A stretch of 64,000 bases of DNA from NCBI GenBank assembly GCA_903915535.1, contig CAIWTJ010000186.1, positions 1 through 64,000 on the forward strand, given 5' to 3'. The position numbers and the translations under genes are program-made. Positions within the stretch are counted from its first letter, which is position 1. Each line of letters starts with the position of its first letter. The notes beneath the pieces were generated by a model that did no database searches, had not been told where the DNA came from, and was given only the letters and a program-made list of their open reading frames with translations. This DNA comes from Enhydrobacter aerosaccus. GTDB taxonomy: Bacteria; Pseudomonadota; Alphaproteobacteria; Reyranellales; Reyranellaceae. Below, piece by piece: positions 1 to 64,000 of the stretch.

Positions 1-25
1 ACCGTGTAACAATCGAGGTTCGAAC

Positions 26-622
26 ATGGCGATGACCATGCTGCAGATGGCCGGAGCGGCGCCGACACCGGCGACGATGGCCAACGGCGTTCTTGTTATC
101 ATCGATGCCCAGAGGGAATACACCGACGGACTGCTGCCGCTTGCGGGCGTCGGTGCCGCCGTCGAAGCGCTGGCCGTCCTGCTCGAGAAGGCCCGCAAGG
201 CGGCCGCGCCGATCGTCCACGTCCGCCACAAGGGATCGCCGACGGGCAAGGCGTTCAATCCCACCCTGAGCGGCTTCGAGATCGTGAAGCAGCTGACGCC
301 GCGCGACGGCGAGATGATCGTCGACAAGAGCCTGCCCAATGCCTTCACCGGCACCGAACTCGCCAATCACCTGAAGGTGAGTGGCCGCAAGAACCTGATC
401 GTCGGCGGCTTCATGACGCACATGTGCGTGTCGGCGACGGTGCGCTCGGCGACCGATCACGGCTTCATGAGCACGGTCGCCGCGGACACGGTGGCGACGC
501 GCGACCTGCCGGATGCAACCGGCGGCGCGACGGTGGCGGCAGATGCGGTCAACCGCATCACGCTTGCGGCTCTGTCCGACCGGTTTGCCTGGGTCGTGCC
601 GAAGGCCTCCGGGATCGCCTAA
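26..622 (+). CDS. Isochorismatase-family cysteine hydrolase
   Basis: A 198-residue protein of the isochorismatase-like amidohydrolase fold, a cytosolic family that hydrolyses C-N or vinyl ether bonds (nicotinamidases, ureidoacrylate and carbamoyl hydrolases). The expected triad is visible: Asp27 in VIIDAQ, Lys101 in VDKSLPNAF and Cys134 in THMCVSATVR. The cis-peptide region before the cysteine (GGFMTHMC) is also typical. Length matches the family. The substrate cannot be read from sequence; the lack of an ArCP domain argues against siderophore EntB. The start at ATG 26 has only weak upstream Shine-Dalgarno character; ATG 35 or 41 are alternatives. Its 3' end overlaps the convergent small pilin-like gene by 4 bases. 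Confidence 0.85.
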   Translation: MAMTMLQMAGAAPTPATMANGVLVIIDAQREYTDGLLPLAGVGAAVEALAVLLEKARKAAAPIVHVRHKGSPTGKAFNPTLSGFEIVKQLTPRDGEMIVDKSLPNAFTGTELANHLKVSGRKNLIVGGFMTHMCVSATVRSATDHGFMSTVAADTVATRDLPDATGGATVAADAVNRITLAALSDRFAWVVPKASGIA

Positions 623-750
623 TTCAGAAAGTGGCCATCGGCTCTGCTGAGAACGGCGATGGCGGCGATCGCCACGAGGAGCGCAATCGAGCTGTAGCGC
701 ACGAAGACCGTGCCGCGCTGGTCGGCGAGCAGAAGGGCGATTATCGACAT
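619..750 (-). CDS. Degenerate Flp/Fap-type pilin-like peptide
   Basis: A 43-residue protein starting MSIIALLLADQRG, with a short basic/polar leader and one hydrophobic helix (SIALLVAIAAIAVL), as in Flp/Fap pilins. Its ATG overlaps the stop of the upstream pilin gene (TGATG), which indicates translational coupling. The family's conserved Glu-Tyr pair after the cleavage glycine is here Arg-Tyr (RGTVFVRYSS). The glutamate needed for processing and assembly of type IVb pilins is therefore missing and the C-terminal part is short. It may be a minor pilin-like membrane peptide or a decaying duplicate. The length and coupling are seen directly; the function is inferred. Confidence 0.5.
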   Translation of the reverse strand: MSIIALLLADQRGTVFVRYSSIALLVAIAAIAVLSRADGHFLN

Positions 751-914
751 CAGGGCAGCGCGTTCGCGACGGAGGTCATGACGTTCCGGAGGCCATTGCC
801 CAGCGCGCCCATGCCGGTCACGGTCGCGGTCGCAATCAGGCAGACGATCAGCGAGTACTCGATCAGCGTCGCTGCCTGCTGATTTTTCAAGAGACGTCTG
901 AGGATGGACGGCAC
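750..914 (-). CDS. Flp/Fap-type pilin, GTG start
   Basis: A 54-residue type IVb pilin. The leader VPSILRRLLKNQQA is followed by ATLIEYSLIVCLIATATV, which carries the conserved Glu-Tyr of Flp pilins and one membrane helix. The start is GTG 914, preceded by a GGGAG Shine-Dalgarno; no ATG gives a full leader. The residue before the predicted cleavage is Ala rather than the usual Gly. Flp pilins are processed by TadV/CpaA and exported by the Tad machinery; no tad genes are in this window, so the secretion apparatus must lie elsewhere. It is the first gene of a two-gene unit with the degenerate pilin at 619-750. It is paralogous to the pilin at 1088-1252. Confidence 0.75.
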   Translation of the reverse strand: MPSILRRLLKNQQAATLIEYSLIVCLIATATVTGMGALGNGLRNVMTSVANALP

Positions 915-1023
915 GCTCGGCTCCCGGTCGATGCAATTTCAGCCTACGCGTCCCTCCACTGACTACAACGTAACATTCGTATTTTTTGTCGTCGCGCGAG
1001 GCTGTGCGGCGCGAAAGTTGCGG

Positions 1024-1063
1024 CTAGAAAGAAAATGGGCGGTCCGTTGCCGGACCGCCCATT
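1024..1063 (-). terminator. Rho-independent terminator of the 1088-1252 pilin gene
   Basis: A perfect 13-bp stem (arms 1034-1046 and 1051-1063, core GGGCGGTCCG) with a 4-nt loop, followed on the minus strand by TTTCTTTC. It starts 25 bases downstream of the pilin stop, as expected for an intrinsic terminator of that transcript. Confidence 0.85.
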
Positions 1064-1087
1064 CCGTCGACCCCGAAGGGATCGAGC

Positions 1088-1252
1088 TCAGGTCATCGAG
1101 TTCGAGACGTTCGTCAGCACGCCCTGGATCTTGGTGCCGACCGAGCCCATCGCCGTGATGGCGGCAACGGCGATCAGGGAGGCGATCAGGGTGTATTCGA
1201 TGGCCGTGGCGCCACGGTCGTTCTTCATCAGGCTACGGAAAATGGACAGCAT
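1088..1252 (-). CDS. Flp/Fap-type pilin
   Basis: A 54-residue type IVb major-pilin-like protein. The leader MLSIFRSLMKNDRG ends in the cleavage glycine, followed by ATAIEYTLIASLIAVAAI with the canonical Glu5-Tyr6, then a short polar tail. All hallmarks of Flp are intact, unlike the two paralogues at 619-914. GGAGAT precedes the ATG at a proper distance. The gene is monocistronic with its own terminator at 1024-1063. It probably forms Tad-type adhesive fibres at the inner membrane/cell surface if Tad genes exist elsewhere in the genome. Start and stop are clear; the role in fibre formation is inferred from the family. Confidence 0.88.
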   Translation of the reverse strand: MLSIFRSLMKNDRGATAIEYTLIASLIAVAAITAMGSVGTKIQGVLTNVSNSMT

Positions 1253-1505
1253 AGGTATCTCCAAAAGAAGTCATTGTTCTCAATAAGGACGCCTCTACCT
1301 ACCTTCCTCCGAGTCTGGGGGCTCGAGAGGGCAACCGATACAAACGGCGGGCGTTAAAAGCGCCCCTAATCTCATGAACTAGTTGAGATATGGATGCTAA
1401 GATATTGAAACAGAAAATGAGTTCAATGCACCGATTGTATCATTCGCTTCATCCTCCGGTGCGAGGGAATAGCGTGTTATCGTCGGGTCAACAGGGAGGC
1501 GTGTC

Positions 1506-2312
1506 ATGAAGTCAATTCTGACAATGGCCTGGACGGCGGAAGATCCGTCCGCGTTCGAGCTGGCGTCGAAGATTGCGCGGACTTTCGGGGCTCGGTTGAT
1601 CGGGCTCGAACCGCCGTCTTATGGCGTGATGAGTATGGCGTGGGCCGATGCGGGAATGGGAGCGCCCATCGGCGGTGGTCTCGCCGAGGACGCCGAGGAG
1701 CGGCAACGCGTGGCCGCGGTGAAGCAGGCGTTCGAGCAACGCGCGACCGGCCTCACGTCCGAGTGGCGCTCCGCCGACGACAGCGGACCGACGGCCATCG
1801 GGGTCATCGGCCGTGCCTACGATCTGATCGTGATGCCGCAGCCCGGCGCACTGCCCAAGATGCCGGAGAGCGTCTTCGAGACCGCGCTGTTCGATTCGGG
1901 GCGGCCGATCCTCGTCGTGCCGCCGGGATACAGCGGCATGGTTGGCAAGCGCATCCTGTTCGCCTGGAATGGCTCGACCGAAAGCGCGCGGGCGATATCG
2001 CTTGCCATGCCGGTGCTGAGCCGCGCCGACGCGATCGAGGTGCTGAGCGTCGACGGCGCGATGGTACCGGGGCCGACCTCGGCGGAGATTGCCGCCTCGC
2101 TCGCCGCGCACGGCCTCAACGTGACGAGCCAGCACGTCAAGCCGGGCTCGCGCTCGGCGGGGCAGACGATCGTCGACACCGCGGTTGCGATCGGTGCCGA
2201 TCTCATCGTCAAGGGTGCCTACACGCAGAGCCGCCTCCGCCAGATGATCTTCGGCGGTATGACCCGGCACCTCATCCTGAATTCGCCACTGCCGGTATTG
2301 TTCTCGTACTGA
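1506..2312 (+). CDS. Tandem-domain universal stress protein (UspA family)
   Basis: A 268-residue cytosolic protein made of two Usp folds. The N-terminal domain (about 1-143) begins MKSILTMAWTAEDPSA and has lost the nucleotide motif. The C-terminal domain (about 147-268) begins GKRILFAWNGSTESARAI and carries GAYTQSRLRQMIFGGMTRH, the alphaproteobacterial version of the G-x2-G-x9-G-(S/T) ATP-binding loop. GGGAGG precedes ATG 1506 by a few bases. The stop is one base before the GTG of the next gene, suggesting an operon. Tandem Usp proteins of this type are usually linked to stress or stationary-phase survival; the stimulus cannot be read here. Confidence 0.88.
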   Translation: MKSILTMAWTAEDPSAFELASKIARTFGARLIGLEPPSYGVMSMAWADAGMGAPIGGGLAEDAEERQRVAAVKQAFEQRATGLTSEWRSADDSGPTAIGVIGRAYDLIVMPQPGALPKMPESVFETALFDSGRPILVVPPGYSGMVGKRILFAWNGSTESARAISLAMPVLSRADAIEVLSVDGAMVPGPTSAEIAASLAAHGLNVTSQHVKPGSRSAGQTIVDTAVAIGADLIVKGAYTQSRLRQMIFGGMTRHLILNSPLPVLFSY

Positions 2313-2313
2313 T

Positions 2314-3801
2314 GTGAAAGCCCTGCGCTGGATCCTTGGCGCCGCGTTGGTGGTTGGTGCCCTGGTCGCGGCGGTCGCGATCGGCCTTCCGTATGTCGGC
2401 GACGGCGTGCCGGGCCATGGCCCGACCGTCGGCGAAAGGCTCGGCAGTCTCAGGGCCGAGCGGGCGACGCTGCAGGCGCGGGCCGATGGCGAGGCACGCA
2501 TGGAACTCGTGCAGCCGTTTCGCACCGCCAGCCTGCTTTCAGACGCTGTCATTGCCCGGGGCGAACCCGATCGCGAGCGCCCCTTCGACAAGCTGCCCTC
2601 CGAACGCCGGCAGGCCTTTGCCGCGGCCGAAGCGCTGAACGCGGCCCTTAAGGATGCGCTGGCCCACCCGGGTGAGGGTGCGCGGCAACTCGTGCTGGCG
2701 GCCGTGCGGCCCGCCCAGGAGGCGCTCGAGCGGCTCGGGAGTACGGACGACCTCCCGCTGGTGCTGCAGTTCACGCCGCGCTTCGTGCCGCCGCGGCGGG
2801 CCACCGGAGAACTGACGCTCGCGCCGGCGGCACCCGCTTCGCCGCCGAATGCACCCTCGAGCGGGGCGGCTGTGCCGCTCGATGCCGGAGGCCGTCGCCC
2901 TCCGGCGGAGCCCGCCGTGCCGACGGTGCCGCGGTACGCCCCGTCCTTCGTTGCCGCGAGCGACGAGGATCCGCCGGTTGCGATCGAAATCGTTGGCCTG
3001 CGTCTGGCGTCGGAGCGCGCGGCTCCGCCCACGCTCGCGATCGGGTCGTGGCGGGGCATCGCGACCGTCGCCCCCGAGCGGCTGCGCTTTGCCGTGCCGC
3101 GCAGCGCCTTCGCGACGGAGACCGCTCGCACGACATTCGTGAACGGCGTGCTGAGTGTGCGCCACGAGTCCCGGACGACCACCTTCGACCTTCTTTTTAC
3201 CGTGTTGCCCGACCGCCCGGGCTCCTTCGCGCTCGACCAGAAGGTGCGAACGACCGTGCCGGAGTCGCGAACGCTGGTATCGCCCGAGGTTCTGGCACGC
3301 GGCGGGCCGGGCGAGACGCGCTGGGTCCAGCGCTGCTTCGATCCGCCGGACGGCTGGCGCTTCGACATGAGCCGGCGCAGGGTGATCGTGGTCGAGAAGC
3401 TGGCATCGGAGGATGACGTTCCCGATCCGACGCTCAACGGGGGCACCGTCGAGTTCGCCGGCGACGGCAAGCCGGGCCAGATCTGCGTTACCGTCACGGC
3501 CAAGCCTGCCACAAAGACTGCGAAGACCGCCACCATCGGCCGCTTCGAGGCAACGCTCGAACGCGATCGCACCGAGGACCGCACCCTGCAGAGTGGCGTG
3601 CGCGCGCTCGACTGGCGCGAGGCGGTGCGCGTGCCGCTCGATCCGGCGGCGGTGGAATGGAAGCTCTATGTTCGCCTGTTCGACGAAATCGACCGCGAAT
3701 TCGACGGCAAGGCGGCGGCGGGAACGCCGTTCCTGCACATCACGACGGAGCCCGACGGCAAGGCGCTGGTCCTGCAGGCCGATCCGAAGGCGGGGCCGTA
3801 G
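2314..3801 (+). CDS. Hypothetical membrane-anchored protein, 495 residues
   Basis: I do not recognise this family. The protein begins MKALRWILGAALVVGALVAAVAIGL, a clear N-terminal membrane anchor or signal. It continues with a helical stretch rich in Arg/Glu/Ala (about 40-150), a Pro/Ala-rich linker (about 165-215) and a probably beta-rich C-terminal half. The start must be GTG 2314, because the ATG one base earlier is immediately followed by a stop. It lies one base after the universal stress gene stop, so the two are likely co-transcribed and coupled. The predicted location is periplasmic, tethered to the inner membrane. No catalytic motif is visible. Confidence 0.7.
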   Translation: MKALRWILGAALVVGALVAAVAIGLPYVGDGVPGHGPTVGERLGSLRAERATLQARADGEARMELVQPFRTASLLSDAVIARGEPDRERPFDKLPSERRQAFAAAEALNAALKDALAHPGEGARQLVLAAVRPAQEALERLGSTDDLPLVLQFTPRFVPPRRATGELTLAPAAPASPPNAPSSGAAVPLDAGGRRPPAEPAVPTVPRYAPSFVAASDEDPPVAIEIVGLRLASERAAPPTLAIGSWRGIATVAPERLRFAVPRSAFATETARTTFVNGVLSVRHESRTTTFDLLFTVLPDRPGSFALDQKVRTTVPESRTLVSPEVLARGGPGETRWVQRCFDPPDGWRFDMSRRRVIVVEKLASEDDVPDPTLNGGTVEFAGDGKPGQICVTVTAKPATKTAKTATIGRFEATLERDRTEDRTLQSGVRALDWREAVRVPLDPAAVEWKLYVRLFDEIDREFDGKAAAGTPFLHITTEPDGKALVLQADPKAGP

Positions 3802-3855
3802 AGACGGCCCCCAACATGACGCTGCTCGGGGTGAGGGACCCGAGCCGGATATTGC

Positions 3856-6800
3856 CTACGAGTTCACCTGCTGAAGCTCGTGGCGGGCTCGCTGCTGCAA
3901 GAGGGCGGCTCCCTGCCGGGTGGAGATCGCCACCGCTTCCTCCAGATCCGCCACGACCGTTGCAAGCCCGTCGCCCTGGACCATCGCCAGCTTGGCTCGA
4001 AGGCGATGGAATTCCGCTGCGACCCATCGCTCGCCTTTCTTGATCCGAATTTCCGCAATCGGCAGGAGGGCCGCCGCTTCCTCGATCCGGTTACGCGCGT
4101 CGTATGCATCGGCGAACAAGACGATCCAGCTGCTCAGCGCATAAGCGTTCATCGCGACCAACGCATCGATGCCTTTGCGCGCCAGCGCGAAACCGGTCAC
4201 TTCGGAACCGCGATAGATTTCGGACAGCCCCATCATCAGATCGGCGTGCGGTTGCCAGGGCGCCAGATCGTTCCGCTTCACCAAGCGTTGCAAGTCCTCG
4301 GCGTAGGGCCCGAACTCTTCGAATTGGCGCGTGGTCGCCGAAATCCAGCAGCCGCCGAAGGCGAGCGTCGGGCAAAGGCTCGGTACATGGTTGCGTTCCG
4401 CGGCGTGGGCAAACACCGCTTTGCGCCATCTGTCGCGCTCGTCGGGTCGGTCCATCAGGGTGAAACACTCCGCCAGGCCAAGCAATGAAGCACCCGCATG
4501 GCTCGAGGCGCCCGCTCGCGCCAACGGAAGATCGTGGGCGTTCGGATCGTACAGCTTGTTGAAGGCGGTGAACTGATCGACGGCGGCGGCAAGCTCGCCC
4601 CGGAACAGCAGCGTGGTGCCCATGGTGCGATGCGACAGGAGGCGGTCGGTTGGGCTCGCTCCGTTGGCCTTCTCGGCGATCAAAAGAGCCGTACCGTGCA
4701 GCGCTTCAAAGTCGCTGCCGCCCAGCTGAGCAAGCCACTTCAAGGTGAGAGGTGGCACAATCGACTGCTCGGACTTGAGACGCCGGTGGAGGTCGAGCGC
4801 CTGATCGACGGCCGCGGCGACCTCCGGCGAGCCATGACCGCGCGCGGCAATCAAGGGGCCGATGATGCCCAGTCTCAGCCCGAGTTCCCGCTCGTCTCGC
4901 TCCGCCGCCGCAGGCAGGAAGGCCAGGACTTCCAGTCCCTTGTGGTAGTGCGCGACCGCCTCGACGGGCGACGAACGCGCAGCAGCATCGGCTCCCGCGC
5001 GCTCCCAATAGTCGACGGCTTTCGCGTGATTGCCGCCCTCGGTGAAATGTTGGGCGACCAGCTGCGGCATGACTGCCGCCATTTCGGGAAACTGCCCTTC
5101 CAGTGCCAGCGCGACCCTCTCGTGGAGGCGCGCGCGTTCGCGGCGCAACAGAAGTTCATAGGCCGCATCGCGCACCAGCATGTGGTGAAAGCCCGCCGCC
5201 TCGCCGTAGGAGCTGTGCCGGCGGACGAAGATCCCGGCTTCGAGCAGTCGGCGGACGCCCTCGCGCGTCGCTTCCGATTGACTGGAAGAGATCGCGAGCA
5301 CCAGGTTGACTGGAAATTCGCGGCCAATCACCGACGCGAGCTGTGCCGTCTCGCGGCCGTGCGCCAAACCGTCGAGGCGCGCCAGTAGGGATTCGGTCAG
5401 GGTTGAAGGGATGTCCAGCGGCCCTTTCTTGTCCTGTCCGCCGGCGAGCAACCCACGTGTCAGTTCCTGCGCAAAGAGTGGCACGCCATCGGATCGGGCC
5501 ACGATTTGATCGATGGTTCCGGAAGGAAGGCCGGCCGGTCCGGCAAGGGAGAGCACGAGGCGGCGAAGTTCGGCAGGTGGCAACCGGTCGAGACGGAGCA
5601 CGGTGACATGCGGCTGCTCTTCCCAGGGCGCGGAGAAGCCAGGACGTGCCGCGACCACCATGAAGGCAGGCGCAGTACGCACCATGTCGACCACCATGCC
5701 GAGGAATTCGAGGGTCGAGGGATCCGCCCATTGAATGTCCTCGACCGCCAATACCTGGGTTTGCCGGAGTGTGGCCTCTGCGAGATCGAGAAGCGTCCTC
5801 AACAATCTCGACCGCACGTGGTCGGGCCTGGGTGGCTGCGCCGGACGCTCCGGGTCGGCATCGATGCGCAGCAAATCGAGTAAGATCGACAGGCGCTCGG
5901 AGGACAAGACGCCCAGGCGCTTCAGCAACGCTTGGATCTTGTCACGGCGTTGGCTGGCGGAATCCTCCGTGGCGATGCTCGCCGCGAATTCGAGCTGAAG
6001 GATAACCGGGAAGAAGGGCGTTTGCTCTTGGTCAGGAGAGCATTGCAGCACGAACCGGCTGCGCTCCGAAGCACCGGACAGGCGATGCACTTCTTCGACC
6101 AGGCGTGACTTTCCGAAGCCCGGCTCGCCTATCACCATGACAATCTGGCCTGAACCCGTCCTGGCGGTGGCCAGCCGGTCGCCAATGCGGGCAAGCTCGC
6201 TCTCTCGGCCAATCAGGTCGATTGTGCCGCGCGTAGAGCGCAGGGCGTCGTAGCGGCTGACAACAGCGCGTTCGCCGGCAACACGCCATGCCGGCACCAC
6301 ATGAGGCAATCCTTTCAATTCGAAGCGTCCGATGTCGACGCAATCGAAGAGATCGCCAACCAGCGTCCTCGTGCCCTCGGCAATGATCACTTCATTGGCC
6401 CGCGCCAATCCCTGAAGGCGGGCGGCCAGATTAGGCGTTTCGCCGGTAACGTCGACCTTGGCCGCCGCGCCACCCTCGGCCACACTGCCGATGACGACGA
6501 GTCCGGTCGCAATGCCGATGCGCACCTGCGGAGCGGCGCCGGCGATGGGCTTGAGCTGACCGAGTTCCCGCACGATAGACAGGCCGGCGCGCAATGCGCG
6601 TTCAGCGTCCTGTTCATGGGCATTGGGGTAGCCGAAATAAACGAACACGCCGTCGCCGACATAGTGAGCGATGAAGCCGCGGTGGCGTTTGACGGCCTCG
6701 GCGATGCAGTCTCGATACGCCGTCAGAATCTCGTGCATGTCCTCGGGGTCCAGTCGCGTCGCGAGCGCGGTCGAATCGACGAGATCGCAGAACATCACGG

Positions 6801-7086
6801 TGATCTGTCGCCGCTCCGAGACGCTCTGGCGTTCGACGATCGCCTTGTCCGGCTCGGCCGCGGTTGCGGGCTGGTGTTGGGGCTCCGGTACGGGTCGGGA
6901 GCGGCCGAGCTTGGCGATCGCTTCCAGCAGGCGCCGACGATGACCGACGGATCTGACGCCAATCTCCTGCAAGTCCTCCGCGGTGAGGAGTGGCAGGGTC
7001 TCGGCGTCGACATCGTTCGCTTGAAAGGCCTCGCGATAGGCCGAGAGGCCAAGCTCCTCCAGCCAATGGTCGATATCGTCCGCCAT
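3856..7086 (-). CDS. SAM-domain class III nucleotidyl cyclase fused to AAA ATPase and TPR region
   Basis: A 1076-residue cytosolic multidomain protein. A SAM domain (about 3-60, HWLEELGLSAYREAFQANDV) precedes a class III cyclase domain (about 92-265) with metal aspartates Asp101 (FCDLVDST) and Asp145 (VGDGVFVYFG). An AAA_16-type ATPase follows, with Walker A GEPGFGKS (320-327) and Walker B VLAVEDIQWAD. The C-terminal half is a long helical, TPR-like repeat region. This SAM-cyclase-ATPase-TPR layout is common in rhizobia and relatives, where members resemble STAND regulators that switch on ligand binding. It probably makes cAMP, but the substrate-selecting residues are unclear (VDVTGETPNLAARL replaces the usual adenine-pocket segment), so the product is uncertain. 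The start is ATG 7086. Confidence 0.85.
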   Translation of the reverse strand: MADDIDHWLEELGLSAYREAFQANDVDAETLPLLTAEDLQEIGVRSVGHRRRLLEAIAKLGRSRPVPEPQHQPATAAEPDKAIVERQSVSERRQITVMFCDLVDSTALATRLDPEDMHEILTAYRDCIAEAVKRHRGFIAHYVGDGVFVYFGYPNAHEQDAERALRAGLSIVRELGQLKPIAGAAPQVRIGIATGLVVIGSVAEGGAAAKVDVTGETPNLAARLQGLARANEVIIAEGTRTLVGDLFDCVDIGRFELKGLPHVVPAWRVAGERAVVSRYDALRSTRGTIDLIGRESELARIGDRLATARTGSGQIVMVIGEPGFGKSRLVEEVHRLSGASERSRFVLQCSPDQEQTPFFPVILQLEFAASIATEDSASQRRDKIQALLKRLGVLSSERLSILLDLLRIDADPERPAQPPRPDHVRSRLLRTLLDLAEATLRQTQVLAVEDIQWADPSTLEFLGMVVDMVRTAPAFMVVAARPGFSAPWEEQPHVTVLRLDRLPPAELRRLVLSLAGPAGLPSGTIDQIVARSDGVPLFAQELTRGLLAGGQDKKGPLDIPSTLTESLLARLDGLAHGRETAQLASVIGREFPVNLVLAISSSQSEATREGVRRLLEAGIFVRRHSSYGEAAGFHHMLVRDAAYELLLRRERARLHERVALALEGQFPEMAAVMPQLVAQHFTEGGNHAKAVDYWERAGADAAARSSPVEAVAHYHKGLEVLAFLPAAAERDERELGLRLGIIGPLIAARGHGSPEVAAAVDQALDLHRRLKSEQSIVPPLTLKWLAQLGGSDFEALHGTALLIAEKANGASPTDRLLSHRTMGTTLLFRGELAAAVDQFTAFNKLYDPNAHDLPLARAGASSHAGASLLGLAECFTLMDRPDERDRWRKAVFAHAAERNHVPSLCPTLAFGGCWISATTRQFEEFGPYAEDLQRLVKRNDLAPWQPHADLMMGLSEIYRGSEVTGFALARKGIDALVAMNAYALSSWIVLFADAYDARNRIEEAAALLPIAEIRIKKGERWVAAEFHRLRAKLAMVQGDGLATVVADLEEAVAISTRQGAALLQQRARHELQQVNS

Positions 7087-7095
7087 TGGCTGTCT

Positions 7096-8712
7096 CTAGC
7101 CGGCGGTCCGCGCCGCGACGTCGCGCACGATCGGCTTTTTGACCTCGTCGGCGATTCGGGGCGGCCATATAGGTCCGGGCTCCCGCCCGTCGGGATAAGG
7201 CGAGATCATCTGCGGAAAGGCGAAGAAGCTTCGCGGATCGTACTTGCGCTTCACGGCCAGCAGGCCGCTGAACGCCTGACCCCAATAATTGGCCCGATAG
7301 TCGGGGACGCGCAGGCTCGGATAGTTCTGGTAGATTTCGCCGTTGTCGAATTGCTCCATGAACCGGCACCACGATTCGAGGAAAAGCTCGGCCAACGGCT
7401 CCTGGCGGGAATCGTACCAGAAGACGTCCATGAAAGCGCTGAAGGCACTGGTGCGATGGATGAACGCGCTGTCCTCGATCGGATAGGCGTTCATGGCGCC
7501 GCCGTAGAGCTCGAGGCAAATATACGAATACTGGTTCGGCTGATTGGGCGTCGTGACGTAGAAGTCGAGCAGCGACTGCCATTGCCGGGGCGTCAGGTTC
7601 TTCGAGACGTAACGCGCCTGCTTGTCCTCCGGCGGCCAGACTTCGGTCGGAAGCTCCGGAATGTCGCTCGGAGACTCGAGCAGCATCTTGTTGAGGACGG
7701 TGAACGAGTCGGTGACGTCATACTGCATCTGCGCTCCAGGGAGCGCGCCGAATTCCTCGTAGACAGGCCGGCCCGCCGTGGCGCCGCGCGTGTCCAGCCC
7801 GCGGATCATGAGATAGGGCAAGAAGGCCGAGCCGGGAGCGCTCTCATCCTGGTAGCAGATCATGACCTGCGGATTGAGTTCCTGTGGTCCCGTCAGCATG
7901 TAGCGCTGCTGCAGCAGGTAAAGGGCCGCCGCTGCCCTGGCCCGGTCCGCCTCCTCCAGCAACGGCCAACGCACGGCCCAGCCGTAAACCGGCCCGAGCG
8001 GTCGCAGCTTCACCTTTTCTGCCAGCAATATGCCGAAGTTACCGCCCGTACCGCCGCGGATCGCCCACCAGAGATCACGGTTCTGCTGCGCATTCGCCGT
8101 GACGATCGAGCCGTCGGCCAACATGACGCGCACCTCGATGACATTGTCGCAGTGCATGCCGAAGGTGCGGCTGGTGAAGCCCTGACCGCCACCCTGCATG
8201 TGGCCGGCGACGCAGACATCGTCGCACTCGCCGCCAGGCATGTGCAGGCCGTACTGGTCGAGCTCGGCGTATAGCTTGCCGAAGCTGCAGCCACAGCCGA
8301 TGACCGCAGTCATGCTCTGCGGATCGACATACACGGCGTCGAGAAGGCTGACGTCGATCAGCTGGCCGTCGGTTGCGGAGAATCCCGCCGTGCAGTGGCC
8401 GCCGGAAAGCACGGTGCAGGGCGTGTTGGCCGGCCCGCCCCAGGCCATGTTGAGCGCGATCCGGACGTCGCCCTCAGTCTCGCACATATAGATGACCGAG
8501 GGTTGCGGATGGAAGCGCGCATTGGAGAGCAGGGTGCTGGCGTCGTACCCCGGGTCGCCAGGAAACAGGACCTGGCCCTGGAAACTCGACTGCGCCTGCT
8601 GCGCGGACTCGCGCGACAGGCCAGCGCGCTTGAAGACGCCGTCGTCGTAAGTGCGCCAGCGTGCGAACGTCGCCTGATCACGTTGACGTTTCCGGGTGTG
8701 GCGGTGCGACAT
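7096..8712 (-). CDS. Berberine-bridge-type FAD-dependent oxidoreductase
   Basis: A 538-residue flavoprotein of the FAD_binding_4/BBE class, which oxidises sugars, alcohols or alkaloid-like substrates and reduces O2. The PP-loop segment TVLSGGHCTAG places His106 as the 8-alpha-histidyl FAD anchor, and Cys163 in GGECDDVCVAGHMQGGG fits the 6-S-cysteinyl site, so bicovalent FAD is predicted. The C-terminal BBE motif YWGQAFSGLLAVKRKYDP is present. I chose ATG 8712 (MSHRHTRKRQ), preceded by AGAAGAAG. The frame stays open further upstream, but that part is a decayed copy of a permease gene. There is no signal peptide. It sits 9 bases upstream of the cyclase gene start on the same strand. Confidence 0.85.
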   Translation of the reverse strand: MSHRHTRKRQRDQATFARWRTYDDGVFKRAGLSRESAQQAQSSFQGQVLFPGDPGYDASTLLSNARFHPQPSVIYMCETEGDVRIALNMAWGGPANTPCTVLSGGHCTAGFSATDGQLIDVSLLDAVYVDPQSMTAVIGCGCSFGKLYAELDQYGLHMPGGECDDVCVAGHMQGGGQGFTSRTFGMHCDNVIEVRVMLADGSIVTANAQQNRDLWWAIRGGTGGNFGILLAEKVKLRPLGPVYGWAVRWPLLEEADRARAAAALYLLQQRYMLTGPQELNPQVMICYQDESAPGSAFLPYLMIRGLDTRGATAGRPVYEEFGALPGAQMQYDVTDSFTVLNKMLLESPSDIPELPTEVWPPEDKQARYVSKNLTPRQWQSLLDFYVTTPNQPNQYSYICLELYGGAMNAYPIEDSAFIHRTSAFSAFMDVFWYDSRQEPLAELFLESWCRFMEQFDNGEIYQNYPSLRVPDYRANYWGQAFSGLLAVKRKYDPRSFFAFPQMISPYPDGREPGPIWPPRIADEVKKPIVRDVAARTAG

Positions 8713-8831
8713 CAGCTTCTTCTGGGCATCTCGGTACAACGTACAGTAGAGGCCAAGTCTGACATGTTTATTTCGATGTTGGCCACTCCTGTCCGGCGAA
8801 CTATCGAAGATGCAACTTGTTCGCAAATGCG

Positions 8832-9025
8832 CAGTCGGACGGCGCCGGCACTTTGCCGTCGGCCGAGAGCAGGACGGCGAGCGGGTGGTGGGTGGCCTTG
8901 AAATGCGCGAGCACGATCGGCAGCACGACCATGATCGACACGCAGAGGACATGCCGACCACGCCCCAGATCGTGCCCCACACGACCAGAGAGAAGATGAC
9001 GACCGGCGGCGAGAGGTTGAGAGGG
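8832..9025 (-). pseudogene. Decayed 3' fragment of an AI-2E-family permease gene
   Basis: This stretch closely matches the 3' end of the intact AI-2E gene at 9910-10944: the same codons for HFKATHPLAVLLSADGK and for VVWGTIWGVVGM can be read, but in two different frames. A one-base deletion near 8950 breaks the frame and a codon insertion gives HH. Similarity ends near 9025. No start or upstream transmembrane part remains. It is a partial duplication left upstream of the flavoenzyme gene. Confidence 0.8.
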
Positions 9026-9292
9026 CTCGGTGATCGCGGACGATGTCGAATGCGGGGACGCTCGCGTCGTTTGCGTACAGGGCCTATGGCACGAGCACGT
9101 CGGCACCGGCGCAGTTCGCATAGGCACGGCCTGGTGAACGTCGGAATATCAGAATTCCCAGAGGCATCCGCTTCAAGCCGGCCAGCGATATGTCGTCAGT
9201 AACGACCGTAATAGGGCATTGACGGCGACGCGCGTAGGTTGGCGCGCATGATCGTCATTGCCAGGGCACACTGTTTTGCCTCGCGCAGCCTG

Positions 9293-9362
9293 TCGTCCCG
9301 AGCGCAGCGAGGGATCCTTGCTCGTCGACAGTGCAGGGCCCCTCGCTTCGCTCGGGATGACA
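9293..9362. repeat. Imperfect palindrome, REP-like extragenic element
   Basis: The left arm TCGTCCCGAGCGCAGCGAGG and the right arm CCTCGCTTCGCTCGGGATGA are near-perfect reverse complements separated by about 25 bases. Sequences of the type CCGAGCG(C/A)AGCGAGGG occur as dispersed intergenic repeats in many high-GC alphaproteobacteria. It lies in a gene-free stretch. A shorter relative is at 9795-9816. Confidence 0.7.
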
Positions 9363-9487
9363 ACGGAGCGGGGTGCCCAGCTCGAGGCGCGTCGCGCCGT
9401 TTACGTTTGCCCCGAGGTCAGCCGCGGGCCAGCGCACCCCGGCGTGAGGGTGTGGTGCATTACCGGCAACAGCCGTGCATGCACCTG

Positions 9488-9557
9488 CTCGCGAGGAACT
9501 GGCTTCGATGCAGGCGGGCCGGCGCTTTCCGGCAATCCTCGCGAGGACGTGTTTTTT
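9488..9557 (+). repeat. Stem-loop element copy 1 (hexamer TCGCGA)
   Basis: First of three related stem-loops. The outer arms CTCGCGAGGA (9488-9497) and TCCTCGCGAG (9536-9545) pair over 10 bp. Inside the left arm follows GGCTTCGATGC, shared with the other copies in the form GG(C/T)TCCGATGC. Downstream is a run of six T (9552-9557), so the element looks like an intrinsic terminator on the plus strand. Confidence 0.7.
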
Positions 9558-9570
9558 CCTTCCGAGCGAC

Positions 9571-9652
9571 TCATGAGGCTCATGAGGAATCGGTTCCGAT
9601 GCCGCTGGGATCGAGCTCCGAGGCGCTTCCTCATGAGGCCGGATTTTTTTTC
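9571..9652 (+). repeat. Stem-loop element copy 2 (hexamer TCATGA)
   Basis: The arms CTCATGAGGAA (9579-9589) and TTCCTCATGAG (9627-9637) pair over 11 bp. An additional TCATGA sits at 9571-9576. The inner part begins TCGGTTCCGATGC, as in copy 3. The stem is followed by a run of eight T (9644-9651). Architecture and arm spacing (59 bases) match copies 1 and 3 while the hexamer differs. Confidence 0.7.
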
Positions 9653-9684
9653 AGGGAGCGGCGATGCCGGGAAGACTCAGGAAT

Positions 9685-9765
9685 CTCCGGAATGTCCGGA
9701 GGAATCGGCTCCGATGCCGATGGTGTCAGGCTCCGGGGCGATTCCTCCGGAGGAAGCGCTTTTCC
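9685..9765 (+). repeat. Stem-loop element copy 3 (hexamer TCCGGA)
   Basis: The arms TCCGGAGGAATCG (9695-9707) and CGATTCCTCCGGA (9739-9751) pair over 13 bp. A further TCCGGA begins at 9685. The inner part begins TCGGCTCCGATGC, nearly identical to copy 2. A shorter T run (CTTTTCC) follows at about 9759. Confidence 0.7.
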
Positions 9766-9794
9766 ACCGGACGCGCGCCGCGCAACGAAGAGAG

Positions 9795-9816
9795 GTCCCT
9801 GGGCTGCGCCCGGGAC
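9795..9816. repeat. Short REP-like palindrome
   Basis: The palindrome around GGGCTGCGCCC with flanking GTCCC/GGGAC is related in style to the element at 9293-9362. It lies 95 bases beyond the 3' end of the AI-2E permease gene. No gene was found between 9026 and 9909; this stretch consists of these repeats and unassigned sequence. Confidence 0.55.
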
Positions 9817-9909
9817 GACGGAGCACTCGTCGCGTCCCTGAATCTCGGGGAGAGACAGGGGGTGAGGCGCGGAATGCGGGAAGAATTGCGCAAAAGCCTG
9901 CGCAGGCAC

Positions 9910-10944
9910 TCAGTCCGAGGGTTCGGGCACCTTGCCGTCGGCCGAGAGCAGGACGGCGAGCGGATGCGTGGCCTTGAAGTGCGCGAGCACGATCAGCAGA
10001 ACGACCATGATAGGCACGCAAAGGAACATGCCGACCACGCCCCAGATCGTGCCCCACACCACCAGCGAGAAAATGACGACCAGCGGCGAGAGGTTGAGCG
10101 AGCGACCCATGATGGCGGGCTCGACGACATTGGCGACGACGATCTGGATGGTGCCGATCACGAACAGCACGGTCAGGAACGGCGATAGATGGTCGAATTG
10201 CACGAGGGTGAGCAGCGCCGGCGCCACAATGGCCAGGATCGAGCCGACGGTCGGGATGTAATAGAAGAAAAACACCATCACCGCCCAGAAGGCGGCAAAG
10301 TCGACGCCAACCCAGGCCATGACGATGTAGGCAAGCACCGATGTCGCGACAGCCAGGGTTGTCTTGATACGGATGTACGCACGGATGTCGCGGTCGATCT
10401 GATCGAGCACGGAGCGGAGCCGGTCGCCCTCGCCGAAGATGATCGTGAGTTTGCGGCGGAAGCTGACCTGCTCGACGAACAGGAAGCCGGCGTAGATCAG
10501 CACGATGCCGGTCACGCTCACCACGGAGGCGGCGGCCGCAGCCAGACTGCCCAGCGTGTCGGCAAGGCTAATGCGGTCGAAGAGCTCGTTGATCGTGGGT
10601 GCGGTTTCGATGCCCAGCAGGTGAGCCCCCTGGTCGATCAGGCGCTGCAGGCGAATCTCGTAGGTTGGAGCAGCCGCTGCGACCGCGCTGACGTTGCGCG
10701 TGATGGTCCGGCCGACGATCCAGAGCAGGCCGCCCATCGTGCAGATTGCCGCGAGGAGTGCGACCGGGCGTGGCAATTTCACCTGACCAACTCGCGGCCG
10801 CTCGATCACGTCGGCCAGCGCGTCGACCATGTACCAGAGCACGAGGCCGAGGACTGCCGGCAGCAGCAATCCACGGCCCGCCACGAGCAGATACATCGTT
10901 GCTGCAATTACGATTGCCCACAGGGCAGCGCGCTGCAAAGTCAT
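9910..10944 (-). CDS. AI-2E-family transporter (PerM/YdiK-like permease)
   Basis: A 344-residue integral membrane protein of the AI-2E_transport family. About eight hydrophobic helices are arranged as in PerM/YdiK: helices at both ends and a central soluble loop (about 95-140). The family signature near the C-terminal helices, VANVVEPAIMGRSLNLSPLVVI, is intact. Members export small solutes, act as Na+/H+ antiporters or are of unknown substrate; the name does not prove autoinducer-2 transport. ATG 10944 (MTLQRAALWAIV) was chosen because it opens the first helix; no strong Shine-Dalgarno is visible. A truncated copy of its last third is at 8832-9025. Confidence 0.88.
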   Translation of the reverse strand: MTLQRAALWAIVIAATMYLLVAGRGLLLPAVLGLVLWYMVDALADVIERPRVGQVKLPRPVALLAAICTMGGLLWIVGRTITRNVSAVAAAAPTYEIRLQRLIDQGAHLLGIETAPTINELFDRISLADTLGSLAAAAASVVSVTGIVLIYAGFLFVEQVSFRRKLTIIFGEGDRLRSVLDQIDRDIRAYIRIKTTLAVATSVLAYIVMAWVGVDFAAFWAVMVFFFYYIPTVGSILAIVAPALLTLVQFDHLSPFLTVLFVIGTIQIVVANVVEPAIMGRSLNLSPLVVIFSLVVWGTIWGVVGMFLCVPIMVVLLIVLAHFKATHPLAVLLSADGKVPEPSD

Positions 10945-11019
10945 GGAGGCACTATAAGCGACAGGGCAGACTTGGAACACGGGGCTCAGCGCGTGCGCCG
11001 GTCTTGGGGGAGACGATAC

Positions 11020-11397
11020 ATGAAGAGCTTGTTGTTCGGTTTTGAAGGGCGTGCGAACCGCGCCACGTTCTGGCTGGTGAATGTCGGCTTGATCGTCGTC
11101 GAGGCGATCGTGTTCGGCGTTGCCGGTGGCGCTTCCATGATGTCGGAAGATCCGTCCGCGGCGATGGCGTCGATGGGCATCATGGGCATCGTCTGCCTGC
11201 TGGTTTTGATCGTCCTTTTCTGGATCGGCCTGGCGGTGGCCGTTAAGCGCTGGCACGACCGCGGCAAGAGCGGTTGGTGGGTGTTCATCGCATTCGTGCC
11301 CGTGATTGGCGGCCTGTGGTACATCATCGAATGCGGGTTCCTGAAGGGAACGACGGGCGCCAACGCCTATGGTGCCGATCCGCTCGCAACGGCCTGA
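11020..11397 (+). CDS. DUF805 small membrane protein
   Basis: A 125-residue inner-membrane protein of the DUF805 (YhaH) family. It begins MKSLLFGFEGRANRATFW, with the typical G-R-xx-R-xx-FW opening. Three hydrophobic helices follow, and a conserved segment AVKRWHDRGKSGWW lies between helices two and three. It ends with the usual short soluble tail containing NAYGADP. The function of DUF805 is unknown; members occur near envelope and phage-related loci. GGGGGAG precedes ATG 11020 at a good distance. It is divergent from the permease at 9910-10944, with a 75-base gap that must hold both promoters. Confidence 0.88.
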   Translation: MKSLLFGFEGRANRATFWLVNVGLIVVEAIVFGVAGGASMMSEDPSAAMASMGIMGIVCLLVLIVLFWIGLAVAVKRWHDRGKSGWWVFIAFVPVIGGLWYIIECGFLKGTTGANAYGADPLATA

Positions 11398-11453
11398 CGC
11401 GCGTCCGACTGTCGCGTCGTGCACGAACCGTTGCCGGGCGATAAGCTCGGCCC

Positions 11454-11924
11454 ATGAAATTCCTTCTGTCCGCCATCCTGATGACGGCGTCCCTCGCCGC
11501 GACGCCGTCTCTTGCGCGCGACTACAAGATCGGCTCGATCGAGATCGTCCAGCCATGGTCGCGCGCGACACCGTCGACCGCGCCGTCGGCCGGCGGCTTC
11601 CTGACGCTCGCGAACAAAGGCGACGTGGCCGATCGCCTGATCGCGATCGAAAGTCCCGCCGCCAAGCAGACCGAAATTCACGAGATGAAAATGGACGGCG
11701 CGGTGATGCGCATGCGGGAACTCGAGAACGGTGTCGTTCTGCCGCCCGGGCAGACCATTGAGCTGAAGCCCGGCGGCTACCATGTGATGTTCATGGGGCT
11801 CAAGGCGCCGTTCGTAAAGGACCAGAAAGTGCCGGCGACCCTGGTGTTCGAAAAAGCCGGCCGTATCGATGTCGAATTTCAGGTCGACGCGCTCGGCGCC
11901 ACCCAGCCGTCGCACCGCCCCTAG
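11454..11924 (+). CDS. Periplasmic copper chaperone PCu(A)C
   Basis: A 156-residue exported protein of the PCu(A)C (DUF461) family, which delivers Cu(I) to the CuA or CuB site of cytochrome oxidase. The signal peptide (about 1-22, MKFLLSAILMTASLAATPSLA) is followed by the beta-sandwich. Copper-ligand candidates of the H-x10-M-x21-H-x-M type are visible: His76, Met87, His110 and Met112 (GGYHVMFMG). No SCO1/SenC homologue is adjacent, although these often co-occur. The start at ATG 11454 is the only one giving a signal peptide. Length fits the family. Confidence 0.9.
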   Translation: MKFLLSAILMTASLAATPSLARDYKIGSIEIVQPWSRATPSTAPSAGGFLTLANKGDVADRLIAIESPAAKQTEIHEMKMDGAVMRMRELENGVVLPPGQTIELKPGGYHVMFMGLKAPFVKDQKVPATLVFEKAGRIDVEFQVDALGATQPSHRP

Positions 11925-11938
11925 ACCCGTGCGGGGAA

Positions 11939-12439
11939 TTATCTGTCGTTGAGATCCGCATGCGGCGAGCGGACGGCGTTGGCGGCCATCCGCCAGGCGC
12001 GCCCGTCGAGGAAGCCCGCCAGCAAAGCCGCGGCCACCGCCGGATCCTGGGTGGGCGGCCATATTCCGCGGCCGAGCCACACCGCGCTGGAATCGACGAT
12101 CACCAGCCCGAGGATGGCGATGGCGGCAATCGCTCCAAGGAACGCCGGCTTGAACTGGACCAGTCCCCACATCTGATCCGTTTTGACCTTTACGAAGCTG
12201 CCGGCGACGATGCCCGCGAAGGCCCCCATCAGGCCCGCGATGAGCCACGCAAATTCGAGCAAGTGAGGTGTCGGTGTGCCCGAAAGCATGATGATCGCGG
12301 TCATCGTGCAGAAGAACGCGGGCAAGCCGAGGCGCCACAATTTCACAGGCCGGCCGCGCAGTTCAGGCGCAGTCGCCCAAAGGCCGGCCGCCGCGAGAAG
12401 CACGTTGAGCAGGGCGACCAGATTGAAAGTTACGTTCAT
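11939..12439 (-). CDS. Hypothetical multi-pass membrane protein
   Basis: A 166-residue protein with about four hydrophobic helices (near residues 5-22, 38-52, 62-82 and 97-118) and a hydrophilic C-terminus (GRAWRMAANAVRSPHADLNDR). I do not recognise the family. The start is ATG 12439 (MNVTFNLVALLNVLLAAAGL), which puts a helix at the N-terminus; a longer frame to 12499 adds only a charged, unlikely extension. It converges on the copper chaperone gene with a 14-base gap. The inner membrane is the inferred location. Confidence 0.65.
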   Translation of the reverse strand: MNVTFNLVALLNVLLAAAGLWATAPELRGRPVKLWRLGLPAFFCTMTAIIMLSGTPTPHLLEFAWLIAGLMGAFAGIVAGSFVKVKTDQMWGLVQFKPAFLGAIAAIAILGLVIVDSSAVWLGRGIWPPTQDPAVAAALLAGFLDGRAWRMAANAVRSPHADLNDR

Positions 12440-12557
12440 CGACGCGATGCACTCTATTCGGATCACGTCCCAGACGTGGACGCCCCGGCGACGCGGCACC
12501 TGTCTAGAGCAAGTACATTACAGGGGGCTGACTTTTCGCCGTCCGGGTGTGGAGCAA

Positions 12558-13583
12558 TCAGTCACGGCCGAAATCGTCGCGTTCGAGAACATGCTTTCCC
12601 GTCTCGATGTCGCGCAGCAGAATCTGGGGATAGCCGACGTTGGTGTCGGTACTCGCGCGCCAGGCATCCACGACCATGTCGCGCACCGAGGAAGCCCCTG
12701 AAGCGATGCGGGTATTGGTGAAGGCGATCCCGGCCTTGGCGTCGCCCGTGAATGCGCCCTGCTTTTCCAGCTCGAAGAACGGCACCACAGAGCGGTGGCT
12801 GTCGAGGATCACGGCGCGCATGCGATCCCAGATCGTGCAGGTGCAGGCGCTATAGGGGGCGATCTCACGCTTGACGTCGGCCCGGTTGATGCGGGCGCGC
12901 ACAAAGGTGCTCTGATAGTCCACGCGCAACGTCCTGGAATTGGAGAAGCCCTGCGGGTTGGGATAGGCGCCCCAGCCGTTGACGTGCACCGACACGTGCA
13001 TCGGTTGGCTGGCGTCGCCGGCGTAGTGGCTCCACACGCCGAGATCGCGGACGATAATGACTTCCCGGCGCCGGCGGTCGGCGTCGAACCAAGCGCGATC
13101 GGCGGCGGTCGCGGCCGTCTTCGCGCCGATTGATGCCGCGCGCCAATAGCCGAAATCCTTCACCAGCTGCTGCCAGCCGTCGACGATGGCGTAGGGCAGA
13201 TAGCCGGTGTTGTACTGGGTCTTGCCTTTGGCAGAGAGTGCGGCGTTGTAGGCTTCGCGGGTAATCGGCAAGGCCTCGAGAGCAAGCGCTCCGCCTACCA
13301 GGCCGTCGTCGTCAAGATGGACGAAATGCCCGGCATCGCGTTCGGCGTCATGCGGGTTTCCGGAGCCTTTCGAGCGATCGAGCTCCCGGCCCAGGATAGC
13401 GATCTCGGCCACGGCCTCGGGCGTGCGCAGGAACGCCGGCAACTCCTCGGGAAAGGCTTCGGCGGCGAGGCCGCTCACGAACTCATGCCCGGTGGCGCCC
13501 CAGGCGAAGGCGGGCGCCGACGGAGGTGTGGCCAGCGCCGACATCGACAACAGCAGTCCGGCGAGATTGCGAAGGCGGAACAT
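12558..13583 (-). CDS. S1/P1-type zinc-dependent nuclease, secreted
   Basis: A 341-residue exported enzyme of the S1/P1 nuclease/phospholipase C fold with a tri-zinc site. After the signal peptide (about 1-27, ending APAFA) the mature protein would begin WGATGHE. Trp1 and His6 of mature S1/P1 enzymes coordinate zinc through the free N-terminus, so this match is strong. Other ligand segments are HFVHLDDD and HYAGDASQPMH, the equivalent of HxxxD. Such enzymes cleave single-stranded nucleic acid and remove 3' phosphates in the periplasm or outside the cell. It lies upstream of no co-directional partner; the DUF1036 gene 9 bases upstream on the same strand may share its transcript. Confidence 0.87.
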   Translation of the reverse strand: MFRLRNLAGLLLSMSALATPPSAPAFAWGATGHEFVSGLAAEAFPEELPAFLRTPEAVAEIAILGRELDRSKGSGNPHDAERDAGHFVHLDDDGLVGGALALEALPITREAYNAALSAKGKTQYNTGYLPYAIVDGWQQLVKDFGYWRAASIGAKTAATAADRAWFDADRRRREVIIVRDLGVWSHYAGDASQPMHVSVHVNGWGAYPNPQGFSNSRTLRVDYQSTFVRARINRADVKREIAPYSACTCTIWDRMRAVILDSHRSVVPFFELEKQGAFTGDAKAGIAFTNTRIASGASSVRDMVVDAWRASTDTNVGYPQILLRDIETGKHVLERDDFGRD

Positions 13584-13592
13584 GCGGTCAGC

Positions 13593-14048
13593 TCATGGCT
13601 GGAGGTTGTACGTCCAGCTCGCGCTGTTTCCGGTATCGATGCGGACGAAGGACCGGCTGTACTTGTCGGCACCACAGCCCGGCGCGCTCAGTTCGAAGGG
13701 TTCGCGGCTCACGCACACGAGCACGTCGCCCTTCCATTCCTTGCCCGTCTGCTTGTTCTGCGCATAGACGAAGAAATAGCGATGTTGCAAAGGGCCCGGC
13801 CACATCACGAAGCACTGGCCGTTGTCGAAGCCGTACCAGCCCTTGGAAAGGTAGGTGCCCGGCGCGCCGCCCTGGTCACCCAAATCCACCGCCGTGGCGA
13901 GTTCGACGTCTTGGCCGCTTCTGTTGCAGATCCGGAAACCTTCGGCTGAAGCCGCCGGCGCGCCCGTCTGGGCTCCCGCGAGAACGGATCCGGCCAGCAA
14001 GGGCAGGCAAGACATCGCCAGCACCCGCAGAACATTACGCTTCGTCAC
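13593..14048 (-). CDS. DUF1036 exported protein
   Basis: A 151-residue secreted or periplasmic protein of the DUF1036 family, recognised by the opening FRICNRSGQDVELATAV, the central SKGWYGFDNGQCFVM and the aromatic/cysteine-containing C-terminus. Two cysteines in the mature part may pair. The start is GTG 14048 (VTKRNVLRVLAMSCLPLLAG), preceded by GGGGGAG, which gives a proper signal peptide. The ATG at 14120 would add a Pro/Arg-rich stretch before the signal and is unlikely. Its stop lies 9 bases before the S1/P1 nuclease start, so the two probably form an operon. Function unknown. Confidence 0.8.
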   Translation of the reverse strand: MTKRNVLRVLAMSCLPLLAGSVLAGAQTGAPAASAEGFRICNRSGQDVELATAVDLGDQGGAPGTYLSKGWYGFDNGQCFVMWPGPLQHRYFFVYAQNKQTGKEWKGDVLVCVSREPFELSAPGCGADKYSRSFVRIDTGNSASWTYNLQP

Positions 14049-14244
14049 CGCTGCTCCCCCACCTAGACCCGGCGCGATCCTGCTGCGCGCTCGGGGCGGA
14101 TGCAACGGGGCGGTTTTCAACCGGAGCCTGACGATAATGGTTAACGTGTGTGTACCGATATGCGGAATTTCATTGCCGATGAAAGCACGCGAAGCCTAGC
14201 GTCGTCCCAAGGCTCCAATGAGGGCCACGAACAGGGAGGATCGC

Positions 14245-15588
14245 ATGGCTTCAACTCGTCGGATTGCGCGTCGTCGTTTCATCGCCGGTACCGCGGCCAC
14301 CTCGGCTGCTTTCGTTGCTGCGCCCTTTGTGCGGGGCGCCCACGCGGCGGGATCCTTGTCTTTGGCGATGTGGGATCACTGGGTGCCCAAAGCCAATGAC
14401 GCCACGACTGCTCTCATCAAAGAGTGGTCGGAGAAGCAAAAGGTCGAGGTGAATGTCGACTACATCACTTCTCAGGGCAACAAGCTGCTGCTGACGGGAG
14501 CCGCTGAGTCGCAGGCCAAGTCCGGACACGACATCATCGCACTGTCGACATGGCTGCCGTCGCGTTACGCCAGCCAGCTCGTGCCGGTCGACGATGTGAT
14601 GGAGCCGCTGATCAAGCAGAACGGCGCGGTCAACGCCACCGTCGAGTATCTCGGCCATCTCAAGGGCAAGTGGGTTGCGGTGCCGGCCACGGTCGGCAGC
14701 CAGATCAAGGGCCCGTGCTCGCGTCTCGACTACATGAAGCAGTACGCCGGTCTCGACATGCAGGAGCTGTATCCGGCGGGTGCGCCCCCCAAGGCCGACG
14801 GCTGGACGTTCGACGCCTTCCTGAAAGCCGCCGAGGATTGCAACAAGGGCGGCCACCCTTTCGGCATCGGGCTCGGCACGACGGCCGACAATGTCGATAC
14901 GGCGGGCGCGGTCTTCCACGGCTTCGGCGCAATGCTGGTCAACGCCAAGGGCGAGATCACCGTGAAGTCCGACCCTGTGCGGCAGGCGCTCGACTTCTAC
15001 AAGCGGCTGATGGCGGCGATGCCGCCCGACGTGCCGGCGTGGGACGACGCCTCGAACAACAAGTTCCTGGTCTCGGGCCAGGCCTCGCTGATCATGAACC
15101 CGCCGAGTGCATGGGCCGTCGCCAAGCGCGATGCGCCAAAGGTCGCCGAGCAGCTCTGGACGCACGGCTTTGCTGCCGGGCCCAAGGGACGCTTTGCGCC
15201 GTTCACGCCGTACTTCTGGGGCATCTGGAATTTCAGCAAGAACGTGCCGGCGGCCAAGAGCCTGCTCACCCATCTTTCCCAGCCGTCTTCGGCGGAGAAG
15301 ATGGTGATCGCCAGCGGCGGCTACGACCTGCCGTCCTTCGCCAACCTCACGACCTTCAAGGTATGGGCGGAGGAGGGGCCGCCCAAGGGCACGCTCTATC
15401 ACTACGCCAATCCGTACAACCATCAGATCCTGTCCGTGGCCGGCGCGCCCGCCCCGCATTCCATCGCCGAGCGCATCTACACGCAGGCGACGCAAACACA
15501 GATGGCCGTGCGCTACTACAGGGGTGAGCCGATGGAGAAGACACTCGCCTGGGCGGCAGCCGAGCTCGAAGGCTTCATGCGCGACTGA
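14245..15588 (+). CDS. ABC transporter substrate-binding protein, family 1, Tat-exported
   Basis: A 447-residue periplasmic binding protein of the extracellular solute-binding family 1 (sugar-type). The N-terminus RRIARRRFIAGTAATSAA holds a twin-arginine motif and hydrophobic core, followed by AAPFVRGAHA as a likely cleavage site. The body shows the usual two-lobe layout, with FYKRLMAAMPPDVPAWDD and ASLIMNPPSAWAVAK in the C-terminal lobe. AGGGAGGA precedes ATG 14245, which beats the ATG at 14218. No permease or ATPase gene is adjacent, so the partners must lie elsewhere or the protein acts as an orphan receptor. It converges on the next gene with a 14-base overlap. Confidence 0.85.
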   Translation: MASTRRIARRRFIAGTAATSAAFVAAPFVRGAHAAGSLSLAMWDHWVPKANDATTALIKEWSEKQKVEVNVDYITSQGNKLLLTGAAESQAKSGHDIIALSTWLPSRYASQLVPVDDVMEPLIKQNGAVNATVEYLGHLKGKWVAVPATVGSQIKGPCSRLDYMKQYAGLDMQELYPAGAPPKADGWTFDAFLKAAEDCNKGGHPFGIGLGTTADNVDTAGAVFHGFGAMLVNAKGEITVKSDPVRQALDFYKRLMAAMPPDVPAWDDASNNKFLVSGQASLIMNPPSAWAVAKRDAPKVAEQLWTHGFAAGPKGRFAPFTPYFWGIWNFSKNVPAAKSLLTHLSQPSSAEKMVIASGGYDLPSFANLTTFKVWAEEGPPKGTLYHYANPYNHQILSVAGAPAPHSIAERIYTQATQTQMAVRYYRGEPMEKTLAWAAAELEGFMRD

Positions 15589-15949
15589 CTTCCGCCAGCC
15601 ACTTTCGGGCGACGTCCTCTGTCCGGAAGATCTGCAACGGTCGCTCGACGTCGGCCAGGGTGGCAAACATCTGCGCCTGCTGGTTCTGCTTGTCCGAGGT
15701 CGCGACGATCGCGAGCGGGCCGAACCTGGAAAGAGCGGGATACGCCCGGATGCGCGCGGCCAGCACCAGCATGTCGGTGTCGTTCAGATCCCAGCTGCCC
15801 GTGCCGAGGTCGAAGATCTTGGCGTACGGCAGCGCATCCGCCACCACCACGGCGTCGAGGTATCGCTCGACGTCCTGCAGGGAGATCTTTCCCTCGCCCC
15901 GGGCGATGACCAGTCGGCCGGGGTGGGCGATCTGCCAGGTCACCGCCAT
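15575..15949 (-). CDS. Small STAS/SpoIIAA-like hypothetical protein
   Basis: A 124-residue soluble protein beginning MAVTWQIAHPGRLVIARGEG. The alternating strands and helices (RLVIARGEGKISLQDVERYLDAVV, then AKIFDLGTG and LVLAARIRAY) resemble a STAS or SpoIIAA-like fold, but I cannot assign the family firmly. The start ATG 15949 lies 11 bases after the stop of the upstream binding-protein gene on the same strand, so they are probably co-transcribed. The 3' end overlaps the convergent gene by 14 bases. No phosphorylatable serine motif is obvious. Confidence 0.6.
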   Translation of the reverse strand: MAVTWQIAHPGRLVIARGEGKISLQDVERYLDAVVVADALPYAKIFDLGTGSWDLNDTDMLVLAARIRAYPALSRFGPLAIVATSDKQNQQAQMFATLADVERPLQIFRTEDVARKWLAEVSRA

Positions 15950-15960
15950 CGGCGGTGTTC

Positions 15961-17478
15961 CTACTTCAGCTTGAGGCCGATCACGCGCACCAGCCCGTCC
16001 GGCATCTGCTTGTAACCTTCGAGCCTGTCGGTGTGGGCGATCAGCACCTGCGGGTGATAGAGGAAAAGGAAGTCGCCTTCCGGCAGCACCTTGGCGGTGA
16101 CCTTTTCGTAGGCCTTCTTGCGCTCTGCCGGATCGGACTTGGTGCGCGCTTCGAGGTGCGCGGCGTCGACATCCTTGTCGCAATAGCCGGCGTAATTCAG
16201 CGACGCCTTGCAGGCCTGGATGATGAAGGCGTTGCCATCGGGATCGGCGCGGCCGCTCCAGCCGAACAGGTAGAGCTGATAGTCTCCCTCTTCGGCCTGC
16301 TTGATCGAGGTCGCGAACTCGGTGACCCTCAGCTTGAGGTCGAAGCCCGCTTCCGCGGCCATCGACTGCATGATCTCGGCGACAGCGCGATTTTCCGGGC
16401 CATTGGGCACAAGGAAATCGAGCGTGAGCGGTGCCGTGACACCCGCCTCCTTCAACAGCGCCTTGGCCTTCGCGACGTCGCGCTTGGGGATCGGGAACTT
16501 CTCCTGATAGTAGGGATTCTGCGGGCTGACCCACTGGTTGCCCGGCACGAATTCGCCGTTGAACACGACCTGGTTGATCGCGTCGCGGTCGATCGCGAGT
16601 TCGAACGCCTGACGCACGCGGGCGTCCTTGCCGAACGGGTTGTTGGCTTTGGCGCCGTTGCCAAGGTTCAGCATGACGCCCAGGTAGCCCAGCGATACCG
16701 CCTTGCTGAGCTTGAGTTTGGAATTGTCGCGCACCGACTTGATGTCGGTCGCAAGCACGCGCTCCATCAGGTCGAGGCCGCCCGACTTCAGGTTGGCAAG
16801 GCGCACCGTCCCGTCGACGATCGGCAGGTACGTGATCTTGTCGATGAAGACCTGGTCCTTGTTCCAGTAGTCGGCGAATTTCTCGACGACGATGCGGTCC
16901 TGCTGGACGCGCTCTACGAATTTGTACGGTCCCGCGCAGACGGGCTTGAGCCCGAACTTGTCGCCTTCGGCTTCCGCGGCCTTGGGCGAGACCATCATGC
17001 CGGCGCGATCGGTGAGCTGGGAGAGCAGCGGCGAGAACGGCGCCTTGAGGTTGAGCTTGATCGTCAGCGGATCGACGACGTCGACGGACTCGACGGAACT
17101 GAGCTCGCTCTTGCGCACCGAGAATTTCCACGAGAGATGCCGGTCGAGGCTGTATTTCACGGCCGCCGCATCCATCGCCTCGCCGTCGTGGAACTTTACG
17201 CCCGGGCGCAGCTTGATCGTGAGTGCCTTGCCGTCGGCCGAGGTCTCGTGGCTGAGCGCCAGCTGGGGCACGATGTTCAGCTTGTCGTCGATGTCGAAAA
17301 GCTTGTCGCAGATCGAGGCGAACACAATGCGGCCGACGTAGGTGCGGGCCATCGAGGGGTCGAGTATGTCGGGATCCTCTGCGAGGCCGACGCGCAGGTT
17401 GGTTTGTGCCGCGGCAGTGCCGATCGCGGAGAAGGAAAGCATCAGCGCCAGCGTCAGGCGGCGGAAATTCGCGGTCAT
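15961..17478 (-). CDS. ABC transporter substrate-binding protein, family 5 (peptide/nickel type)
   Basis: A 505-residue periplasmic binding protein of the oligopeptide/nickel class. The signal peptide MTANFRRLTLALMLSFSAIGTAAA is followed by TNLRVGLAEDPDILDPS, the standard opening of family 5 proteins. The body has the KLRPGVKFHDGEAMDA motif (solute-binding family 5 signature) and VRQAFELAIDRDAINQVV. ATG 17478 with GGGGGC upstream was chosen over the longer frame to 17718, which overlaps the divergent gene. No permease genes are nearby. It may bind peptides, opines or other organic ligands; the ligand is not readable from sequence. Confidence 0.87.
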   Translation of the reverse strand: MTANFRRLTLALMLSFSAIGTAAAQTNLRVGLAEDPDILDPSMARTYVGRIVFASICDKLFDIDDKLNIVPQLALSHETSADGKALTIKLRPGVKFHDGEAMDAAAVKYSLDRHLSWKFSVRKSELSSVESVDVVDPLTIKLNLKAPFSPLLSQLTDRAGMMVSPKAAEAEGDKFGLKPVCAGPYKFVERVQQDRIVVEKFADYWNKDQVFIDKITYLPIVDGTVRLANLKSGGLDLMERVLATDIKSVRDNSKLKLSKAVSLGYLGVMLNLGNGAKANNPFGKDARVRQAFELAIDRDAINQVVFNGEFVPGNQWVSPQNPYYQEKFPIPKRDVAKAKALLKEAGVTAPLTLDFLVPNGPENRAVAEIMQSMAAEAGFDLKLRVTEFATSIKQAEEGDYQLYLFGWSGRADPDGNAFIIQACKASLNYAGYCDKDVDAAHLEARTKSDPAERKKAYEKVTAKVLPEGDFLFLYHPQVLIAHTDRLEGYKQMPDGLVRVIGLKLK

Positions 17479-17588
17479 CGAGCCCCCAATTGTTCGAGCG
17501 CCACTGGTAGCACGGTCCTCCACCGCCGAGAACTCGCGATGGCGTGAGACGCGGGATCGGCTAGGCTTGCGAACCCAAGGAGATCGGA

Positions 17589-18692
17589 ATGGCAAAAGAG
17601 GACGGAAAGCCCGCGGCCCAATTGGCCGGCATGTTCCAGGCCCGTCGCGACCCGGCCGCGCCGACGCCGTTCGGCCGCATCTTCGTGCCGGACCCTGCGT
17701 GGCTGGCCAAGGCCGCACCCGAGCCGATCCTCGAGCCCGATCTCGCGATCGTCGACACCCACCATCACCTGTGGGACATGCCGGGCTATCGCTATCTCCT
17801 CGACGAGTTCCTGGCCGACCTCGGCTCAGGTCACAATGTCGTGGCGACGGTCTTCAACGAATGCCATTCGATGTATCGCGCGGCGGGACCGGCGGAGATG
17901 CGGCCGGTCGGCGAGGTTCAGTTCTGCGCCGGCATCGCGGCCATGAGCGACAGCGGCATCTACGGCACGAGCCGCATCTGTGCCGGCATCGTTGGCTTCG
18001 CCGACCTCACCCTGGGCGATCGCGTGGCGGGAGTGCTCGAGGCGGAGATCGCCGCAGGCGGCGGACGTTTCCGCGGCGTGCGCCACGGTGCTGCCTGGGA
18101 TGGCGACCCGATCATCGGCAACGGTCCGGTCGCGGGCGGTCCGGGCCTCTATCGGCGCGACGACTTTCGCGCCGGCATGGCGCGGCTCGTGAAGCTCGGC
18201 CGGTCGCTCGATGCCTGGCTCTTCCACACGCAGATTGCCGATCTGGTCGATCTGGCGCGAGCCTTTCCCTCGGCCAACATCGTGCTCTGCCATATGGGCG
18301 GACCGCTGGGCTATGGCCCCTACGCGGGCAGGAAGGACGAAGTATTCGCGCTTTGGAAGAAGGGCATGACCGAACTCGCCACCTGTCCCAACGTCTCGGT
18401 GAAGCTGGGGGGCCTCACCATGCGGCTGGCGGCCTACGATTACCTGAAGATGGCGGCGCCTCCCACGTCGGTGGAGCTCGCGGACTTCTGGCGGCCTTAC
18501 GCCTTGACTTGTCTCGACCTGTTCGGCGCCGGGCGTTGCATGGTCGAAAGCAACTTCCCGGTCGAAAAGATGGGTATTGGCTATGCCAGCCTGTGGAATG
18601 CCCTGAAGCGCCTCGCTGCCGGCGCCTCGGCCGAGGAGAAACGGGCGATTTTCAGTGCGACGGCGGCTCGCGTTTACCGTCTCAACCTCTAG
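17589..18692 (+). CDS. Amidohydrolase-family metal-dependent hydrolase
   Basis: A 367-residue cytosolic TIM-barrel enzyme of the amidohydrolase 2 family (COG3618-like). The first metal site is visible as LAIVDTHHHLWDMPGYRYL; later segments FPSANIVLCHMGGPLGYG and CMVESNFPVEK supply the expected histidine and C-terminal acidic regions, with Asn in place of the more usual Asp in the last motif. AAGGAGATCGGA precedes ATG 17589. The binding-protein gene upstream is divergent with about 110 bases between, which might share regulation. Lactone or decarboxylation substrates are typical for relatives; the specific substrate is unknown. Confidence 0.8.
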   Translation: MAKEDGKPAAQLAGMFQARRDPAAPTPFGRIFVPDPAWLAKAAPEPILEPDLAIVDTHHHLWDMPGYRYLLDEFLADLGSGHNVVATVFNECHSMYRAAGPAEMRPVGEVQFCAGIAAMSDSGIYGTSRICAGIVGFADLTLGDRVAGVLEAEIAAGGGRFRGVRHGAAWDGDPIIGNGPVAGGPGLYRRDDFRAGMARLVKLGRSLDAWLFHTQIADLVDLARAFPSANIVLCHMGGPLGYGPYAGRKDEVFALWKKGMTELATCPNVSVKLGGLTMRLAAYDYLKMAAPPTSVELADFWRPYALTCLDLFGAGRCMVESNFPVEKMGIGYASLWNALKRLAAGASAEEKRAIFSATAARVYRLNL

Positions 18693-19024
18693 TCGGTCGG
18701 CCGGGAGGCCCAGCCGCGCTGAAGCAGGGCGCTTCGAACGAGACCCACGGTTTTCGTGGAATGCAGCACGAAAACGGCGGGAATGCCTACGACCAGAACG
18801 ACGGCCTGCAGGTTGCCCGGAACGTAGGGCAGTCCCTTCACGACGAAGGCGAGCGTTCCGAGCGCGCAGCCGATGCTCCAGCACAACGACTGCGGCAGCT
18901 TTCTCGGTCCGGACTTCACCAGCACGTAGGCCGGGCCCATGAACCCGGCGAACAGGTAGGAAATCTTGCCGATTCGGACGGTCTTGTCATTATGGTCGTC
19001 GACGAGGCGATAGTTCGAAAACAT
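18689..19024 (-). CDS. Hypothetical small membrane protein
   Basis: A 111-residue protein with three probable hydrophobic segments (ISYLFAGFMGPAYVLV, CWSIGCALGTLAFVV and LQAVVLVVGIPAVFVL) and a short polar start (MFSNYRLVDDHNDKTVRIGK). It reads like the DUF2628-style small membrane proteins, but I cannot confirm a family. It converges on the amidohydrolase gene with a 4-base overlap at the stops. The start is ATG 19024. Inner-membrane location is inferred. Confidence 0.6.
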   Translation of the reverse strand: MFSNYRLVDDHNDKTVRIGKISYLFAGFMGPAYVLVKSGPRKLPQSLCWSIGCALGTLAFVVKGLPYVPGNLQAVVLVVGIPAVFVLHSTKTVGLVRSALLQRGWASRPTD

Positions 19025-19136
19025 GAAGGGTGAATGATCCCACTTTTGGATTACGCAGGGCTTACGCCAATGAGTTCAAAACGAGTAGCTGGGGAACAAT
19101 CTCGATAGACCACCTTCACGACAGGGAGCTTTGGCG

Positions 19137-19580
19137 ATGCGATATTTGGATGCGTTGCTAGTGGCGGGCGTCGTTCTTGTTACTGGCGCGGCCCAGGCCG
19201 CACCAGTGACCTACAGCGGAAAAGCAGGGGGCGACAAGGTCGGAGAGCTCGCACCGCGCGCCGGCAACAAGGTCATCGGCACGTCGAAATGCGCGAACAA
19301 CGAGGTGACCGTCGACGTCACGGTCGACGGTGCGTCCGTGAAGGGTTCCTTCAAGGAAAAGACCAGCCAGCGCTACCAGTTCGAGACGACCCGCGATGGC
19401 ACGGGCGCGTTCAAGATCGGTGTGCCCCGCAACCGCGAGCAAGGCGCCTCATCGGGCAATGTTTCCCATTCCGGCCTGGACGACAGCCAGATTCACGTTC
19501 GTGGCGTGATCAACGAGGGCGAGGCCCAGATCTCCATCGAAGATACCTGCCTGTTCAAGGCGACGCTGAGGAAGAAGTAG
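19137..19580 (+). CDS. Hypothetical exported protein
   Basis: A 147-residue secreted or periplasmic protein. The signal peptide MRYLDALLVAGVVLVTGAAQA ends in an AQA-AP cleavage site. The mature part is beta-rich and charged, with two cysteines (SKCANNEVTVDVTVDG and EDTCLFKATLRKK) that may form a disulfide. I do not recognise the family. The start is ATG 19137 after AGGGAG; a TTG two codons earlier is possible. It is the last chromosomal gene before the left end of the mobile island, whose repeat begins 20 bases past its stop. Confidence 0.6.
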   Translation: MRYLDALLVAGVVLVTGAAQAAPVTYSGKAGGDKVGELAPRAGNKVIGTSKCANNEVTVDVTVDGASVKGSFKEKTSQRYQFETTRDGTGAFKIGVPRNREQGASSGNVSHSGLDDSQIHVRGVINEGEAQISIEDTCLFKATLRKK

Positions 19581-19600
19581 CGCGGCCGATCGCAGGGAGA

Positions 19601-19646
19601 CTGGTGCTGCCGCACAGGATTGAACTGTGGACCTCCCCCTTACCAA
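19601..19646. repeat. Left attachment repeat (tRNA-Thr 3' fragment)
   Basis: Identical over 46 bases to 55801-55846 in the same orientation. It contains the T-arm, acceptor 3' strand and CCA of tRNA-Thr read on the minus strand and stops inside the anticodon loop, so it cannot make a tRNA. The bases on either side differ between the copies (A/G before, C/G after), which defines the repeat limits. Confidence 0.93.
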
Positions 19647-19668
19647 CGGCAAGCAAAGGGGCGCGCCA

Positions 19669-20823
19669 TCAATGGTTTGGGCCGAACTTTCCCCGGCGTC
19701 CCCCAGCCCGGACCTGTGGACTGGTTGCCTCGGGACGGCTGTAACGCAGCGTCGTCTTGATGTTGGCGTGGCCGACATAGTCGCGGGCGGCCACCGGATC
19801 GCCGGTTTCGCGGATCACGGCCGTCACCACGGCGCGCCGGCTGGCATGGGGCCGCCAATGGATGTCGGCAGGGGCCACGGCATCGACGGCGCCATAGACG
19901 GCCGAGCGGAATATCCACGGAAATACCTTGCCTTGGTCGCGCGCGGGCAGGGCCGACAGGGCCGCGACCGCCTGGGGTGACATCTCAAATTCGGCCCAGC
20001 GGTCGGGCTTGCTCAGCAGGATGGTAGCCTTCGCCTGACCGAGCGCGACGGTCGACCATTCCCAGCGCAGCCACTCCGAGATCCGGTAGCCGCGCTCGTG
20101 CACCAGCAGCACGAGGGCATGGAGCGCACGCAGGCTGGCGGCCTTTTGCCTCGATGCCTTGTCGCGGCCTTTGGCGGTAGGCCGGCACTGGGCGATCGCG
20201 TCCTCGATCGTGGCGAGCAGGCGCGTCACGTCGGCATCGTCGGCGGCGGGCGGCATCTGTCTCGGCATCTCGCCGGCCAGCGGCTTCTCGGCCTTGAGCT
20301 CGATCAGCGTGCGCCATTCCTGGGCGGCGGCGAATCGCACGATCGCGCGCAGCGGCGTCGTAATGTTGCGGTTCACCGTCTCGGCAGAAGGAGGCGGATA
20401 AGTTTGGCGGGGCGGGGTGGCACGCAGGGCCTCGGCATTGGCCCGGGTGCGCTCCTCGCGGAACGTGCGGGCGGCGCCGGTGAGGTGGCTCTGGTTGATC
20501 GCGGCGACCGGTGTGCGCGTGCCGACCAGGCGCACGACCTCGTCGACCTTGTCGCGCGCATCGTCGCTGCGCAGCGTCGCCTTGTAGTGATACGCCGCCG
20601 TCTCGAGGGTTACTGCGGCACCCGCGGCGGGAGGACGATGACGGTGCCAATCTTCTAGGAAGCGCCGGACGTGAGCCTGAGCCGCCGATTGATGTCCCGC
20701 GGGCGTGACGATCTCGGTCCACTTGCCGTCGGGAAGCTGTCCGCGCCAGGCGATTGTGGCGTTGCCTTTTCGGGTTCCAGGCTCGTACCAGGTGCCGGGT
20801 TGGCCGGCGATCTTGTAGGGCAT
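19669..20823 (-). CDS. int: Tyrosine recombinase (site-specific integrase)
   Basis: A 384-residue integrase of the phage/ICE type. The catalytic set is complete: Arg248 (GYRISEW), Lys273 (LSKPDRW), His326 and Arg329 (PHASRR), His352 (YVGHANIKTTLRY) and nucleophile Tyr361. The N-terminal third holds an arm-binding-like region (PGTRKGNATIAWRGQLPDG) and the 70-180 segment the core-binding helices. It catalyses integration and excision at the tRNA-Thr repeat 23 bases from its stop. The start ATG 20823 lies inside the upstream HTH gene (169-base overlap in another frame), which suggests translational coupling. It is last in a four-gene overlapping operon. Confidence 0.92.
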   Translation of the reverse strand: MPYKIAGQPGTWYEPGTRKGNATIAWRGQLPDGKWTEIVTPAGHQSAAQAHVRRFLEDWHRHRPPAAGAAVTLETAAYHYKATLRSDDARDKVDEVVRLVGTRTPVAAINQSHLTGAARTFREERTRANAEALRATPPRQTYPPPSAETVNRNITTPLRAIVRFAAAQEWRTLIELKAEKPLAGEMPRQMPPAADDADVTRLLATIEDAIAQCRPTAKGRDKASRQKAASLRALHALVLLVHERGYRISEWLRWEWSTVALGQAKATILLSKPDRWAEFEMSPQAVAALSALPARDQGKVFPWIFRSAVYGAVDAVAPADIHWRPHASRRAVVTAVIRETGDPVAARDYVGHANIKTTLRYSRPEATSPQVRAGGRRGKFGPNH

Positions 20824-21008
20824 CGGCGCAGCGCCTCTTTCACCTTGGAGATGTCGTTGGAGGTTAGGACCGCGCGGGCGCCTCTGCCAATGGGCCAGAC
20901 CCCGGCATCCACAACGGCGCGCTGCAGGGTGCGGACGGAATAGCCGTAGCGGGCGGCGAAATCGGCGACGGTGGTTTCGTCGGCGGGGAGGGGCGCGCGG
21001 ACGCTCAT
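20655..21008 (-). CDS. Small helix-turn-helix protein overlapping the integrase
   Basis: A 117-residue protein. The first 65 residues look like a DNA-binding domain (VADFAARYGYSVRTLQRAVVDAGV, a helix-turn-helix). The rest is Pro/Ser/Arg-rich and read in another frame over the first 169 bases of the integrase gene, so it is probably unstructured. Its ATG overlaps the stop of the upstream gene (ATGA, 21005-21008). It may act as an excisionase or recombination directionality factor, judged by position only. Confidence in the start is good; confidence in the C-terminal half is low. Confidence 0.55.
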   Translation of the reverse strand: MSVRAPLPADETTVADFAARYGYSVRTLQRAVVDAGVWPIGRGARAVLTSNDISKVKEALRRCPTRSPANPAPGTSLEPEKATPQSPGADSFPTASGPRSSRPRDINRRLRLTSGAS

Positions 21009-21229
21009 TCGAGGGATTGATGTTCAGCGTTAACAGAATGCGGTTCGCAATATCCAGCGGTGCTCACGGCGCAAGGCCATGCGGATGATTGTACTCGACC
21101 GGCACACTGCGGCTTCAAGAGGTCCCGCATGCCGCGCTCCGACACGCCAAGCTGTTGGCGTGCTGCTTTAGGCGTCAGAAGCAGCGGAGGTTGGCTCCTC
21201 AAGCGCTCATCCTTTGCGATGCCGGTCAT
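21005..21229 (-). CDS. Excisionase-like small DNA-binding protein, possibly frameshifted
   Basis: A 74-residue protein with LLLTPKAARQQLGVSERGM, the start of an excisionase/MerR-type winged helix. After DLLK the expected basic wing is not recognisable, so a frameshift or divergence is likely. It is linked by 4-base ATGA overlaps to both neighbours (21226-21229 and 21005-21008), which supports real translation. The inferred job is control of excision. Confidence 0.5.
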   Translation of the reverse strand: MTGIAKDERLRSQPPLLLTPKAARQQLGVSERGMRDLLKPQCAGRVQSSAWPCAVSTAGYCEPHSVNAEHQSLE

Positions 21230-21549
21230 GCGTTCTCTTCCAGTGGCTCGAGTTCGACAGGATGGTAGTCCATCGGGAGTCCTCGCAGCCTTCGAACGCA
21301 GAGAAAGAAGCCGAGCGCCAGATTGATCGACAGAAGGGATTTGCAGACGACCTTGCCAACGATCTGTCTAGAGAGGGGATACTGCCCAGTGCGCAAAATC
21401 GCTCGCCCCTTTGTCGACAAGTACTTTCGATCGATTAGAAGGCTGGATTTGTGGATCGATTCCACATCAAGAGGCGTGAATTTGTCGACGCTATCCGCCT
21501 CTATAACTTCCGCTGTCTTGGTCAGAGGTCTTTCGGGCCTATTTCCCAT
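21226..21549 (-). CDS. Hypothetical protein, first gene of the recombinase operon
   Basis: A 107-residue protein beginning MGNRPERPLTKTAEVIEADSV. It has no motif I recognise. A moderately hydrophobic segment is present near residues 70-85 (SLLSINLALGFFLCV). Its stop overlaps the next ATG by 4 bases, and the tight chain of overlaps down to the integrase suggests one transcript starting upstream of 21549. Base composition is more AT-rich than the surrounding chromosome, in line with foreign origin. Confidence 0.5.
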   Translation of the reverse strand: MGNRPERPLTKTAEVIEADSVDKFTPLDVESIHKSSLLIDRKYLSTKGRAILRTGQYPLSRQIVGKVVCKSLLSINLALGFFLCVRRLRGLPMDYHPVELEPLEENA

Positions 21550-22175
21550 TTTCCTCGCCAGGCCGAACGGCCTTCAGCATGGAAAAGGATCACACATCGC
21601 TTGAAAAGCGCTGTTTGGGGCACGTGCGAGCCCTGGATACTGTAGAGAAGAAATAGGATGGTGCCGCATGTGCGTCGCGCCGCTGCGCTTCATTAGGGAC
21701 AGGATTAAACGGCCTTCGGACGAATAGAGTAGCGCTTTCCGATATCTTCTCTTCGCGTGCCGCGATGGAATAGTTGTGCACCCGCCGAAAGTGGCCCAAT
21801 CGTCGATGCACTCGCGAGCGCTGCAATGAACTGTCGACGTTTCATGGACTGTCCCTTGGTCATAGCGACGTAACCCTATCATGTCGTCGAGAGGTTGCTG
21901 ATGGGAACGTAACGGCGAATTCGCAGGTCGAGGTACGTTCAGGGTCATGAACCGAAGTGATGGCCTGTCGGCATCATGTCCGGAGCGCCCCTTTGAGCAG
22001 ACCTCCTTGGGGTCCGGTGGAAAGTCCAAAACATGCCATGATCAGCATCGCCGTTGAATGTTGCATGTCTCGGGCGCCCCGGTAGGTGACGAAACAACGG
22101 CTGGGGTAACAACGAATTCGCCGATCTGCTAGGAATGGTTGTACCGTGGGAACGTACGACGAGCTGGGGAGAGCG
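21550..22175. other. Intergenic region between recombinase operon and kinase operon
   Basis: About 626 bases between divergent units. Open frames here lack Shine-Dalgarno sites and protein-like composition, so I call no gene. It should contain both promoters; I could not pick convincing -35/-10 pairs. Confidence 0.4.
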
Positions 22176-25100
22176 ATGGCAGGGGGGCCGGAAATCGACA
22201 ACGGGCGAACGATCGGCGTGCTGCGGCGGCAACTCGAAGCAGCGCTTGCCGAGCGCGACGAGGCGCGCGCGCAGCAGGCGGCGCTGGCCGAGGTCCTGCA
22301 GGCGATCAATGCCGCGAGCGGCGATTTCGCACCCGTCTTCGATCTCATCATCGGCAAGGCGATGGCGCTCTGCGATGCGCCGCTCGGGAGCCTTCTCGCC
22401 TATGAAAACCAGCAGCTCACCCTGCTGGCCGCACGCAATGGGGCCCCTCGACTGACCGAGTACTGGTCCAGGCCGCAACCGGTAATGCCGAACACCGCGA
22501 CGGGCCGAGCCCTGCATGAGGGCAAGACCGTCCAGACCGCCGACCTTTCCAAGATCGACAGCTACCTCAAGGATCGCCTGCCCATGACGGTGGCGAGCGT
22601 CGAGCTGGGAGGCATCCGCACGCTCGTCCAGGTGCCTCTTGTTGGCGAGCACGGGACGATCGGACTGTTCATCCTCTACCGGCAAGAGGTGCGCCCCTTC
22701 ACCGAGGCGCAAATCGCGCTGGTCGAGTCGTTCGCGGCGCAAGCCACGCTTGCCATGGAAAACGCCAGGCGCTTCGCCGAGCAGCGCGAATCGCTGGAAC
22801 AGCAGACCGCGACATCCGAAGTGCTCGAAGTCATCAACGCCTCGCCCGGCGATCTCGAGCCGGTGTTCGGCGCCATGCTCGAGAGGGCGATGCACCTCTG
22901 CGAGGCGGCCTTCGGCATCTTCGGCCGTTTCGACGGCAAGCTCTTCGAGCCCGTCGTCGACCGTGATGTCCCTGCAGAGCTGATCGCGACCACACGTCAT
23001 ATCCAGTCGCCGCCGCCCAATTCCGGACTGGGCCGTCTCGCCGCCGGCGAATCGGTCGTGCAACTGGTCGACCTCGCCGACACCGACGTTTACCGCGCAG
23101 GCTTCGTGGGCGCGACCGCGCTGGTCGACATCGGCGGCGCAAGGACCGCCATCTTCGTCGCCCTGCGCAAAGAGGGCGTCCTGCTGGGCGTCCTCGTGAT
23201 GTACCGCCGCGAGGTCCGCGCCTTCAGCGACAAGCAGGTGTCGCTGCTGCAGAACTTCGCCGCCCAGGCCGTGATCGCCATGGAGAACGCCCGCCTGCTC
23301 ACCGAGCAGCGTGAGGCGCTGGAGCAGCAGACCGCGACCGCCGACATCCTGCGCGTCATCTCGCAGTCGCCGACCGATGTGACGCCGGTGCTGGACGCCG
23401 TCGCCAAGGCCACCGTCCGGCTGTGCGAGGGCGCCGACACGGTGATCGTGCTGCGCGAAGGCGATCACTGGTTTGCCGTGGCTCATGAAGGCCCGTTGGC
23501 ATCGCCAGCCATCCAGTTGCGCCGGAAATTGACCCGCGAGACGGCGCCGGGCCGCGCCATACTCGATCGCGGCACCGTGCACCTCGCCGATATCCAGGCG
23601 CTCGACCCCGTCGAATTCGCCACCGAGCGCGAGATCAGCCAGCGCCTGAACTTCCGCGCCACGGTCTCGGTGCCGATGCTGCGCGACGGCGAGTGCGTGG
23701 GCACCATCAACCTGCGCAAGAGCGAGCCCGGGCCCTTCTCGCCGCGCCAGGTCGCGCTGCTCGAGAGCTTCGCCGCCCAGGCGGTGATCGCACTGGAGAA
23801 CACGCGGCTCTTCACCGAGCTCAGGGAAGCGCTCGACCAGCAGACCGCGACGGCCGACATCCTGCGCGTGATCTCGCAGTCGCCGACCGATGTGCAGCCC
23901 GTCCTCGATGCCGTGGCCAAGGCGGCCGTGCGCTTCTGTGGCGCGCTGGATGCCGTCATTATTCTGCGACAGGGCGAGGAATGGCGGGGTTACGCCCATG
24001 AAGGGCCTTTGAGCGGCCCGCTATCCCGCTGGCAGCCGCTGAACCGCGAGACCGCGCCCGGACGCGCGATGGTCGACTGTCGGACCGTCCACTATCCCGA
24101 CATTGCATCGCTCGATCCGGCCGAGCATGGCCGCGAGCTGGCGGATGCTGCGCTCATGGGCTTCAGCGCGGTCGCTGTCGCTCCGCTGTTGCGCGACAGC
24201 GAGTCGATCGGCGCGATCGCGCTGCGCAAGCGCGAAGCGGAGCCGTTCACGTCACGGCAGATCGAACTGCTGGAGAGCTTCGCCGCACAGGCCGTGATCG
24301 CCATCGAGAACGTGCGCCTGTTCACCGAACTCAGGGAATCGCTCGACCAGCAGACCGCCACCGCCGAGATCCTGCGCGTCATCTCCCAGTCGCCGACCGA
24401 TGTGCAGCCGGTCCTGGACGTCGTCGTGAAAGCCGCCCAGCGCTTCTGCGGCGCCGACGATGTCGTGATCAGCCTGCGCCACGACGACGAACTCGCCATC
24501 GCCGCCCACGACGGCCCGATCGAGGCGCCGCCGCCCCGGCGCAAGCTCGATCGCAGCACCACCCAGGGGCGGGCCGTCATCGACGCCACGACGATACACC
24601 TGCCCGACATTTCCCAGGTCGACCCCGTCGAATGGGGCGCATTGGTCGCGCTTTCCCAGCGTTTCGGCGCCAAGGCGTCGCTGGCGGCCCCGATGTTGCG
24701 CGAGGGCACGGCGATAGGAGCCATCATGCTGCGCCGGCGCGAGCCCGGCCCCTTCACCGAACGGCAGATGGCGCTACTGGAAGCGTTCGCGGCCCAGGCC
24801 GTGATCGCCATCGAGAACGTGCGCCTGTTCACCGAACTCAGGGAATCGCTCGACCAGCAGACCGCCACTGCCGAGATCCTGCGCGTCATATCTCAGTCGC
24901 CGACCGACGTGCAGCCGGTGCTCGACGCGGTCGCCGAGGCGGCACGCCGCTTCTGCGGCTCCGACAATGTCAATATTCACATGACGGACGGCGACCAGCT
25001 GGTCACGCGCGCCAGTTCCTCGGGGCCCGAGGCAACCGGCCTCGGAACCCCTATTGGAACCCGGATACCGAACGATCGGCGGTCGGCGGCGGGACGCGCC

Positions 25101-28100
25101 ATCCTTGAAAACCGTACAGTGCACCTGCCCAATGTCATGTCGCTCGATCCTGCGGAGTACGGCACGGCCCAGGAACTCGCGAGGGCCGGTGGCATTAATA
25201 CCGTACTCTGCGCCCCGATGATTCGCGACGGCTGGGCGATCGGCGTCATCACCCTGCCCAAGGTTTCCGTCGAGCCCTTCACGCCGCGCCAAATCGCGCT
25301 CCTGGAAGCCTTCGCCGCCCAGGCCGTGATCGCCATCGAGAACGTGCGGCTGTTCACCGAGCTGCAAGAGCGTACCGACGATCTCACCGAGTCCCTCGAA
25401 TACCAGACCGCGACCAGCGAGGTGCTGGAGGTCATCAGCCGATCGGGCTCCGATATCCAGCCGGTCCTCGACAAGCTGGTGTCGCTGGGGCTTGGCCTGG
25501 TCGAGGCGGATCATTGCGGCATCGTCGTTCGAAGCGAGGACGGCGCGTTCCGCTTCCGCGCCCTCGCCGGTCCCGCTGCCGAGACCGTGAGGACCACCGG
25601 CTTCCTCGACCGCGAAATAACCCCCGGACGCGATACCATTGCCGGACAGGCGCTGCTCGAAAGACGGGTCGTTCACGTCGAGGATGTCCACGCGCTGCCG
25701 GACTATTCCATCCCCGAGGTGATGGCCCATGTCCGCACCACGCTCAGTGTCCCGCTGATACGCGACGGCGAGGCGGTGGGCGTCATCAACCTCACGCGCG
25801 GCCGCGTCGCGCCGTTCTCCGAGCGCCAGATCGCCCTGGTCAAGACCTTCGCCGACCAGGCAGTGATCGCCATGGAGAACGCTCGCCTGCTCTCCGAGCT
25901 GACGCAGCGCACCGACGACCTGACGGAGTCGCTCGACTACCAGACCGCAACCAGCGAGGTGCTCGCGGTCATCAGCCGTTCGCCCTCCGACATGCAGCCG
26001 GTCCTCGAAGCGATGACCGCCGCCGCGATCCGCCTGTGCGGCGCGAAGACGGGGGGATTGTCGGTGCGCCGCGGCGACACCCTCGAGTTCGTGGCCCTCG
26101 TGGGCCAGACACCGGAATTCGAGCGCTGGCAATTGAGCGCACCGCTGCCGCTCGAGCGCGGCGTCCTGATCGCCCATGCCGTGCTCGACAGGCAGCCTGT
26201 GCAGATCGTCGATGTGATGGCGACGGATGCCTACAAGGCCGGCGCGGAAGTCGAGCGAGCGGTCGTCGACCTGGGCGGTCATCGCACCATCCTCCACGTG
26301 CCGCTGATGCGCGAGGACGAGGCCATTGGCGTCCTGACCGTATCGCGCAGCGTGCCCGAGGCTTTCACCGACCGGCAGATCGGCCTGATCGAGACCTTCG
26401 CCGACCAGGCGGTGATCGCCATGGAAAACGCGCGGCTGCTCTCCGAGCTGCGCGAGTCGCTCGACCAGCAGACCGCGACGGCGGAAATCCTCCAGGTCAT
26501 CAACGCGTCGCCCGGCAATCTGGCGCCAGTCTTTCAAACGATCCTCGAAAAGGCCCACAGCACCTGCGGCGCCGATATGGGCTCGCTGTTCACCTGGGAT
26601 GGCACCCATGTCCGGGCGGTCACGACATTGGGCTATGACGCGAAGATCGACGCCATCCTGCGCGAACCGCACGCCCTGATTCCCGCGATGGTCGACCTGA
26701 TCGCCGGGCAGCGGGTCTTTCACCGCGTCTACGAACAGGACCGGGCGGACGACGGAACGCATCCCTTCGGGGCACAGTTCCTCGCGGGCTCACGCATCCG
26801 CACCAATCTGATCATCCCGCTGCGCAAGGACGACGCCGTCCTGGGCTTCATCTCCGCCAACCGGCGCGACGTGCGTGCCTACAGCGACAAGGAGATCGCG
26901 CTGCTGGAGAATTTCGCCGCGCAGGCGGTGATCGCGATGGAGAATGCGCGGCTGCTCTCCGAACTGCGCGAACGCACCGGCGATCTCACGGAATCGCTCG
27001 AATACCAGACCGCGACCAGCGAATTGCTCGAAGTCATCAGCCGCTCGGCGGCCGACCTGCAGCCGGTGCTCGACACCATGCTGGCCTCCGCAGCCCGGCT
27101 GTGCGGCGCGGCCATCAGCGGAGTCGTTCTCCGGCAGGGTGAGGAATTTCGGTACAGCGCACTGCGCGGCGGCACACCCGAACTATACGAGGCGCTGCGC
27201 GCCCGGCCGATTCTTCCGGCACGCGACACGGTTGCCGGCCACACGCTGCTCGCGGCCGAAGTCGTACACGTTGCCGATGTCCACGCCTATCCCGAATACT
27301 CCTTTCCGGAAGTGATGAAGGTAGCGCGGACCATCCTCGGCGTGCCGCTCGTGCGTGAAAGCGAGATGCTCGGGGCGATCGTCCTGACGCGCGACCACGT
27401 CGAACCCTTCAGCGACCGCCAGATCGAATTGGTCCGCACCTTCGCCGACCAGGCCGTGATCGCCATGGAGAACGCCCGCCTGCTCGGCGAGCTGACGCGG
27501 CGCGAGGAAGAGCTGCGCGTCACCTTCGATCACATGGGCGACGGCGTGGCGATGTTCGATGCCGGGCTGAAGCTCGCCTCGTGGAACCGCAACTTCCAGG
27601 AGCTGCTCGACATTCCCGACGCCTTCCTCGCCGGCCGTCCCACCCTTGAGGACTACGTTCGCTTGCTGGTGAAACGCGGCGAACTGGGCGCCGGAAACGC
27701 CGATGAGGAGATCGCGCGCTATCAGGAGCGCGCCAATGCGGCGTGGTCGGCCGAGCGCACGCGGCCTGACGGGCGCATCGTCGAGGTGCGCAACAATCCG
27801 GTGCCGGGCGGCGGCGCCGTGCTGATCTACAGCGACATCACCGAACGCAAGAAGGCCGAGGCCGAGATCGCGGCCGCCCGCGACGCCGCCGAGGCGGCGC
27901 TTGAGCGCCAGACGGCCACCGCCGACATCCTGAAGGTCATCGCAAGTTCGCCGTCCGACACCCAGCCCGCGTTCGACGCCATTGCCGAGAGCGCGAACCG
28001 GCTGCTCGGTGGATTGACGACGGCGGTGTGGCGCTTCGAAGGCAAATTTGCCCATCTGGCGGCCTTCACCTCGATCAACCCCGAGGCGGACGCCGCATTG

Positions 28101-29768
28101 AAGGCCTTCTCCCCGCTACGCATCGCGGACTTCGCCGAGTTGGCGCCGGTGGTCGATGGTCGAGTAACGCAGCAGCCCACGATCGAGACGATGTCTCCCG
28201 CGGTCCATGAGGTCGCCCGCCGGCGCGGCTATCATTCCCAACTGCTTGTGCCTCTTCTGGCTCAGGGCCGTGCGATAGGCTTCTTCGCCTTGACGCGTGC
28301 GGCGCCGGGCCGATTTAGCGACGAAGACGTATTGTTGCTGCAGACCTTCGCCGACCAAGGCGCCATCGCGATCGAGAATGCTCGCCTGTTCAACGATCTT
28401 AAGGAGTCGCTCGAGCAGCAGACGGCGACCTCCGACATCCTGCGCGTCATCTCGCAGTCGCCCACGGACGTTCAGCCGGTGCTGAGAGCAGTGGCAAAGG
28501 CCGCCGTGCGGTTCTGTGGAGCCATCGATGCCACCATCATCCTGCTCGACGGCGATGAGCTCGTACGTGCCGAGCATGAAGGTCCGCTGGGCGTGACCGG
28601 GCTCGGCACTCGCGATCCAGTCAATCGTGGGACCGTCATGGGGCGTTCGATCGTCGACCGACAGCTGGTGCACGTGCCCGACGTGGAAGCGCTCGACCCC
28701 ATGGAATACGGCCGGGCGCGGGAGATCGCCACCCGGACCGGCTGGCGGTCGGCCCTGGCGGCGCCCATGCTGCGCGAAGGTGAGGCCGTCGGCTGCATCC
28801 TACTGCGCAGGCCGGATCCTGTGCCTTTCACACCGCGACAGATCGAGCTCCTCGAGTCCTTCGCCGCGCAGGCGATCATCGCTCTGGAAAACACCCGCCT
28901 CTTCACCGAACTGCGCGATTCGCTGGAGCGTTTGAAGGCCGCGCAGGCCAACCTGGTACAGTCTGAGAAGATGGCCTCGCTCGGCCAGCTCACCGCGGGC
29001 ATCGCGCACGAGATCAAGAATCCGCTGAACTTCGTCAACAACTTCGCGATGCTCTCGGTCGACCTGCTCGACGAACTGAAAGAAGTGGCGGGGCCGGCGC
29101 TGGCGACGCTTGACGCGGACAAGCGCGCCGAGCTCGACGAGACCATGGGGCTGCTCGTCGGCAACCTCGGCAAGATCGCCGAGCACGGCAAGCGCGCCGA
29201 CGGCATCGTCAAGAGCATGCTGAGCCACAGCCGCGGCGGCGCGGGCGACTGGGCGCCGGCCGACATCAATGCGCTGGTCGAGGAGGCGCTGAACCTCGCC
29301 TATCACGGCGCGCGGGCGTCGGATAAGGAGTTCAACGTCACGCTGGAGCGCGACTTCGAGAAGACAGGCAAGCCGATCGAAGTCGTGCCGCAGGACGTGA
29401 CACGCGTGTTCCTCAACCTGTTCGGCAACGGCTTCTATGCCGCCAACAAGCGCCGGCTGGGAGCCAAGCAGCCAGGCTTCAAGCCGACGCTGATGGTGAG
29501 CACGCGCGATCTCGGCGACACGGTCGAGGTCAAGGTACGCGACAACGGCATCGGCATGCCGCCCGAGGTGAAGGAGAAGCTCTTTCAACCCTTCTTCACC
29601 ACCAAGCCGACGGGCGAAGGCACCGGCCTCGGCCTGTCGATCAGCTACGACATCGTGACGCAACAGCATGGCGGCACGATCGACGTCGAGAGTGAGCCGA
29701 ACAACTACACCGAATTCACGGTGCGCCTGCCAAGGGCGCGCCGAGTTGCCGAAGCGAGAGGAACGTGA
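22176..29768 (+). CDS. Giant multi-GAF sensor histidine kinase (12 GAF + PAS)
   Basis: A protein of 2530 residues. A short coiled start (LRRQLEAALAERDEARAQQ) precedes twelve GAF domains with a period of about 170-180 residues. Each is introduced by a linker of the type QQTATAEILRVISQSPTD, which sits near 208, 381, 553, 723, 893, 1075, 1253, 1430, 1610, 1910 and 2081. A PAS domain (about 1775-1890) lies between GAF 10 and GAF 11. The C-terminus is a kinase: H-box GIAHEIKNP with His2278, G1 VRDNGIGMP and G2 GEGTGLGLSISYDI. No membrane helix is visible, so it senses in the cytosol. ATG 22176 follows GGGGAG; a GTG at 22146 is possible. It overlaps the receiver gene by one base. Confidence 0.92.
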   Translation: MAGGPEIDNGRTIGVLRRQLEAALAERDEARAQQAALAEVLQAINAASGDFAPVFDLIIGKAMALCDAPLGSLLAYENQQLTLLAARNGAPRLTEYWSRPQPVMPNTATGRALHEGKTVQTADLSKIDSYLKDRLPMTVASVELGGIRTLVQVPLVGEHGTIGLFILYRQEVRPFTEAQIALVESFAAQATLAMENARRFAEQRESLEQQTATSEVLEVINASPGDLEPVFGAMLERAMHLCEAAFGIFGRFDGKLFEPVVDRDVPAELIATTRHIQSPPPNSGLGRLAAGESVVQLVDLADTDVYRAGFVGATALVDIGGARTAIFVALRKEGVLLGVLVMYRREVRAFSDKQVSLLQNFAAQAVIAMENARLLTEQREALEQQTATADILRVISQSPTDVTPVLDAVAKATVRLCEGADTVIVLREGDHWFAVAHEGPLASPAIQLRRKLTRETAPGRAILDRGTVHLADIQALDPVEFATEREISQRLNFRATVSVPMLRDGECVGTINLRKSEPGPFSPRQVALLESFAAQAVIALENTRLFTELREALDQQTATADILRVISQSPTDVQPVLDAVAKAAVRFCGALDAVIILRQGEEWRGYAHEGPLSGPLSRWQPLNRETAPGRAMVDCRTVHYPDIASLDPAEHGRELADAALMGFSAVAVAPLLRDSESIGAIALRKREAEPFTSRQIELLESFAAQAVIAIENVRLFTELRESLDQQTATAEILRVISQSPTDVQPVLDVVVKAAQRFCGADDVVISLRHDDELAIAAHDGPIEAPPPRRKLDRSTTQGRAVIDATTIHLPDISQVDPVEWGALVALSQRFGAKASLAAPMLREGTAIGAIMLRRREPGPFTERQMALLEAFAAQAVIAIENVRLFTELRESLDQQTATAEILRVISQSPTDVQPVLDAVAEAARRFCGSDNVNIHMTDGDQLVTRASSSGPEATGLGTPIGTRIPNDRRSAAGRAILENRTVHLPNVMSLDPAEYGTAQELARAGGINTVLCAPMIRDGWAIGVITLPKVSVEPFTPRQIALLEAFAAQAVIAIENVRLFTELQERTDDLTESLEYQTATSEVLEVISRSGSDIQPVLDKLVSLGLGLVEADHCGIVVRSEDGAFRFRALAGPAAETVRTTGFLDREITPGRDTIAGQALLERRVVHVEDVHALPDYSIPEVMAHVRTTLSVPLIRDGEAVGVINLTRGRVAPFSERQIALVKTFADQAVIAMENARLLSELTQRTDDLTESLDYQTATSEVLAVISRSPSDMQPVLEAMTAAAIRLCGAKTGGLSVRRGDTLEFVALVGQTPEFERWQLSAPLPLERGVLIAHAVLDRQPVQIVDVMATDAYKAGAEVERAVVDLGGHRTILHVPLMREDEAIGVLTVSRSVPEAFTDRQIGLIETFADQAVIAMENARLLSELRESLDQQTATAEILQVINASPGNLAPVFQTILEKAHSTCGADMGSLFTWDGTHVRAVTTLGYDAKIDAILREPHALIPAMVDLIAGQRVFHRVYEQDRADDGTHPFGAQFLAGSRIRTNLIIPLRKDDAVLGFISANRRDVRAYSDKEIALLENFAAQAVIAMENARLLSELRERTGDLTESLEYQTATSELLEVISRSAADLQPVLDTMLASAARLCGAAISGVVLRQGEEFRYSALRGGTPELYEALRARPILPARDTVAGHTLLAAEVVHVADVHAYPEYSFPEVMKVARTILGVPLVRESEMLGAIVLTRDHVEPFSDRQIELVRTFADQAVIAMENARLLGELTRREEELRVTFDHMGDGVAMFDAGLKLASWNRNFQELLDIPDAFLAGRPTLEDYVRLLVKRGELGAGNADEEIARYQERANAAWSAERTRPDGRIVEVRNNPVPGGGAVLIYSDITERKKAEAEIAAARDAAEAALERQTATADILKVIASSPSDTQPAFDAIAESANRLLGGLTTAVWRFEGKFAHLAAFTSINPEADAALKAFSPLRIADFAELAPVVDGRVTQQPTIETMSPAVHEVARRRGYHSQLLVPLLAQGRAIGFFALTRAAPGRFSDEDVLLLQTFADQGAIAIENARLFNDLKESLEQQTATSDILRVISQSPTDVQPVLRAVAKAAVRFCGAIDATIILLDGDELVRAEHEGPLGVTGLGTRDPVNRGTVMGRSIVDRQLVHVPDVEALDPMEYGRAREIATRTGWRSALAAPMLREGEAVGCILLRRPDPVPFTPRQIELLESFAAQAIIALENTRLFTELRDSLERLKAAQANLVQSEKMASLGQLTAGIAHEIKNPLNFVNNFAMLSVDLLDELKEVAGPALATLDADKRAELDETMGLLVGNLGKIAEHGKRADGIVKSMLSHSRGGAGDWAPADINALVEEALNLAYHGARASDKEFNVTLERDFEKTGKPIEVVPQDVTRVFLNLFGNGFYAANKRRLGAKQPGFKPTLMVSTRDLGDTVEVKVRDNGIGMPPEVKEKLFQPFFTTKPTGEGTGLGLSISYDIVTQQHGGTIDVESEPNNYTEFTVRLPRARRVAEARGT

Positions 29769-30148
29769 TGAGCGTCAGTATCCTGGTGGTCGATGACGAA
29801 GCCGACGTGGAAGATCTGTTCCGCCAACAGTTCCGTCGGGAGGTGCGGCAGGGTCAGTACGTCATTCATTTCGCGCAGTCCGCCGAGGAAGCGCTGGGCA
29901 AGCTGAGCGAAGGCGTCGACCCCGAGCTGATCGTCGTCTATTCCGACATCAACATGCCGGGCATGGATGGCTTGAATCTCCTGCGGCAGGTCAAGGAACG
30001 GCATGCCCATCTGCCGGTCATCATGGTGACCGCCTATGGCGACGACGAGCGACGGCGCAAGGCGGCCGAGTTCGGCGCCCGGGAGTTCGTCACCAAGCCG
30101 GTCGACTTCGATCTCCTGAAGCAGCAGCTGCAGCAGCTTTCTGCATGA
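29768..30148 (+). CDS. Single-domain response regulator
   Basis: A 126-residue receiver domain only. Acidic pocket VVDDE (9-11), phospho-acceptor Asp60 in YSDINMPGMDG, Thr/Ser switch in MVTAYGD and Lys110 in FVTKPVD are all present. Its ATG overlaps the kinase stop (TGATG) and its stop overlaps the next start (ATGA), so the three genes are one coupled operon. It most likely accepts phosphate from the giant kinase and acts as a shuttle or phosphate sink. It has no output domain. Confidence 0.9.
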   Translation: MSVSILVVDDEADVEDLFRQQFRREVRQGQYVIHFAQSAEEALGKLSEGVDPELIVVYSDINMPGMDGLNLLRQVKERHAHLPVIMVTAYGDDERRRKAAEFGAREFVTKPVDFDLLKQQLQQLSA

Positions 30149-31236
30149 CCGGACCCGCCAAGATCCTGGCCGTCGACGACGAGCCCGACTTCGAGCTGCT
30201 GATCAAGCAGCGCTTCCGCCAGCGCATCCGCAAGGGCGACCTCGCCTTTCGCTTCGCGCGCAACGGCGAGGAAGCGCTCGCAGTGCTGGCCGAGGAGCCG
30301 GGTATCGGTCTGCTGCTGCTCGATATCAACATGCCGGTGATGGACGGCCTCACGCTGCTCTCCGAGCTGCGGACGCGCCGCTCGCCCGCCCGCGCCGTCA
30401 TCGTCTCGGCCTACGGCGACATGGCCAACATCCGCACCGCCATGAACCGCGGTGCCTTCGATTTCGTGACCAAGCCGGTCGACCTCAACGACCTCGAGGT
30501 CACGATCGACAAGACGCTCGAAACGATCGCCCAGGTGCGCGAGCTCGACCAGCAGCGCGCCGAGGCCGAACGGGCGCGCGCCAACCTGTCGCGCTATTTC
30601 TCGCCCAACATCGTCGACCTGATCGCCGACAGCGACGAGCCCCTGGGCCCGGTGCGGCGCCAGACGGTGGGCGTGCTGTTCGTGGACATCGTGGGCTTCA
30701 CCCGCATGGCGGAGGGCCTGTCGCCGGAGGCCGTGGTCGGCATGCTGCGCGAGTTCCACGAGCGGATGACCGGGCATATTTTCGCCTGCGGCGGCACGGT
30801 CGAAAAATATATCGGCGATGAGATCTTCGCGGTGTTCGGGCTGCCGACGACGAGCCCGCACGACGCGGTCAATGCGCTGCGCTGCGCAGGACTGATGCTC
30901 GAGGAACTGGCAGCCTGGAACGAGGCCCGCGCGGCCAAAGGCGAGCCGGCGTTGGGCATCGGCATCGGGCTCAACTACGGGCCGGCCGTGATGGGCGATG
31001 TCGGCTCCGAGCATACGTTTTCGTTCACGGTGATCGGCGACACGGTGAATATCGCCAGCCGCCTGCAGAGTCTGACGCGCGAACTCAAGACGCCGCTGAT
31101 CGTGGCCGATTCGATCCTGAAGCAGATCGGCGGCGGTGCACTGCCGGTGGAATTGAAGGACAGGGGCGAGCGCGAGCTGCGCGGCCGCACCGGTGCCATC
31201 CGGATCTGGACGACGACTACCGGGTCGATCGAGTAA
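30145..31236 (+). CDS. Response regulator with adenylyl cyclase output
   Basis: A 363-residue receiver-cyclase fusion. The receiver (1-120) has Asp60 in LLDINMPVMDG and Lys110. A helical linker (125-150, VRELDQQRAEAERARANLSRYF) is followed by a class III cyclase domain (about 170-345). Metal aspartates are Asp181 (FVDIVGFT) and Asp225 (KYIGDEIFAVFG). The segment FTVIGDTVNIASRL carries the adenine-contacting Asp and the transition-state Asn and Arg, so cAMP is the expected product. It overlaps the single receiver gene by 4 bases and is the output of the kinase operon. Confidence 0.92.
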   Translation: MTGPAKILAVDDEPDFELLIKQRFRQRIRKGDLAFRFARNGEEALAVLAEEPGIGLLLLDINMPVMDGLTLLSELRTRRSPARAVIVSAYGDMANIRTAMNRGAFDFVTKPVDLNDLEVTIDKTLETIAQVRELDQQRAEAERARANLSRYFSPNIVDLIADSDEPLGPVRRQTVGVLFVDIVGFTRMAEGLSPEAVVGMLREFHERMTGHIFACGGTVEKYIGDEIFAVFGLPTTSPHDAVNALRCAGLMLEELAAWNEARAAKGEPALGIGIGLNYGPAVMGDVGSEHTFSFTVIGDTVNIASRLQSLTRELKTPLIVADSILKQIGGGALPVELKDRGERELRGRTGAIRIWTTTTGSIE

Positions 31237-31387
31237 ACAGTATCGCCATTCCGGGTTGGGTCAGTCCCGTCGTTTTGACGTCCTGAGCAGCACGTCCGGT
31301 CTACCCCGGCAGCGGACATTTAAGGGTCCGATCGGCACGTCTCAAATGTGCCAGAACCAGACTCATCCAGCGCAGCAAACCGCAGCG

Positions 31388-31504
31388 TCATTCGATCACC
31401 TTACCGGCTACCGCAAGGAGTGTTGGTGGCACCGTGAGCCCTATACCTTTCGCGGTCTTGAGATTGAGAGGCGTTTCGAACTTCATGGTCTGCCGCACCG
31501 GCGT
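31388..31504 (-). pseudogene. C-terminal remnant of an ABC_sub_bind-type binding protein
   Basis: On the minus strand a 38-codon reading frame ends [20 protein letters not shown] plus VIE and stop. This matches, from family knowledge, the conserved C-terminus of the ABC substrate-binding proteins of Pfam ABC_sub_bind (…[26 protein letters not shown]). Nothing upstream of it on the minus strand continues the protein; instead the next gene ends at 31510. It is a leftover of recombination within the island. The plus-strand open frame over it is its antisense. Confidence 0.8.
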
Positions 31505-31509
31505 TGGTG

Positions 31510-31977
31510 TTACTTGTTGAGAAAGGCCCTTATGGGTGCCAGCGAATCGCGGCCGCCACCGGCCAGAGCCCGCCTGGCGAATTCATAGAGCGCAATCTCA
31601 TGGGCGTTGAGGGCGGTAAGCTCGTTCCGATCTTCGAGAGGGCCTTCCGCTTCCAGTTGTGCGTAGCGAGACAGGAACGGTGGCAAAGCCTCGGTCATTG
31701 ACTTGATCGTCGCGGGAAACCCGGCGGCGACACGCGTCTTGCCCCGTTCCTGGCCGAGCCGCCGCTGCTCTTCATCAGGAGACGTGTTGAGTCCATGCCG
31801 CTCCAGCAACGGTATCAACCGTTGACGCATCGTTGCTTCGAGGCGCGTGAGCGTCTTCCAAATCTCCAGCTCTTGCTCGTTGGTCGCGTGATCTGCAAGC
31901 GTCGAGAAGATCGCCTCACCCCAGACTTCCGCCTGATACGCAGCAACGATTTCCTTGAGATATGTGGCGCGATCCAT
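31510..31977 (-). CDS. Helical, ferritin-like hypothetical protein
   Basis: A 155-residue, almost all-helical protein. Glu/His pairs at helix positions (YQAEVWGEAIF, EQELEIWKTLTRLEATMRQR and NAHEIALYEFARRAL) resemble a ferritin/rubrerythrin-like four-helix bundle, though a full di-iron ExxH set is not certain. It has no signal peptide. The start is ATG 31977. The promoter must lie in the 328 bases before the toxin gene. It may protect against oxidative stress if it binds iron; this is inference only. Confidence 0.6.
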   Translation of the reverse strand: MDRATYLKEIVAAYQAEVWGEAIFSTLADHATNEQELEIWKTLTRLEATMRQRLIPLLERHGLNTSPDEEQRRLGQERGKTRVAAGFPATIKSMTEALPPFLSRYAQLEAEGPLEDRNELTALNAHEIALYEFARRALAGGGRDSLAPIRAFLNK

Positions 31978-32305
31978 GCTCGCTGCTCCTGACCGATACA
32001 GCTTTTGTGACTTTCGGATAAGTAGATATGGAAGATATGGAAGTAGTCACCAAGGGTCCCCCCATTTCCCACGCAGCATACAATCAAAGCCTTCACTCAT
32101 GAAACGAGCGCCAAAATTGGCGCCGGTCCCACTCTACGGTCAGCAGCTAAGCGCGCTGCAATCACCCGCGCGCGCGACCCTGTTCGGCTTTGTGCCAATA
32201 GCAGCAGGTTCTTTAGCCAGAGGCGGACATCGAGACTCCTTTATCAAGCTGGAGTTTTTGCGGGAGTAGTTGACCGCAGCAGAGGCTTGAGCCACGGTTG
32301 ACGAC
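31978..32305. other. Intergenic region, nothing recognised
   Basis: Between the ferritin-like gene and the toxin-antitoxin pair, transcribed away from each other. I see no gene; it should hold the promoter of the minus-strand gene. Lower GC than the chromosome around. Confidence 0.4.
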
Positions 32306-32325
32306 AGTTGTCAAATATGACAACT
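32306..32325. promoter_or_regulatory. Palindromic operator of the toxin-antitoxin operon
   Basis: A perfect 8-bp inverted repeat AGTTGTCA-AATA-TGACAACT ends 8 bases before the toxin ATG. A TTGACG resembling a -35 box is at 32298-32303. Such palindromes overlapping the promoter are where the antitoxin HTH protein represses its own operon. Confidence 0.65.
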
Positions 32326-32333
32326 ATACCTAT

Positions 32334-32675
32334 ATGTCGCTTGCGACGCGTCCAATTTCTTGGCTAAAGCCGGCCTTGAAGGAGTTTCAATCCTTTCCGG
32401 CCGCGGCCCAGACCGGCATGTTGGCTGCGCTGACGGTCGCGGCGGCTGGTAGCAAGGCTGATATCGCCAAGCCTCTGCTGGGCTTTGGGCCCGGCGTTAT
32501 GGAGATCGCGTTGAGACACCGGGGTGATGCCTTTCGGGTAGTCTACGCCCTTCAACTCGGTCCCGACTTGATTGTGGTGCATGCGTTTCAGAAGAAGTCG
32601 AAGCGAGGCATTGAAACGCCGAAGGCCGAGCTCGATCTGGTTCGCGAGCGGCTGCGGCGCCTAAGAGCGGGCTGA
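32334..32675 (+). CDS. HigB/RelE-type toxin (phage Gp49-like)
   Basis: A 113-residue protein of the RelE/HigB toxin superfamily. The C-terminal half DAFRVVYALQLGPDLIVVHAFQKKSKRGIET matches the Gp49-like pattern (FRVvY...ivvLHaFqKKs..tP). Such toxins cleave mRNA in the ribosome. The start ATG 32334 (MSLATRPISWLKPALKEF) is preferred over the TTG at 32298 because the latter overlaps the palindromic operator. It is followed after 49 bases by a HTH antitoxin. It lies next to the relaxase gene, where it would stabilise the island. Confidence 0.85.
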   Translation: MSLATRPISWLKPALKEFQSFPAAAQTGMLAALTVAAAGSKADIAKPLLGFGPGVMEIALRHRGDAFRVVYALQLGPDLIVVHAFQKKSKRGIETPKAELDLVRERLRRLRAG

Positions 32676-32724
32676 TCGAAATGAAATGCGAATTATTAGT
32701 GTGGCTAGAACTTGCGAGGACACC

Positions 32725-33054
32725 ATGAGTAAGAAAGTCGAGATCGTCCGTGGGAGTGGCAATGTCTTTCGTGATTTCAGTCGCCCTAAGGCAGATGCTG
32801 ATCAACTTAAGGCACTCCTCGCGGCAGAAATAATCCAAACCCTCGATGGACGGCGTCTTACCGTCCGGGCGGCGGGTGAAAAGACTGGGTTTGCCGCCGC
32901 GGACTTTTCACGGATCCGCCAGGTTAAGCTTGACCGGTTTACAATCGATAGACTCATGGCGATTCTAAGTAAGTTGGATCGACGGGTCGATGTAAGCGTC
33001 GAGACGAAGCCGCGACCAAAACGAAGCGACATCGCACATCATGCTTCAAGATAG
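32725..33054 (+). CDS. HigA-type antitoxin, XRE-family HTH
   Basis: A 109-residue DNA-binding protein starting MSKKVEIVRGSGNVFRDF. The XRE helix-turn-helix spans about 38-85, with LTVRAAGEKTGFAAADFSRI as helices two and three. Family members (HigA2-like) pair with the upstream Gp49-type toxin and repress the operon. GAGGA precedes ATG 32725; an upstream ATG at 32686 is less likely. The basic tail KPRPKRSD may contact DNA or toxin. Confidence 0.85.
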   Translation: MSKKVEIVRGSGNVFRDFSRPKADADQLKALLAAEIIQTLDGRRLTVRAAGEKTGFAAADFSRIRQVKLDRFTIDRLMAILSKLDRRVDVSVETKPRPKRSDIAHHASR

Positions 33055-33117
33055 CGGCGCAAAGTGAGATCTGAGGCCCCAGATCACGCTAACCCGCTGA
33101 ACCTTTGAGTCGAGGTT

Positions 33118-36100
33118 TCAGCGGTCGACACCACGGCTCGGTTGCGGCACGTGGCGGTCAAGCCGATCGAGCTCAAGCTGGAGGTCCATGTCGTGCACGG
33201 TCGTGAGCAATTCGCGTGCAGAAGCCGTTGCCTTGGCCCATCGTTCGATTGCCGGCTGATTGCCCGCTAGAGGGCGGCCCGTTCGTCGGTGATGCGTCGC
33301 GGGCGGCATCGCAAAGATCAAGTCCTTCAGCACCGTGTCGAGCTCGCCGTTGGTCGCGCGACCTTCACTGTAGCGGCCGATGGTGACGAATGCCGCCTGG
33401 GCGCTGCGACCGGCTTCGCTCGTTGCCGAAAGATGTGGCGCTGCGGCGTGCAGCGCCTCGACGATTGCCAGCATGTTGGCTCCCACCGCCACCAGGCCCG
33501 TAGTGCCGAAACTTCCATAGCCGCGCGCGGCGAACGCCCTGTGTTGCGGCGTGTCGGGAAGGGCCGCGACCTGCCGCTCGCGCGCGCGCTGTCGGCGGTC
33601 TTGCGCGCGAGCCTCGGCACGCGCGGCGATCTCGCGGTGATACCGGGCGCCGATCGGAGTCGCTCGGAACCCATCGCTGTTGACGAAACGCTCGGACGCG
33701 GCGTCGTACTCCTGCGGCGTACGCCGCGGGCTCGGCCGCCCGACCTTAGCGGACCGGACAAATGGCGGAGCCACGAAGATCCGCGGCTCGCGGCGCGGCT
33801 GAGCGGTTAACTCGTCCACTGGGGCAGACCCTTGCTCCCGCAAGCGGGCAATCTCGGGGCCCATGTTGCGGGCAAAGTCGGGTCGAGCGGGACAGCGTCG
33901 TGCCAGTACGTCGCACAAGGTGCGGTAAGTCCGCGATCGGTCCCGCGTTCGAACCAGGGTGTCGCTGGCCAATGCCCATTCCGCGCGAGTGAAGACCGCC
34001 GACGGCCGGCCCTCGTAGCGCAGCAGCGCCGGCATGGCGGCCGCCGCCGCGCGCTCATGGGCGATTGCGGCTGCCTCATGGCGCATCAACGCGGCCACGC
34101 GCAGCATGTCGGGCTGCCAGCGCCGGTCATACTCCGCCGTGACCTGGCGCTCGCGGCGCTCGCGGGCCGCCCCCATGCGGGACAGTATCTCTGGAGGGGC
34201 GCCGCCGCGGCGCGCCGCCTCGAGCTGGCGATCGAGATCCGAGAGGGCCGCGTCGTCCGCCAGGACCTGGGCCAGCCCTGGCGGCCGATAGCGGGCCGCC
34301 AGGGCTGCAATGTCGGTTGAGCTCAGGCCAAAGGCTTCCCGGCGGGCTTCATAGTCGGCGGTGGCGAATTGGGACCGCAGCTGCTCGATCTCGGGGCTGC
34401 GGCGGCGCTCGGCTTCGGCCGCTATCCAGGCCCGCTCCGCCGGCGCCAAGCCAGGGCCTTCATAGTCGAGGGTCGTCTCCTTCACTTTGTGCCGGCGCGC
34501 CAGGGCGCGGATCAGGCTGTCTACATCGTTATGGGACGCCGTGTCGGCGATCAGCAGGCAATCCTCGCGATGACGCGACATCGCCACGTACAACAGGTTC
34601 CTGTCCATGCCAGTGCTCTCGAGGGCATAGACCCGGTCGAGCGTGGCGCCCTGGGTCTTGTGGATGGTGAGGGCGTAGCCATGGTCGACGTCGGGATAGT
34701 CCTGGAGCGGCACCCGCACCACGCCGCCCTCATCGATCTGGACGTACAGCGCCGCGCGTTCCGTGCGCACGACGCTGCCGAGCTGGCCATTGCGAACCTC
34801 CAGGAGTCCGCGGCCATCGGCCGAGCGCAGGCGCGCATTGCGTAAAAGAGTGACGCGGTCTCCGGACAGGAACTCGCGGGGCCCTGAACGGGTCTGATAG
34901 AGGCTGCCTTCCTGCGGCGCGAGCAGGCCGATGCGCTTCAGCCCGGCCCGGATGCCGTCATTCAGCGCCGCCACGTCGGCGTTGGTGTGAGCAAGTGCTG
35001 CCTGTTTCCCTGGCCGGGTGTAGCTCTCGAGGAATAGCTCGATGGTGCGCGCGATGGGATTGGCTTCCAGCCGAATCCGGCCCTCGGCCGCATACGCTTG
35101 CAGGGCGTCGGCCGTTCGCGATTGGGCGAACGCTACGGTGGCCGCTCGCTGCCATTCCAGCGATTGCCGGCGAACCTCGAGGAGCCTGGCCGGCTCTATC
35201 CGTTCGATCAGCGCCCGGAACGGCGCGCCCGCGCCGATCGCCGGCAGCTGCTCGGGGTCTCCGACCAGCACGATCTTGGCTCCAGCCAGGCGGACCTCGT
35301 GAACCAGCCGGGCCGTCGTCTTGCTGTCGATCATGCCGGCTTCATCGATGACCAGCACGTCCCGGGACGAGAGGCGGGCGGCGCCCTTGTCCCAGGACAG
35401 GATCAGCGAGGCGATCGTGGTGCTGCGAATGCCCGAGGATTGGCCGAGCCCTTGGGCCGCTTTGCCCGCGGTGGCGGCCCCGAATACCCTAAAACCCTCG
35501 CGCTCCCAGCCCAGCCGTGCCGCTTTGAGAAGGGTGCTCTTGCCGGCACCGGCCACTCCGACGATCGCCGACAACGATTCCGCCCCCGTCACATGCTCCA
35601 GGGCACTGCGTTGCGACGGGCTGAGCTCTATGCCGTCGCGCTCGGCCAGGGTTGCCACCGCGATCGCCAGCGTCTCGGCCGTAAGGCCGCGGGTCGTCTT
35701 CGGTCCGAGCGTGCGCGTACATGCCAACGCGAGCGCATCGGCCAGCAGCTTCCATTCGAGATCGGCGGTGGACTTGAGCGTGTATTTCGCCGGCAGGTCG
35801 ACGGAGCCGCCTTCCGGCAGCGTGAGCGTTTGGCGTTCCCGGCGGGACGGCAAGGCCAGAAGCTCGGGGCACGCCATGACGGCGGCCACGCAGATCTGGA
35901 ACTGCTCATGGTCCGAGACGTACCGGTCGAGGGTCTGGGCGATCTCCTGGCGGGTGAACACTGACTGGCTGTCCGCGAGGAGACGCAGCAACTGGCCGGG
36001 GTCGGCGCGGATAATTTCGGCATTGCGCGCCTGGGTCTCGGGACTGATCGACAGCATGTCGGGGACGATAAAGCGCCGCTGCAGCCCGTTCCCGGCCGGG

Positions 36101-36777
36101 CCTTTCTTCGGTTGCGGGACGATATCGATGCCGCGATCGCGGTAACTGCGCGGGTCGAGGCGCGCTTGCTGGCCGGCCCGCTCGAGCGCTCGGTTGGCCA
36201 GTTGTGCCCACTCCTCGCGGAGATTGCGGATTTCGGCAGCCCTCCGGAGCAGCCCCAGCGCTTTGCGCTTGTCCTCGTTGTGCTCGAGTGCACTTCGCTC
36301 GCCCAGCCCTTGGGCGCTAATGCGACGCGTCGTCATCAGCAAATGGGCATGGTGGTTGCGCTGGTCGCCCGCCTTGCTGGGAGGGTGGATCGCGTAATCC
36401 ACGGCAACGCCATAGCGGTCGGCCAGCATTTTCGCGTATTGGGTCGTGAGCGCCCGGCGCTGGGCGCGGTCCAGTTCGGCGGGGAGGGCCAACAGGATCT
36501 CCGTTGCGACCCGCGAATCCCGGCGATGCTCGGCCCGCTCGGCGGCGTTCCAGAGCGCACTGCGGTCGAGAGCCCACGTCGCCGTAACACCTGCTGGCAC
36601 CAGAATGCCGGTTTCGGCCGGATCGATCTCCCCCAAACGGACGCGCCGGGAGTAGTCATGGCGCTTGCCTGTGATCTCGTTGCTCAGGGCCGTGCCGCTG
36701 CGGTAGGCGGCGGCGGCGATCGCCGATCGGCCTTTGCCGCGGCTGATCGCCTGCAATGCGAAGTGACAGACGGCCAT
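33118..36777 (-). CDS. traA: TraA-type conjugative relaxase/helicase
   Basis: A 1219-residue MobA/TraA relaxase. The N-terminal HUH nuclease has Tyr25 (AIAAAAYRSGTALS) as the likely nucleophile and the metal site NHHAHLLM (141-148) preceded by His131. A RecD/UvrD-type helicase follows, with Walker A GVAGAGKSTLL (about 405), Walker B VLVIDEAGMID and motif VI-region ALTIHKTQGATLDRVY. It nicks oriT and unwinds the strand for transfer. ATG 36777 was chosen at 2 bases after the HTH gene stop; the longer frame is that gene in another phase. The C-terminus is long and helical as in TraA of Ti plasmids. The protein seems intact. Confidence 0.93.
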   Translation of the reverse strand: MAVCHFALQAISRGKGRSAIAAAAYRSGTALSNEITGKRHDYSRRVRLGEIDPAETGILVPAGVTATWALDRSALWNAAERAEHRRDSRVATEILLALPAELDRAQRRALTTQYAKMLADRYGVAVDYAIHPPSKAGDQRNHHAHLLMTTRRISAQGLGERSALEHNEDKRKALGLLRRAAEIRNLREEWAQLANRALERAGQQARLDPRSYRDRGIDIVPQPKKGPAGNGLQRRFIVPDMLSISPETQARNAEIIRADPGQLLRLLADSQSVFTRQEIAQTLDRYVSDHEQFQICVAAVMACPELLALPSRRERQTLTLPEGGSVDLPAKYTLKSTADLEWKLLADALALACTRTLGPKTTRGLTAETLAIAVATLAERDGIELSPSQRSALEHVTGAESLSAIVGVAGAGKSTLLKAARLGWEREGFRVFGAATAGKAAQGLGQSSGIRSTTIASLILSWDKGAARLSSRDVLVIDEAGMIDSKTTARLVHEVRLAGAKIVLVGDPEQLPAIGAGAPFRALIERIEPARLLEVRRQSLEWQRAATVAFAQSRTADALQAYAAEGRIRLEANPIARTIELFLESYTRPGKQAALAHTNADVAALNDGIRAGLKRIGLLAPQEGSLYQTRSGPREFLSGDRVTLLRNARLRSADGRGLLEVRNGQLGSVVRTERAALYVQIDEGGVVRVPLQDYPDVDHGYALTIHKTQGATLDRVYALESTGMDRNLLYVAMSRHREDCLLIADTASHNDVDSLIRALARRHKVKETTLDYEGPGLAPAERAWIAAEAERRRSPEIEQLRSQFATADYEARREAFGLSSTDIAALAARYRPPGLAQVLADDAALSDLDRQLEAARRGGAPPEILSRMGAARERRERQVTAEYDRRWQPDMLRVAALMRHEAAAIAHERAAAAAMPALLRYEGRPSAVFTRAEWALASDTLVRTRDRSRTYRTLCDVLARRCPARPDFARNMGPEIARLREQGSAPVDELTAQPRREPRIFVAPPFVRSAKVGRPSPRRTPQEYDAASERFVNSDGFRATPIGARYHREIAARAEARAQDRRQRARERQVAALPDTPQHRAFAARGYGSFGTTGLVAVGANMLAIVEALHAAAPHLSATSEAGRSAQAAFVTIGRYSEGRATNGELDTVLKDLIFAMPPATHHRRTGRPLAGNQPAIERWAKATASARELLTTVHDMDLQLELDRLDRHVPQPSRGVDR

Positions 36778-36779
36778 AG

Positions 36780-37058
36780 TCAGCGACCCCCTTCTCCGCC
36801 CAGGCGGGCGATATCGGCGAACGGTTGCTTCTGGGGGCGACGCTTCTCGTCGGCATCGGTGCGGTGAGGACGGCCGCGTTCGTAAGCCCCGGTCGACGCG
36901 GGCGTCCACAGCCGCGTGCGGCCCCTCGTGCCGCCACTGATGGAGGCGCTGGGCGCGGGGAAGAAGACATCGCGATTGACCAGCCGGCCAATCCCCTCGC
37001 GGGTGAAGATCCAGCGACGACTCAGGTTGGCAATGCTCAGCAACTCCGATGGCGACAT
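36780..37058 (-). CDS. Small HTH accessory protein of the relaxase
   Basis: A 92-residue protein starting MSPSELLSIANLSRRWIF. The segment SRRWIFTREGIGRLVNRDVFF and the following GRTRLWTPASTGAYERGRPH look like a winged-helix AlpA/excisionase-type DNA-binding domain; similar small proteins precede TraA-like genes in alphaproteobacteria. It ends 2 bases before the relaxase start, so one transcript is likely. It may help relaxosome assembly at oriT or control relaxase expression; no direct evidence. The C-terminus is basic and polar. Confidence 0.65.
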   Translation of the reverse strand: MSPSELLSIANLSRRWIFTREGIGRLVNRDVFFPAPSASISGGTRGRTRLWTPASTGAYERGRPHRTDADEKRRPQKQPFADIARLGGEGGR

Positions 37059-37770
37059 CAACCTTACGCGGGCGTTGCCACTTGGCAACGCGGTACCGCG
37101 CCCTTCGGGAATTCCTGAGCCCTGTTCCCTCCCTGGCGACGAATGGTCAAACTGGTGTTCAGATAAGGCGTAGCAGCGCGCACGATCGGCGAGAAATAGG
37201 ATGAACGGACTACGCTCTTCTATGGAAGCAGACCTCTCGCCCATTGAGGGAAACGCTGGCAAGAGCGACACCGACTTTAAGGAAACCGAGTGGCCCGCAA
37301 ACCACCATCACGCGCTCGCAGATCTACGCTGTTCGTTCGCAGCCCTGGCGGAAGTTGGGAAGAAACCCCAGCCCGTAGCTCAACGAGCTCGAGGAAAGCA
37401 GACGGCGAGCGGGTCCAATTGGGGGCGACCGCCGTTGTGGTGACTCTGATTCTCTTGCACCAACCGCCGGCCGCCAACGGGCATTTGGTCATCGATGGTA
37501 TGAAAGGAGAGTGAATGTTGCCAGCTCACCACCGGCACAAACGGCACTGACGACGAGGACCTTCGAGATATTCAGCGGCGGGAAAGCTGGCCAAAATCTC
37601 TCAAACCGGCGGTCGAGCTCCAGAGACTATCGTTATTTGCCGGCGAGATGAGCTGACACACAGCCGCCCTATGCGCGTGGTTCTGGTCCCCCGTTGTCGG
37701 CAGGGAGTGGGGTATTCTATGGCTCCTGCCGTTGCGGAGACCCCACCACAGGACGAGCACGGAGCAAGAG
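37059..37770. other. Gene-poor region upstream of the relaxase operon
   Basis: About 710 bases without a supported gene. Short open frames (around 37201 and 37290, plus strand) have no convincing Shine-Dalgarno or family. The oriT could be here because relaxases are usually encoded next to their nic site, but I found no recognisable nic motif. Confidence 0.35.
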
Positions 37771-37830
37771 ACAAACTGTTGCACCGGATGGTGTGACAGG
37801 TTTGTTTCTTGCAGGCGGCCGAAGGCCGCC
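37771..37830 (+). other. Two consecutive hairpins upstream of the group I intron
   Basis: The first hairpin (37771-37806) pairs ACAAACTGTTGCACC with GGTGTGACAGGTTTGT, with one bulge and G-U pairs, and is followed by TTTCTT, like a terminator. The second (37814-37830) pairs GGCGGCC with GGCCGCC around GAA. Role unknown; they precede the tRNA-Leu-like sequence by about 50 bases. Confidence 0.45.
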
Positions 37831-37878
37831 GGTCCGCGCGCAGGCCTGTGGCGTCATGGGTCGAAGCAGGCAGGAGCT

Positions 37879-38156
37879 ATAGACGCAGCAGACTTCAATT
37901 GGAGTGCCCACGAGGAAACCCGTGGAGCAGAACCGCTCAAAGTCGGGGAAAGCTAAGGGTTCGACCTAAGCCAATCCCGAGCCAAGCCCCTTCGGGGAAG
38001 GTGTAGAGACTAGACGGGTGGCGCCTACGGTCAGAAGGCCTTGGCGAAGGGATAGTCCAGACCACGAACGCCAATCAGGCGGCGGCGAAAGCCGAAGTGG
38101 TACGAATATCTGCTTCTCGAAAGGGAATGCGGGTTCGAGTCCCGCCGTCCGCACCA
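37879..38156 (+). pseudogene. tRNA-Leu(UAA)-like gene interrupted by a group I intron; 5' half degenerate
   Basis: The 3' exon (38105-38156) is a clear tRNA 3' half: anticodon-stem TCTGC, a leucine-type long variable arm, T-arm GCGGGTTCGAGTCCCGC, acceptor CGTCCGC and encoded ACCA. The 5' exon keeps TAGACGCAGCAGACTT (D-arm end and anticodon stem GCAGA). Splicing after CTT and before AAT gives anticodon TAA. The acceptor 5' strand GCGGACG and a normal D-arm cannot be found; the nearest candidate pairs at only about five of seven positions. Position 37 would be U, which is unusual. I therefore call it a probable pseudo-tRNA rather than a working one. Confidence 0.7.
37896..38104 (+). ncRNA. Group I intron (tRNA-Leu type, IC3-like), 209 nt
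   Basis: A self-splicing intron recognised by its core. The P4-P6/P7 segment GGTGTAGAGACTAGACGG (near 38000-38017), GAGCCAAGCC (near 37979-37988) and the P7/J8 segment GGGATAGTCCAGA (near 38049-38061) match the known Azoarcus tRNA-Ile and cyanobacterial tRNA-Leu introns. The 5' splice site follows T37895. The internal guide GAGT at 37902-37905 pairs with exon ACTT, including the required G-U at the cut. The terminal G is 38104. No homing endonuclease is encoded. Core homology is from memory of those introns; splicing itself is inferred. Confidence 0.88.
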
Positions 38157-38340
38157 TTCTAATCTCGGCATCTGGATGAGCAGCTGCCGAAGCAAGTTCA
38201 AATCGGGGGCCCGCAGCCACTTCGAATTGCGCGGTTTCTCAACACAACTTTCTTGGCTAGAACAGGTAGCAACGCCATCCTGATCCCCGCCTACGGTTGT
38301 TGTAGTCGTGGCGACAGGTGATCTGTCCAAAGGAGTGCTT

Positions 38341-38568
38341 ATGAGTGGCGTGTTCATTGCCCACAAGGTCACACGCTTTTTCAACGTCATCTCGGAGCGC
38401 GATCCGGAAGCGAATGCGCGAGTTTATCGCATAACCGACTGTATTAATTGCGAGCTCAGCGAGTGTGGATTTTCGCGTACCCGCAGTGGTACCCGCGTTA
38501 ATATTTCGTGCCGCGGTTTGGTTCCGTCCCCTGACGAGACAGCAGCCGTATCGCAGTCCGCGAATTAA
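38341..38568 (+). CDS. Hypothetical small protein
   Basis: A 75-residue protein MSGVFIAHKVTRFFNVISER… with a good AAAGGAG before ATG 38341. Five cysteines occur in the C-terminal half (DCINCELSECGFSRTRS, then a further one), but without a zinc-finger pattern I can name. It lies about 185 bases after the tRNA-Leu-like gene. AT-rich for this window. Function unknown. Confidence 0.5.
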   Translation: MSGVFIAHKVTRFFNVISERDPEANARVYRITDCINCELSECGFSRTRSGTRVNISCRGLVPSPDETAAVSQSAN

Positions 38569-38731
38569 TCCACAAGCCCAACCACAATGTGGACCCGACC
38601 TGGGGCACTATCGCCGCTAGCGCGCCAATGGCCAATTGAGATTCCGTGGCCGCGATGAACTGAAAGCGTGCCGGGTTTGGAAGTCGGCGGCGCGATCTTT
38701 GGCTACGGCAACAGCAAGCGGTTGGGGGGCG

Positions 38732-39031
38732 CTAATTGATAGCGCGGCGAAGCTCTCTCAGCGCGTTGAACAGCTGGTCGACCATGGCTCCGACCGCCGC
38801 GGGCGAGAGCTTGCTGCTATTTTGCAGCGTGACGGCAGCGCTGCGCACTTTGGCGACACGCGCTTTGATCGCTTGATCTTCGTCAATAGCGGCACTGAAG
38901 GGCCAAGAGTCCAAATTCAAGCGAAGCAGAAAAATAGTCAGCAAATCTTTGTCCGTGGGCTTTGCGTGCATGCGCACGCAGGCGTCAAGTATGTCCTCGA
39001 TTGCACCTAGCCGTTTTGCCTTGGCCTCCAC
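38732..39031 (-). CDS. Hypothetical small helical protein, GTG start
   Basis: A 99-residue protein (MEAKAKRLGAIEDILDACV…) predicted to be helical throughout, with two helices rich in Leu/Ala. GTG 39031 is preceded by GGAGGAAA at ideal spacing. No family recognised. It has no neighbours on the same strand. Confidence 0.55.
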   Translation of the reverse strand: MEAKAKRLGAIEDILDACVRMHAKPTDKDLLTIFLLRLNLDSWPFSAAIDEDQAIKARVAKVRSAAVTLQNSSKLSPAAVGAMVDQLFNALRELRRAIN

Positions 39032-39393
39032 TCGCGTTTCCTCCGGAATTGACGGCAGAGTCTCAAACTAAGCACTCTTGATGCGCACTCCCCACCGCCC
39101 GTGCCCGAAGTTATATCCTATCGCGGCCGCCGCCGGAGGCGGATTTCGTTCTTCGCCTACGCCGACCGGCAGCGAGGACGAAGGGGGCTCATGCGGGAGC
39201 GCATTCACCACGCCGGCACTCGCCGGCTGCTGCTTCTGAACGACCATATCCTCGTGATAGAAACACGCGCCCAACACCCGGCAAAGGCCACGAAGGCGGC
39301 AACCGCATTCATGGTTGGTTCGTTAGACCCGCCGCGGGAGGAATGCAGTCTGCATCAAGACGTTGCATCTGGCACGGCCAACTGGAAGTTTCT
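39032..39393. other. Intergenic region with a possible decayed lipoprotein
   Basis: On the minus strand a signal-like start (MNAVAAFVAFAGC near 39311) and a downstream frame (…YHEDMVVQKQQPASAGVVN, ending at 39068) are in different phases and might be one frameshifted gene. The evidence is weak, so no gene is called. Confidence 0.3.
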
Positions 39394-39552
39394 ATGATGT
39401 CACGACTTGCAATATCGCTGATTGCGCTAATTTGTGTTTCTGGCGCTGCCGAAGCCTAGTCCGGACCGCCTGTGGATCCGAACGGTCGACGCTATATTTC
39501 CAGCAATCCGCAGCCCAGCCCCGGCGACTATACGCGCAAAAGGGCAGCGTAG
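39394..39552 (+). pseudogene. Small exported protein with an in-frame amber stop
   Basis: ATG 39394 after GGAAG starts a signal peptide MMSRLAISLIALICVSGAAEA, then TAG, then the same frame continues SGPPVDPNGRRYISSNPQPS to a second stop at 39550-39552. A CAG-to-TAG change right after the cleavage site would explain it. The reading frame before and after looks like one 52-residue secreted protein. Its function is unknown. Confidence 0.55.
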
Positions 39553-39709
39553 TCTCATCTGACGTAATCGCCCGGCACCATGGTGTAGCGACAGGCTAGG
39601 GTGAGATTTGTGATTTGGAAGGTTCGCGGTCCCCGACCAGGCGGAATAATAACTCTTCCTAACGGTTTGTCGCTTGGACTGATATCGCCAGCTTTGCTTT
39701 CCACACCAT

Positions 39710-39717
39710 AAAGCTTT
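39710..39717. repeat. Target-site duplication, left
   Basis: AAAGCTTT directly before the left inverted repeat; the same 8 bases follow the right end at 42047-42054. Eight bases is the duplication length typical of IS1595-family elements. Confidence 0.9.
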
Positions 39718-39741
39718 GGGAACTATCCGGTTGACGTACCA
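39718..39741. repeat. Left terminal inverted repeat of the IS1595-family element
   Basis: 24 bases, perfect reverse complement of 42023-42046. It begins GGGAACTATCC and ends GACGTACCA. Confidence 0.93.
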
Positions 39742-39809
39742 TTACGCTAGGTCTAGGTCAAGCCCAGCGTGACAGGTCGGCAAGTAGATGAGTTCCCATT
39801 GGAGGGAAA

Positions 39810-40010
39810 GTGAATGAGAAAAAAGACGAATGCCTAGAAAAAGCTTTTTGGGATTGGCTTAGTAGAAATCAGCACGCCTTGGATCTTGGTGGAACTGGTG
39901 ACTTGCACGCGCTGCTGGAAGCGCTCAAACGCGGGGCCAGCGGACGCGCCCCTAAACGTCGGACCAAGACAAAACACTCGGGTCAGTGCAGGCTTGGGAC
40001 TAGCGCCTGA
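39810..40010 (+). CDS. Passenger ORF 1: small acidic-to-basic protein
   Basis: A 66-residue protein beginning MNEKKDECLEKAFWDWLSRN (GTG start 39810 after TTGGAGGGAAA). The first half is a predicted acidic helix and the last 20 residues are strongly basic (APKRRTKTKHSGQCR). It lies between the left end of the transposon and the convergent next ORF, which it overlaps by 28 bases. No known family. Confidence 0.5.
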   Translation: MNEKKDECLEKAFWDWLSRNQHALDLGGTGDLHALLEALKRGASGRAPKRRTKTKHSGQCRLGTSA

Positions 40011-40474
40011 GCAAAATCCACAAGCTCCTGGCGTGGAGCGATGCTGGTTTCAAATTCTAAGGCAGCCGCTTTGAAGGCTGCTAAGTGTGTCTTAAATTGT
40101 ATCTCGGTATAGCGATGCTCGATGGCGGTGAGATCGCCTTGGCGAGTGCGCTCAACAAACGTCACTGCAGTTGCACTCGAATACCAGAAGGAGTGTGCGA
40201 AGATGTTGCGCTTGCTCTCATTCTGGCCTTTACGAAGCGCACCCTGTAGCTGGGCTTTCTTTGGATGCGTGCTGCGCTTGATGAGAGCGCTTAGCAGCCG
40301 AGCTTTCCTGTGGAAGTCCATTCCGGCGGTCATCAGGTGGGCCACTTCTGGCGGCGTTTTCAAGAAATACCCGATGGCGAAATCCACGGCAAAGTCGAAC
40401 GCACTCCAGTACATATAGAACTGCCCGACTAAACGCTCAAAGCGTTCTGTGCGTGCTAAAATCTGTGTAGGCAT
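39983..40474 (-). CDS. Passenger ORF 2: hypothetical protein
   Basis: A 163-residue helical protein (MPTQILARTERFERLVGQFYMYWSA…). Aromatic-rich N-terminal helix, a central RHxx-like stretch SKRNIFAHSFWYSSATAVTF with RN..AH, and a long C-terminal helix. Arg-Asn-x3-His patterns occur in HEPN-type RNases (R-x4-6-H), so KRNIFAHSF is suggestive, but I cannot confirm the fold. The start is ATG 40474. It is divergent from ORF 3, with 14 bases between. Confidence 0.6.
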   Translation of the reverse strand: MPTQILARTERFERLVGQFYMYWSAFDFAVDFAIGYFLKTPPEVAHLMTAGMDFHRKARLLSALIKRSTHPKKAQLQGALRKGQNESKRNIFAHSFWYSSATAVTFVERTRQGDLTAIEHRYTEIQFKTHLAAFKAAALEFETSIAPRQELVDFAQALVPSLH

Positions 40475-40488
40475 GGTATCTTCCCCCT

Positions 40489-40653
40489 ATGAGCAACCAC
40501 GCAAACGACGCCACCCAGCAGCGTGACGCGCTATTATTGCGATTGCTGAAAACGCCCCCTCAGCCTCGCCCTAAACGGGAGCGAAGTGAGGGAAAGCCTA
40601 CGGGGAAAGACGGGGACCGGTCGAATCCGAAGATAACGCGCGGGAAGAAATAA
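40489..40653 (+). CDS. Passenger ORF 3: small basic protein
   Basis: A 54-residue protein MSNHANDATQQRDALLLRLL followed by KTPPQPRPKRERSEG and a Lys/Arg-rich end. Similar short proteins with an LLKTPPxPxKP core recur in rhizobial genomes. The start is ATG 40489; only a weak Shine-Dalgarno is visible. It is divergent from passenger ORF 2. Confidence 0.45.
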   Translation: MSNHANDATQQRDALLLRLLKTPPQPRPKRERSEGKPTGKDGDRSNPKITRGKK

Positions 40654-40682
40654 CGCGGTGTTATCTGGACAGTAAGTCAGTT

Positions 40683-40982
40683 TTAATTTTCGGATGGTTG
40701 TGCGGGTATCGCCTTAAGACGCATTTCCATGCGGTCAAGAGCGACACCTAGCGCCAATGCCGAGCCCGATCTGTTCGAATCGAGAAGAACCATCGTATAG
40801 CCTAGATCTGCAACGATTAGGCACGTAGACACCAGAATAAGAATCGAGACGGATACATCGTACCGAATCAGTAGCCCAAGGATCACAGCGTTGACGCATG
40901 TCTCCGCGCAAAGCCACAATAGGGAGTTACGCGTCCGTTTTCTTACTGTCTCCAAGATGTCTGTCAACGTCATATCAGCCAT
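40683..40982 (-). CDS. Passenger ORF 4: small two-helix membrane protein
   Basis: A 99-residue protein with two hydrophobic helices (LLWLCAETCVNAVILGLLI and VSILILVSTCLIVADLGYTM), a cytosolic N-terminus and a soluble tail. The start is ATG 40982. It lies 68 bases after the transposase stop on the same strand, so it may be co-transcribed. Unknown function. Confidence 0.5.
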   Translation of the reverse strand: MADMTLTDILETVRKRTRNSLLWLCAETCVNAVILGLLIRYDVSVSILILVSTCLIVADLGYTMVLLDSNRSGSALALGVALDRMEMRLKAIPAQPSEN

Positions 40983-41050
40983 CGACTGTCTCCCATTCTT
41001 AGCGCAACAATTTCGCGAGCAAGCGCCGCAACCGGCGTGTATCGCTACCC

Positions 41051-41980
41051 TTAATCAGGCTGTCGATACATCAACCGCTTGTCCTTCGCAGCGGTGAGCA
41101 GAGCATCGGCCCGCGCGGCATCATCAATGTTGCGAGTGTTCGCCCTGAAATCAAACTCCGCGAGATAGCGGTGCAGATGGGCTTCGCTCAGGCTATGGAA
41201 CGTGCCGTAGACACCGCGCTTGAGTAGAGCAAAAGACGACTCGACCGTGTTGGTATGAGTGCCATCGGCCTTCACGTATTCGCCTGCGGTGTGGTTCACG
41301 GTGCCGTGACCTGAGAACTCCTTGCCGACATGCAAATAGACACCGCTCTCGTCAGTCACCAGCCGCGACTTCGCGTTGATGTGCTTGAGAAGAACGGGGC
41401 GCAGCGACTTGCCCGTCACGTTGGCAACATGGAAACTGCGGGTCTTGCCGTCGCGTTCGACAAGCGACACCACTGGCATCTTGCCAACATTGCCACGACC
41501 GGCCTTGAGCTTTTTGCTGGTGTGTTTGTTGTGCTCTTTGCCGCCGATGTAAGTCTCGTCTACCTCGACGTGCTTGCCTTCGCCGCCCAGCGGTCCGCCC
41601 TTCGGATCAGCGACAGCCTCGCGGAGACGATGAAACAGGAACCACGCGGTTTCGTAGTTGCTGCCGATCATTCGCATCAACTGCAAGGCGCTCATGCCTT
41701 TCTTGCTTGAAGCCATCAGTTGCGCAGCCAGCAGCCATTTCGTCAGTGGGACCTTGGAGCGCTCCATAACCGTGTTCACGGTCACGGAGAACGGCTTGCG
41801 GCAGTCCTTGCACTTGTAGACGCCGGGGCGGGTAGACTTGCCCTCAAGCTTCGTAATCCGGTCGTCCATGACGCCACAGCGCGGGCAGACTGGACCCTGC
41901 GGCCAGAGCAGGCTTTCCAAGTGCGCGCGGGCCTTGGTTTCATCGTGGTAAATGGGGCTGCGGAGATCGACTTTGGCCAT
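41051..41980 (-). CDS. IS1595-family (ISXO2-like) transposase
   Basis: A 309-residue DDE-type transposase. An N-terminal zinc ribbon (CPRCG and CKDC) is followed by the ISXO2 domain. The catalytic acidic residues are visible in VEVDETYIGGKEHNKH, in RLVTDESGVY and in HTNTVESSFALLKRGVYGTF. Length and layout match the IS1595 group. It is the only transposase in the element and should be able to move it, since both ends are perfect. Confidence 0.93.
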   Translation of the reverse strand: MAKVDLRSPIYHDETKARAHLESLLWPQGPVCPRCGVMDDRITKLEGKSTRPGVYKCKDCRKPFSVTVNTVMERSKVPLTKWLLAAQLMASSKKGMSALQLMRMIGSNYETAWFLFHRLREAVADPKGGPLGGEGKHVEVDETYIGGKEHNKHTSKKLKAGRGNVGKMPVVSLVERDGKTRSFHVANVTGKSLRPVLLKHINAKSRLVTDESGVYLHVGKEFSGHGTVNHTAGEYVKADGTHTNTVESSFALLKRGVYGTFHSLSEAHLHRYLAEFDFRANTRNIDDAARADALLTAAKDKRLMYRQPD

Positions 41981-42022
41981 GACTGCTATCCTTCTGATGA
42001 GGATAAACTAGCCTATGTGCCG

Positions 42023-42046
42023 TGGTACGTCAACCGGATAGTTCCC
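42023..42046. repeat. Right terminal inverted repeat of the IS1595-family element
   Basis: 24 bases, perfect reverse complement of 39718-39741, directly followed by the AAAGCTTT duplication. Confidence 0.93.
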
Positions 42047-42054
42047 AAAGCTTT
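42047..42054. repeat. Target-site duplication, right
   Basis: AAAGCTTT, same as 39710-39717. The sequence is itself a palindrome. Confidence 0.9.
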
Positions 42055-42102
42055 GGGCGAATAGATCGGTGGCGGCAGCGAAGGCCGCGATCCCACGTAG
42101 AG

Positions 42103-42795
42103 CTATCCTTCGGACTTGGTGTCGTTCTTTCCCGTACCCATTAGCCCGTACCCCAAGCCCTTAAAGGTGATGATTGATATGTCTGCGCTCGCTTCGGCGA
42201 GACGTCCCCTCAAACGATGGATACATACCTGAAGGGCGTTCGACTTTCCCCGCCGTGCCGGGTCATTGACCACCGCCGCCAACCGCTCCGCAGCTACCGC
42301 TTTGTCAGCGTGACGCATCAGTACTTCCAAAAGCATTTCTTCGTTGACGGTGCAGGGTAGCCGCTTCCCATTAACATAGGGCGTCCCCGTATCACTCTCT
42401 ATCGAGACATTACCGAGCGAAAGCCCGCCACTGGCATGCGGCCTGCGAAGAAGCGATTGCACGCAGGAAACCAATTCGGCGATAGCGAATGGCTTTTCGA
42501 GATAATCGTCCGCACCCGCCCTAAGACCGCCAAGCCGCTCGCGCAAGCCCCGCCTCGCGCTTGAGATCAATACTGGAGTTTTGTCCGACCGCCATCGCAT
42601 TCTACGAAGAAAGAGAAGACCATCCATGTCCGGAATATCGAGATCCAGGATAGCGGCTCCATACGACACCGCCTTCATTGCCAAATCGGCCGTCGCCGCC
42701 GTCGTTATCGTATCCGCCTCGATGCCGACTGCAGCCAATGCCGCCTTCAAGCGCCGCGCTTCCTCGTCTCTGCTATCGACAATGAGTACACGCAT
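42103..42795 (-). CDS. OmpR/PhoB-type response regulator, orphan
   Basis: A 230-residue two-domain regulator: receiver (1-118) with Asp51 in AAILDLDIPDMDG and Lys in DDYLEKPF, then a winged-helix DNA-binding domain (about 130-220, ending ITFKGLGYGLMG). The DNA recognition helix segment NALQVCIHRLRGRLAEA is typical. No histidine kinase gene is adjacent. It resembles the regulator at 46704-47396 and may be an old duplicate. The start is ATG 42795. Confidence 0.88.
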   Translation of the reverse strand: MRVLIVDSRDEEARRLKAALAAVGIEADTITTAATADLAMKAVSYGAAILDLDIPDMDGLLFLRRMRWRSDKTPVLISSARRGLRERLGGLRAGADDYLEKPFAIAELVSCVQSLLRRPHASGGLSLGNVSIESDTGTPYVNGKRLPCTVNEEMLLEVLMRHADKAVAAERLAAVVNDPARRGKSNALQVCIHRLRGRLAEASADISIITFKGLGYGLMGTGKNDTKSEG

Positions 42796-43135
42796 ATCTT
42801 CTAGCCCACCTTCGTTCCTCCCGTACTATCTTAGGCTGACTTAGGCCTTACGTTTCTGCCATTTTACTTTTAAGAAGCCGCTAAAAAGCGGCGATGCATG
42901 TCCCTGAGTAGTACGCTCTGTCGATAGTTAGAAGCCCGCGACGCCATCCGGCGATCCGAAGCTGCTAGCCGGGCGGTGAAGGAGTATCTGGCAACCCTCG
43001 ATGAGGCCCCCGTCGGCGCTCGACGGCCCGCCTCTATCGTTGTTGCGCAGAAGTTCGAAATTTTCTCTACGACGAGAGCTCCGCGCTGCCGTGTCGATGC
43101 GCGGCTTGGATCAATTTACCGATCCCTCCTCGGAT
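42796..43135. other. Intergenic region, nothing firm
   Basis: 340 bases between two minus-strand genes. A small hairpin (GCCGC-TAAAAA-GCGGC near 42877-42893) may end the cyclase transcript. A plus-strand fragment reading RRSEAASRAVKEYLATLDEA near 42950 lacks a start and is not called. Confidence 0.35.
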
Positions 43136-45256
43136 CTAGAGCTTCAGGATCCACGCCTCGACGCTGCCCTTGCCCTTGACCTCGACGAGACCGCGCGACT
43201 CCCAATCGAACTCGTCCTTCAGGGCTTCGTAGACCGGACGCGTTACCTGGACCGTGTCGGGCAGTCCGGTCGACTCCATGCGGCTCGCGACGTTCACCGT
43301 GTCGCCCCACAGATCGTAGATATATTTGCTCTTGCCTATGACACCCGCCACGACCGGCCCGGTGTTTACGCCTACCCTGATCCTCATCGCGACCTTGTTT
43401 TCGAGGGCGTGCTCACGCGTGATGTAAACCATTCGAATAGCCATTCGGAGTATCCGGCGCACATGGTCGGACACCGGAATGGGCAATCCGCACACGACCA
43501 TGTAGGCATCCCCAACGGTCTTGATTTTCTCGACGCTTAGTTCGAGCGCGGCTTCGTCGAAGCGGCTGAACAGGCCGTTGAGCAGCTCGACCAACCGGGC
43601 CGGCGGCATACCTGACGAAAGATGCGTAAAGTCGACAAGGTCGGCAAATGCCACTGTGATGTTGTCGAATCCGTCCGCGATGTTCTGTTCGCCTCCGCGC
43701 AATCGATTGGCAATCGGCGCAGGCAGGACGTTGAGGAGAAGTTGCTCATTCTCCCGGTTCTTGCTCTCGATGACGGTGCTCTTTTCACGCAGCTCACCCA
43801 CCATGCCATTGAAGGCCGAGCAGAGCTGGCCGATCTCGTCCTTGGTCCGTACCCTTACCTGAGTGGCATAGTCGCCTGCGGCAAAGCGTTGAACGCCCGC
43901 TATAAGATCACGCAGAGGCCCGAGCAGCGAGCGCGACAACCAGGCACCCGTCAACAGGACGACCAGCAGCGCGATTACTCCGACAATGGTCAGGCGGATC
44001 TCCAGACGGTGTACAGGCGCAAAGGCTTCAGCCTCGTCTATCTTCGCGATCATGCCCCACCGCACGCCAGGTACGTTCACCGGTCCCCACGAGGCAAGCG
44101 TCAACTGGCCACCCACGCCTGCGATAGTACCAATGCCCTGCAGTCCGACCAATGCGGCGCGAGTGGCCTTGTTGTCGACGTGCTGCTGGAGCACGGGCGA
44201 GCCGTAACGATGGGTGTCTTCGATGTCGTTCTTCGGCGTCGTGCCACCCCGCTCCAGCTCGTCGAAATACTGATCGCGGTTCTCGAAAAAGAGGCGGGGT
44301 GCCGAGCGGATGAGAAAGTCCGGTCCAACGAGGTAGGCCTCTCCGGTCGCTCCGAAGCCTTCGCGGCTCCATTGACGGCCACCCGTTACAATATTGTCGA
44401 GCTCCGTGATGGACAGCCTGGCCGCGAGCACGCCGATGACCACACCGGCCTCGATGAGGGGCGCCACCATGAAAGCGGCGGGAGCGCCATCGGCTGGCAA
44501 ATAGTCGGCGAAATCTGCGAGGCAAGTCTTCGACTCGTCTGCCGACTCGCTGCACGCTCCCGCACTGGCCGCCAGATTGGAGTGGCGGTAGGGGCGCGCC
44601 TTGACCGAAGACGCAAAATCGGCCTCCTTCGTAACCGAATAAATGATCCGCCCGGTACGAGGATCAATCATCATGAAGTCATAGAAGTTTAGCGTTGCCG
44701 CGGCATGGCGCAGGATCGGATGGAAACGCGCGTGCACCCGGCTGTAGGTGCTGCCGTCGCCGGGGTCTGTCATCGCCCGCCGCTGTCCGGTCCGGTTCGG
44801 ATTGGAAATGATGTATCGATCCTGCAGAATATAGGCGGCGGCGCCGGTCGGCAGGTAGTCCTTGATGTCGGCCTGGGGTCCAAGCTGGCGGCGAACCGTC
44901 GGCATGAATTCGGCGTCGTACCAGCTTTCGACACGCAGACGCACATCATCGGGCACTTGCGCCCGGTCAAGCTCGTCGGTGGCGTCCCGGAAATCATGCA
45001 TCGCCTCGATCACCATCGCCGTGTTGGCGAGAAGCCGAATTTCGTTGGAGATCGACCGAAGGTAGTTCTCGACTTGGTGCGTCTTGGTTTCGCGGGCCGC
45101 GATCAGCTGATTGTAAATGGACCGATCGAGTGCATCGCGCGCACTTACGTAGCCCAATCCGCCGGAAATCAGAACAGCGATGGCGCCAAGCAGAAGCAGA
45201 ACCGCAAATAGCTTGGCGGAAAGGCCAAATCGTGCGGATGAAAGACTGGGTATCAA
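43136..45256 (-). CDS. Membrane adenylyl cyclase with Cache sensor and HAMP
   Basis: A 706-residue inner-membrane signal protein. Helix 1 (about 14-34) and helix 2 (about 415-435, LTIVGVIALLVVLLTGAW) bracket a large periplasmic double-Cache-like domain. A HAMP domain follows (…LLGPLRDLIAGVQRFAAGDY), a short coiled coil, then a class III cyclase domain (about 530-700). Metal aspartates are in VAFADLVDFT and TVGDAYMV; Lys in SVEKIKTVGDAY and Asp in YDLWGDTVNVASRM specify ATP. Expected product cAMP in response to a periplasmic ligand. The start is ATG 45256. No operon partner; the two small exported proteins upstream are on the same strand. Confidence 0.9.
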   Translation of the reverse strand: MIPSLSSARFGLSAKLFAVLLLLGAIAVLISGGLGYVSARDALDRSIYNQLIAARETKTHQVENYLRSISNEIRLLANTAMVIEAMHDFRDATDELDRAQVPDDVRLRVESWYDAEFMPTVRRQLGPQADIKDYLPTGAAAYILQDRYIISNPNRTGQRRAMTDPGDGSTYSRVHARFHPILRHAAATLNFYDFMMIDPRTGRIIYSVTKEADFASSVKARPYRHSNLAASAGACSESADESKTCLADFADYLPADGAPAAFMVAPLIEAGVVIGVLAARLSITELDNIVTGGRQWSREGFGATGEAYLVGPDFLIRSAPRLFFENRDQYFDELERGGTTPKNDIEDTHRYGSPVLQQHVDNKATRAALVGLQGIGTIAGVGGQLTLASWGPVNVPGVRWGMIAKIDEAEAFAPVHRLEIRLTIVGVIALLVVLLTGAWLSRSLLGPLRDLIAGVQRFAAGDYATQVRVRTKDEIGQLCSAFNGMVGELREKSTVIESKNRENEQLLLNVLPAPIANRLRGGEQNIADGFDNITVAFADLVDFTHLSSGMPPARLVELLNGLFSRFDEAALELSVEKIKTVGDAYMVVCGLPIPVSDHVRRILRMAIRMVYITREHALENKVAMRIRVGVNTGPVVAGVIGKSKYIYDLWGDTVNVASRMESTGLPDTVQVTRPVYEALKDEFDWESRGLVEVKGKGSVEAWILKL

Positions 45257-45367
45257 CGCGCCAGCTGCAATCTGAGTTGATCGAAAACCACGCTCGATCT
45301 TTTCACAAAGGCGTCGCGATCGCTACATGCGTATGATTGAGCTTGTTGGTCAGGCGGCCGAGAATCC

Positions 45368-45640
45368 TCAAGGGCGAGGTGGAAGAGTGACCCTGGCATT
45401 CTTCAGGGCCTGTTCAAGCATCTGAATGCCGCTGACGTCACCGCTCTTGCACTTCTCGATTGCCACGTCGACTCTTACAGGATTGTTTGTTTTTCCTTTC
45501 CCGAGATCGTCTTGGCCGACAAAGTCGTTATACTTGTCTGCCAGCGCCGCGCAGTATTTGACGTCGGCCGACTGGGCGAATGCGGTTAACGGCAGGCCGA
45601 TGGACGCCCACGCCAGAAGGGTTTTGGTAAGAGCCTTCAT
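45368..45640 (-). CDS. Small secreted two-cysteine protein A
   Basis: A 90-residue exported protein. The signal peptide MKALTKTLLAWASIGLPLTAFA is followed by QSADVKYCAALADKYNDFV and a C-terminal half VAIEKCKSGDVSGIQMLEQA. It is a clear paralogue of the gene at 45908-46180: same length, same two cysteines (KYC and KC) and the same ending pattern (L-P-x-R). AAAGGAGAAG precedes ATG 45640. The cysteines may form a disulfide in the periplasm. Function unknown. Confidence 0.65.
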   Translation of the reverse strand: MKALTKTLLAWASIGLPLTAFAQSADVKYCAALADKYNDFVGQDDLGKGKTNNPVRVDVAIEKCKSGDVSGIQMLEQALKNARVTLPPRP

Positions 45641-45907
45641 GATCTTCTCCTTTGCCCAATATCAAGCAACGATGAGTCGGCGCGCCGAAAGAGGCCGCAT
45701 TGCGACACTCCGCTTACGAAACGCTGACATGTGACAACGGTCTCGGTTTCGACGCACGTCATGTCCTTTCTCCCTAGGAATTGGACGACGTCGCGCAACC
45801 AGTATGCGTTGCACTGTTGGCGTAGGTGCCACAAGCAGACACTTGCTGGGCAACAGAAGCAATTGAATCGCGGGCCACTGAGGGTCCGCGATCCACAGGA
45901 TCCGCAA

Positions 45908-46180
45908 CTAGTTACGGGACGGCAAGGAAAGCTTGTTGTCCTTCAGGACGCCTTCCAGCACCGGGATGGCGGACGCCGGGTCAGATTGGCACTTGGACTT
46001 TGCCGTTTCGACAGTGACCATCGGCGCCTGCTTGCCGCCTCGGCCGCCGCTGGATTCGACGTACTTGTCGTACGAAGCGCTGAGCGCGTTGCAGTACTTC
46101 GTGTCGCTCGACTGTGCGAACGCGATGGACGACACCGCAAGTGTCAAAGCCATGCTCGCTAGCCCAATTATAAGCTTCAT
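45908..46180 (-). CDS. Small secreted two-cysteine protein B
   Basis: A 90-residue exported protein, paralogue of the one at 45368-45640. Signal peptide MKLIIGLASMALTLAVSSIAFA, then QSSDTKYCNALSASYDKYV and ETAKSKCQSDPASAIPVLEG. GGAAGGAG precedes ATG 46180; the longer frame to 46366 is not credible. The tandem pair lies between an adenylyl cyclase and a response regulator/efflux operon. No family is recognised. Confidence 0.68.
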   Translation of the reverse strand: MKLIIGLASMALTLAVSSIAFAQSSDTKYCNALSASYDKYVESSGGRGGKQAPMVTVETAKSKCQSDPASAIPVLEGVLKDNKLSLPSRN

Positions 46181-46703
46181 GATGCGCTCCTTCCGGTCGG
46201 AAGATTCGGCCGACCACGTTCTGTCAGCTAAGCATTCGCTTTGCTTAAGGCAATATGTAGGTCTCCCTCGGTCTCGAGAATTTTGACTTACATCAAACGC
46301 GGCGCGAATTCTTTCATTACCTAAAGCTGACAACGTCAGAGTGGATTGGGAAAACGATCTGCGCATCTTGCGACGGCGCCGTCTTCCGTGGGATGTCAGG
46401 CACTCGGTGACATGCCCATCCGACGGTATGCCGGGGAGATTTTGCCGCGATCGTCAAATCATCTTGCGAATGCCAGTTGCCTGCCACGTAATTTCAGTGG
46501 CCGTGTCGCAGAGCCGATGAATGTCAGACTAGAGCAAGTTTTCTGTCGCGCTTTCTACAAGCACAGTGAGGGCGGGAATTTACTTACGCGACTTACCCGA
46601 ATGTTACGGGCGATGTCGAATTACGCGTATCTGAATTCATCGATCATTGTTGATAAGAAGCCAAGCTGTTACCTGACGATTCGTAATTTGGGGATCGTCA
46701 TCG
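46181..46703. other. Regulatory region upstream of the response regulator
   Basis: 523 bases without a supported gene. TTAC motifs repeat at 46580, 46584, 46593, 46604 and 46621, about 80-120 bases before the regulator ATG. Direct repeats like this are where OmpR-type regulators often bind, so autoregulation is possible. The region is AT-rich compared with its surroundings. Confidence 0.4.
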
Positions 46704-47396
46704 ATGCGAGTGCTGATCGTCGAGGACAACGGCAAGCTGGCACAACTCATCGCCGAGCGCCTGAACCAATCAGGTTTCGAGTCAGACCAAGTCGATACTG
46801 CCGACCTTGCCCGCCAAGCGGTCGAGACAGTTGACTATGCCGCGCTCGTCCTCGATCTCGGTCTGCCCGACGGCGACGGGCTTTCTTTCTTGCGTTGGCT
46901 TCGGCAAAAAGGCAAGGCGCTTCCGGTCCTGATTGCATCGGCACGCAATGGTCTGGAGGACCGGGTCAGAGGTTTGCGCGAAGGCGCCGACGACTATCTC
47001 GCCAAGCCTTTCTCCGTGGATGAGCTGATCGCGCGCCTGCACGCGCTCATGCGTCGACCACGCAAGATGCTAGGCAACGTGCTTTCGGCCGGGAATGTTG
47101 TGGTCGACAGCGATAGGCACCAAGTGAATGTTGGCGATCGCGTGCTAACGATGCGGCTGCGCGAGACCGTGCTGCTTGACCTGCTAATTCGCCACAAGAA
47201 CAGCGTGGTTCCGCGCCGCTATGCCGAAGACCAGCTCTTTGGCATCGACGGAGATCAGGATCCGAATACGATCGAAGTTTACATCCATCGTGTGCGCAGA
47301 CAACTCATCGATGCTCAGGCGACGGTCAAGGTCCACAACGTCCGCGGTGTCGGCTACATGCTATTCGAGGACAAGAATCCCACGAACACGAACTGA
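46704..47396 (+). CDS. OmpR/PhoB-type response regulator of the RND operon
   Basis: A 230-residue regulator: receiver (1-118) with Asp51 in ALVLDLGLPDGDG and Lys in DDYLAKPFS, then a winged-helix domain (about 125-222, RVRGVGYMLFE-like end VHNVRGVGYMLFED). It resembles QseB/TctD/CusR-type regulators. It lies 94 bases upstream of the efflux adaptor on the same strand, and no kinase gene is next to it. It probably controls the pump; the kinase may be the giant GAF kinase or one elsewhere. The start is ATG 46704. Confidence 0.88.
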   Translation: MRVLIVEDNGKLAQLIAERLNQSGFESDQVDTADLARQAVETVDYAALVLDLGLPDGDGLSFLRWLRQKGKALPVLIASARNGLEDRVRGLREGADDYLAKPFSVDELIARLHALMRRPRKMLGNVLSAGNVVVDSDRHQVNVGDRVLTMRLRETVLLDLLIRHKNSVVPRRYAEDQLFGIDGDQDPNTIEVYIHRVRRQLIDAQATVKVHNVRGVGYMLFEDKNPTNTN

Positions 47397-47490
47397 TGTC
47401 GCAGGGTCGGATTTCTCGCTCCCGGGAAAGTTTTCAGTAAGCCTGCTGCCGTAGGGTCTGCCTGCCAACAGACCGAAAATACCGTCGAAG

Positions 47491-48717
47491 ATGACAAACA
47501 TGATGAAATTGTACGCGCTTGCTTCCGCACATCGATGGCGGATCGCCGCAGGCCTCGGCCTGATCGCCCTCGCACTCGCCGGGTGGTGGCTGCTGTCCGG
47601 GCCCTCGGCCGTGCCACCGTCGGAGAAGAACGCGCGCAGGGGTCGGGCGCCTGCGCAGGCCAGCAAGGTCGAAGTCGAGCTGAGCGAAAAGCAGGCTGCC
47701 GCCATCCAGGTGGCGCCGGTAGGTCGCGCCAGTTTCGATTTGGTGCAGCGGGCGGTCGGCAACATCGACTTCAACCAGAACATGCTCGTGCAGGTATTCA
47801 CGCCCAACGCCGGACGTATCATCTCTGCCCAGGCCAACGTCGGCGACCGCGTGCTGCGCGGGCAGGTGCTGTTCACGATCGACAGCCCCGACCTGCTGCA
47901 GGCGGAATCGACCTTGATTTCCGCAGCCGGCGTGGCGACGCTGCAGGCGCGCACCCTCAAGCGGTTGACGGAGACACTGCGGGGCGGTGGCGGCGCGCAG
48001 AAGGACGTCGACCAGGCGACGTCCGACCAACAAGCCGCGGAAGGCGCCCTGCGCAGCGCGCGCGATGCCGTGCGCATTTTCGGCAAGACCGATGAGGAGA
48101 TCGATCGCATCGTGGCCGACCGCCGGGTCGATTCGGTGCTCGTCGTGCGCAGCCCGATCGCGGGCCTCGTCACCCAGCGCACGGCGGCGCCCGGCCTCTA
48201 TGTCCAGCCCGGCAACGCTCCTGCACCGATCACGGTGGCCGACACCTCGACTATGTGGATGGTGGCCAATATCCCAGAGGCCAACAGCGCGCAGCTGCGC
48301 TTAGGCCAACCGGTCAAGGTGCGCGTATCGGCCCTATCGGGCCGCGACTTCGACGGCGCTGTTGCGGTGATCGGCGCGTCGGTGGACCCAAACACACGGC
48401 GCATCATGGTGCGCTCGGAGATCAAGGATCCCGACGGCATGCTGCGTGCCGGCATGTTCGCGACCTTCACCATCGAGGTGGGCAACGCTCTGGAATCGGC
48501 GGCAGTCTCGAGCGCCGCGGTCGTGCGTGAAGGCGACGGCACCATGACCGTCTGGGTCACCACCGACCGCCGGCATTTCGAGAAGCGTCCCGTGACGGTC
48601 GGATTGTCCCAGCGAGGGGTCAACCAGATTTTGAATGGCGTGCAACCGGGCGAACTGGTTGCGAGCGACGGCGCGGTCTTCATCAGCAACAAGCTCGACA
48701 TGGGCTCGACCGACTGA
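47491..48717 (+). CDS. RND efflux periplasmic adaptor (HlyD/CusB family)
   Basis: A 408-residue membrane-fusion protein. One N-terminal helix (about 17-38, RIAAGLGLIALALAGWWLL) is followed by a charged linker. The barrel-sandwich/lipoyl part comes next (about 95-130, FTPNAGRIISAQANVGDRVL), then a helical hairpin (about 130-205), a beta-barrel and a membrane-proximal domain (SPIAGLVTQRTAAPGLYVQ). No His/Met-rich metal-binding extension is seen at the N-terminus. It bridges the inner-membrane pump and the outer-membrane channel. Its stop overlaps the pump ATG by one base. Confidence 0.9.
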   Translation: MTNMMKLYALASAHRWRIAAGLGLIALALAGWWLLSGPSAVPPSEKNARRGRAPAQASKVEVELSEKQAAAIQVAPVGRASFDLVQRAVGNIDFNQNMLVQVFTPNAGRIISAQANVGDRVLRGQVLFTIDSPDLLQAESTLISAAGVATLQARTLKRLTETLRGGGGAQKDVDQATSDQQAAEGALRSARDAVRIFGKTDEEIDRIVADRRVDSVLVVRSPIAGLVTQRTAAPGLYVQPGNAPAPITVADTSTMWMVANIPEANSAQLRLGQPVKVRVSALSGRDFDGAVAVIGASVDPNTRRIMVRSEIKDPDGMLRAGMFATFTIEVGNALESAAVSSAAVVREGDGTMTVWVTTDRRHFEKRPVTVGLSQRGVNQILNGVQPGELVASDGAVFISNKLDMGSTD

Positions 48718-51700
48718 TGCTGAAGACTATCCTGCAATTCGGACTCACACGCCGGCCGATCGTCGTGCTCGCGGTGCTGGTCTTCATCGGCGCGGGCCTG
48801 TTCGCGTTCTCGCGGCTGAACATCGAGGCCTATCCCAACCCGGCGCCGGTCATCCTCGAGATCACGGCGCAGGCGCCCGGCCTCTCTGCCGAGGAGATGG
48901 AGAAGTACTACACGATCCCGATGGAGATCGCGCTCTACCCCACGCCGGGCGTGGTCAACATCCGCTCGACGTCGTTCTACGGACTGACCTTCGTGCGCGT
49001 GACCTTCAGGTACGGCGTCGACTTCGACACCGCCTACTCGCAAGCCGGCGTCTATCTGCAACAGGGCGTCAACCTGCCGGGCAACCAGGTGCCGCAGATC
49101 CAGCAGTCGAGCCTGGTCGGCGAGATCGTGCGCTATCAGGTGACGGGACCGCCCCATTTCGGACTGACCAATCTTCGCACCGTCCAGGATTGGGTCGTCG
49201 CGCGCCGGCTGCTCACCATCCCGGGCGTGGTGCAGATCAACAGCTGGGGCGGCACGACCAAGCAGTTCAACGTCAACGTCGATCTCGCCAAGCTCGAGGC
49301 CTACAACGCCACGATCCCGCAGATCATCACCGCGCTCGGCAACGCCAACGTCAATGTCGGCGGACGCGAGATCATCCTGGGTCAACAGTCCGTCAACATC
49401 CGCGGCGTCGGCCTGATCGACACCGGCGGCAACACCGACCTGACGCAAGGCCAACGAGTGAGCGACATCGAGAATGTCGTGCTGTCACAGACCAACGGCG
49501 TACCGGTCCAGATCAAGGACGTGGCCAAGGTCGAGGTAGGCTACATTCCGCGTCTCGGCATCGCCGGTCGCGACAACCAGCCCGACATTGCTGCGGCGAT
49601 CGTGGTCATGGGGCGCACCCAGCACACCAACGAGGTGTTGCCAAAGGTCGAGGCGGAGATCGAGAAGATCAACACCGACGGCACCCTGCCGCCGGGCGTC
49701 AAGGTCGTCACCTACTACGACCGCAGCACGCTGGTGAATGTTACCACCCACACGGTGCTGCACAACCTGGTGTTCGGCTGCCTGCTGGTCTTCCTGATCC
49801 AGTGGATCTTCCTCGGCGATCTGCGCAGCGCGATCATCGTCGGCGTGAACATCCCCTTCGCGTTGTTCTTCGCCGTGATGATCATGGTGGCGCGCGGCGA
49901 GGACGCCAATCTCCTGTCGGTCGGCGCCGTCGACTTCGGCATCATCATCGATTCGGCGGTGATCCTGGTCGAGAATGTCTTCCGCAACTTCCAGAGCAAT
50001 GCCGATAGCCGCCACCGGCTGTTGCAGCACCTGAGCGAGGGGCTGTGGGGGCCGGATCCGACGGCGTCAACCAGCGGACACGGCAGTTCCAAGCTGTGGA
50101 CCGACCGGCTGCGCCTGATCTTCGTGAGCGCGCTGCAGGTCGACCGGTCGATATTCTTCACGGCCGCGATCACCATTACCGCGTTCCTGCCGCTTTTCAC
50201 CATGTCGGGCGTCGAAGGCCAGATCTTCGGGCCGATGGCACGGACCTATGCCTATGCACTGACCGGCGCGCTGCTCGCCACCTTCACCGTGACGCCGGTA
50301 CTGGCGTCGATTGTGCTGCCGCTGCACGTCGAGGAAGTCGAGACGGTGATCGTGCGCGCCGTTCGGCGGACCTATACGCCGGTGCTGCGCTGGGCACTGC
50401 GGCGGGTGGCCGTCCCGCTCACGGTCGGAGCCGTGTTCCTGGTGTTCTCCGGCCTGCTCGCGACACGGCTGGGCAGCGAGTTCCTGCCAGCGCTGGAGGA
50501 GGGCAACTTCTGGATCCGCGCCTCGATGCCGCCGACGCTCAGCCTCGACGCCGGCGTCGCCGCCTCCGCCCGGATGCGCGAAATCCTGCTGCGCCATCCC
50601 GAGGTGCTGACGGTCGTGTCGCAACATGGCCGACCCGACAATGGCAGCGACGCCTCGCCCTTCTCCAACGTCGAGCTGTTCGCGCCGCTCAAGCCGCCCG
50701 ATCAGTGGTCGCCCGGCCTCGACAAGGACAAGCTGACCGAGATCCTGCAGAAGGAGTTCGAGGAGGCGTTGCCCGGCGTCGGTTTCAACTTCTCGCAGTA
50801 CATCCAGGACAATGTCGAGGAGGCCCTGTCGGGCGTGAAGGGCGCCAACTCGGTCAAGGTCGTCGGACCCGACCTCGCCGTACTGGAGAAAATCGCCGAC
50901 CAAATCATGAAAGAGATGGGCCAGGTCGAGGGCGTTGCCGACCTCGGCATCTTCCACGTCCTGGGCCAGCCCAACCTCAACATCCGCGTCGATCGCGAGA
51001 AGGCAGCCCGCTACGGCCTCAACACCGGCGACGTCAACTCGGTCGTCCAGGCGGCGATGGGCGGCACGAACGCAACAACGGTCCTGGAAGGCGACCGCCA
51101 ATTCGGCGTCGCGGTCCGGCTGGCCCGGCCCTATCGCGCGACCGTCGAGGAGATCGGCAGCGTCAAGGTGGGCTACCAGACTCCCGCCGGGACGAACGCC
51201 TACGTGCCGCTCAGCGAGCTCGCCGACATCTCGGTCGATACCGGCGCCTCCTACATCTACCGCGAGAGCAGCGCGCGCTATATCCCGATCAAGTTCAGCG
51301 TGCGCGGCCGTGACCTCGGCAGCACCGTCGCCGAGGCGCAGCGGCGCATCGCCCAAGGCATCAACCTGCCGACCGGCTACCGCATCCTGTGGTCGGGTGA
51401 GTTCGACAACCTGCAGCAGGCCACCCAGCGGCTGATGATCATCGTACCGATCACCTTCCTGCTGATCCTCGTGCTGCTATACGGCCTGTTCAACACCCTT
51501 CGCGACAGCCTGATTGCCGTGGCGGGCATTCCCTTCGCCGTCGGCGGGGGCGTGGTGGCACTCTACGTCACGGGCCAGGACTTCAGCGTCTCGGCGGCGA
51601 TCGGCTTCATCTCGCTGGCGGGCGTCGCAGTGATGGACGGCATCCTCAACATCACCTACTTCCGCGAGCTCTTGAGCCGCGGCATGTCGTTCGAAGAGGC

Positions 51701-51956
51701 GATCTTCAACGGCGCCGAGCAGCGCATGCGGCCGATGCTGATGACGGCCTTGTCGGCCGGCGTCGGCCTCTTCCCGGCGGCCATCTCGGAAGGCATCGGC
51801 AGCCAGGTGCAGAAGCCGCTCGCCACCGTCGTGGTGGGCGGCATGCTGCTCGGCCCGATCATGCTGCTGGTCGTCGCGCCGGCGATCCGCAAGGTCTTCC
51901 TCAAGGCCTACACCCGCAGCCCCGAGCGCATGGAACAGGCAGAGGAAACCGAATGA
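48717..51956 (+). CDS. HME-type RND efflux pump (CusA/CzcA family)
   Basis: A 1079-residue inner-membrane proton-driven pump with the usual 12 helices and two large periplasmic loops. Helix 4 carries DFGIIIDSAVILVEN (near residue 406), the Asp-Asp-Glu signature that marks heavy-metal-efflux RND proteins. The metal is not certain: I did not see a clear CusA-type Met triad. An extra cytosolic insertion (about 425-460, DSRHRLLQHLSEG and following) lies between the two halves of the first bundle. The start ATG 48717 overlaps the adaptor stop. The stop overlaps the channel gene by 4 bases. Confidence 0.92.
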   Translation: MLKTILQFGLTRRPIVVLAVLVFIGAGLFAFSRLNIEAYPNPAPVILEITAQAPGLSAEEMEKYYTIPMEIALYPTPGVVNIRSTSFYGLTFVRVTFRYGVDFDTAYSQAGVYLQQGVNLPGNQVPQIQQSSLVGEIVRYQVTGPPHFGLTNLRTVQDWVVARRLLTIPGVVQINSWGGTTKQFNVNVDLAKLEAYNATIPQIITALGNANVNVGGREIILGQQSVNIRGVGLIDTGGNTDLTQGQRVSDIENVVLSQTNGVPVQIKDVAKVEVGYIPRLGIAGRDNQPDIAAAIVVMGRTQHTNEVLPKVEAEIEKINTDGTLPPGVKVVTYYDRSTLVNVTTHTVLHNLVFGCLLVFLIQWIFLGDLRSAIIVGVNIPFALFFAVMIMVARGEDANLLSVGAVDFGIIIDSAVILVENVFRNFQSNADSRHRLLQHLSEGLWGPDPTASTSGHGSSKLWTDRLRLIFVSALQVDRSIFFTAAITITAFLPLFTMSGVEGQIFGPMARTYAYALTGALLATFTVTPVLASIVLPLHVEEVETVIVRAVRRTYTPVLRWALRRVAVPLTVGAVFLVFSGLLATRLGSEFLPALEEGNFWIRASMPPTLSLDAGVAASARMREILLRHPEVLTVVSQHGRPDNGSDASPFSNVELFAPLKPPDQWSPGLDKDKLTEILQKEFEEALPGVGFNFSQYIQDNVEEALSGVKGANSVKVVGPDLAVLEKIADQIMKEMGQVEGVADLGIFHVLGQPNLNIRVDREKAARYGLNTGDVNSVVQAAMGGTNATTVLEGDRQFGVAVRLARPYRATVEEIGSVKVGYQTPAGTNAYVPLSELADISVDTGASYIYRESSARYIPIKFSVRGRDLGSTVAEAQRRIAQGINLPTGYRILWSGEFDNLQQATQRLMIIVPITFLLILVLLYGLFNTLRDSLIAVAGIPFAVGGGVVALYVTGQDFSVSAAIGFISLAGVAVMDGILNITYFRELLSRGMSFEEAIFNGAEQRMRPMLMTALSAGVGLFPAAISEGIGSQVQKPLATVVVGGMLLGPIMLLVVAPAIRKVFLKAYTRSPERMEQAEETE

Positions 51957-53626
51957 TCCGCTCCTCCGGTGTATGCTTCGCGCTTGTCGCGGCGCTCCTG
52001 CCCGCGTTGGGCGGCTGCACGGTCGGCCCCGACTTCCTGCGTCCCGATCCGCCAAAGGACAAGAGCTACTTTACGGAAGCGGCACCGGACGAGACCGTCG
52101 CCGTTCCGAATGTCCTGGGCGGCGAAGCGCAGCGGTTCGTGGCCGATCTCGAAATTCCGGCGCAATGGTGGCAGGTCTACCAATCCAAGCCGCTCAACGA
52201 CCTGATCGAGCGCTCGCTCAAGGCTAACGCCGACATCCAGTCCGCGATACAGGCGCTCAAGGCCGCGCAGGAGAGCGCCAAGGCGCAGCGCGCGGCGCTG
52301 TTTCCGACCGTGACGGCTACTGGCTCGGCTACCCACAATCAGACGTCGAATGTCATCTCGCCGACCCCGGCGGCCGGCGGTAACGTCTTCGGCCTTTTCA
52401 CGGGCCTGCTCAATATCAACTACCTGCTCGACATATGGGGCGGCACGCGCCGCGCCGCCGAATCGGCGGAAGCCCAGGCAGAGGCGCAATGTTTCGTGCT
52501 GGAGGCGGCCTATCTGACGCTGACCTCGAACGTCGTCGTGGCCGCGCTCACCGAAGCCTCGCTGCGCGGGCAGATCGCCGCCACCGAGCGCACCATCGAA
52601 ATCCAGCGCCAGACCCTGGTCCTGCTGCAGCGCCGCCTGGCGCTCGGGCAATCGGCCGTCGCCGATGTCGCCACCCAGGAGACGGCGCTGGCTCAGTCCG
52701 AAATCCCGCTCCAGCCGCTCAAGAACCAGCTCAGCCAGCAGCGTCATCTGCTGGCCCAGCTTACGGGCCAGACGACGGCACACGTTCCCGCCGACACATT
52801 CGAGCTCGCCGAGCTCGCCTTGCCGCAGGAGCTGCCGGTCTCCCTGCCGTCACGCATGGTCGAGCAACGGCCAGACATCCGTTCAGCCGAGGCCAGCGTC
52901 CATGCCGCCGGAGCACAGGTCGGGGTGACGACGGCCGCTCTGCTGCCGCAGTTCACTCTCGGAATTGTCTACGGTTCGACCGCCACGTCTTCGGACTTGC
53001 TGTTCAGCGATGTGCTCGGACCGACGGTCGTGGCGGGCGGTGGCTTCGCGCAGACCTTGCTCGACGGCGGCGCCAGCCTGGCGCGGCGCCGGGCGGCGAT
53101 CGCTGCCTGGGAGCAGGCCAAGTCGCAGTATCGCTCGACCGTGCTGACGGCGTTCCGAAACGTCGCCGACACGATGCGCGCGTTGGAATTCGACGCCCTT
53201 ACGCTACGCTCCGCGGCAAATGCCGAGCGGACGGCGCGGCTCAGCCTCGACATTACGCGCCGCCGGCTGCAAGCCGGCGACGCCGGCATCCTCGATATCC
53301 TGAACGCCGAGTTGATGTACCAGCAGGCGGCACTTGCCTTGGTCCAAGCCCAGGCGGCGCGCTACTCCGACACAGCCGCCCTCTTCCAGGCGCTGGGTGG
53401 TGGCTGGTGGAATCGCGACGCCGAGGGCAAGCCCAGCCCGGCCAAGCGGGCGACCTGCAAGGCGCCCACCAATCCGCTCAAGCCACAACCCTGGCCCGAC
53501 AGCAAGCCGCAAGCTCGATCCGAATCTGCCACACCACAGACCACGACCAATGCAAGTCAACCGGCATCGGTCCAGCCAGCGTCGGCGCCGTCCAAGCCGT
53601 TCTGGAACTGGCGTTTCGGGAGATGA
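51953..53626 (+). CDS. Outer-membrane factor lipoprotein (NodT/TolC family)
   Basis: A 557-residue RND channel protein. The lipobox ALGGC puts the lipid on Cys22, followed by TVGPDFLRPDPP, the standard NodT opening. Two OEP repeats (about 60-280 and 285-490) form the helical barrel, with LPSRMVEQRPDIRSAEA as the conserved family segment. The C-terminal 60 residues are an unusual Pro/Ser/Gln-rich tail (KPQARSESATPQTTTNASQ and more). It is translationally coupled to the pump (ATGA overlap). A decayed copy of its C-terminal part is at 54845-55030. Confidence 0.92.
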   Translation: MIRSSGVCFALVAALLPALGGCTVGPDFLRPDPPKDKSYFTEAAPDETVAVPNVLGGEAQRFVADLEIPAQWWQVYQSKPLNDLIERSLKANADIQSAIQALKAAQESAKAQRAALFPTVTATGSATHNQTSNVISPTPAAGGNVFGLFTGLLNINYLLDIWGGTRRAAESAEAQAEAQCFVLEAAYLTLTSNVVVAALTEASLRGQIAATERTIEIQRQTLVLLQRRLALGQSAVADVATQETALAQSEIPLQPLKNQLSQQRHLLAQLTGQTTAHVPADTFELAELALPQELPVSLPSRMVEQRPDIRSAEASVHAAGAQVGVTTAALLPQFTLGIVYGSTATSSDLLFSDVLGPTVVAGGGFAQTLLDGGASLARRRAAIAAWEQAKSQYRSTVLTAFRNVADTMRALEFDALTLRSAANAERTARLSLDITRRRLQAGDAGILDILNAELMYQQAALALVQAQAARYSDTAALFQALGGGWWNRDAEGKPSPAKRATCKAPTNPLKPQPWPDSKPQARSESATPQTTTNASQPASVQPASAPSKPFWNWRFGR

Positions 53627-53630
53627 CCAC

Positions 53631-54476
53631 ATGCGCATGATTGCACAATCCGTCGCCCTGAAGATTTCTGTTTGCCTGATTGCAAGCATGTTGACCTATC
53701 CGGCCGCCGCCCAAAGCCAACCGGACGGCTCCGAAGTGCGCGCCAGTGACCTGCTGGCGATCCAGCTTTATGCGGTCGGCGGCGGTTTCTTCACGTCCGC
53801 AAGAAGCAGCAATGTGACCGGCGTCGACATGACCAACGGTGCTGGCAACTTCCTGATTTCCAGCCAGGCGGGCGGTGGATCATCGACGACGCCGCTCTTG
53901 GGGGCTCGTATCCATGTGCCCATGTTCTGGTACATGCATGACGAACAGCATCTGGGATTGAGTGTCTTCTTCGAGACTGGCCTTCAATCGGGTCTGGGCA
54001 GGACATCGCGCACGCAGTCTTTTCTGAACACCAGTTCCATGGCTGCCGATTTCGGCTCCAATGCCGTCAGGGAATATTATCAGATTCCCCTGCTGGCCGG
54101 CCTCACTGTTCCAATCGGCGACCGTTCGGCAGGCCCCAGGGCATTGCTCGACCTCTATGGCGGCTTCACGCTCGACAGCTGGTCCCAGGTCCTGCAAGGC
54201 GTCGAGGCGAATGCTCCTGGCCAACAGGGCTTCTACGCGGAGAACCGGCGCTTCAGCGCCGATCCGACGCTCGGCATCGGTGTCCGCGTACCGGTGGGTA
54301 GCCTCGACGCCGGGCTGCCTCTCTTTTTCGGGCTGAATGCCGAGCTACAGCTCCGTCCTGGCAGCGTGGTGCTGGCGAATTCAAACAACTTTGCCGTGAG
54401 TTACTACGGCACACTCGACCCCTATGCCAACCTGGCGGTCATGGCGCGGTTCGGCATTGCCTTCGGCGGCCGATAG
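53631..54476 (+). CDS. Exported probable beta-barrel protein of the RND operon
   Basis: A 281-residue protein with signal peptide (about 1-27, ending YPAAA). The rest alternates short amphipathic strands (LLGARIHVPMFWYMHDEQHLG, LSVFFETGLQ, LAVMARFGIAFGGR) and ends with an aromatic-to-Arg terminus, like small outer-membrane beta-barrels. It begins 4 bases after the channel gene stop, so it belongs to the operon. Not part of known RND pumps; it might stabilise the channel or act as a porin. The family is unrecognised. Confidence 0.65.
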   Translation: MRMIAQSVALKISVCLIASMLTYPAAAQSQPDGSEVRASDLLAIQLYAVGGGFFTSARSSNVTGVDMTNGAGNFLISSQAGGGSSTTPLLGARIHVPMFWYMHDEQHLGLSVFFETGLQSGLGRTSRTQSFLNTSSMAADFGSNAVREYYQIPLLAGLTVPIGDRSAGPRALLDLYGGFTLDSWSQVLQGVEANAPGQQGFYAENRRFSADPTLGIGVRVPVGSLDAGLPLFFGLNAELQLRPGSVVLANSNNFAVSYYGTLDPYANLAVMARFGIAFGGR

Positions 54477-54499
54477 CGGCGCAGCAGCGGGAGACGAGA

Positions 54500-54808
54500 A
54501 TGAGAGGATTGCTCATGGCGTTGACGGGGCTCGCCGTTGTCGGCGCGACGTTTTTGCCCGGCTGCGCCATCACGTGCAGTGCCAGCGCCAACAAGCTCGC
54601 GGCTCTACGGCGCGGCATGACCTATGACGAGGCGACCCGAGTCATGGGTTGTCCAGGCGCGGTCGTGACGGAACGCGGGCCTGCGAATGCAGATTATGCC
54701 ATCGTCGAGTGGAACGGGCCCGATTCGGTGTTCTTCAGTCGCACACGGATCAATTTCCAGGACGGCAAGCTCCTGTCCTACATCACAGAAAAACGAGGGG
54801 CCCTGTGA
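54500..54808 (+). CDS. Small lipoprotein (BamE/SmpA-like)
   Basis: A 102-residue lipoprotein: signal MRGLLMALTGLAVVGATFLP, then lipobox Cys22 (LPGC). The mature part NKLAALRRGMTYDEATRVMG and later NFQDGKLLSYITEK resembles the SmpA/OmlA (BamE) two-strand-two-helix fold. It lies 23 bases after the beta-barrel gene with GGGAGACGAG before ATG 54500. It is the last intact gene of the pump operon. A truncated paralogue lies at 55157-55315. Its role in the pump assembly is inferred. Confidence 0.7.
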   Translation: MRGLLMALTGLAVVGATFLPGCAITCSASANKLAALRRGMTYDEATRVMGCPGAVVTERGPANADYAIVEWNGPDSVFFSRTRINFQDGKLLSYITEKRGAL

Positions 54809-54844
54809 GTGCCTCTCAGCAGCAATACCCTTAGGAGAGAAAAT

Positions 54845-55030
54845 GTGACCAACGTGAAGATGCTACTCGCCGTGGCACTCGTCCAGACGCGCGCGAGTCG
54901 CTACGCCGACACCGCGGCACTCTACCAGGCATTGGGTGGTGGGTGGTGGAACCGCGACGATGAGGGGAAAACGGCGCCTGCGAAGCGCGCCGTGTGCAAG
55001 GCGCCCAAACCATTATCGCGCAAGGAGTGC
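54845..55030 (+). pseudogene. Decayed C-terminal fragment of a NodT-type channel gene
   Basis: The frame from GTG 54845 reads LLAVALVQTRASRYADTAAL then YQALGGGWWNRDDEGK and KRAVCKAPKPLS. This matches, with changes, LALVQAQAARYSDTAALFQA and the following part of the intact channel gene (about codons 460-505). It lacks everything upstream. A Shine-Dalgarno (TAGGAGAG) stands before the GTG, so a short peptide could still be made. It marks a second, lost copy of the pump locus. Confidence 0.75.
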
Positions 55031-55034
55031 GAAC

Positions 55035-55166
55035 ATGAGAACGATCCTCGTCGTCATCGGACTGCTGCTCGTATGCGGAGCGGCCTCCGCCGCCGGTTGC
55101 CCTCCTGGCACCAAGTACCAGTGCACGCAATCTGCCAAAGGCAAGGTGGTCTGCTCGTGTCACTGA
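55035..55166 (+). CDS. Small cysteine-rich exported peptide
   Basis: A 43-residue protein: signal MRTILVVIGLLLVCGAASAA, then mature GCPPGTKYQCTQSAKGKVVC plus SCH, with four cysteines in 23 residues. AAGGAG precedes ATG 55035 at ideal spacing. The reading frame differs from the pseudogenes on both sides. It may be a disulfide-stabilised periplasmic peptide. Its stop overlaps the next remnant, which starts at 55157. Confidence 0.55.
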   Translation: MRTILVVIGLLLVCGAASAAGCPPGTKYQCTQSAKGKVVCSCH

Positions 55167-55315
55167 GAGCAGGCCTCATTGTGGGAGCGGCGATGCTACT
55201 GAGCGGCTGTGCGGGCACCTGCCGCGCCACCGACGACAAGCTCGCCGCGCTTCCAGTCGGGCTCGTCGGTGCTGTCGTCATCGCCGGTCCAGTAGAAGAT
55301 TTCGGCCATGGATAG
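55157..55315 (+). pseudogene. Truncated paralogue of the BamE-like lipoprotein
   Basis: From GTG 55157 the frame reads a signal and lipobox (GAAMLLSGC) then AGTCRATDDKLAALPVG, parallel to AITCSASANKLAALRRG in the lipoprotein at 54500-54808. After that it diverges (LVGAVVIAGPVEDFGHG) and stops at 52 residues instead of 102. It is the second piece of a duplicated pump-operon end. Confidence 0.65.
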
Positions 55316-55345
55316 GTAACGCCGGACGCCGGACCTTGTGCCACC

Positions 55346-55639
55346 TTAGCGCCGTCGCGTGAGTCGTTCGATTGCCTTGGGATGTCGCCGCACCGGTCCA
55401 TTGCGCACCTCGGCCACCATGCCGGGCATCTTCGCCGGATCGTCGAACGTCTGTTTGGCCTCCGCGCCGCACCTCGAGCAGCTGAAGGTCGTGCGTCGGC
55501 TGTCCCGCTCGGCGATCTCGGCCGTCATGTAGAGCGGGGCGTAGCGCTTGCAGGGCCAGCAGACGACATAGACGAGGCCGAGCACGTGGGTGACGGCGCG
55601 GAAGGTGCTGGGTGTGCCTTTCCAATCGCGGGTCGACAT
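55346..55639 (-). CDS. Hypothetical small zinc-ribbon-like protein
   Basis: A 97-residue protein beginning MSTRDWKGTPSTFRAVTHVL. Two CxxC pairs (VVCWPCKRYAPLY and FSCSRCGAEAKQTF) about 35 residues apart suggest a zinc ribbon. The C-terminus is basic (RRHPKAIERLTRRR). The start ATG 55639 was chosen over the longer frame to 55762, which has no family-like sequence. It is the last gene inside the island. Function unknown; DNA or RNA binding is possible. Confidence 0.6.
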   Translation of the reverse strand: MSTRDWKGTPSTFRAVTHVLGLVYVVCWPCKRYAPLYMTAEIAERDSRRTTFSCSRCGAEAKQTFDDPAKMPGMVAEVRNGPVRRHPKAIERLTRRR

Positions 55640-55800
55640 GGCGGAAAAATACCGCGCGCTGCATCGAACAACGCGGCAACAGTTCCCCAGGCTTCCCCAG
55701 CGGTTGCTGTCGTGTTCTGTCGAATTGTGTCTTGCTGTGTCACGATCGCCGACAATGTCCACAGGGGCCGCGTCGAAAACATCGCGCTTTCAAAGGAAAG

Positions 55801-55846
55801 CTGGTGCTGCCGCACAGGATTGAACTGTGGACCTCCCCCTTACCAA
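55801..55846. repeat. Right attachment repeat (within tRNA-Thr)
   Basis: 46 bases identical to 19601-19646, same orientation, exactly 36,200 bases apart. This copy is part of the intact tRNA-Thr gene. Confidence 0.93.
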
Positions 55847-55876
55847 GGGGGTGCTCTACCACTGAGCTACGGCAGC
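55802..55876 (-). tRNA. tRNA-Thr (anticodon GGT)
   Basis: A complete tRNA on the minus strand: acceptor GCTGCCG paired with CGGCAGC, D-arm GCTC-AGTGGTA-GAGC, anticodon stem CCCCC/GGGGG with loop TTGGTAA (anticodon GGT, Thr), T-arm CACAG-TTCAATC-CTGTG, discriminator A and encoded CCA. 75 nt with CCA. Its 3' part is the integration target of the island, and integration leaves the gene intact. Confidence 0.97.
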
Positions 55877-55986
55877 GAAGGGCGCGGATATGCCATAGGG
55901 GGGCGGGCGGTTCAACCATCGACACCGGAGCTTGCCGCCGGGCACGCCGCGAGCCTACCATTTGCCCAAAATAAGGGAGGAATCGC

Positions 55987-57090
55987 ATGGACTGGCGCCC
56001 GATTTCCGCTGATTCGCACATCACGGAGCCGCCGAACTGCTACCTCGACCATATCGACCCCAAGTTTCGCGAGCGGGCGCCCAAGGTCGTCAGCCTCGAG
56101 AAAATGGGGGACACCTTCATCGTCGACGGCATGAAGACGCCGGTGCCGCTCGGGCTGATCGCCGCAGCCGGCATCGCCCCCAAGGACATCCGCATCGGCG
56201 GCGCCAGGTTCGACGATCTCCACAAGGGTGGCTGGGACCCGAAGATGCGGCTCGCGGACCAGGATCGCGACGGCGTCGGCGCCGAGCTTATCTATCCGAC
56301 CGTCGGCATGCTGATCTGCAATCACCCCGACTTCGACTACAAGAAGGCCTGCTTCGATGCCTATAACCGCTGGCTCCAGGCCTATTGCAGCCATGCCCCC
56401 CGGCGCCTGATCGGCATGGGCCAGACCGCGATCCGCACGATCAAGGAGGGCATTGCCGATCTCGAGCACATCAAGGCGATGGGCTTCAAGGGCGTGATGA
56501 TGCCCGGCAATCCCGGAGAGAAGGACTACGACGACCCCGCGTTCGATCCGTTCTGGGAAGCCGCGATCGCGCTCGGGATGCCGTTGTCGTTCCACATCCT
56601 CACGACCTCGGGTGACAATACGCTCGCCAAGCCGCGCGGGCCGAAGCTCAACGGGTTTCTATCGATCATCCGCGGCTGCCAGGACATCATGGGAATGCTG
56701 GTCTTCTCGGGTGTCTTCGAGCGCTTCCCGAAGCTCCGCGTCGTCTGCGTCGAGGCCGATGCGGGCTGGGCGCCGCACTTCGCCTATCGCATGGACCACG
56801 CCTACAAACGGCACCGCTACTGGATGAAGGGCAAGGATCTCGCGCGCCTGCCGTCGGAGTATTTCCGCGAGAACATCTCGCTCACCTTCCAGGACGACTA
56901 CACGGCGTTCCAGTTCGCACACCTGATGGGCGACAGGCAGCTGATGTGGGCGAGCGATTTCCCGCACAGCGACTCGACCTGGCCATGGAGCCAGGACGTG
57001 ATCAGGGAACAGACCGGCCATCTCGGCGACGCCGAGAGGAAGCGCATCCTCCACGACAACGTCGCCGAACTCTACCAGCTCGCGGCCTGA
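55987..57090 (+). CDS. Amidohydrolase-family hydrolase (COG2159 type)
   Basis: A 367-residue TIM-barrel enzyme. First metal motif SADSHITEPPNCYLDHI, later histidines in LSFHILTTSG, and the C-terminal acidic motif MWASDFPHSDSTWPWSQD. This set fits the amidohydrolase 2 (ACMSD-like) family, which hydrolyses or decarboxylates aromatic or related compounds. GGAGGAATCGC precedes ATG 55987. It is first in the chromosome to the right of the island, 111 bases past the tRNA. It is distantly related to the hydrolase at 17589-18692. Substrate unknown. Confidence 0.85.
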   Translation: MDWRPISADSHITEPPNCYLDHIDPKFRERAPKVVSLEKMGDTFIVDGMKTPVPLGLIAAAGIAPKDIRIGGARFDDLHKGGWDPKMRLADQDRDGVGAELIYPTVGMLICNHPDFDYKKACFDAYNRWLQAYCSHAPRRLIGMGQTAIRTIKEGIADLEHIKAMGFKGVMMPGNPGEKDYDDPAFDPFWEAAIALGMPLSFHILTTSGDNTLAKPRGPKLNGFLSIIRGCQDIMGMLVFSGVFERFPKLRVVCVEADAGWAPHFAYRMDHAYKRHRYWMKGKDLARLPSEYFRENISLTFQDDYTAFQFAHLMGDRQLMWASDFPHSDSTWPWSQDVIREQTGHLGDAERKRILHDNVAELYQLAA

Positions 57091-57669
57091 CTAGCGCCGG
57101 CGCGGGTTGGCCGTATTCAGCTCGGCGCGGGCCTGCTGGACCTGGCGATCGCGCGAGTCGATTCCCTCCGCCTGGTCAAGCAGTCGATCGGCGGTCACAT
57201 AGTCGTGGCGCAGGATCGCCGCGCGCGCCTGGGCAACCAGGGCCTCGACGCGATTGTCCTGCTGGCTGTTCTGGCGCTGGGCGTGCTGCTGCGCGTCGCG
57301 CAGATCGCGGCGCGCGGCGATCACGTCGGACGAGCGCGGGTCGATGCGCTCGGCCTGGTCGAGGGCGCGGTCGACGCTGGCGAAGTCGCCGCGCGTTATC
57401 GCCCGCCGGGCATCGAGCACCAGCGTGTTGAGCTGCTGCACCTGCGACGCGCTCGGGCCGCTGGGCGCAGCCGGCTGAGGGGCGGGCGCGGCCACGGGCG
57501 GCCGCAGCGCAGGAGCCGGAGGCGTTGCGACCGGGGCGGGAGCGGTCGCAACCACGGGCGCGGGCGTCGTGGTGAACGCGCCCTTGTCGTTGGCGATGTA
57601 GAGGCCGCCGCCCACGACGGCGACACCGAGAGCGCCGACCAGTCCGTAAAGCATGCCGTTGCTGGCCAT
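57091..57669 (-). CDS. Membrane-anchored Pro/Ala-rich protein with C-terminal repeats
   Basis: A 192-residue protein. N-terminal helix (about 5-25, GMLYGLVGALGVAVVGGGLYI), a proline/alanine spacer (about 35-75), then a helical domain of two similar repeats: LDQAERIDPRSSDVIAARRD and LDQAEGIDSRDRQVQQARAE. These look like TPR-type units for protein contacts. AAGGAGACGACA precedes ATG 57669. It converges on the amidohydrolase gene (adjacent stops). It would sit in the periplasm, anchored to the inner membrane. Confidence 0.7.
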   Translation of the reverse strand: MASNGMLYGLVGALGVAVVGGGLYIANDKGAFTTTPAPVVATAPAPVATPPAPALRPPVAAPAPQPAAPSGPSASQVQQLNTLVLDARRAITRGDFASVDRALDQAERIDPRSSDVIAARRDLRDAQQHAQRQNSQQDNRVEALVAQARAAILRHDYVTADRLLDQAEGIDSRDRQVQQARAELNTANPRRR

Positions 57670-57725
57670 TGTCGTCTCCTTGAGTAACTGGAGGACGACT
57701 AACGGGAGGATCGCCGCCTGGTTCC

Positions 57726-59327
57726 TTACTTGTCGAGCCAGACGTCTTCGAAGCGGAAGCCGTTGTAGATGCTGTTCACCATGTTGGTATGGCCCTTCAC
57801 ATAGGGCTGCTGGCAGGTCGTGGACCGGCTCCAGTAGATCGGCGGGCGGGCGCCGTCGGCCAGCAGGCGGACGTCGATCTCGCGCACGATCGGCAGGCGC
57901 TTGGCCGGATCGCTCTCCGCCGACTGCTTGTCGAACAAAGCCTCGATCTCGGGATTGCAGTAGCCGGTGTAGTTGCGGCCCGACTTGCAGGCGAAGTTCT
58001 CGAAGAAGGTCTGGTCGGGATCGTCGACGCCGTTGCCGGTGGCGTTGACGGCCAGAGTGTATTCCTTGCGGCGCAGGCGATTGAACCACAGCGAGGTCTC
58101 CACGACCTCGACGCTGGCGTCGACGTGGATCGATTTCAGCTGGGCCGCGGTCATCTCGGCTGCGTCCTTGTAGAGCGCGACGCCGCGCGTGGCGATCTTG
58201 AGCCGGAGCGGCTTGTCGGCGCCGTAGCCCATCTTCTCCATCAGCGCCCGCGCGTCGGCGCGGTTCTTCTCGACGTCAGGCCCATAGCCCGGCACCACGG
58301 ACAGCAGGTCGGGAGGCAGGCCCCAGACGCCGTCGGGCGGCGGCTGCATCGTGCCGCCGACCACGGACAGTCCCTGCGTCAGGCCGTCGACGAAGGCCTT
58401 GCGGTCCAGCGCCAGCACCAGCGCGCGTCGCATGTCGGGATTGTCGAAAGGTGCCGCTGTGCGGTTAACCAGCAGGTTGACGTTGAGGTTCATCGACGTC
58501 GTCTCGCAGATCGCCGCCGGTGCTTCCTTCTTCACGAACTTGAGGTCGTTGGCCGTCACTTCCCACGGGAAGGTCATGTCGAAGCGTCCGGCGACGAAGC
58601 TCAGCGCCGCGGTCGTGGGGTTGTTGACGATGGTGAAGTCGATCGCGTCGAGATACGGCCGGCCCTTCTTCCAGTAGTCCGGATTGCGCACCAGCCGGAT
58701 GTTCTGGAACTCGCTGAACGACTGCATCTTGAACGGCCCGGTGCCGATCGGCCGCGTGCGCATCTGGGCCATCGAGACGTGGCAGGGGTATATCGGCGAC
58801 AGGCCCGACGCGAGCATCGACAGCAGGGAGGCTTGCGGGCGACGCAGGTAAAGCGTCACTTCGCTGTCGCCCGCGGCGCTCGCGCGGTCGAGGTTGCGGT
58901 ACCACGAGGCGCGCGGGTTGGTGCGCAGCTTCTGGCCCGACTTGTCGGTCAGCATGTCGAAGGTGCAGACGACGTCGCGCGCCGTGAACGGCCGGCCGTC
59001 GTGCCACTTCACGCCTTCCTCGAGCTTGAAGGTGATCGCGGTCTTGTCGGCGTTCCACGTCCACGACTTCGCGAGCTCGGGCTTGATCGTCTTTTCGCCG
59101 TTCTGCGCCACGTGCTGGTCGAACAGGACCAGGTTGTTGAAGACCGGCATGAACGGGATGATCGTCGAGATCGTCGCCTCTTCGTGGATCGAGGCGCTCG
59201 GGGGATTGTCGCGGTGATAGACCTTGAGCGTCCCGCCCGCCTTCTGCGCAAGCGCGGCCCCGGCCGTTCCGAACAAGACACACAGGAGGGCAGCCACCAT
59301 GCCGCCCGGCAGGATCATTGGCCGCAT
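57726..59327 (-). CDS. ABC transporter substrate-binding protein, family 5
   Basis: A 533-residue periplasmic binding protein with signal peptide (MRPMILPGGMVAALLCVLFG to about residue 28). The family 5 opening GGTLKVYHRDNPPSASIHEE and the signature FKLEEGVKWHDGRPFTARDV are present. ATG 59327 with GAGGAAG upstream is preferred over the longer frame. No permease is nearby; it is the third orphan binding protein in the window. It is same-strand with the repeat protein 56 bases downstream, so both may be co-transcribed. The ligand is unknown. Confidence 0.87.
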   Translation of the reverse strand: MRPMILPGGMVAALLCVLFGTAGAALAQKAGGTLKVYHRDNPPSASIHEEATISTIIPFMPVFNNLVLFDQHVAQNGEKTIKPELAKSWTWNADKTAITFKLEEGVKWHDGRPFTARDVVCTFDMLTDKSGQKLRTNPRASWYRNLDRASAAGDSEVTLYLRRPQASLLSMLASGLSPIYPCHVSMAQMRTRPIGTGPFKMQSFSEFQNIRLVRNPDYWKKGRPYLDAIDFTIVNNPTTAALSFVAGRFDMTFPWEVTANDLKFVKKEAPAAICETTSMNLNVNLLVNRTAAPFDNPDMRRALVLALDRKAFVDGLTQGLSVVGGTMQPPPDGVWGLPPDLLSVVPGYGPDVEKNRADARALMEKMGYGADKPLRLKIATRGVALYKDAAEMTAAQLKSIHVDASVEVVETSLWFNRLRRKEYTLAVNATGNGVDDPDQTFFENFACKSGRNYTGYCNPEIEALFDKQSAESDPAKRLPIVREIDVRLLADGARPPIYWSRSTTCQQPYVKGHTNMVNSIYNGFRFEDVWLDK

Positions 59328-59463
59328 GTCTTCCTCAGCATCGGGCGCAAGCGGTCGTGCGCGCCACTGCAACAAGTTTATACCTGCGGGTTGCTTCGTG
59401 CGACCCAATCATTTGCGCATGACTGCACAAAGGATTGGCCGGATACAAACGACACAAGCTTAC

Positions 59464-59485
59464 GCGGGGCGCACGGGCGCCCCGC
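59464..59485 (-). terminator. GC-rich hairpin after rpoD
   Basis: 8-bp stem (GCGGGGCG/CGCCCCGC, loop CACGGG) 7 bases past the rpoD stop, on the minus strand. Only short T runs follow, so it may act as a terminator or a 3' end stabiliser. Confidence 0.55.
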
Positions 59486-59491
59486 AGAGGC

Positions 59492-61522
<2,031 letters not shown>

Positions 61523-61715
61523 TGCTTTCCTTAATTTCCCTTACGATTTCTGCGGCAGAACAAGTTTCACGGCCGAAAGGCCGTTAATTTGGCTGCAAGA
61601 AGGAGAGTTTCGGGTGGGCGGTCCCGTTGAAACTACCCTTCTACTATATGGTAACGAACTTCAAGCGGCGATAGGTCAGGCGGCCGCAATATCCTGCAGG
61701 GCAGTTATTCCCGGC
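61523..61715. other. dnaG-rpoD intergenic region
   Basis: 193 bases. Probably holds an rpoD promoter; no unambiguous -35/-10 pair stands out. Nothing else is recognised. Confidence 0.4.
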
Positions 61716-63605
61716 CTATCCGGTCCCGGATTCGAAATTTTCCCTCTGCCGGCGCAACCGCATGTCCTCCATCTTCTGCAAATTCTCATCGGTATAGTCG
61801 TGGGCCAGGTCCTCGGCGTTCTGCTTCAGCTCGTCGGCCCCGCCCACGGTCAGGTTCAGGTGGGAGGCGGTCCGCCGCCAGCGGTCGATCCAGACGTTCG
61901 AGGGCTCCGACGCCTTGCGGAACACCCCCCGGGCTTTCACCCGGGCTGCCTCGGCGGCGGGGCCCAACCCGCTCCTTTGCAGATGCTCTGTGATTATCCG
62001 GGTTTCAAGGGGGACCTCGCCGTCCGTGACCGTATCGTCGGCGGCCGGGTCGATTCCTTCCGGGACGAGGGACAGGGCGTCCAGCAGGCCGCCTTGCAGC
62101 CGGCGCAGCTCTGGATTGGCGATTTCGAGCCGGGATACTTCGTCATACAGGACCCGCAGCAGGCTCGGCCGCTCGACCAGGACGCCCAGCAGCACCTGGA
62201 CCTGGCGCGACCCGTCGAGGTCCATCACCGCGGCCCGGGCGGCCGCGCCCGGCGGGAAGGGTGCGACCGGCGCTCCGGGCTGGCCGCGGAACGTCTTGCG
62301 CGGACCGCCCGCGCCCCACCACGGCTGGCCGTCGGGCTGGCGCATCTTGTTCAGCCGCGACCTCATCTCGGCGCGGTAGTGGTCGCGCACGTCGGGATCG
62401 GCGATCTGGTCGACGCGATGGAGCACGTCGCGCTGCAGGGCGGCGCGACGCTCGGGCGTGTCGGTGGGCTTGCCTTCGGTGTCGAGGTCCCACACGACGT
62501 CGGCCAGCGGCCGCGCGAGCTTCAGCACCGACTCGATTGCCGCGGGTCCGCGCGCGCGCAAGAGACTGTCGGGATCCTCGCCCGCCGGTAGCGCCACGAA
62601 GCGCAGGCTCTTGCCGGCCTTCAGGAGCGGCAGCGAGCGCTCGGCGCCGCGGTGCGCCGCCCGGCGTCCGGCATTGTCGCCGTCGAAGCAGAGATAGGGC
62701 TCGTCCGCCAGCTTCCAGACCTCGGCCAGCTGGCCTTCGGTCAGCGCCGTGCCGAGCGGCGCCACCGCGCCAGTGAAGCCCGCGACGTGCAGCGCGATCA
62801 CGTCCATGTAGCCTTCGGCCACGATCACCGGCTGGTCCTTGGTGACGGCCACGCGCGCGCGGTCGAGGCAGTAGAGATTGGCGCCCTTGTGAAAGAGCGG
62901 CGTCTCCGGAGAGTTGAGATACTTGGGCTCGCCCGGTCCGATCACGCGGCCGCCGAAGGCGATCACGCGCCCGCGCCGGTCGTTGATCGGGAACATCACG
63001 CGGCCGCGGAAGCGGTCGTAGGGCTCGCGGCGATTGTCGTCCGGCTGGATGGCGAGGCCTGCCTCGACGATCTTGTCGATCGTGGCGCCTTCGCGCTTCA
63101 GCGCGGCGATCACGCCGTCACGGCTGTCGGGCGAGAAGCCGAGGCGAAAATCGTCGATCGTTTCGTCCGATAGTCCGCGGCCGCGCAGATAGTCGAGCCC
63201 AGTGCGGCCGACCGGCAGGCGCAGCTGCTTCTGGAACCAGCGCGCGGCTTCCTCGACGACCTGCTGCAGGGTCGAGGCCTGTTGCGCGCGTTCGCGGTCC
63301 TGCGGCGTGGCCTGCGGCACCGGCATGCCGACTTCGCGCGCGAGCTTCTCGACCGCCTCCGGAAACGACATGCCCTCGGTCTTCATCACGAAGTCGAAGG
63401 CGCTGCCTTTCTCCTGGCAACCGAAGCAATAGAAGAAGCCCTTCTTGTCGCTGACCGTGAACGACGGAGTCTTCTCGTTGTGGAAGGGGCAGAGGCCCGC
63501 ATACTCGGAGCCGGACTTGCGCTTCAGCGAAACCTTGCGGCCCACGACGTCGCTCAGGCTGATGCGCGCCTTGAGTTCGTCGAGAAAGGCGGGAGGGAAG
63601 GCCAT
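61716..63605 (-). CDS. dnaG: DNA primase DnaG
   Basis: A 629-residue replication primase. Zinc finger with Cys39, His42, Cys60 and Cys63 (LCPFHNEKTPSF and YCFGCQEKG), then the TOPRIM core (VIVAEGYMDVIALHVAG with the catalytic Glu, and CFDGDNAGRRAA with the metal Asp pair). The C-terminal domain (about 470-629) for DnaB binding is helical. It makes RNA primers. The start is ATG 63605. Two palindromic sites lie about 80 and 120 bases upstream, which is unusual for dnaG. Confidence 0.97.
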   Translation of the reverse strand: MAFPPAFLDELKARISLSDVVGRKVSLKRKSGSEYAGLCPFHNEKTPSFTVSDKKGFFYCFGCQEKGSAFDFVMKTEGMSFPEAVEKLAREVGMPVPQATPQDRERAQQASTLQQVVEEAARWFQKQLRLPVGRTGLDYLRGRGLSDETIDDFRLGFSPDSRDGVIAALKREGATIDKIVEAGLAIQPDDNRREPYDRFRGRVMFPINDRRGRVIAFGGRVIGPGEPKYLNSPETPLFHKGANLYCLDRARVAVTKDQPVIVAEGYMDVIALHVAGFTGAVAPLGTALTEGQLAEVWKLADEPYLCFDGDNAGRRAAHRGAERSLPLLKAGKSLRFVALPAGEDPDSLLRARGPAAIESVLKLARPLADVVWDLDTEGKPTDTPERRAALQRDVLHRVDQIADPDVRDHYRAEMRSRLNKMRQPDGQPWWGAGGPRKTFRGQPGAPVAPFPPGAAARAAVMDLDGSRQVQVLLGVLVERPSLLRVLYDEVSRLEIANPELRRLQGGLLDALSLVPEGIDPAADDTVTDGEVPLETRIITEHLQRSGLGPAAEAARVKARGVFRKASEPSNVWIDRWRRTASHLNLTVGGADELKQNAEDLAHDYTDENLQKMEDMRLRRQRENFESGTG

Positions 63606-63686
63606 ATCCTAAGATGGCTCCGGCGGATGGGCGGCGCCACCCGCAGCGAAGAGGATAGCGGGGAGAAGAACGGACGGCAGGAGTTA

Positions 63687-63740
63687 GTTACTTTTCGTAA
63701 CGCATTTAAATACGGGAATAAAAGCGTTACCAAAAGTAAC
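63687..63740. promoter_or_regulatory. Two GTTAC-N5-GTAAC operator-like palindromes upstream of dnaG
   Basis: The 15-bp palindromes at 63687-63701 (GTTACTTTTCGTAAC) and 63726-63740 (GTTACCAAAAGTAAC) are centred 39 bases apart. Together they also form an imperfect 18-bp inverted repeat. They lie between the TetR-type gene (stop at 63806) and the dnaG ATG (63605), probably over the dnaG promoter. TetR or GntR-type dimers bind sites like these. Confidence 0.6.
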
Positions 63741-63805
63741 TGCCCAGTCGCGAGTCTCTGAGCTGCATTTCACCAAACTCATCATTGCGTATTTCGCATT
63801 GTTTG

Positions 63806-64000
63806 TCAAGAGTCGAATAACTGCCCGATATCGTCCAGCATCGAGGCCGTGACCCCCGCGAGCCGGGGCGCGGTGACGAGGGGCTGTCCAAGATAGGCCC
63901 AGTAGAGAAAGACGGCGCGTGCGAGTGCTTTCTTCCTGTCCACGCCGGCGGCGGCCAGCATCTTGGCGATATAGGCCACGCGACGGGCGTCGACGCCGGC
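63806..64000 (-). CDS. TetR-type transcriptional regulator, C-terminal part only
   Basis: Only the last 64 residues are inside the window (reading from the edge AGVDARRVAYIAKMLAAAGV…). The segment RAVFLYWAYLGQPLVTAPRL and the helical end MLDDIGQLFDS fit the C-terminal ligand-binding helices of the TetR family. The DNA-binding domain lies beyond 64000. It is partial because of the window edge, not truncated. It is upstream of dnaG on the same strand and might bind the palindromes at 63687-63740. Confidence 0.6.
   Translation of the reverse strand, partial: AGVDARRVAYIAKMLAAAGVDRKKALARAVFLYWAYLGQPLVTAPRLAGVTASMLDDIGQLFDS

Follow-up and report, generated by a model that had tools for sequence, protein, structure and literature searches.

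A damaged, probable replacement tRNA-Leu(UAA) gene interrupted by a predicted self-splicing intron

Why should a tRNA gene that lacks its 5' end still carry what looks like a nearly intact group I ribozyme, on DNA that appears to be mobile? The question is raised by positions 37,880–38,156 of a 64,000-nt stretch of Enhydrobacter aerosaccus DNA (contig CAIWTJ010000186.1 of assembly GCA_903915535.1, positions 1 to 64,000 of the forward strand; this whole stretch is called the window here). The original prediction read the locus as a group I intron in a tRNA-Leu(UAA)-like gene whose 5' exon had lost its acceptor strand. It offered two alternatives, a dying tRNA with a still intact ribozyme or an old attachment site made of a 3' tRNA piece plus intron, and held that such introns are rare in Proteobacteria. 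The observation itself holds. The interpretation is partly supported: decay of a tRNA gene fits, whereas neither the attachment site nor the rarity is supported. In our view, the locus is the 5'-truncated relic of a replacement tRNA, of a kind that mobile islands carry to substitute for the host tRNA they break on insertion.

Anatomy of the remnant

The elements of the locus, in window coordinates, are as follows.

37880–37895 (+): TAGACGCAGCAGACTT, the remaining 3' part of the 5' exon of tRNA-Leu(UAA), comprising the 3' side of the D arm, the 5' strand of the anticodon stem and C32-U33-U34; identical in the 12 type A copies aligned (the type to which the window copy belongs)
37896–38104 (+): group I intron, 209 nt, between U34 and A35; P1 with the U.G splice pair at 37895/37902, terminal G at 38104
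38105–38156 (+): complete 3' exon, with the anticodon loop (A37 changed to T), variable arm, T arm, acceptor 3' strand CGTCCGC, A, and CCA
38157–38268 (+): sequence 3' of the replacement tRNA shared with other members of the genus, the first 59 nt with genome G014, nt 9–54 with G008 and nt 40–112 with G033 (G numbers denote genomes, C numbers their contigs, and L numbers stretches of DNA that were fetched)
37879..37880 (no strand): breakpoint at which homology to close relatives ends; the first 19 nt of the gene and the island end upstream are missing
37716–37883 (no strand): 168-bp stretch with further hairpins inside, bounded by a 15-bp inverted repeat (14 of 15) that ends 4 bp inside the tRNA remnant; possible agent of the break, unproven
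33118–36909 (–): MobA/MobL relaxase with helicase domain (TraA-like), evidence that the region is mobile

The intron is supported by both profile and covariation. The Rfam model Intron_gpI matches 37886–38068 at 39.7 bits (E 1.5e-8), which is below the curated gathering score of 50, so that the match is not listed at the default threshold. Four intact relatives, however, score only 37.7–45.4 bits. In an alignment of 28 such genes, the window included, the predicted fold holds the tRNA and intron helices; 36 of 82 predicted pairs show at least one both-sided change that keeps the pair, and the splice-site U.G pair is present in 28 of 28. The UAA anticodon is our reading from the splice-site rules. 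ARAGORN shifts the boundary by one base and names intact type A copies tRNA-Phe(gaa).

The loss of the 5' strand is equally real, and the seven-pair acceptor stem of a functional tRNA is absent. The best 5' acceptor strand found upstream, after scanning offsets, pairs at 5 of 7 positions, whereas the other rows with a value give 7 of 7, except L084 (6) and L167 (5). ARAGORN with introns reports no gene in 37400–38600 but does report two intact copies given as controls; without introns it misses intact copies too. Homology to close relatives starts at 37880. A search of the genome for the lost 5' half, allowing up to 3 mismatches, gave 0 matches. The 168-bp stretch is not a multicopy element, as it has one copy in the genome, and the upstream 880 bp matched no other fetched locus.

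The genome of the window has 41 tRNA matches, including an intact, intronless tRNA-Leu(TAA) of quite different sequence on contig C96, directly behind a relative (69%) of the DUF2063 gene (bufC) of G014. About 0.9 kb behind this intact gene, at C96:28886-28911, lies a remnant of a native tRNA-Leu 3' half, perhaps a trace of an earlier insertion. Thus, the window copy is redundant and broken, and cannot be a tRNA. It differs at A37, a position invariant in the 11 other copies aligned, but it shows no excess of changes overall: 6 are unique and 1 falls at an invariant column, against 1–7 and 0–2 in four complete Reyranella copies.

Complete copies at the ends of islands

Relatives of the gene are widespread. 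In a search of 101 genomes, which left out G101–G104, 28 matched at E 0.001, among them four species of the same genus (Reyranella, by inference) with complete type A genes 91–97% identical (G024, 97%; G014; G003; G016); a further complete copy, 95% identical, was seen in G103. Another relic, a tRNA 3' end plus the flank found behind the window copy, lies in G008 (L025:1447-1530). Nor are such introns rare in Proteobacteria, as one exact core pattern hit at least 119 stretches, many of them alphaproteobacterial by record title. A blastn search with 37780–38160 finds 1272 of 72,556 plasmid records, 1260 at 80–90% identity; in the rows examined the match begins at 37880 or, in two, at 37877.

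The complete copies have a telling arrangement. In G014, bufC is followed by the native tRNA cut after its anticodon loop, 206 bp of other sequence, and the complete intron gene; behind the latter is a partial tRNA match, a fragment of another isotype (L199:7970-8025). We then traced the native tRNA, and not the intron, through 65 genomes of the genus. In 36 it is listed full length, and in several it is split at nt 30–45. (This count leaves out the weakest matches; G011 has a 71% full-length match not counted among the 36.) Of nine listed 5' halves, five are followed at 40–206 bp by the type A gene (G014, G003, G103, G024, and G019, where it is cut by the contig end), one, in G102, by a truncated type A and a complete type B gene, and three, in G022, G045 and G056, by no intron gene in the fetched stretch. 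Of these last, G045 also has a full-length native gene, the source of tRNA-Leu(UAA) in G022 is unexplained, and in G056 (C56:52227-98188, L243/L244) the native tRNA is split by a 46-kb prophage-like insert with a single-subunit RNA polymerase gene and an integrase, no replacement tRNA being seen in the two ends fetched. In G102 the native halves lie 101 kb apart on one contig, with an integrase beside the 3' half; further broken intron-tRNA pieces, a type A cut inside the intron and a 3' piece of type B, lie on or near one island there (L242:12121-12287 and L241:12858-12940). In G014 a relative of this integrase, with two stops in the matched stretch, sits beside a native 3' half on another contig.

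The arrangement is not confined to this genus. Enterovirga aerilata has the native 5' half, a 108-bp stretch, an arm-like repeat and the complete intron gene and, about 58 kb away on the same contig, an integrase 65% identical to that of G102 beside the native 3' half. Mesorhizobium sp. BR1-1-16 has the same left end, although no integrase of this kind was found there at E 1e-40, and L107 has a half gene and intron gene too. Where the repeat TAGGTGCAnnATRGGTGCA is present, it lies 107–109 bp from the core and 28–50 bp before the replacement tRNA, in 8 of 8 loci measured; it was not found in the Reyranella UAA islands. The same end, 85% identical, lies in resistance plasmids. In the four plasmids read (L002, at 5815-6280, and L003–L005), the DNA beside the aac(3)-II region holds this left end, which may hint at where the region came from; the arm-like repeat is present and the intron tRNA is complete in all four, and the core is shown in L002. 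In L002, L004 and L005 the gene lies next to an AAA-family ATPase gene (tmrB) and aac(3)-II, whereas in L003 an IS26 lies between it and aac(3)-II. pCTX-M3 has core, 108 bp, repeat, 30 bp and gene in the same order but no tRNA half before the core, which looks like an island end at a non-tRNA site. A search for uninterrupted homologues of the plasmid reading frame upstream of the core gave one weak match, in another plasmid.

Related integrases and left ends target tRNA-Leu(CAA). Of ten integrase loci compared (four more distant ones were left out), six, all from Reyranella, lie beside the 3' half of tRNA-Leu(CAA) (G033, G012, G025, G058, G040 and G011), three beside that of tRNA-Leu(UAA) (G102, G014 and Enterovirga), and one (G027) was not resolved. 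Left ends in G025, G033, G058 and G040 show the CAA 5' half, the repeat and a complete replacement tRNA-Leu(CAA), which is intronless with the loop TTCAAAA instead of CTCAAAA in three and has a group I intron after U33 in G040 (Rfam 45.4 bits). G345, from another family, repeats the intronless replacement type. G012 and G011, however, have a full-length tRNA-Leu(CAA), so there the target seems restored or untouched, and the family may also restore its target. A further CAA 5' half, in G103 (L298), runs to the contig end without a replacement seen. From attL and attR, the shared overlap is CTTAAAA or CTCAAAA, the 7-nt anticodon loop. A search for the attL repeat that made no use of the intron found it in 2 of 385 alphaproteobacterial genomes, once in a CAA island with a replacement gene (L346) and once in a stretch beside a tRNA 3' end with TTTTAATC (L345); 7 viral contigs with the pattern gave no tRNA in ARAGORN.

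The distribution of the gene bears on whether it is used. G016 is one contig, 100% complete; its 44 tRNA matches were all fetched and include the Leu anticodons CAA, UAG, GAG and CAG but no intronless UAA, so the intron gene is the only tRNA-Leu(UAA) found, which indirectly supports dependence on the carried tRNA. Across the genus, nine of nine genomes with a complete intron gene (G003, G012, G014, G016, G024, G025, G049, G102 and G103, the last two seen outside the intron search, which did not cover G101 and G104) lack a listed full-length native gene (hypergeometric 3e-4 against 36 of 65, not corrected for shared ancestry).

Relic, native gene, attachment site or artefact

These observations suggest how the intact system would work. 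In this view, a tyrosine integrase recombines attP with the anticodon loop of the native tRNA-Leu(UAA), the overlap being the 7-nt loop (nt 32–38, CTTAAAA). The island does not restore the target from a 3' fragment, and the native gene is split. A complete tRNA-Leu(UAA), 40–206 bp inside the island end and, in one sub-family, behind an arm-like repeat, takes over. This gene is interrupted by a group I intron after U34, inside the overlap sequence; self-splicing of the RNA would be expected to give a normal anticodon loop, while the DNA no longer offers the overlap. In the window the first 19 nt and the island end have been lost, and the host kept or regained an intact native gene. What the sequences demonstrate is the anatomy of the remnant, its loss of 19 nt and its redundancy and, in the relatives, split native genes that are not restored, a short overlap, complete replacement genes in island ends, adjacent integrases and, in one complete genome, a sole tRNA-Leu(UAA). 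Integration, self-splicing, function of the replacement tRNA, dependence of integrants upon it, protection by the intron and the history of the window copy are inferred from sequence alone.

We consider this explanation likely, although several observations limit it. The window has no arm-like repeat and no GACTTAA(A/G) core, and its genome has no arm-like repeat and no P0002-like integrase at E<=1e-60, so the origin of this copy from an island rests on similarity alone. G016, G012, G049 and G025 carry the intron gene without a recognised native 5' half, so there it could be an ordinary chromosomal gene. Most intron genes elsewhere likewise show no half gene within about 600 bp upstream: in the named collection, 4 of 71 of all types had one and, of the 16 type A genes among them, L113 and L142 did.

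Of the alternatives, the most serious is that the intron-bearing tRNA-Leu(UAA) is an ordinary chromosomal gene, inherited vertically or swapped horizontally, and that the window copy is its local decay, without any island function. Intron-bearing tRNA-Leu genes are indeed common in the genome collection, and those of G016, G012 and G049 lie near bufC with no half gene recognised. This view nevertheless seems unlikely because the order native 5' half, island end, intron gene recurs, with an integrase and the native 3' half at the other end in G102 and Enterovirga, with the left end alone in other Reyranella and in Mesorhizobium, and with the same end in plasmids. A misjoin at 37880 is not excluded, as the assembly is fragmented (306 contigs) and the junction is unique in the genome. 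Against such an artefact, no second copy or 5' half was found elsewhere in the genome, and the change at A37 is as expected of a pseudogene, although complete copies also have changes at invariant columns; we regard it as improbable.

The two readings of the original prediction fare differently. A dying tRNA with a still largely intact ribozyme fits the locus: the gene lacks 19 nt, the rest is 97% identical to the copy in G024, the Rfam score lies within that of intact copies, and the host has an intact intronless tRNA-Leu(UAA). An old attachment site is very unlikely. Islands usually carry a fragment of their target tRNA (PMC4383910), but homology here begins in the D loop, not at one of the crossover subsites named in that work. 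Moreover, in the relatives mapped from both ends the crossover is the 7-nt anticodon loop of the native tRNA, which the intron splits, and the intron gene is a separate, complete replacement gene inside the island end.

The intron as a possible shield, and related systems

It is less certain why the replacement gene should be split. One possibility, which we put forward tentatively, is that integrative elements use the group I intron as a shield. The carried tRNA must read the same codon as the target it destroys, so its anticodon loop would again be the att overlap; the ribozyme would split that loop in DNA and restore it in RNA. Consistent with this idea, the intron lies inside the 7-nt overlap both in UAA islands (after U34) and in one CAA island, G040 (after U33), and four of four intronless CAA replacements seen behind a split native gene (G025, G033, G058 and G345) carry U32 instead of C32 in the overlap. 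On the other hand, the only CAA gene found in G003 (L283, C14:109764) is an intronless tRNA-Leu(CAA) of the replacement type with C32, preceded by a short stretch resembling the CAA island end, though with no half gene. The intron site is also old and general, so elements may simply have picked up common intron-bearing genes.

Phages bear on the same idea from both sides. Gordonia phage Daredevil is described as integrating at tRNA-Lys-TTT without restoring it, as having no tRNA of its own and as making clear plaques (PMC10865867). The window intron matches this phage (81.7% over 108 nt, E 4e-20), and ARAGORN with introns, but not without, finds a tRNA-Lys(ttt) whose anticodon arm is split by a 238-nt intron (L354:4840-5151; NC_048021.1 41820-42131, minus strand), between the integrase and gene 53. 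Rfam did not report this intron at E 0.01, so it rests on blastn and ARAGORN. About 150 bp before the gene lies GGACTTTTAATCCGC, a likely attP core with the uninterrupted arm. The clear plaques speak against a working tRNA or have another cause. Against a general shield, of six phages with related integrases fetched, three had a tRNA in the stretch, all intronless with the loop of the attP candidate: Phrank and Mollymur within 200 bp, and Cheetobro 2.5 kb away. In a different phage context, ARAGORN with introns gives a tRNA-Leu(UAA) with an intron of 700 nt, the limit of the search, in the 595-kb genome of an uncultured phage (LR756511.1; L355:868-1654).

The broken copy is itself of modest interest, but the system to which it points is of high interest. 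That system extends breakage of the host tRNA by an element that brings its own from actinobacteriophages to integrated islands of Alphaproteobacteria, and an island end of this kind is found in resistance plasmids. It gives a possible use for group I introns in bacterial tRNA genes, and makes the old idea that tRNA introns guard against integration testable with natural matched genes. Further, tRNA finders run without an intron option miss such genes, so that replacement tRNAs of phages or islands can be overlooked. An intron as the shield of a replacement tRNA is, in bacteria, apparently new, and unproven; in the open-access literature searched, subscription papers excluded, we saw no paper joining group I introns to replacement tRNAs of bacterial elements.

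Parts of this arrangement are found in other systems. tRNA-targeted islands of the Islander type (PMC4383910) likewise use a tyrosine integrase and an anticodon-loop crossover (site A), but in the islands described here there is no restoring 3' fragment, and a whole replacement gene is present instead. Group I introns in the T-loop of tmRNA (PMC11915505) are ribozyme introns in a tRNA-like gene that islands also use, although we saw no replacement role described for them. The group I intron in tRNA-Leu(UAA) of cyanobacteria and plastids (PMC4476775) is of the same class and in the same tRNA. In cyanobacteria the insertion lies between U34 and A35, the place we read here from the sequence; in the islands, however, the gene is an accessory replacement, and the window copy lacks the 5' acceptor strand. 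The tRNA-dependent lysogeny of actinobacteriophages (Guerrero-Bustamante and Hatfull 2024, PMC10865867) matches the inferred working of the islands, in that those phages integrate into a tRNA gene with a core of about 10 bp, break it, and bring their own tRNA. The islands are not those phages: they are integrated islands of Alphaproteobacteria, with a plasmid-borne end, that involve the leucine isoacceptors UAA and CAA, and their replacement is often split by a group I intron or altered at nt 32 in the overlap. Finally, archaeal tRNA introns have been proposed as protection against integration (Randau and Soll, as cited in PMC3293823, and the model of that paper). The idea that an intron in a tRNA gene spoils an attachment site and can benefit the resident element is the same, but here the introns are group I introns, in bacteria, carried in the element's own replacement gene.
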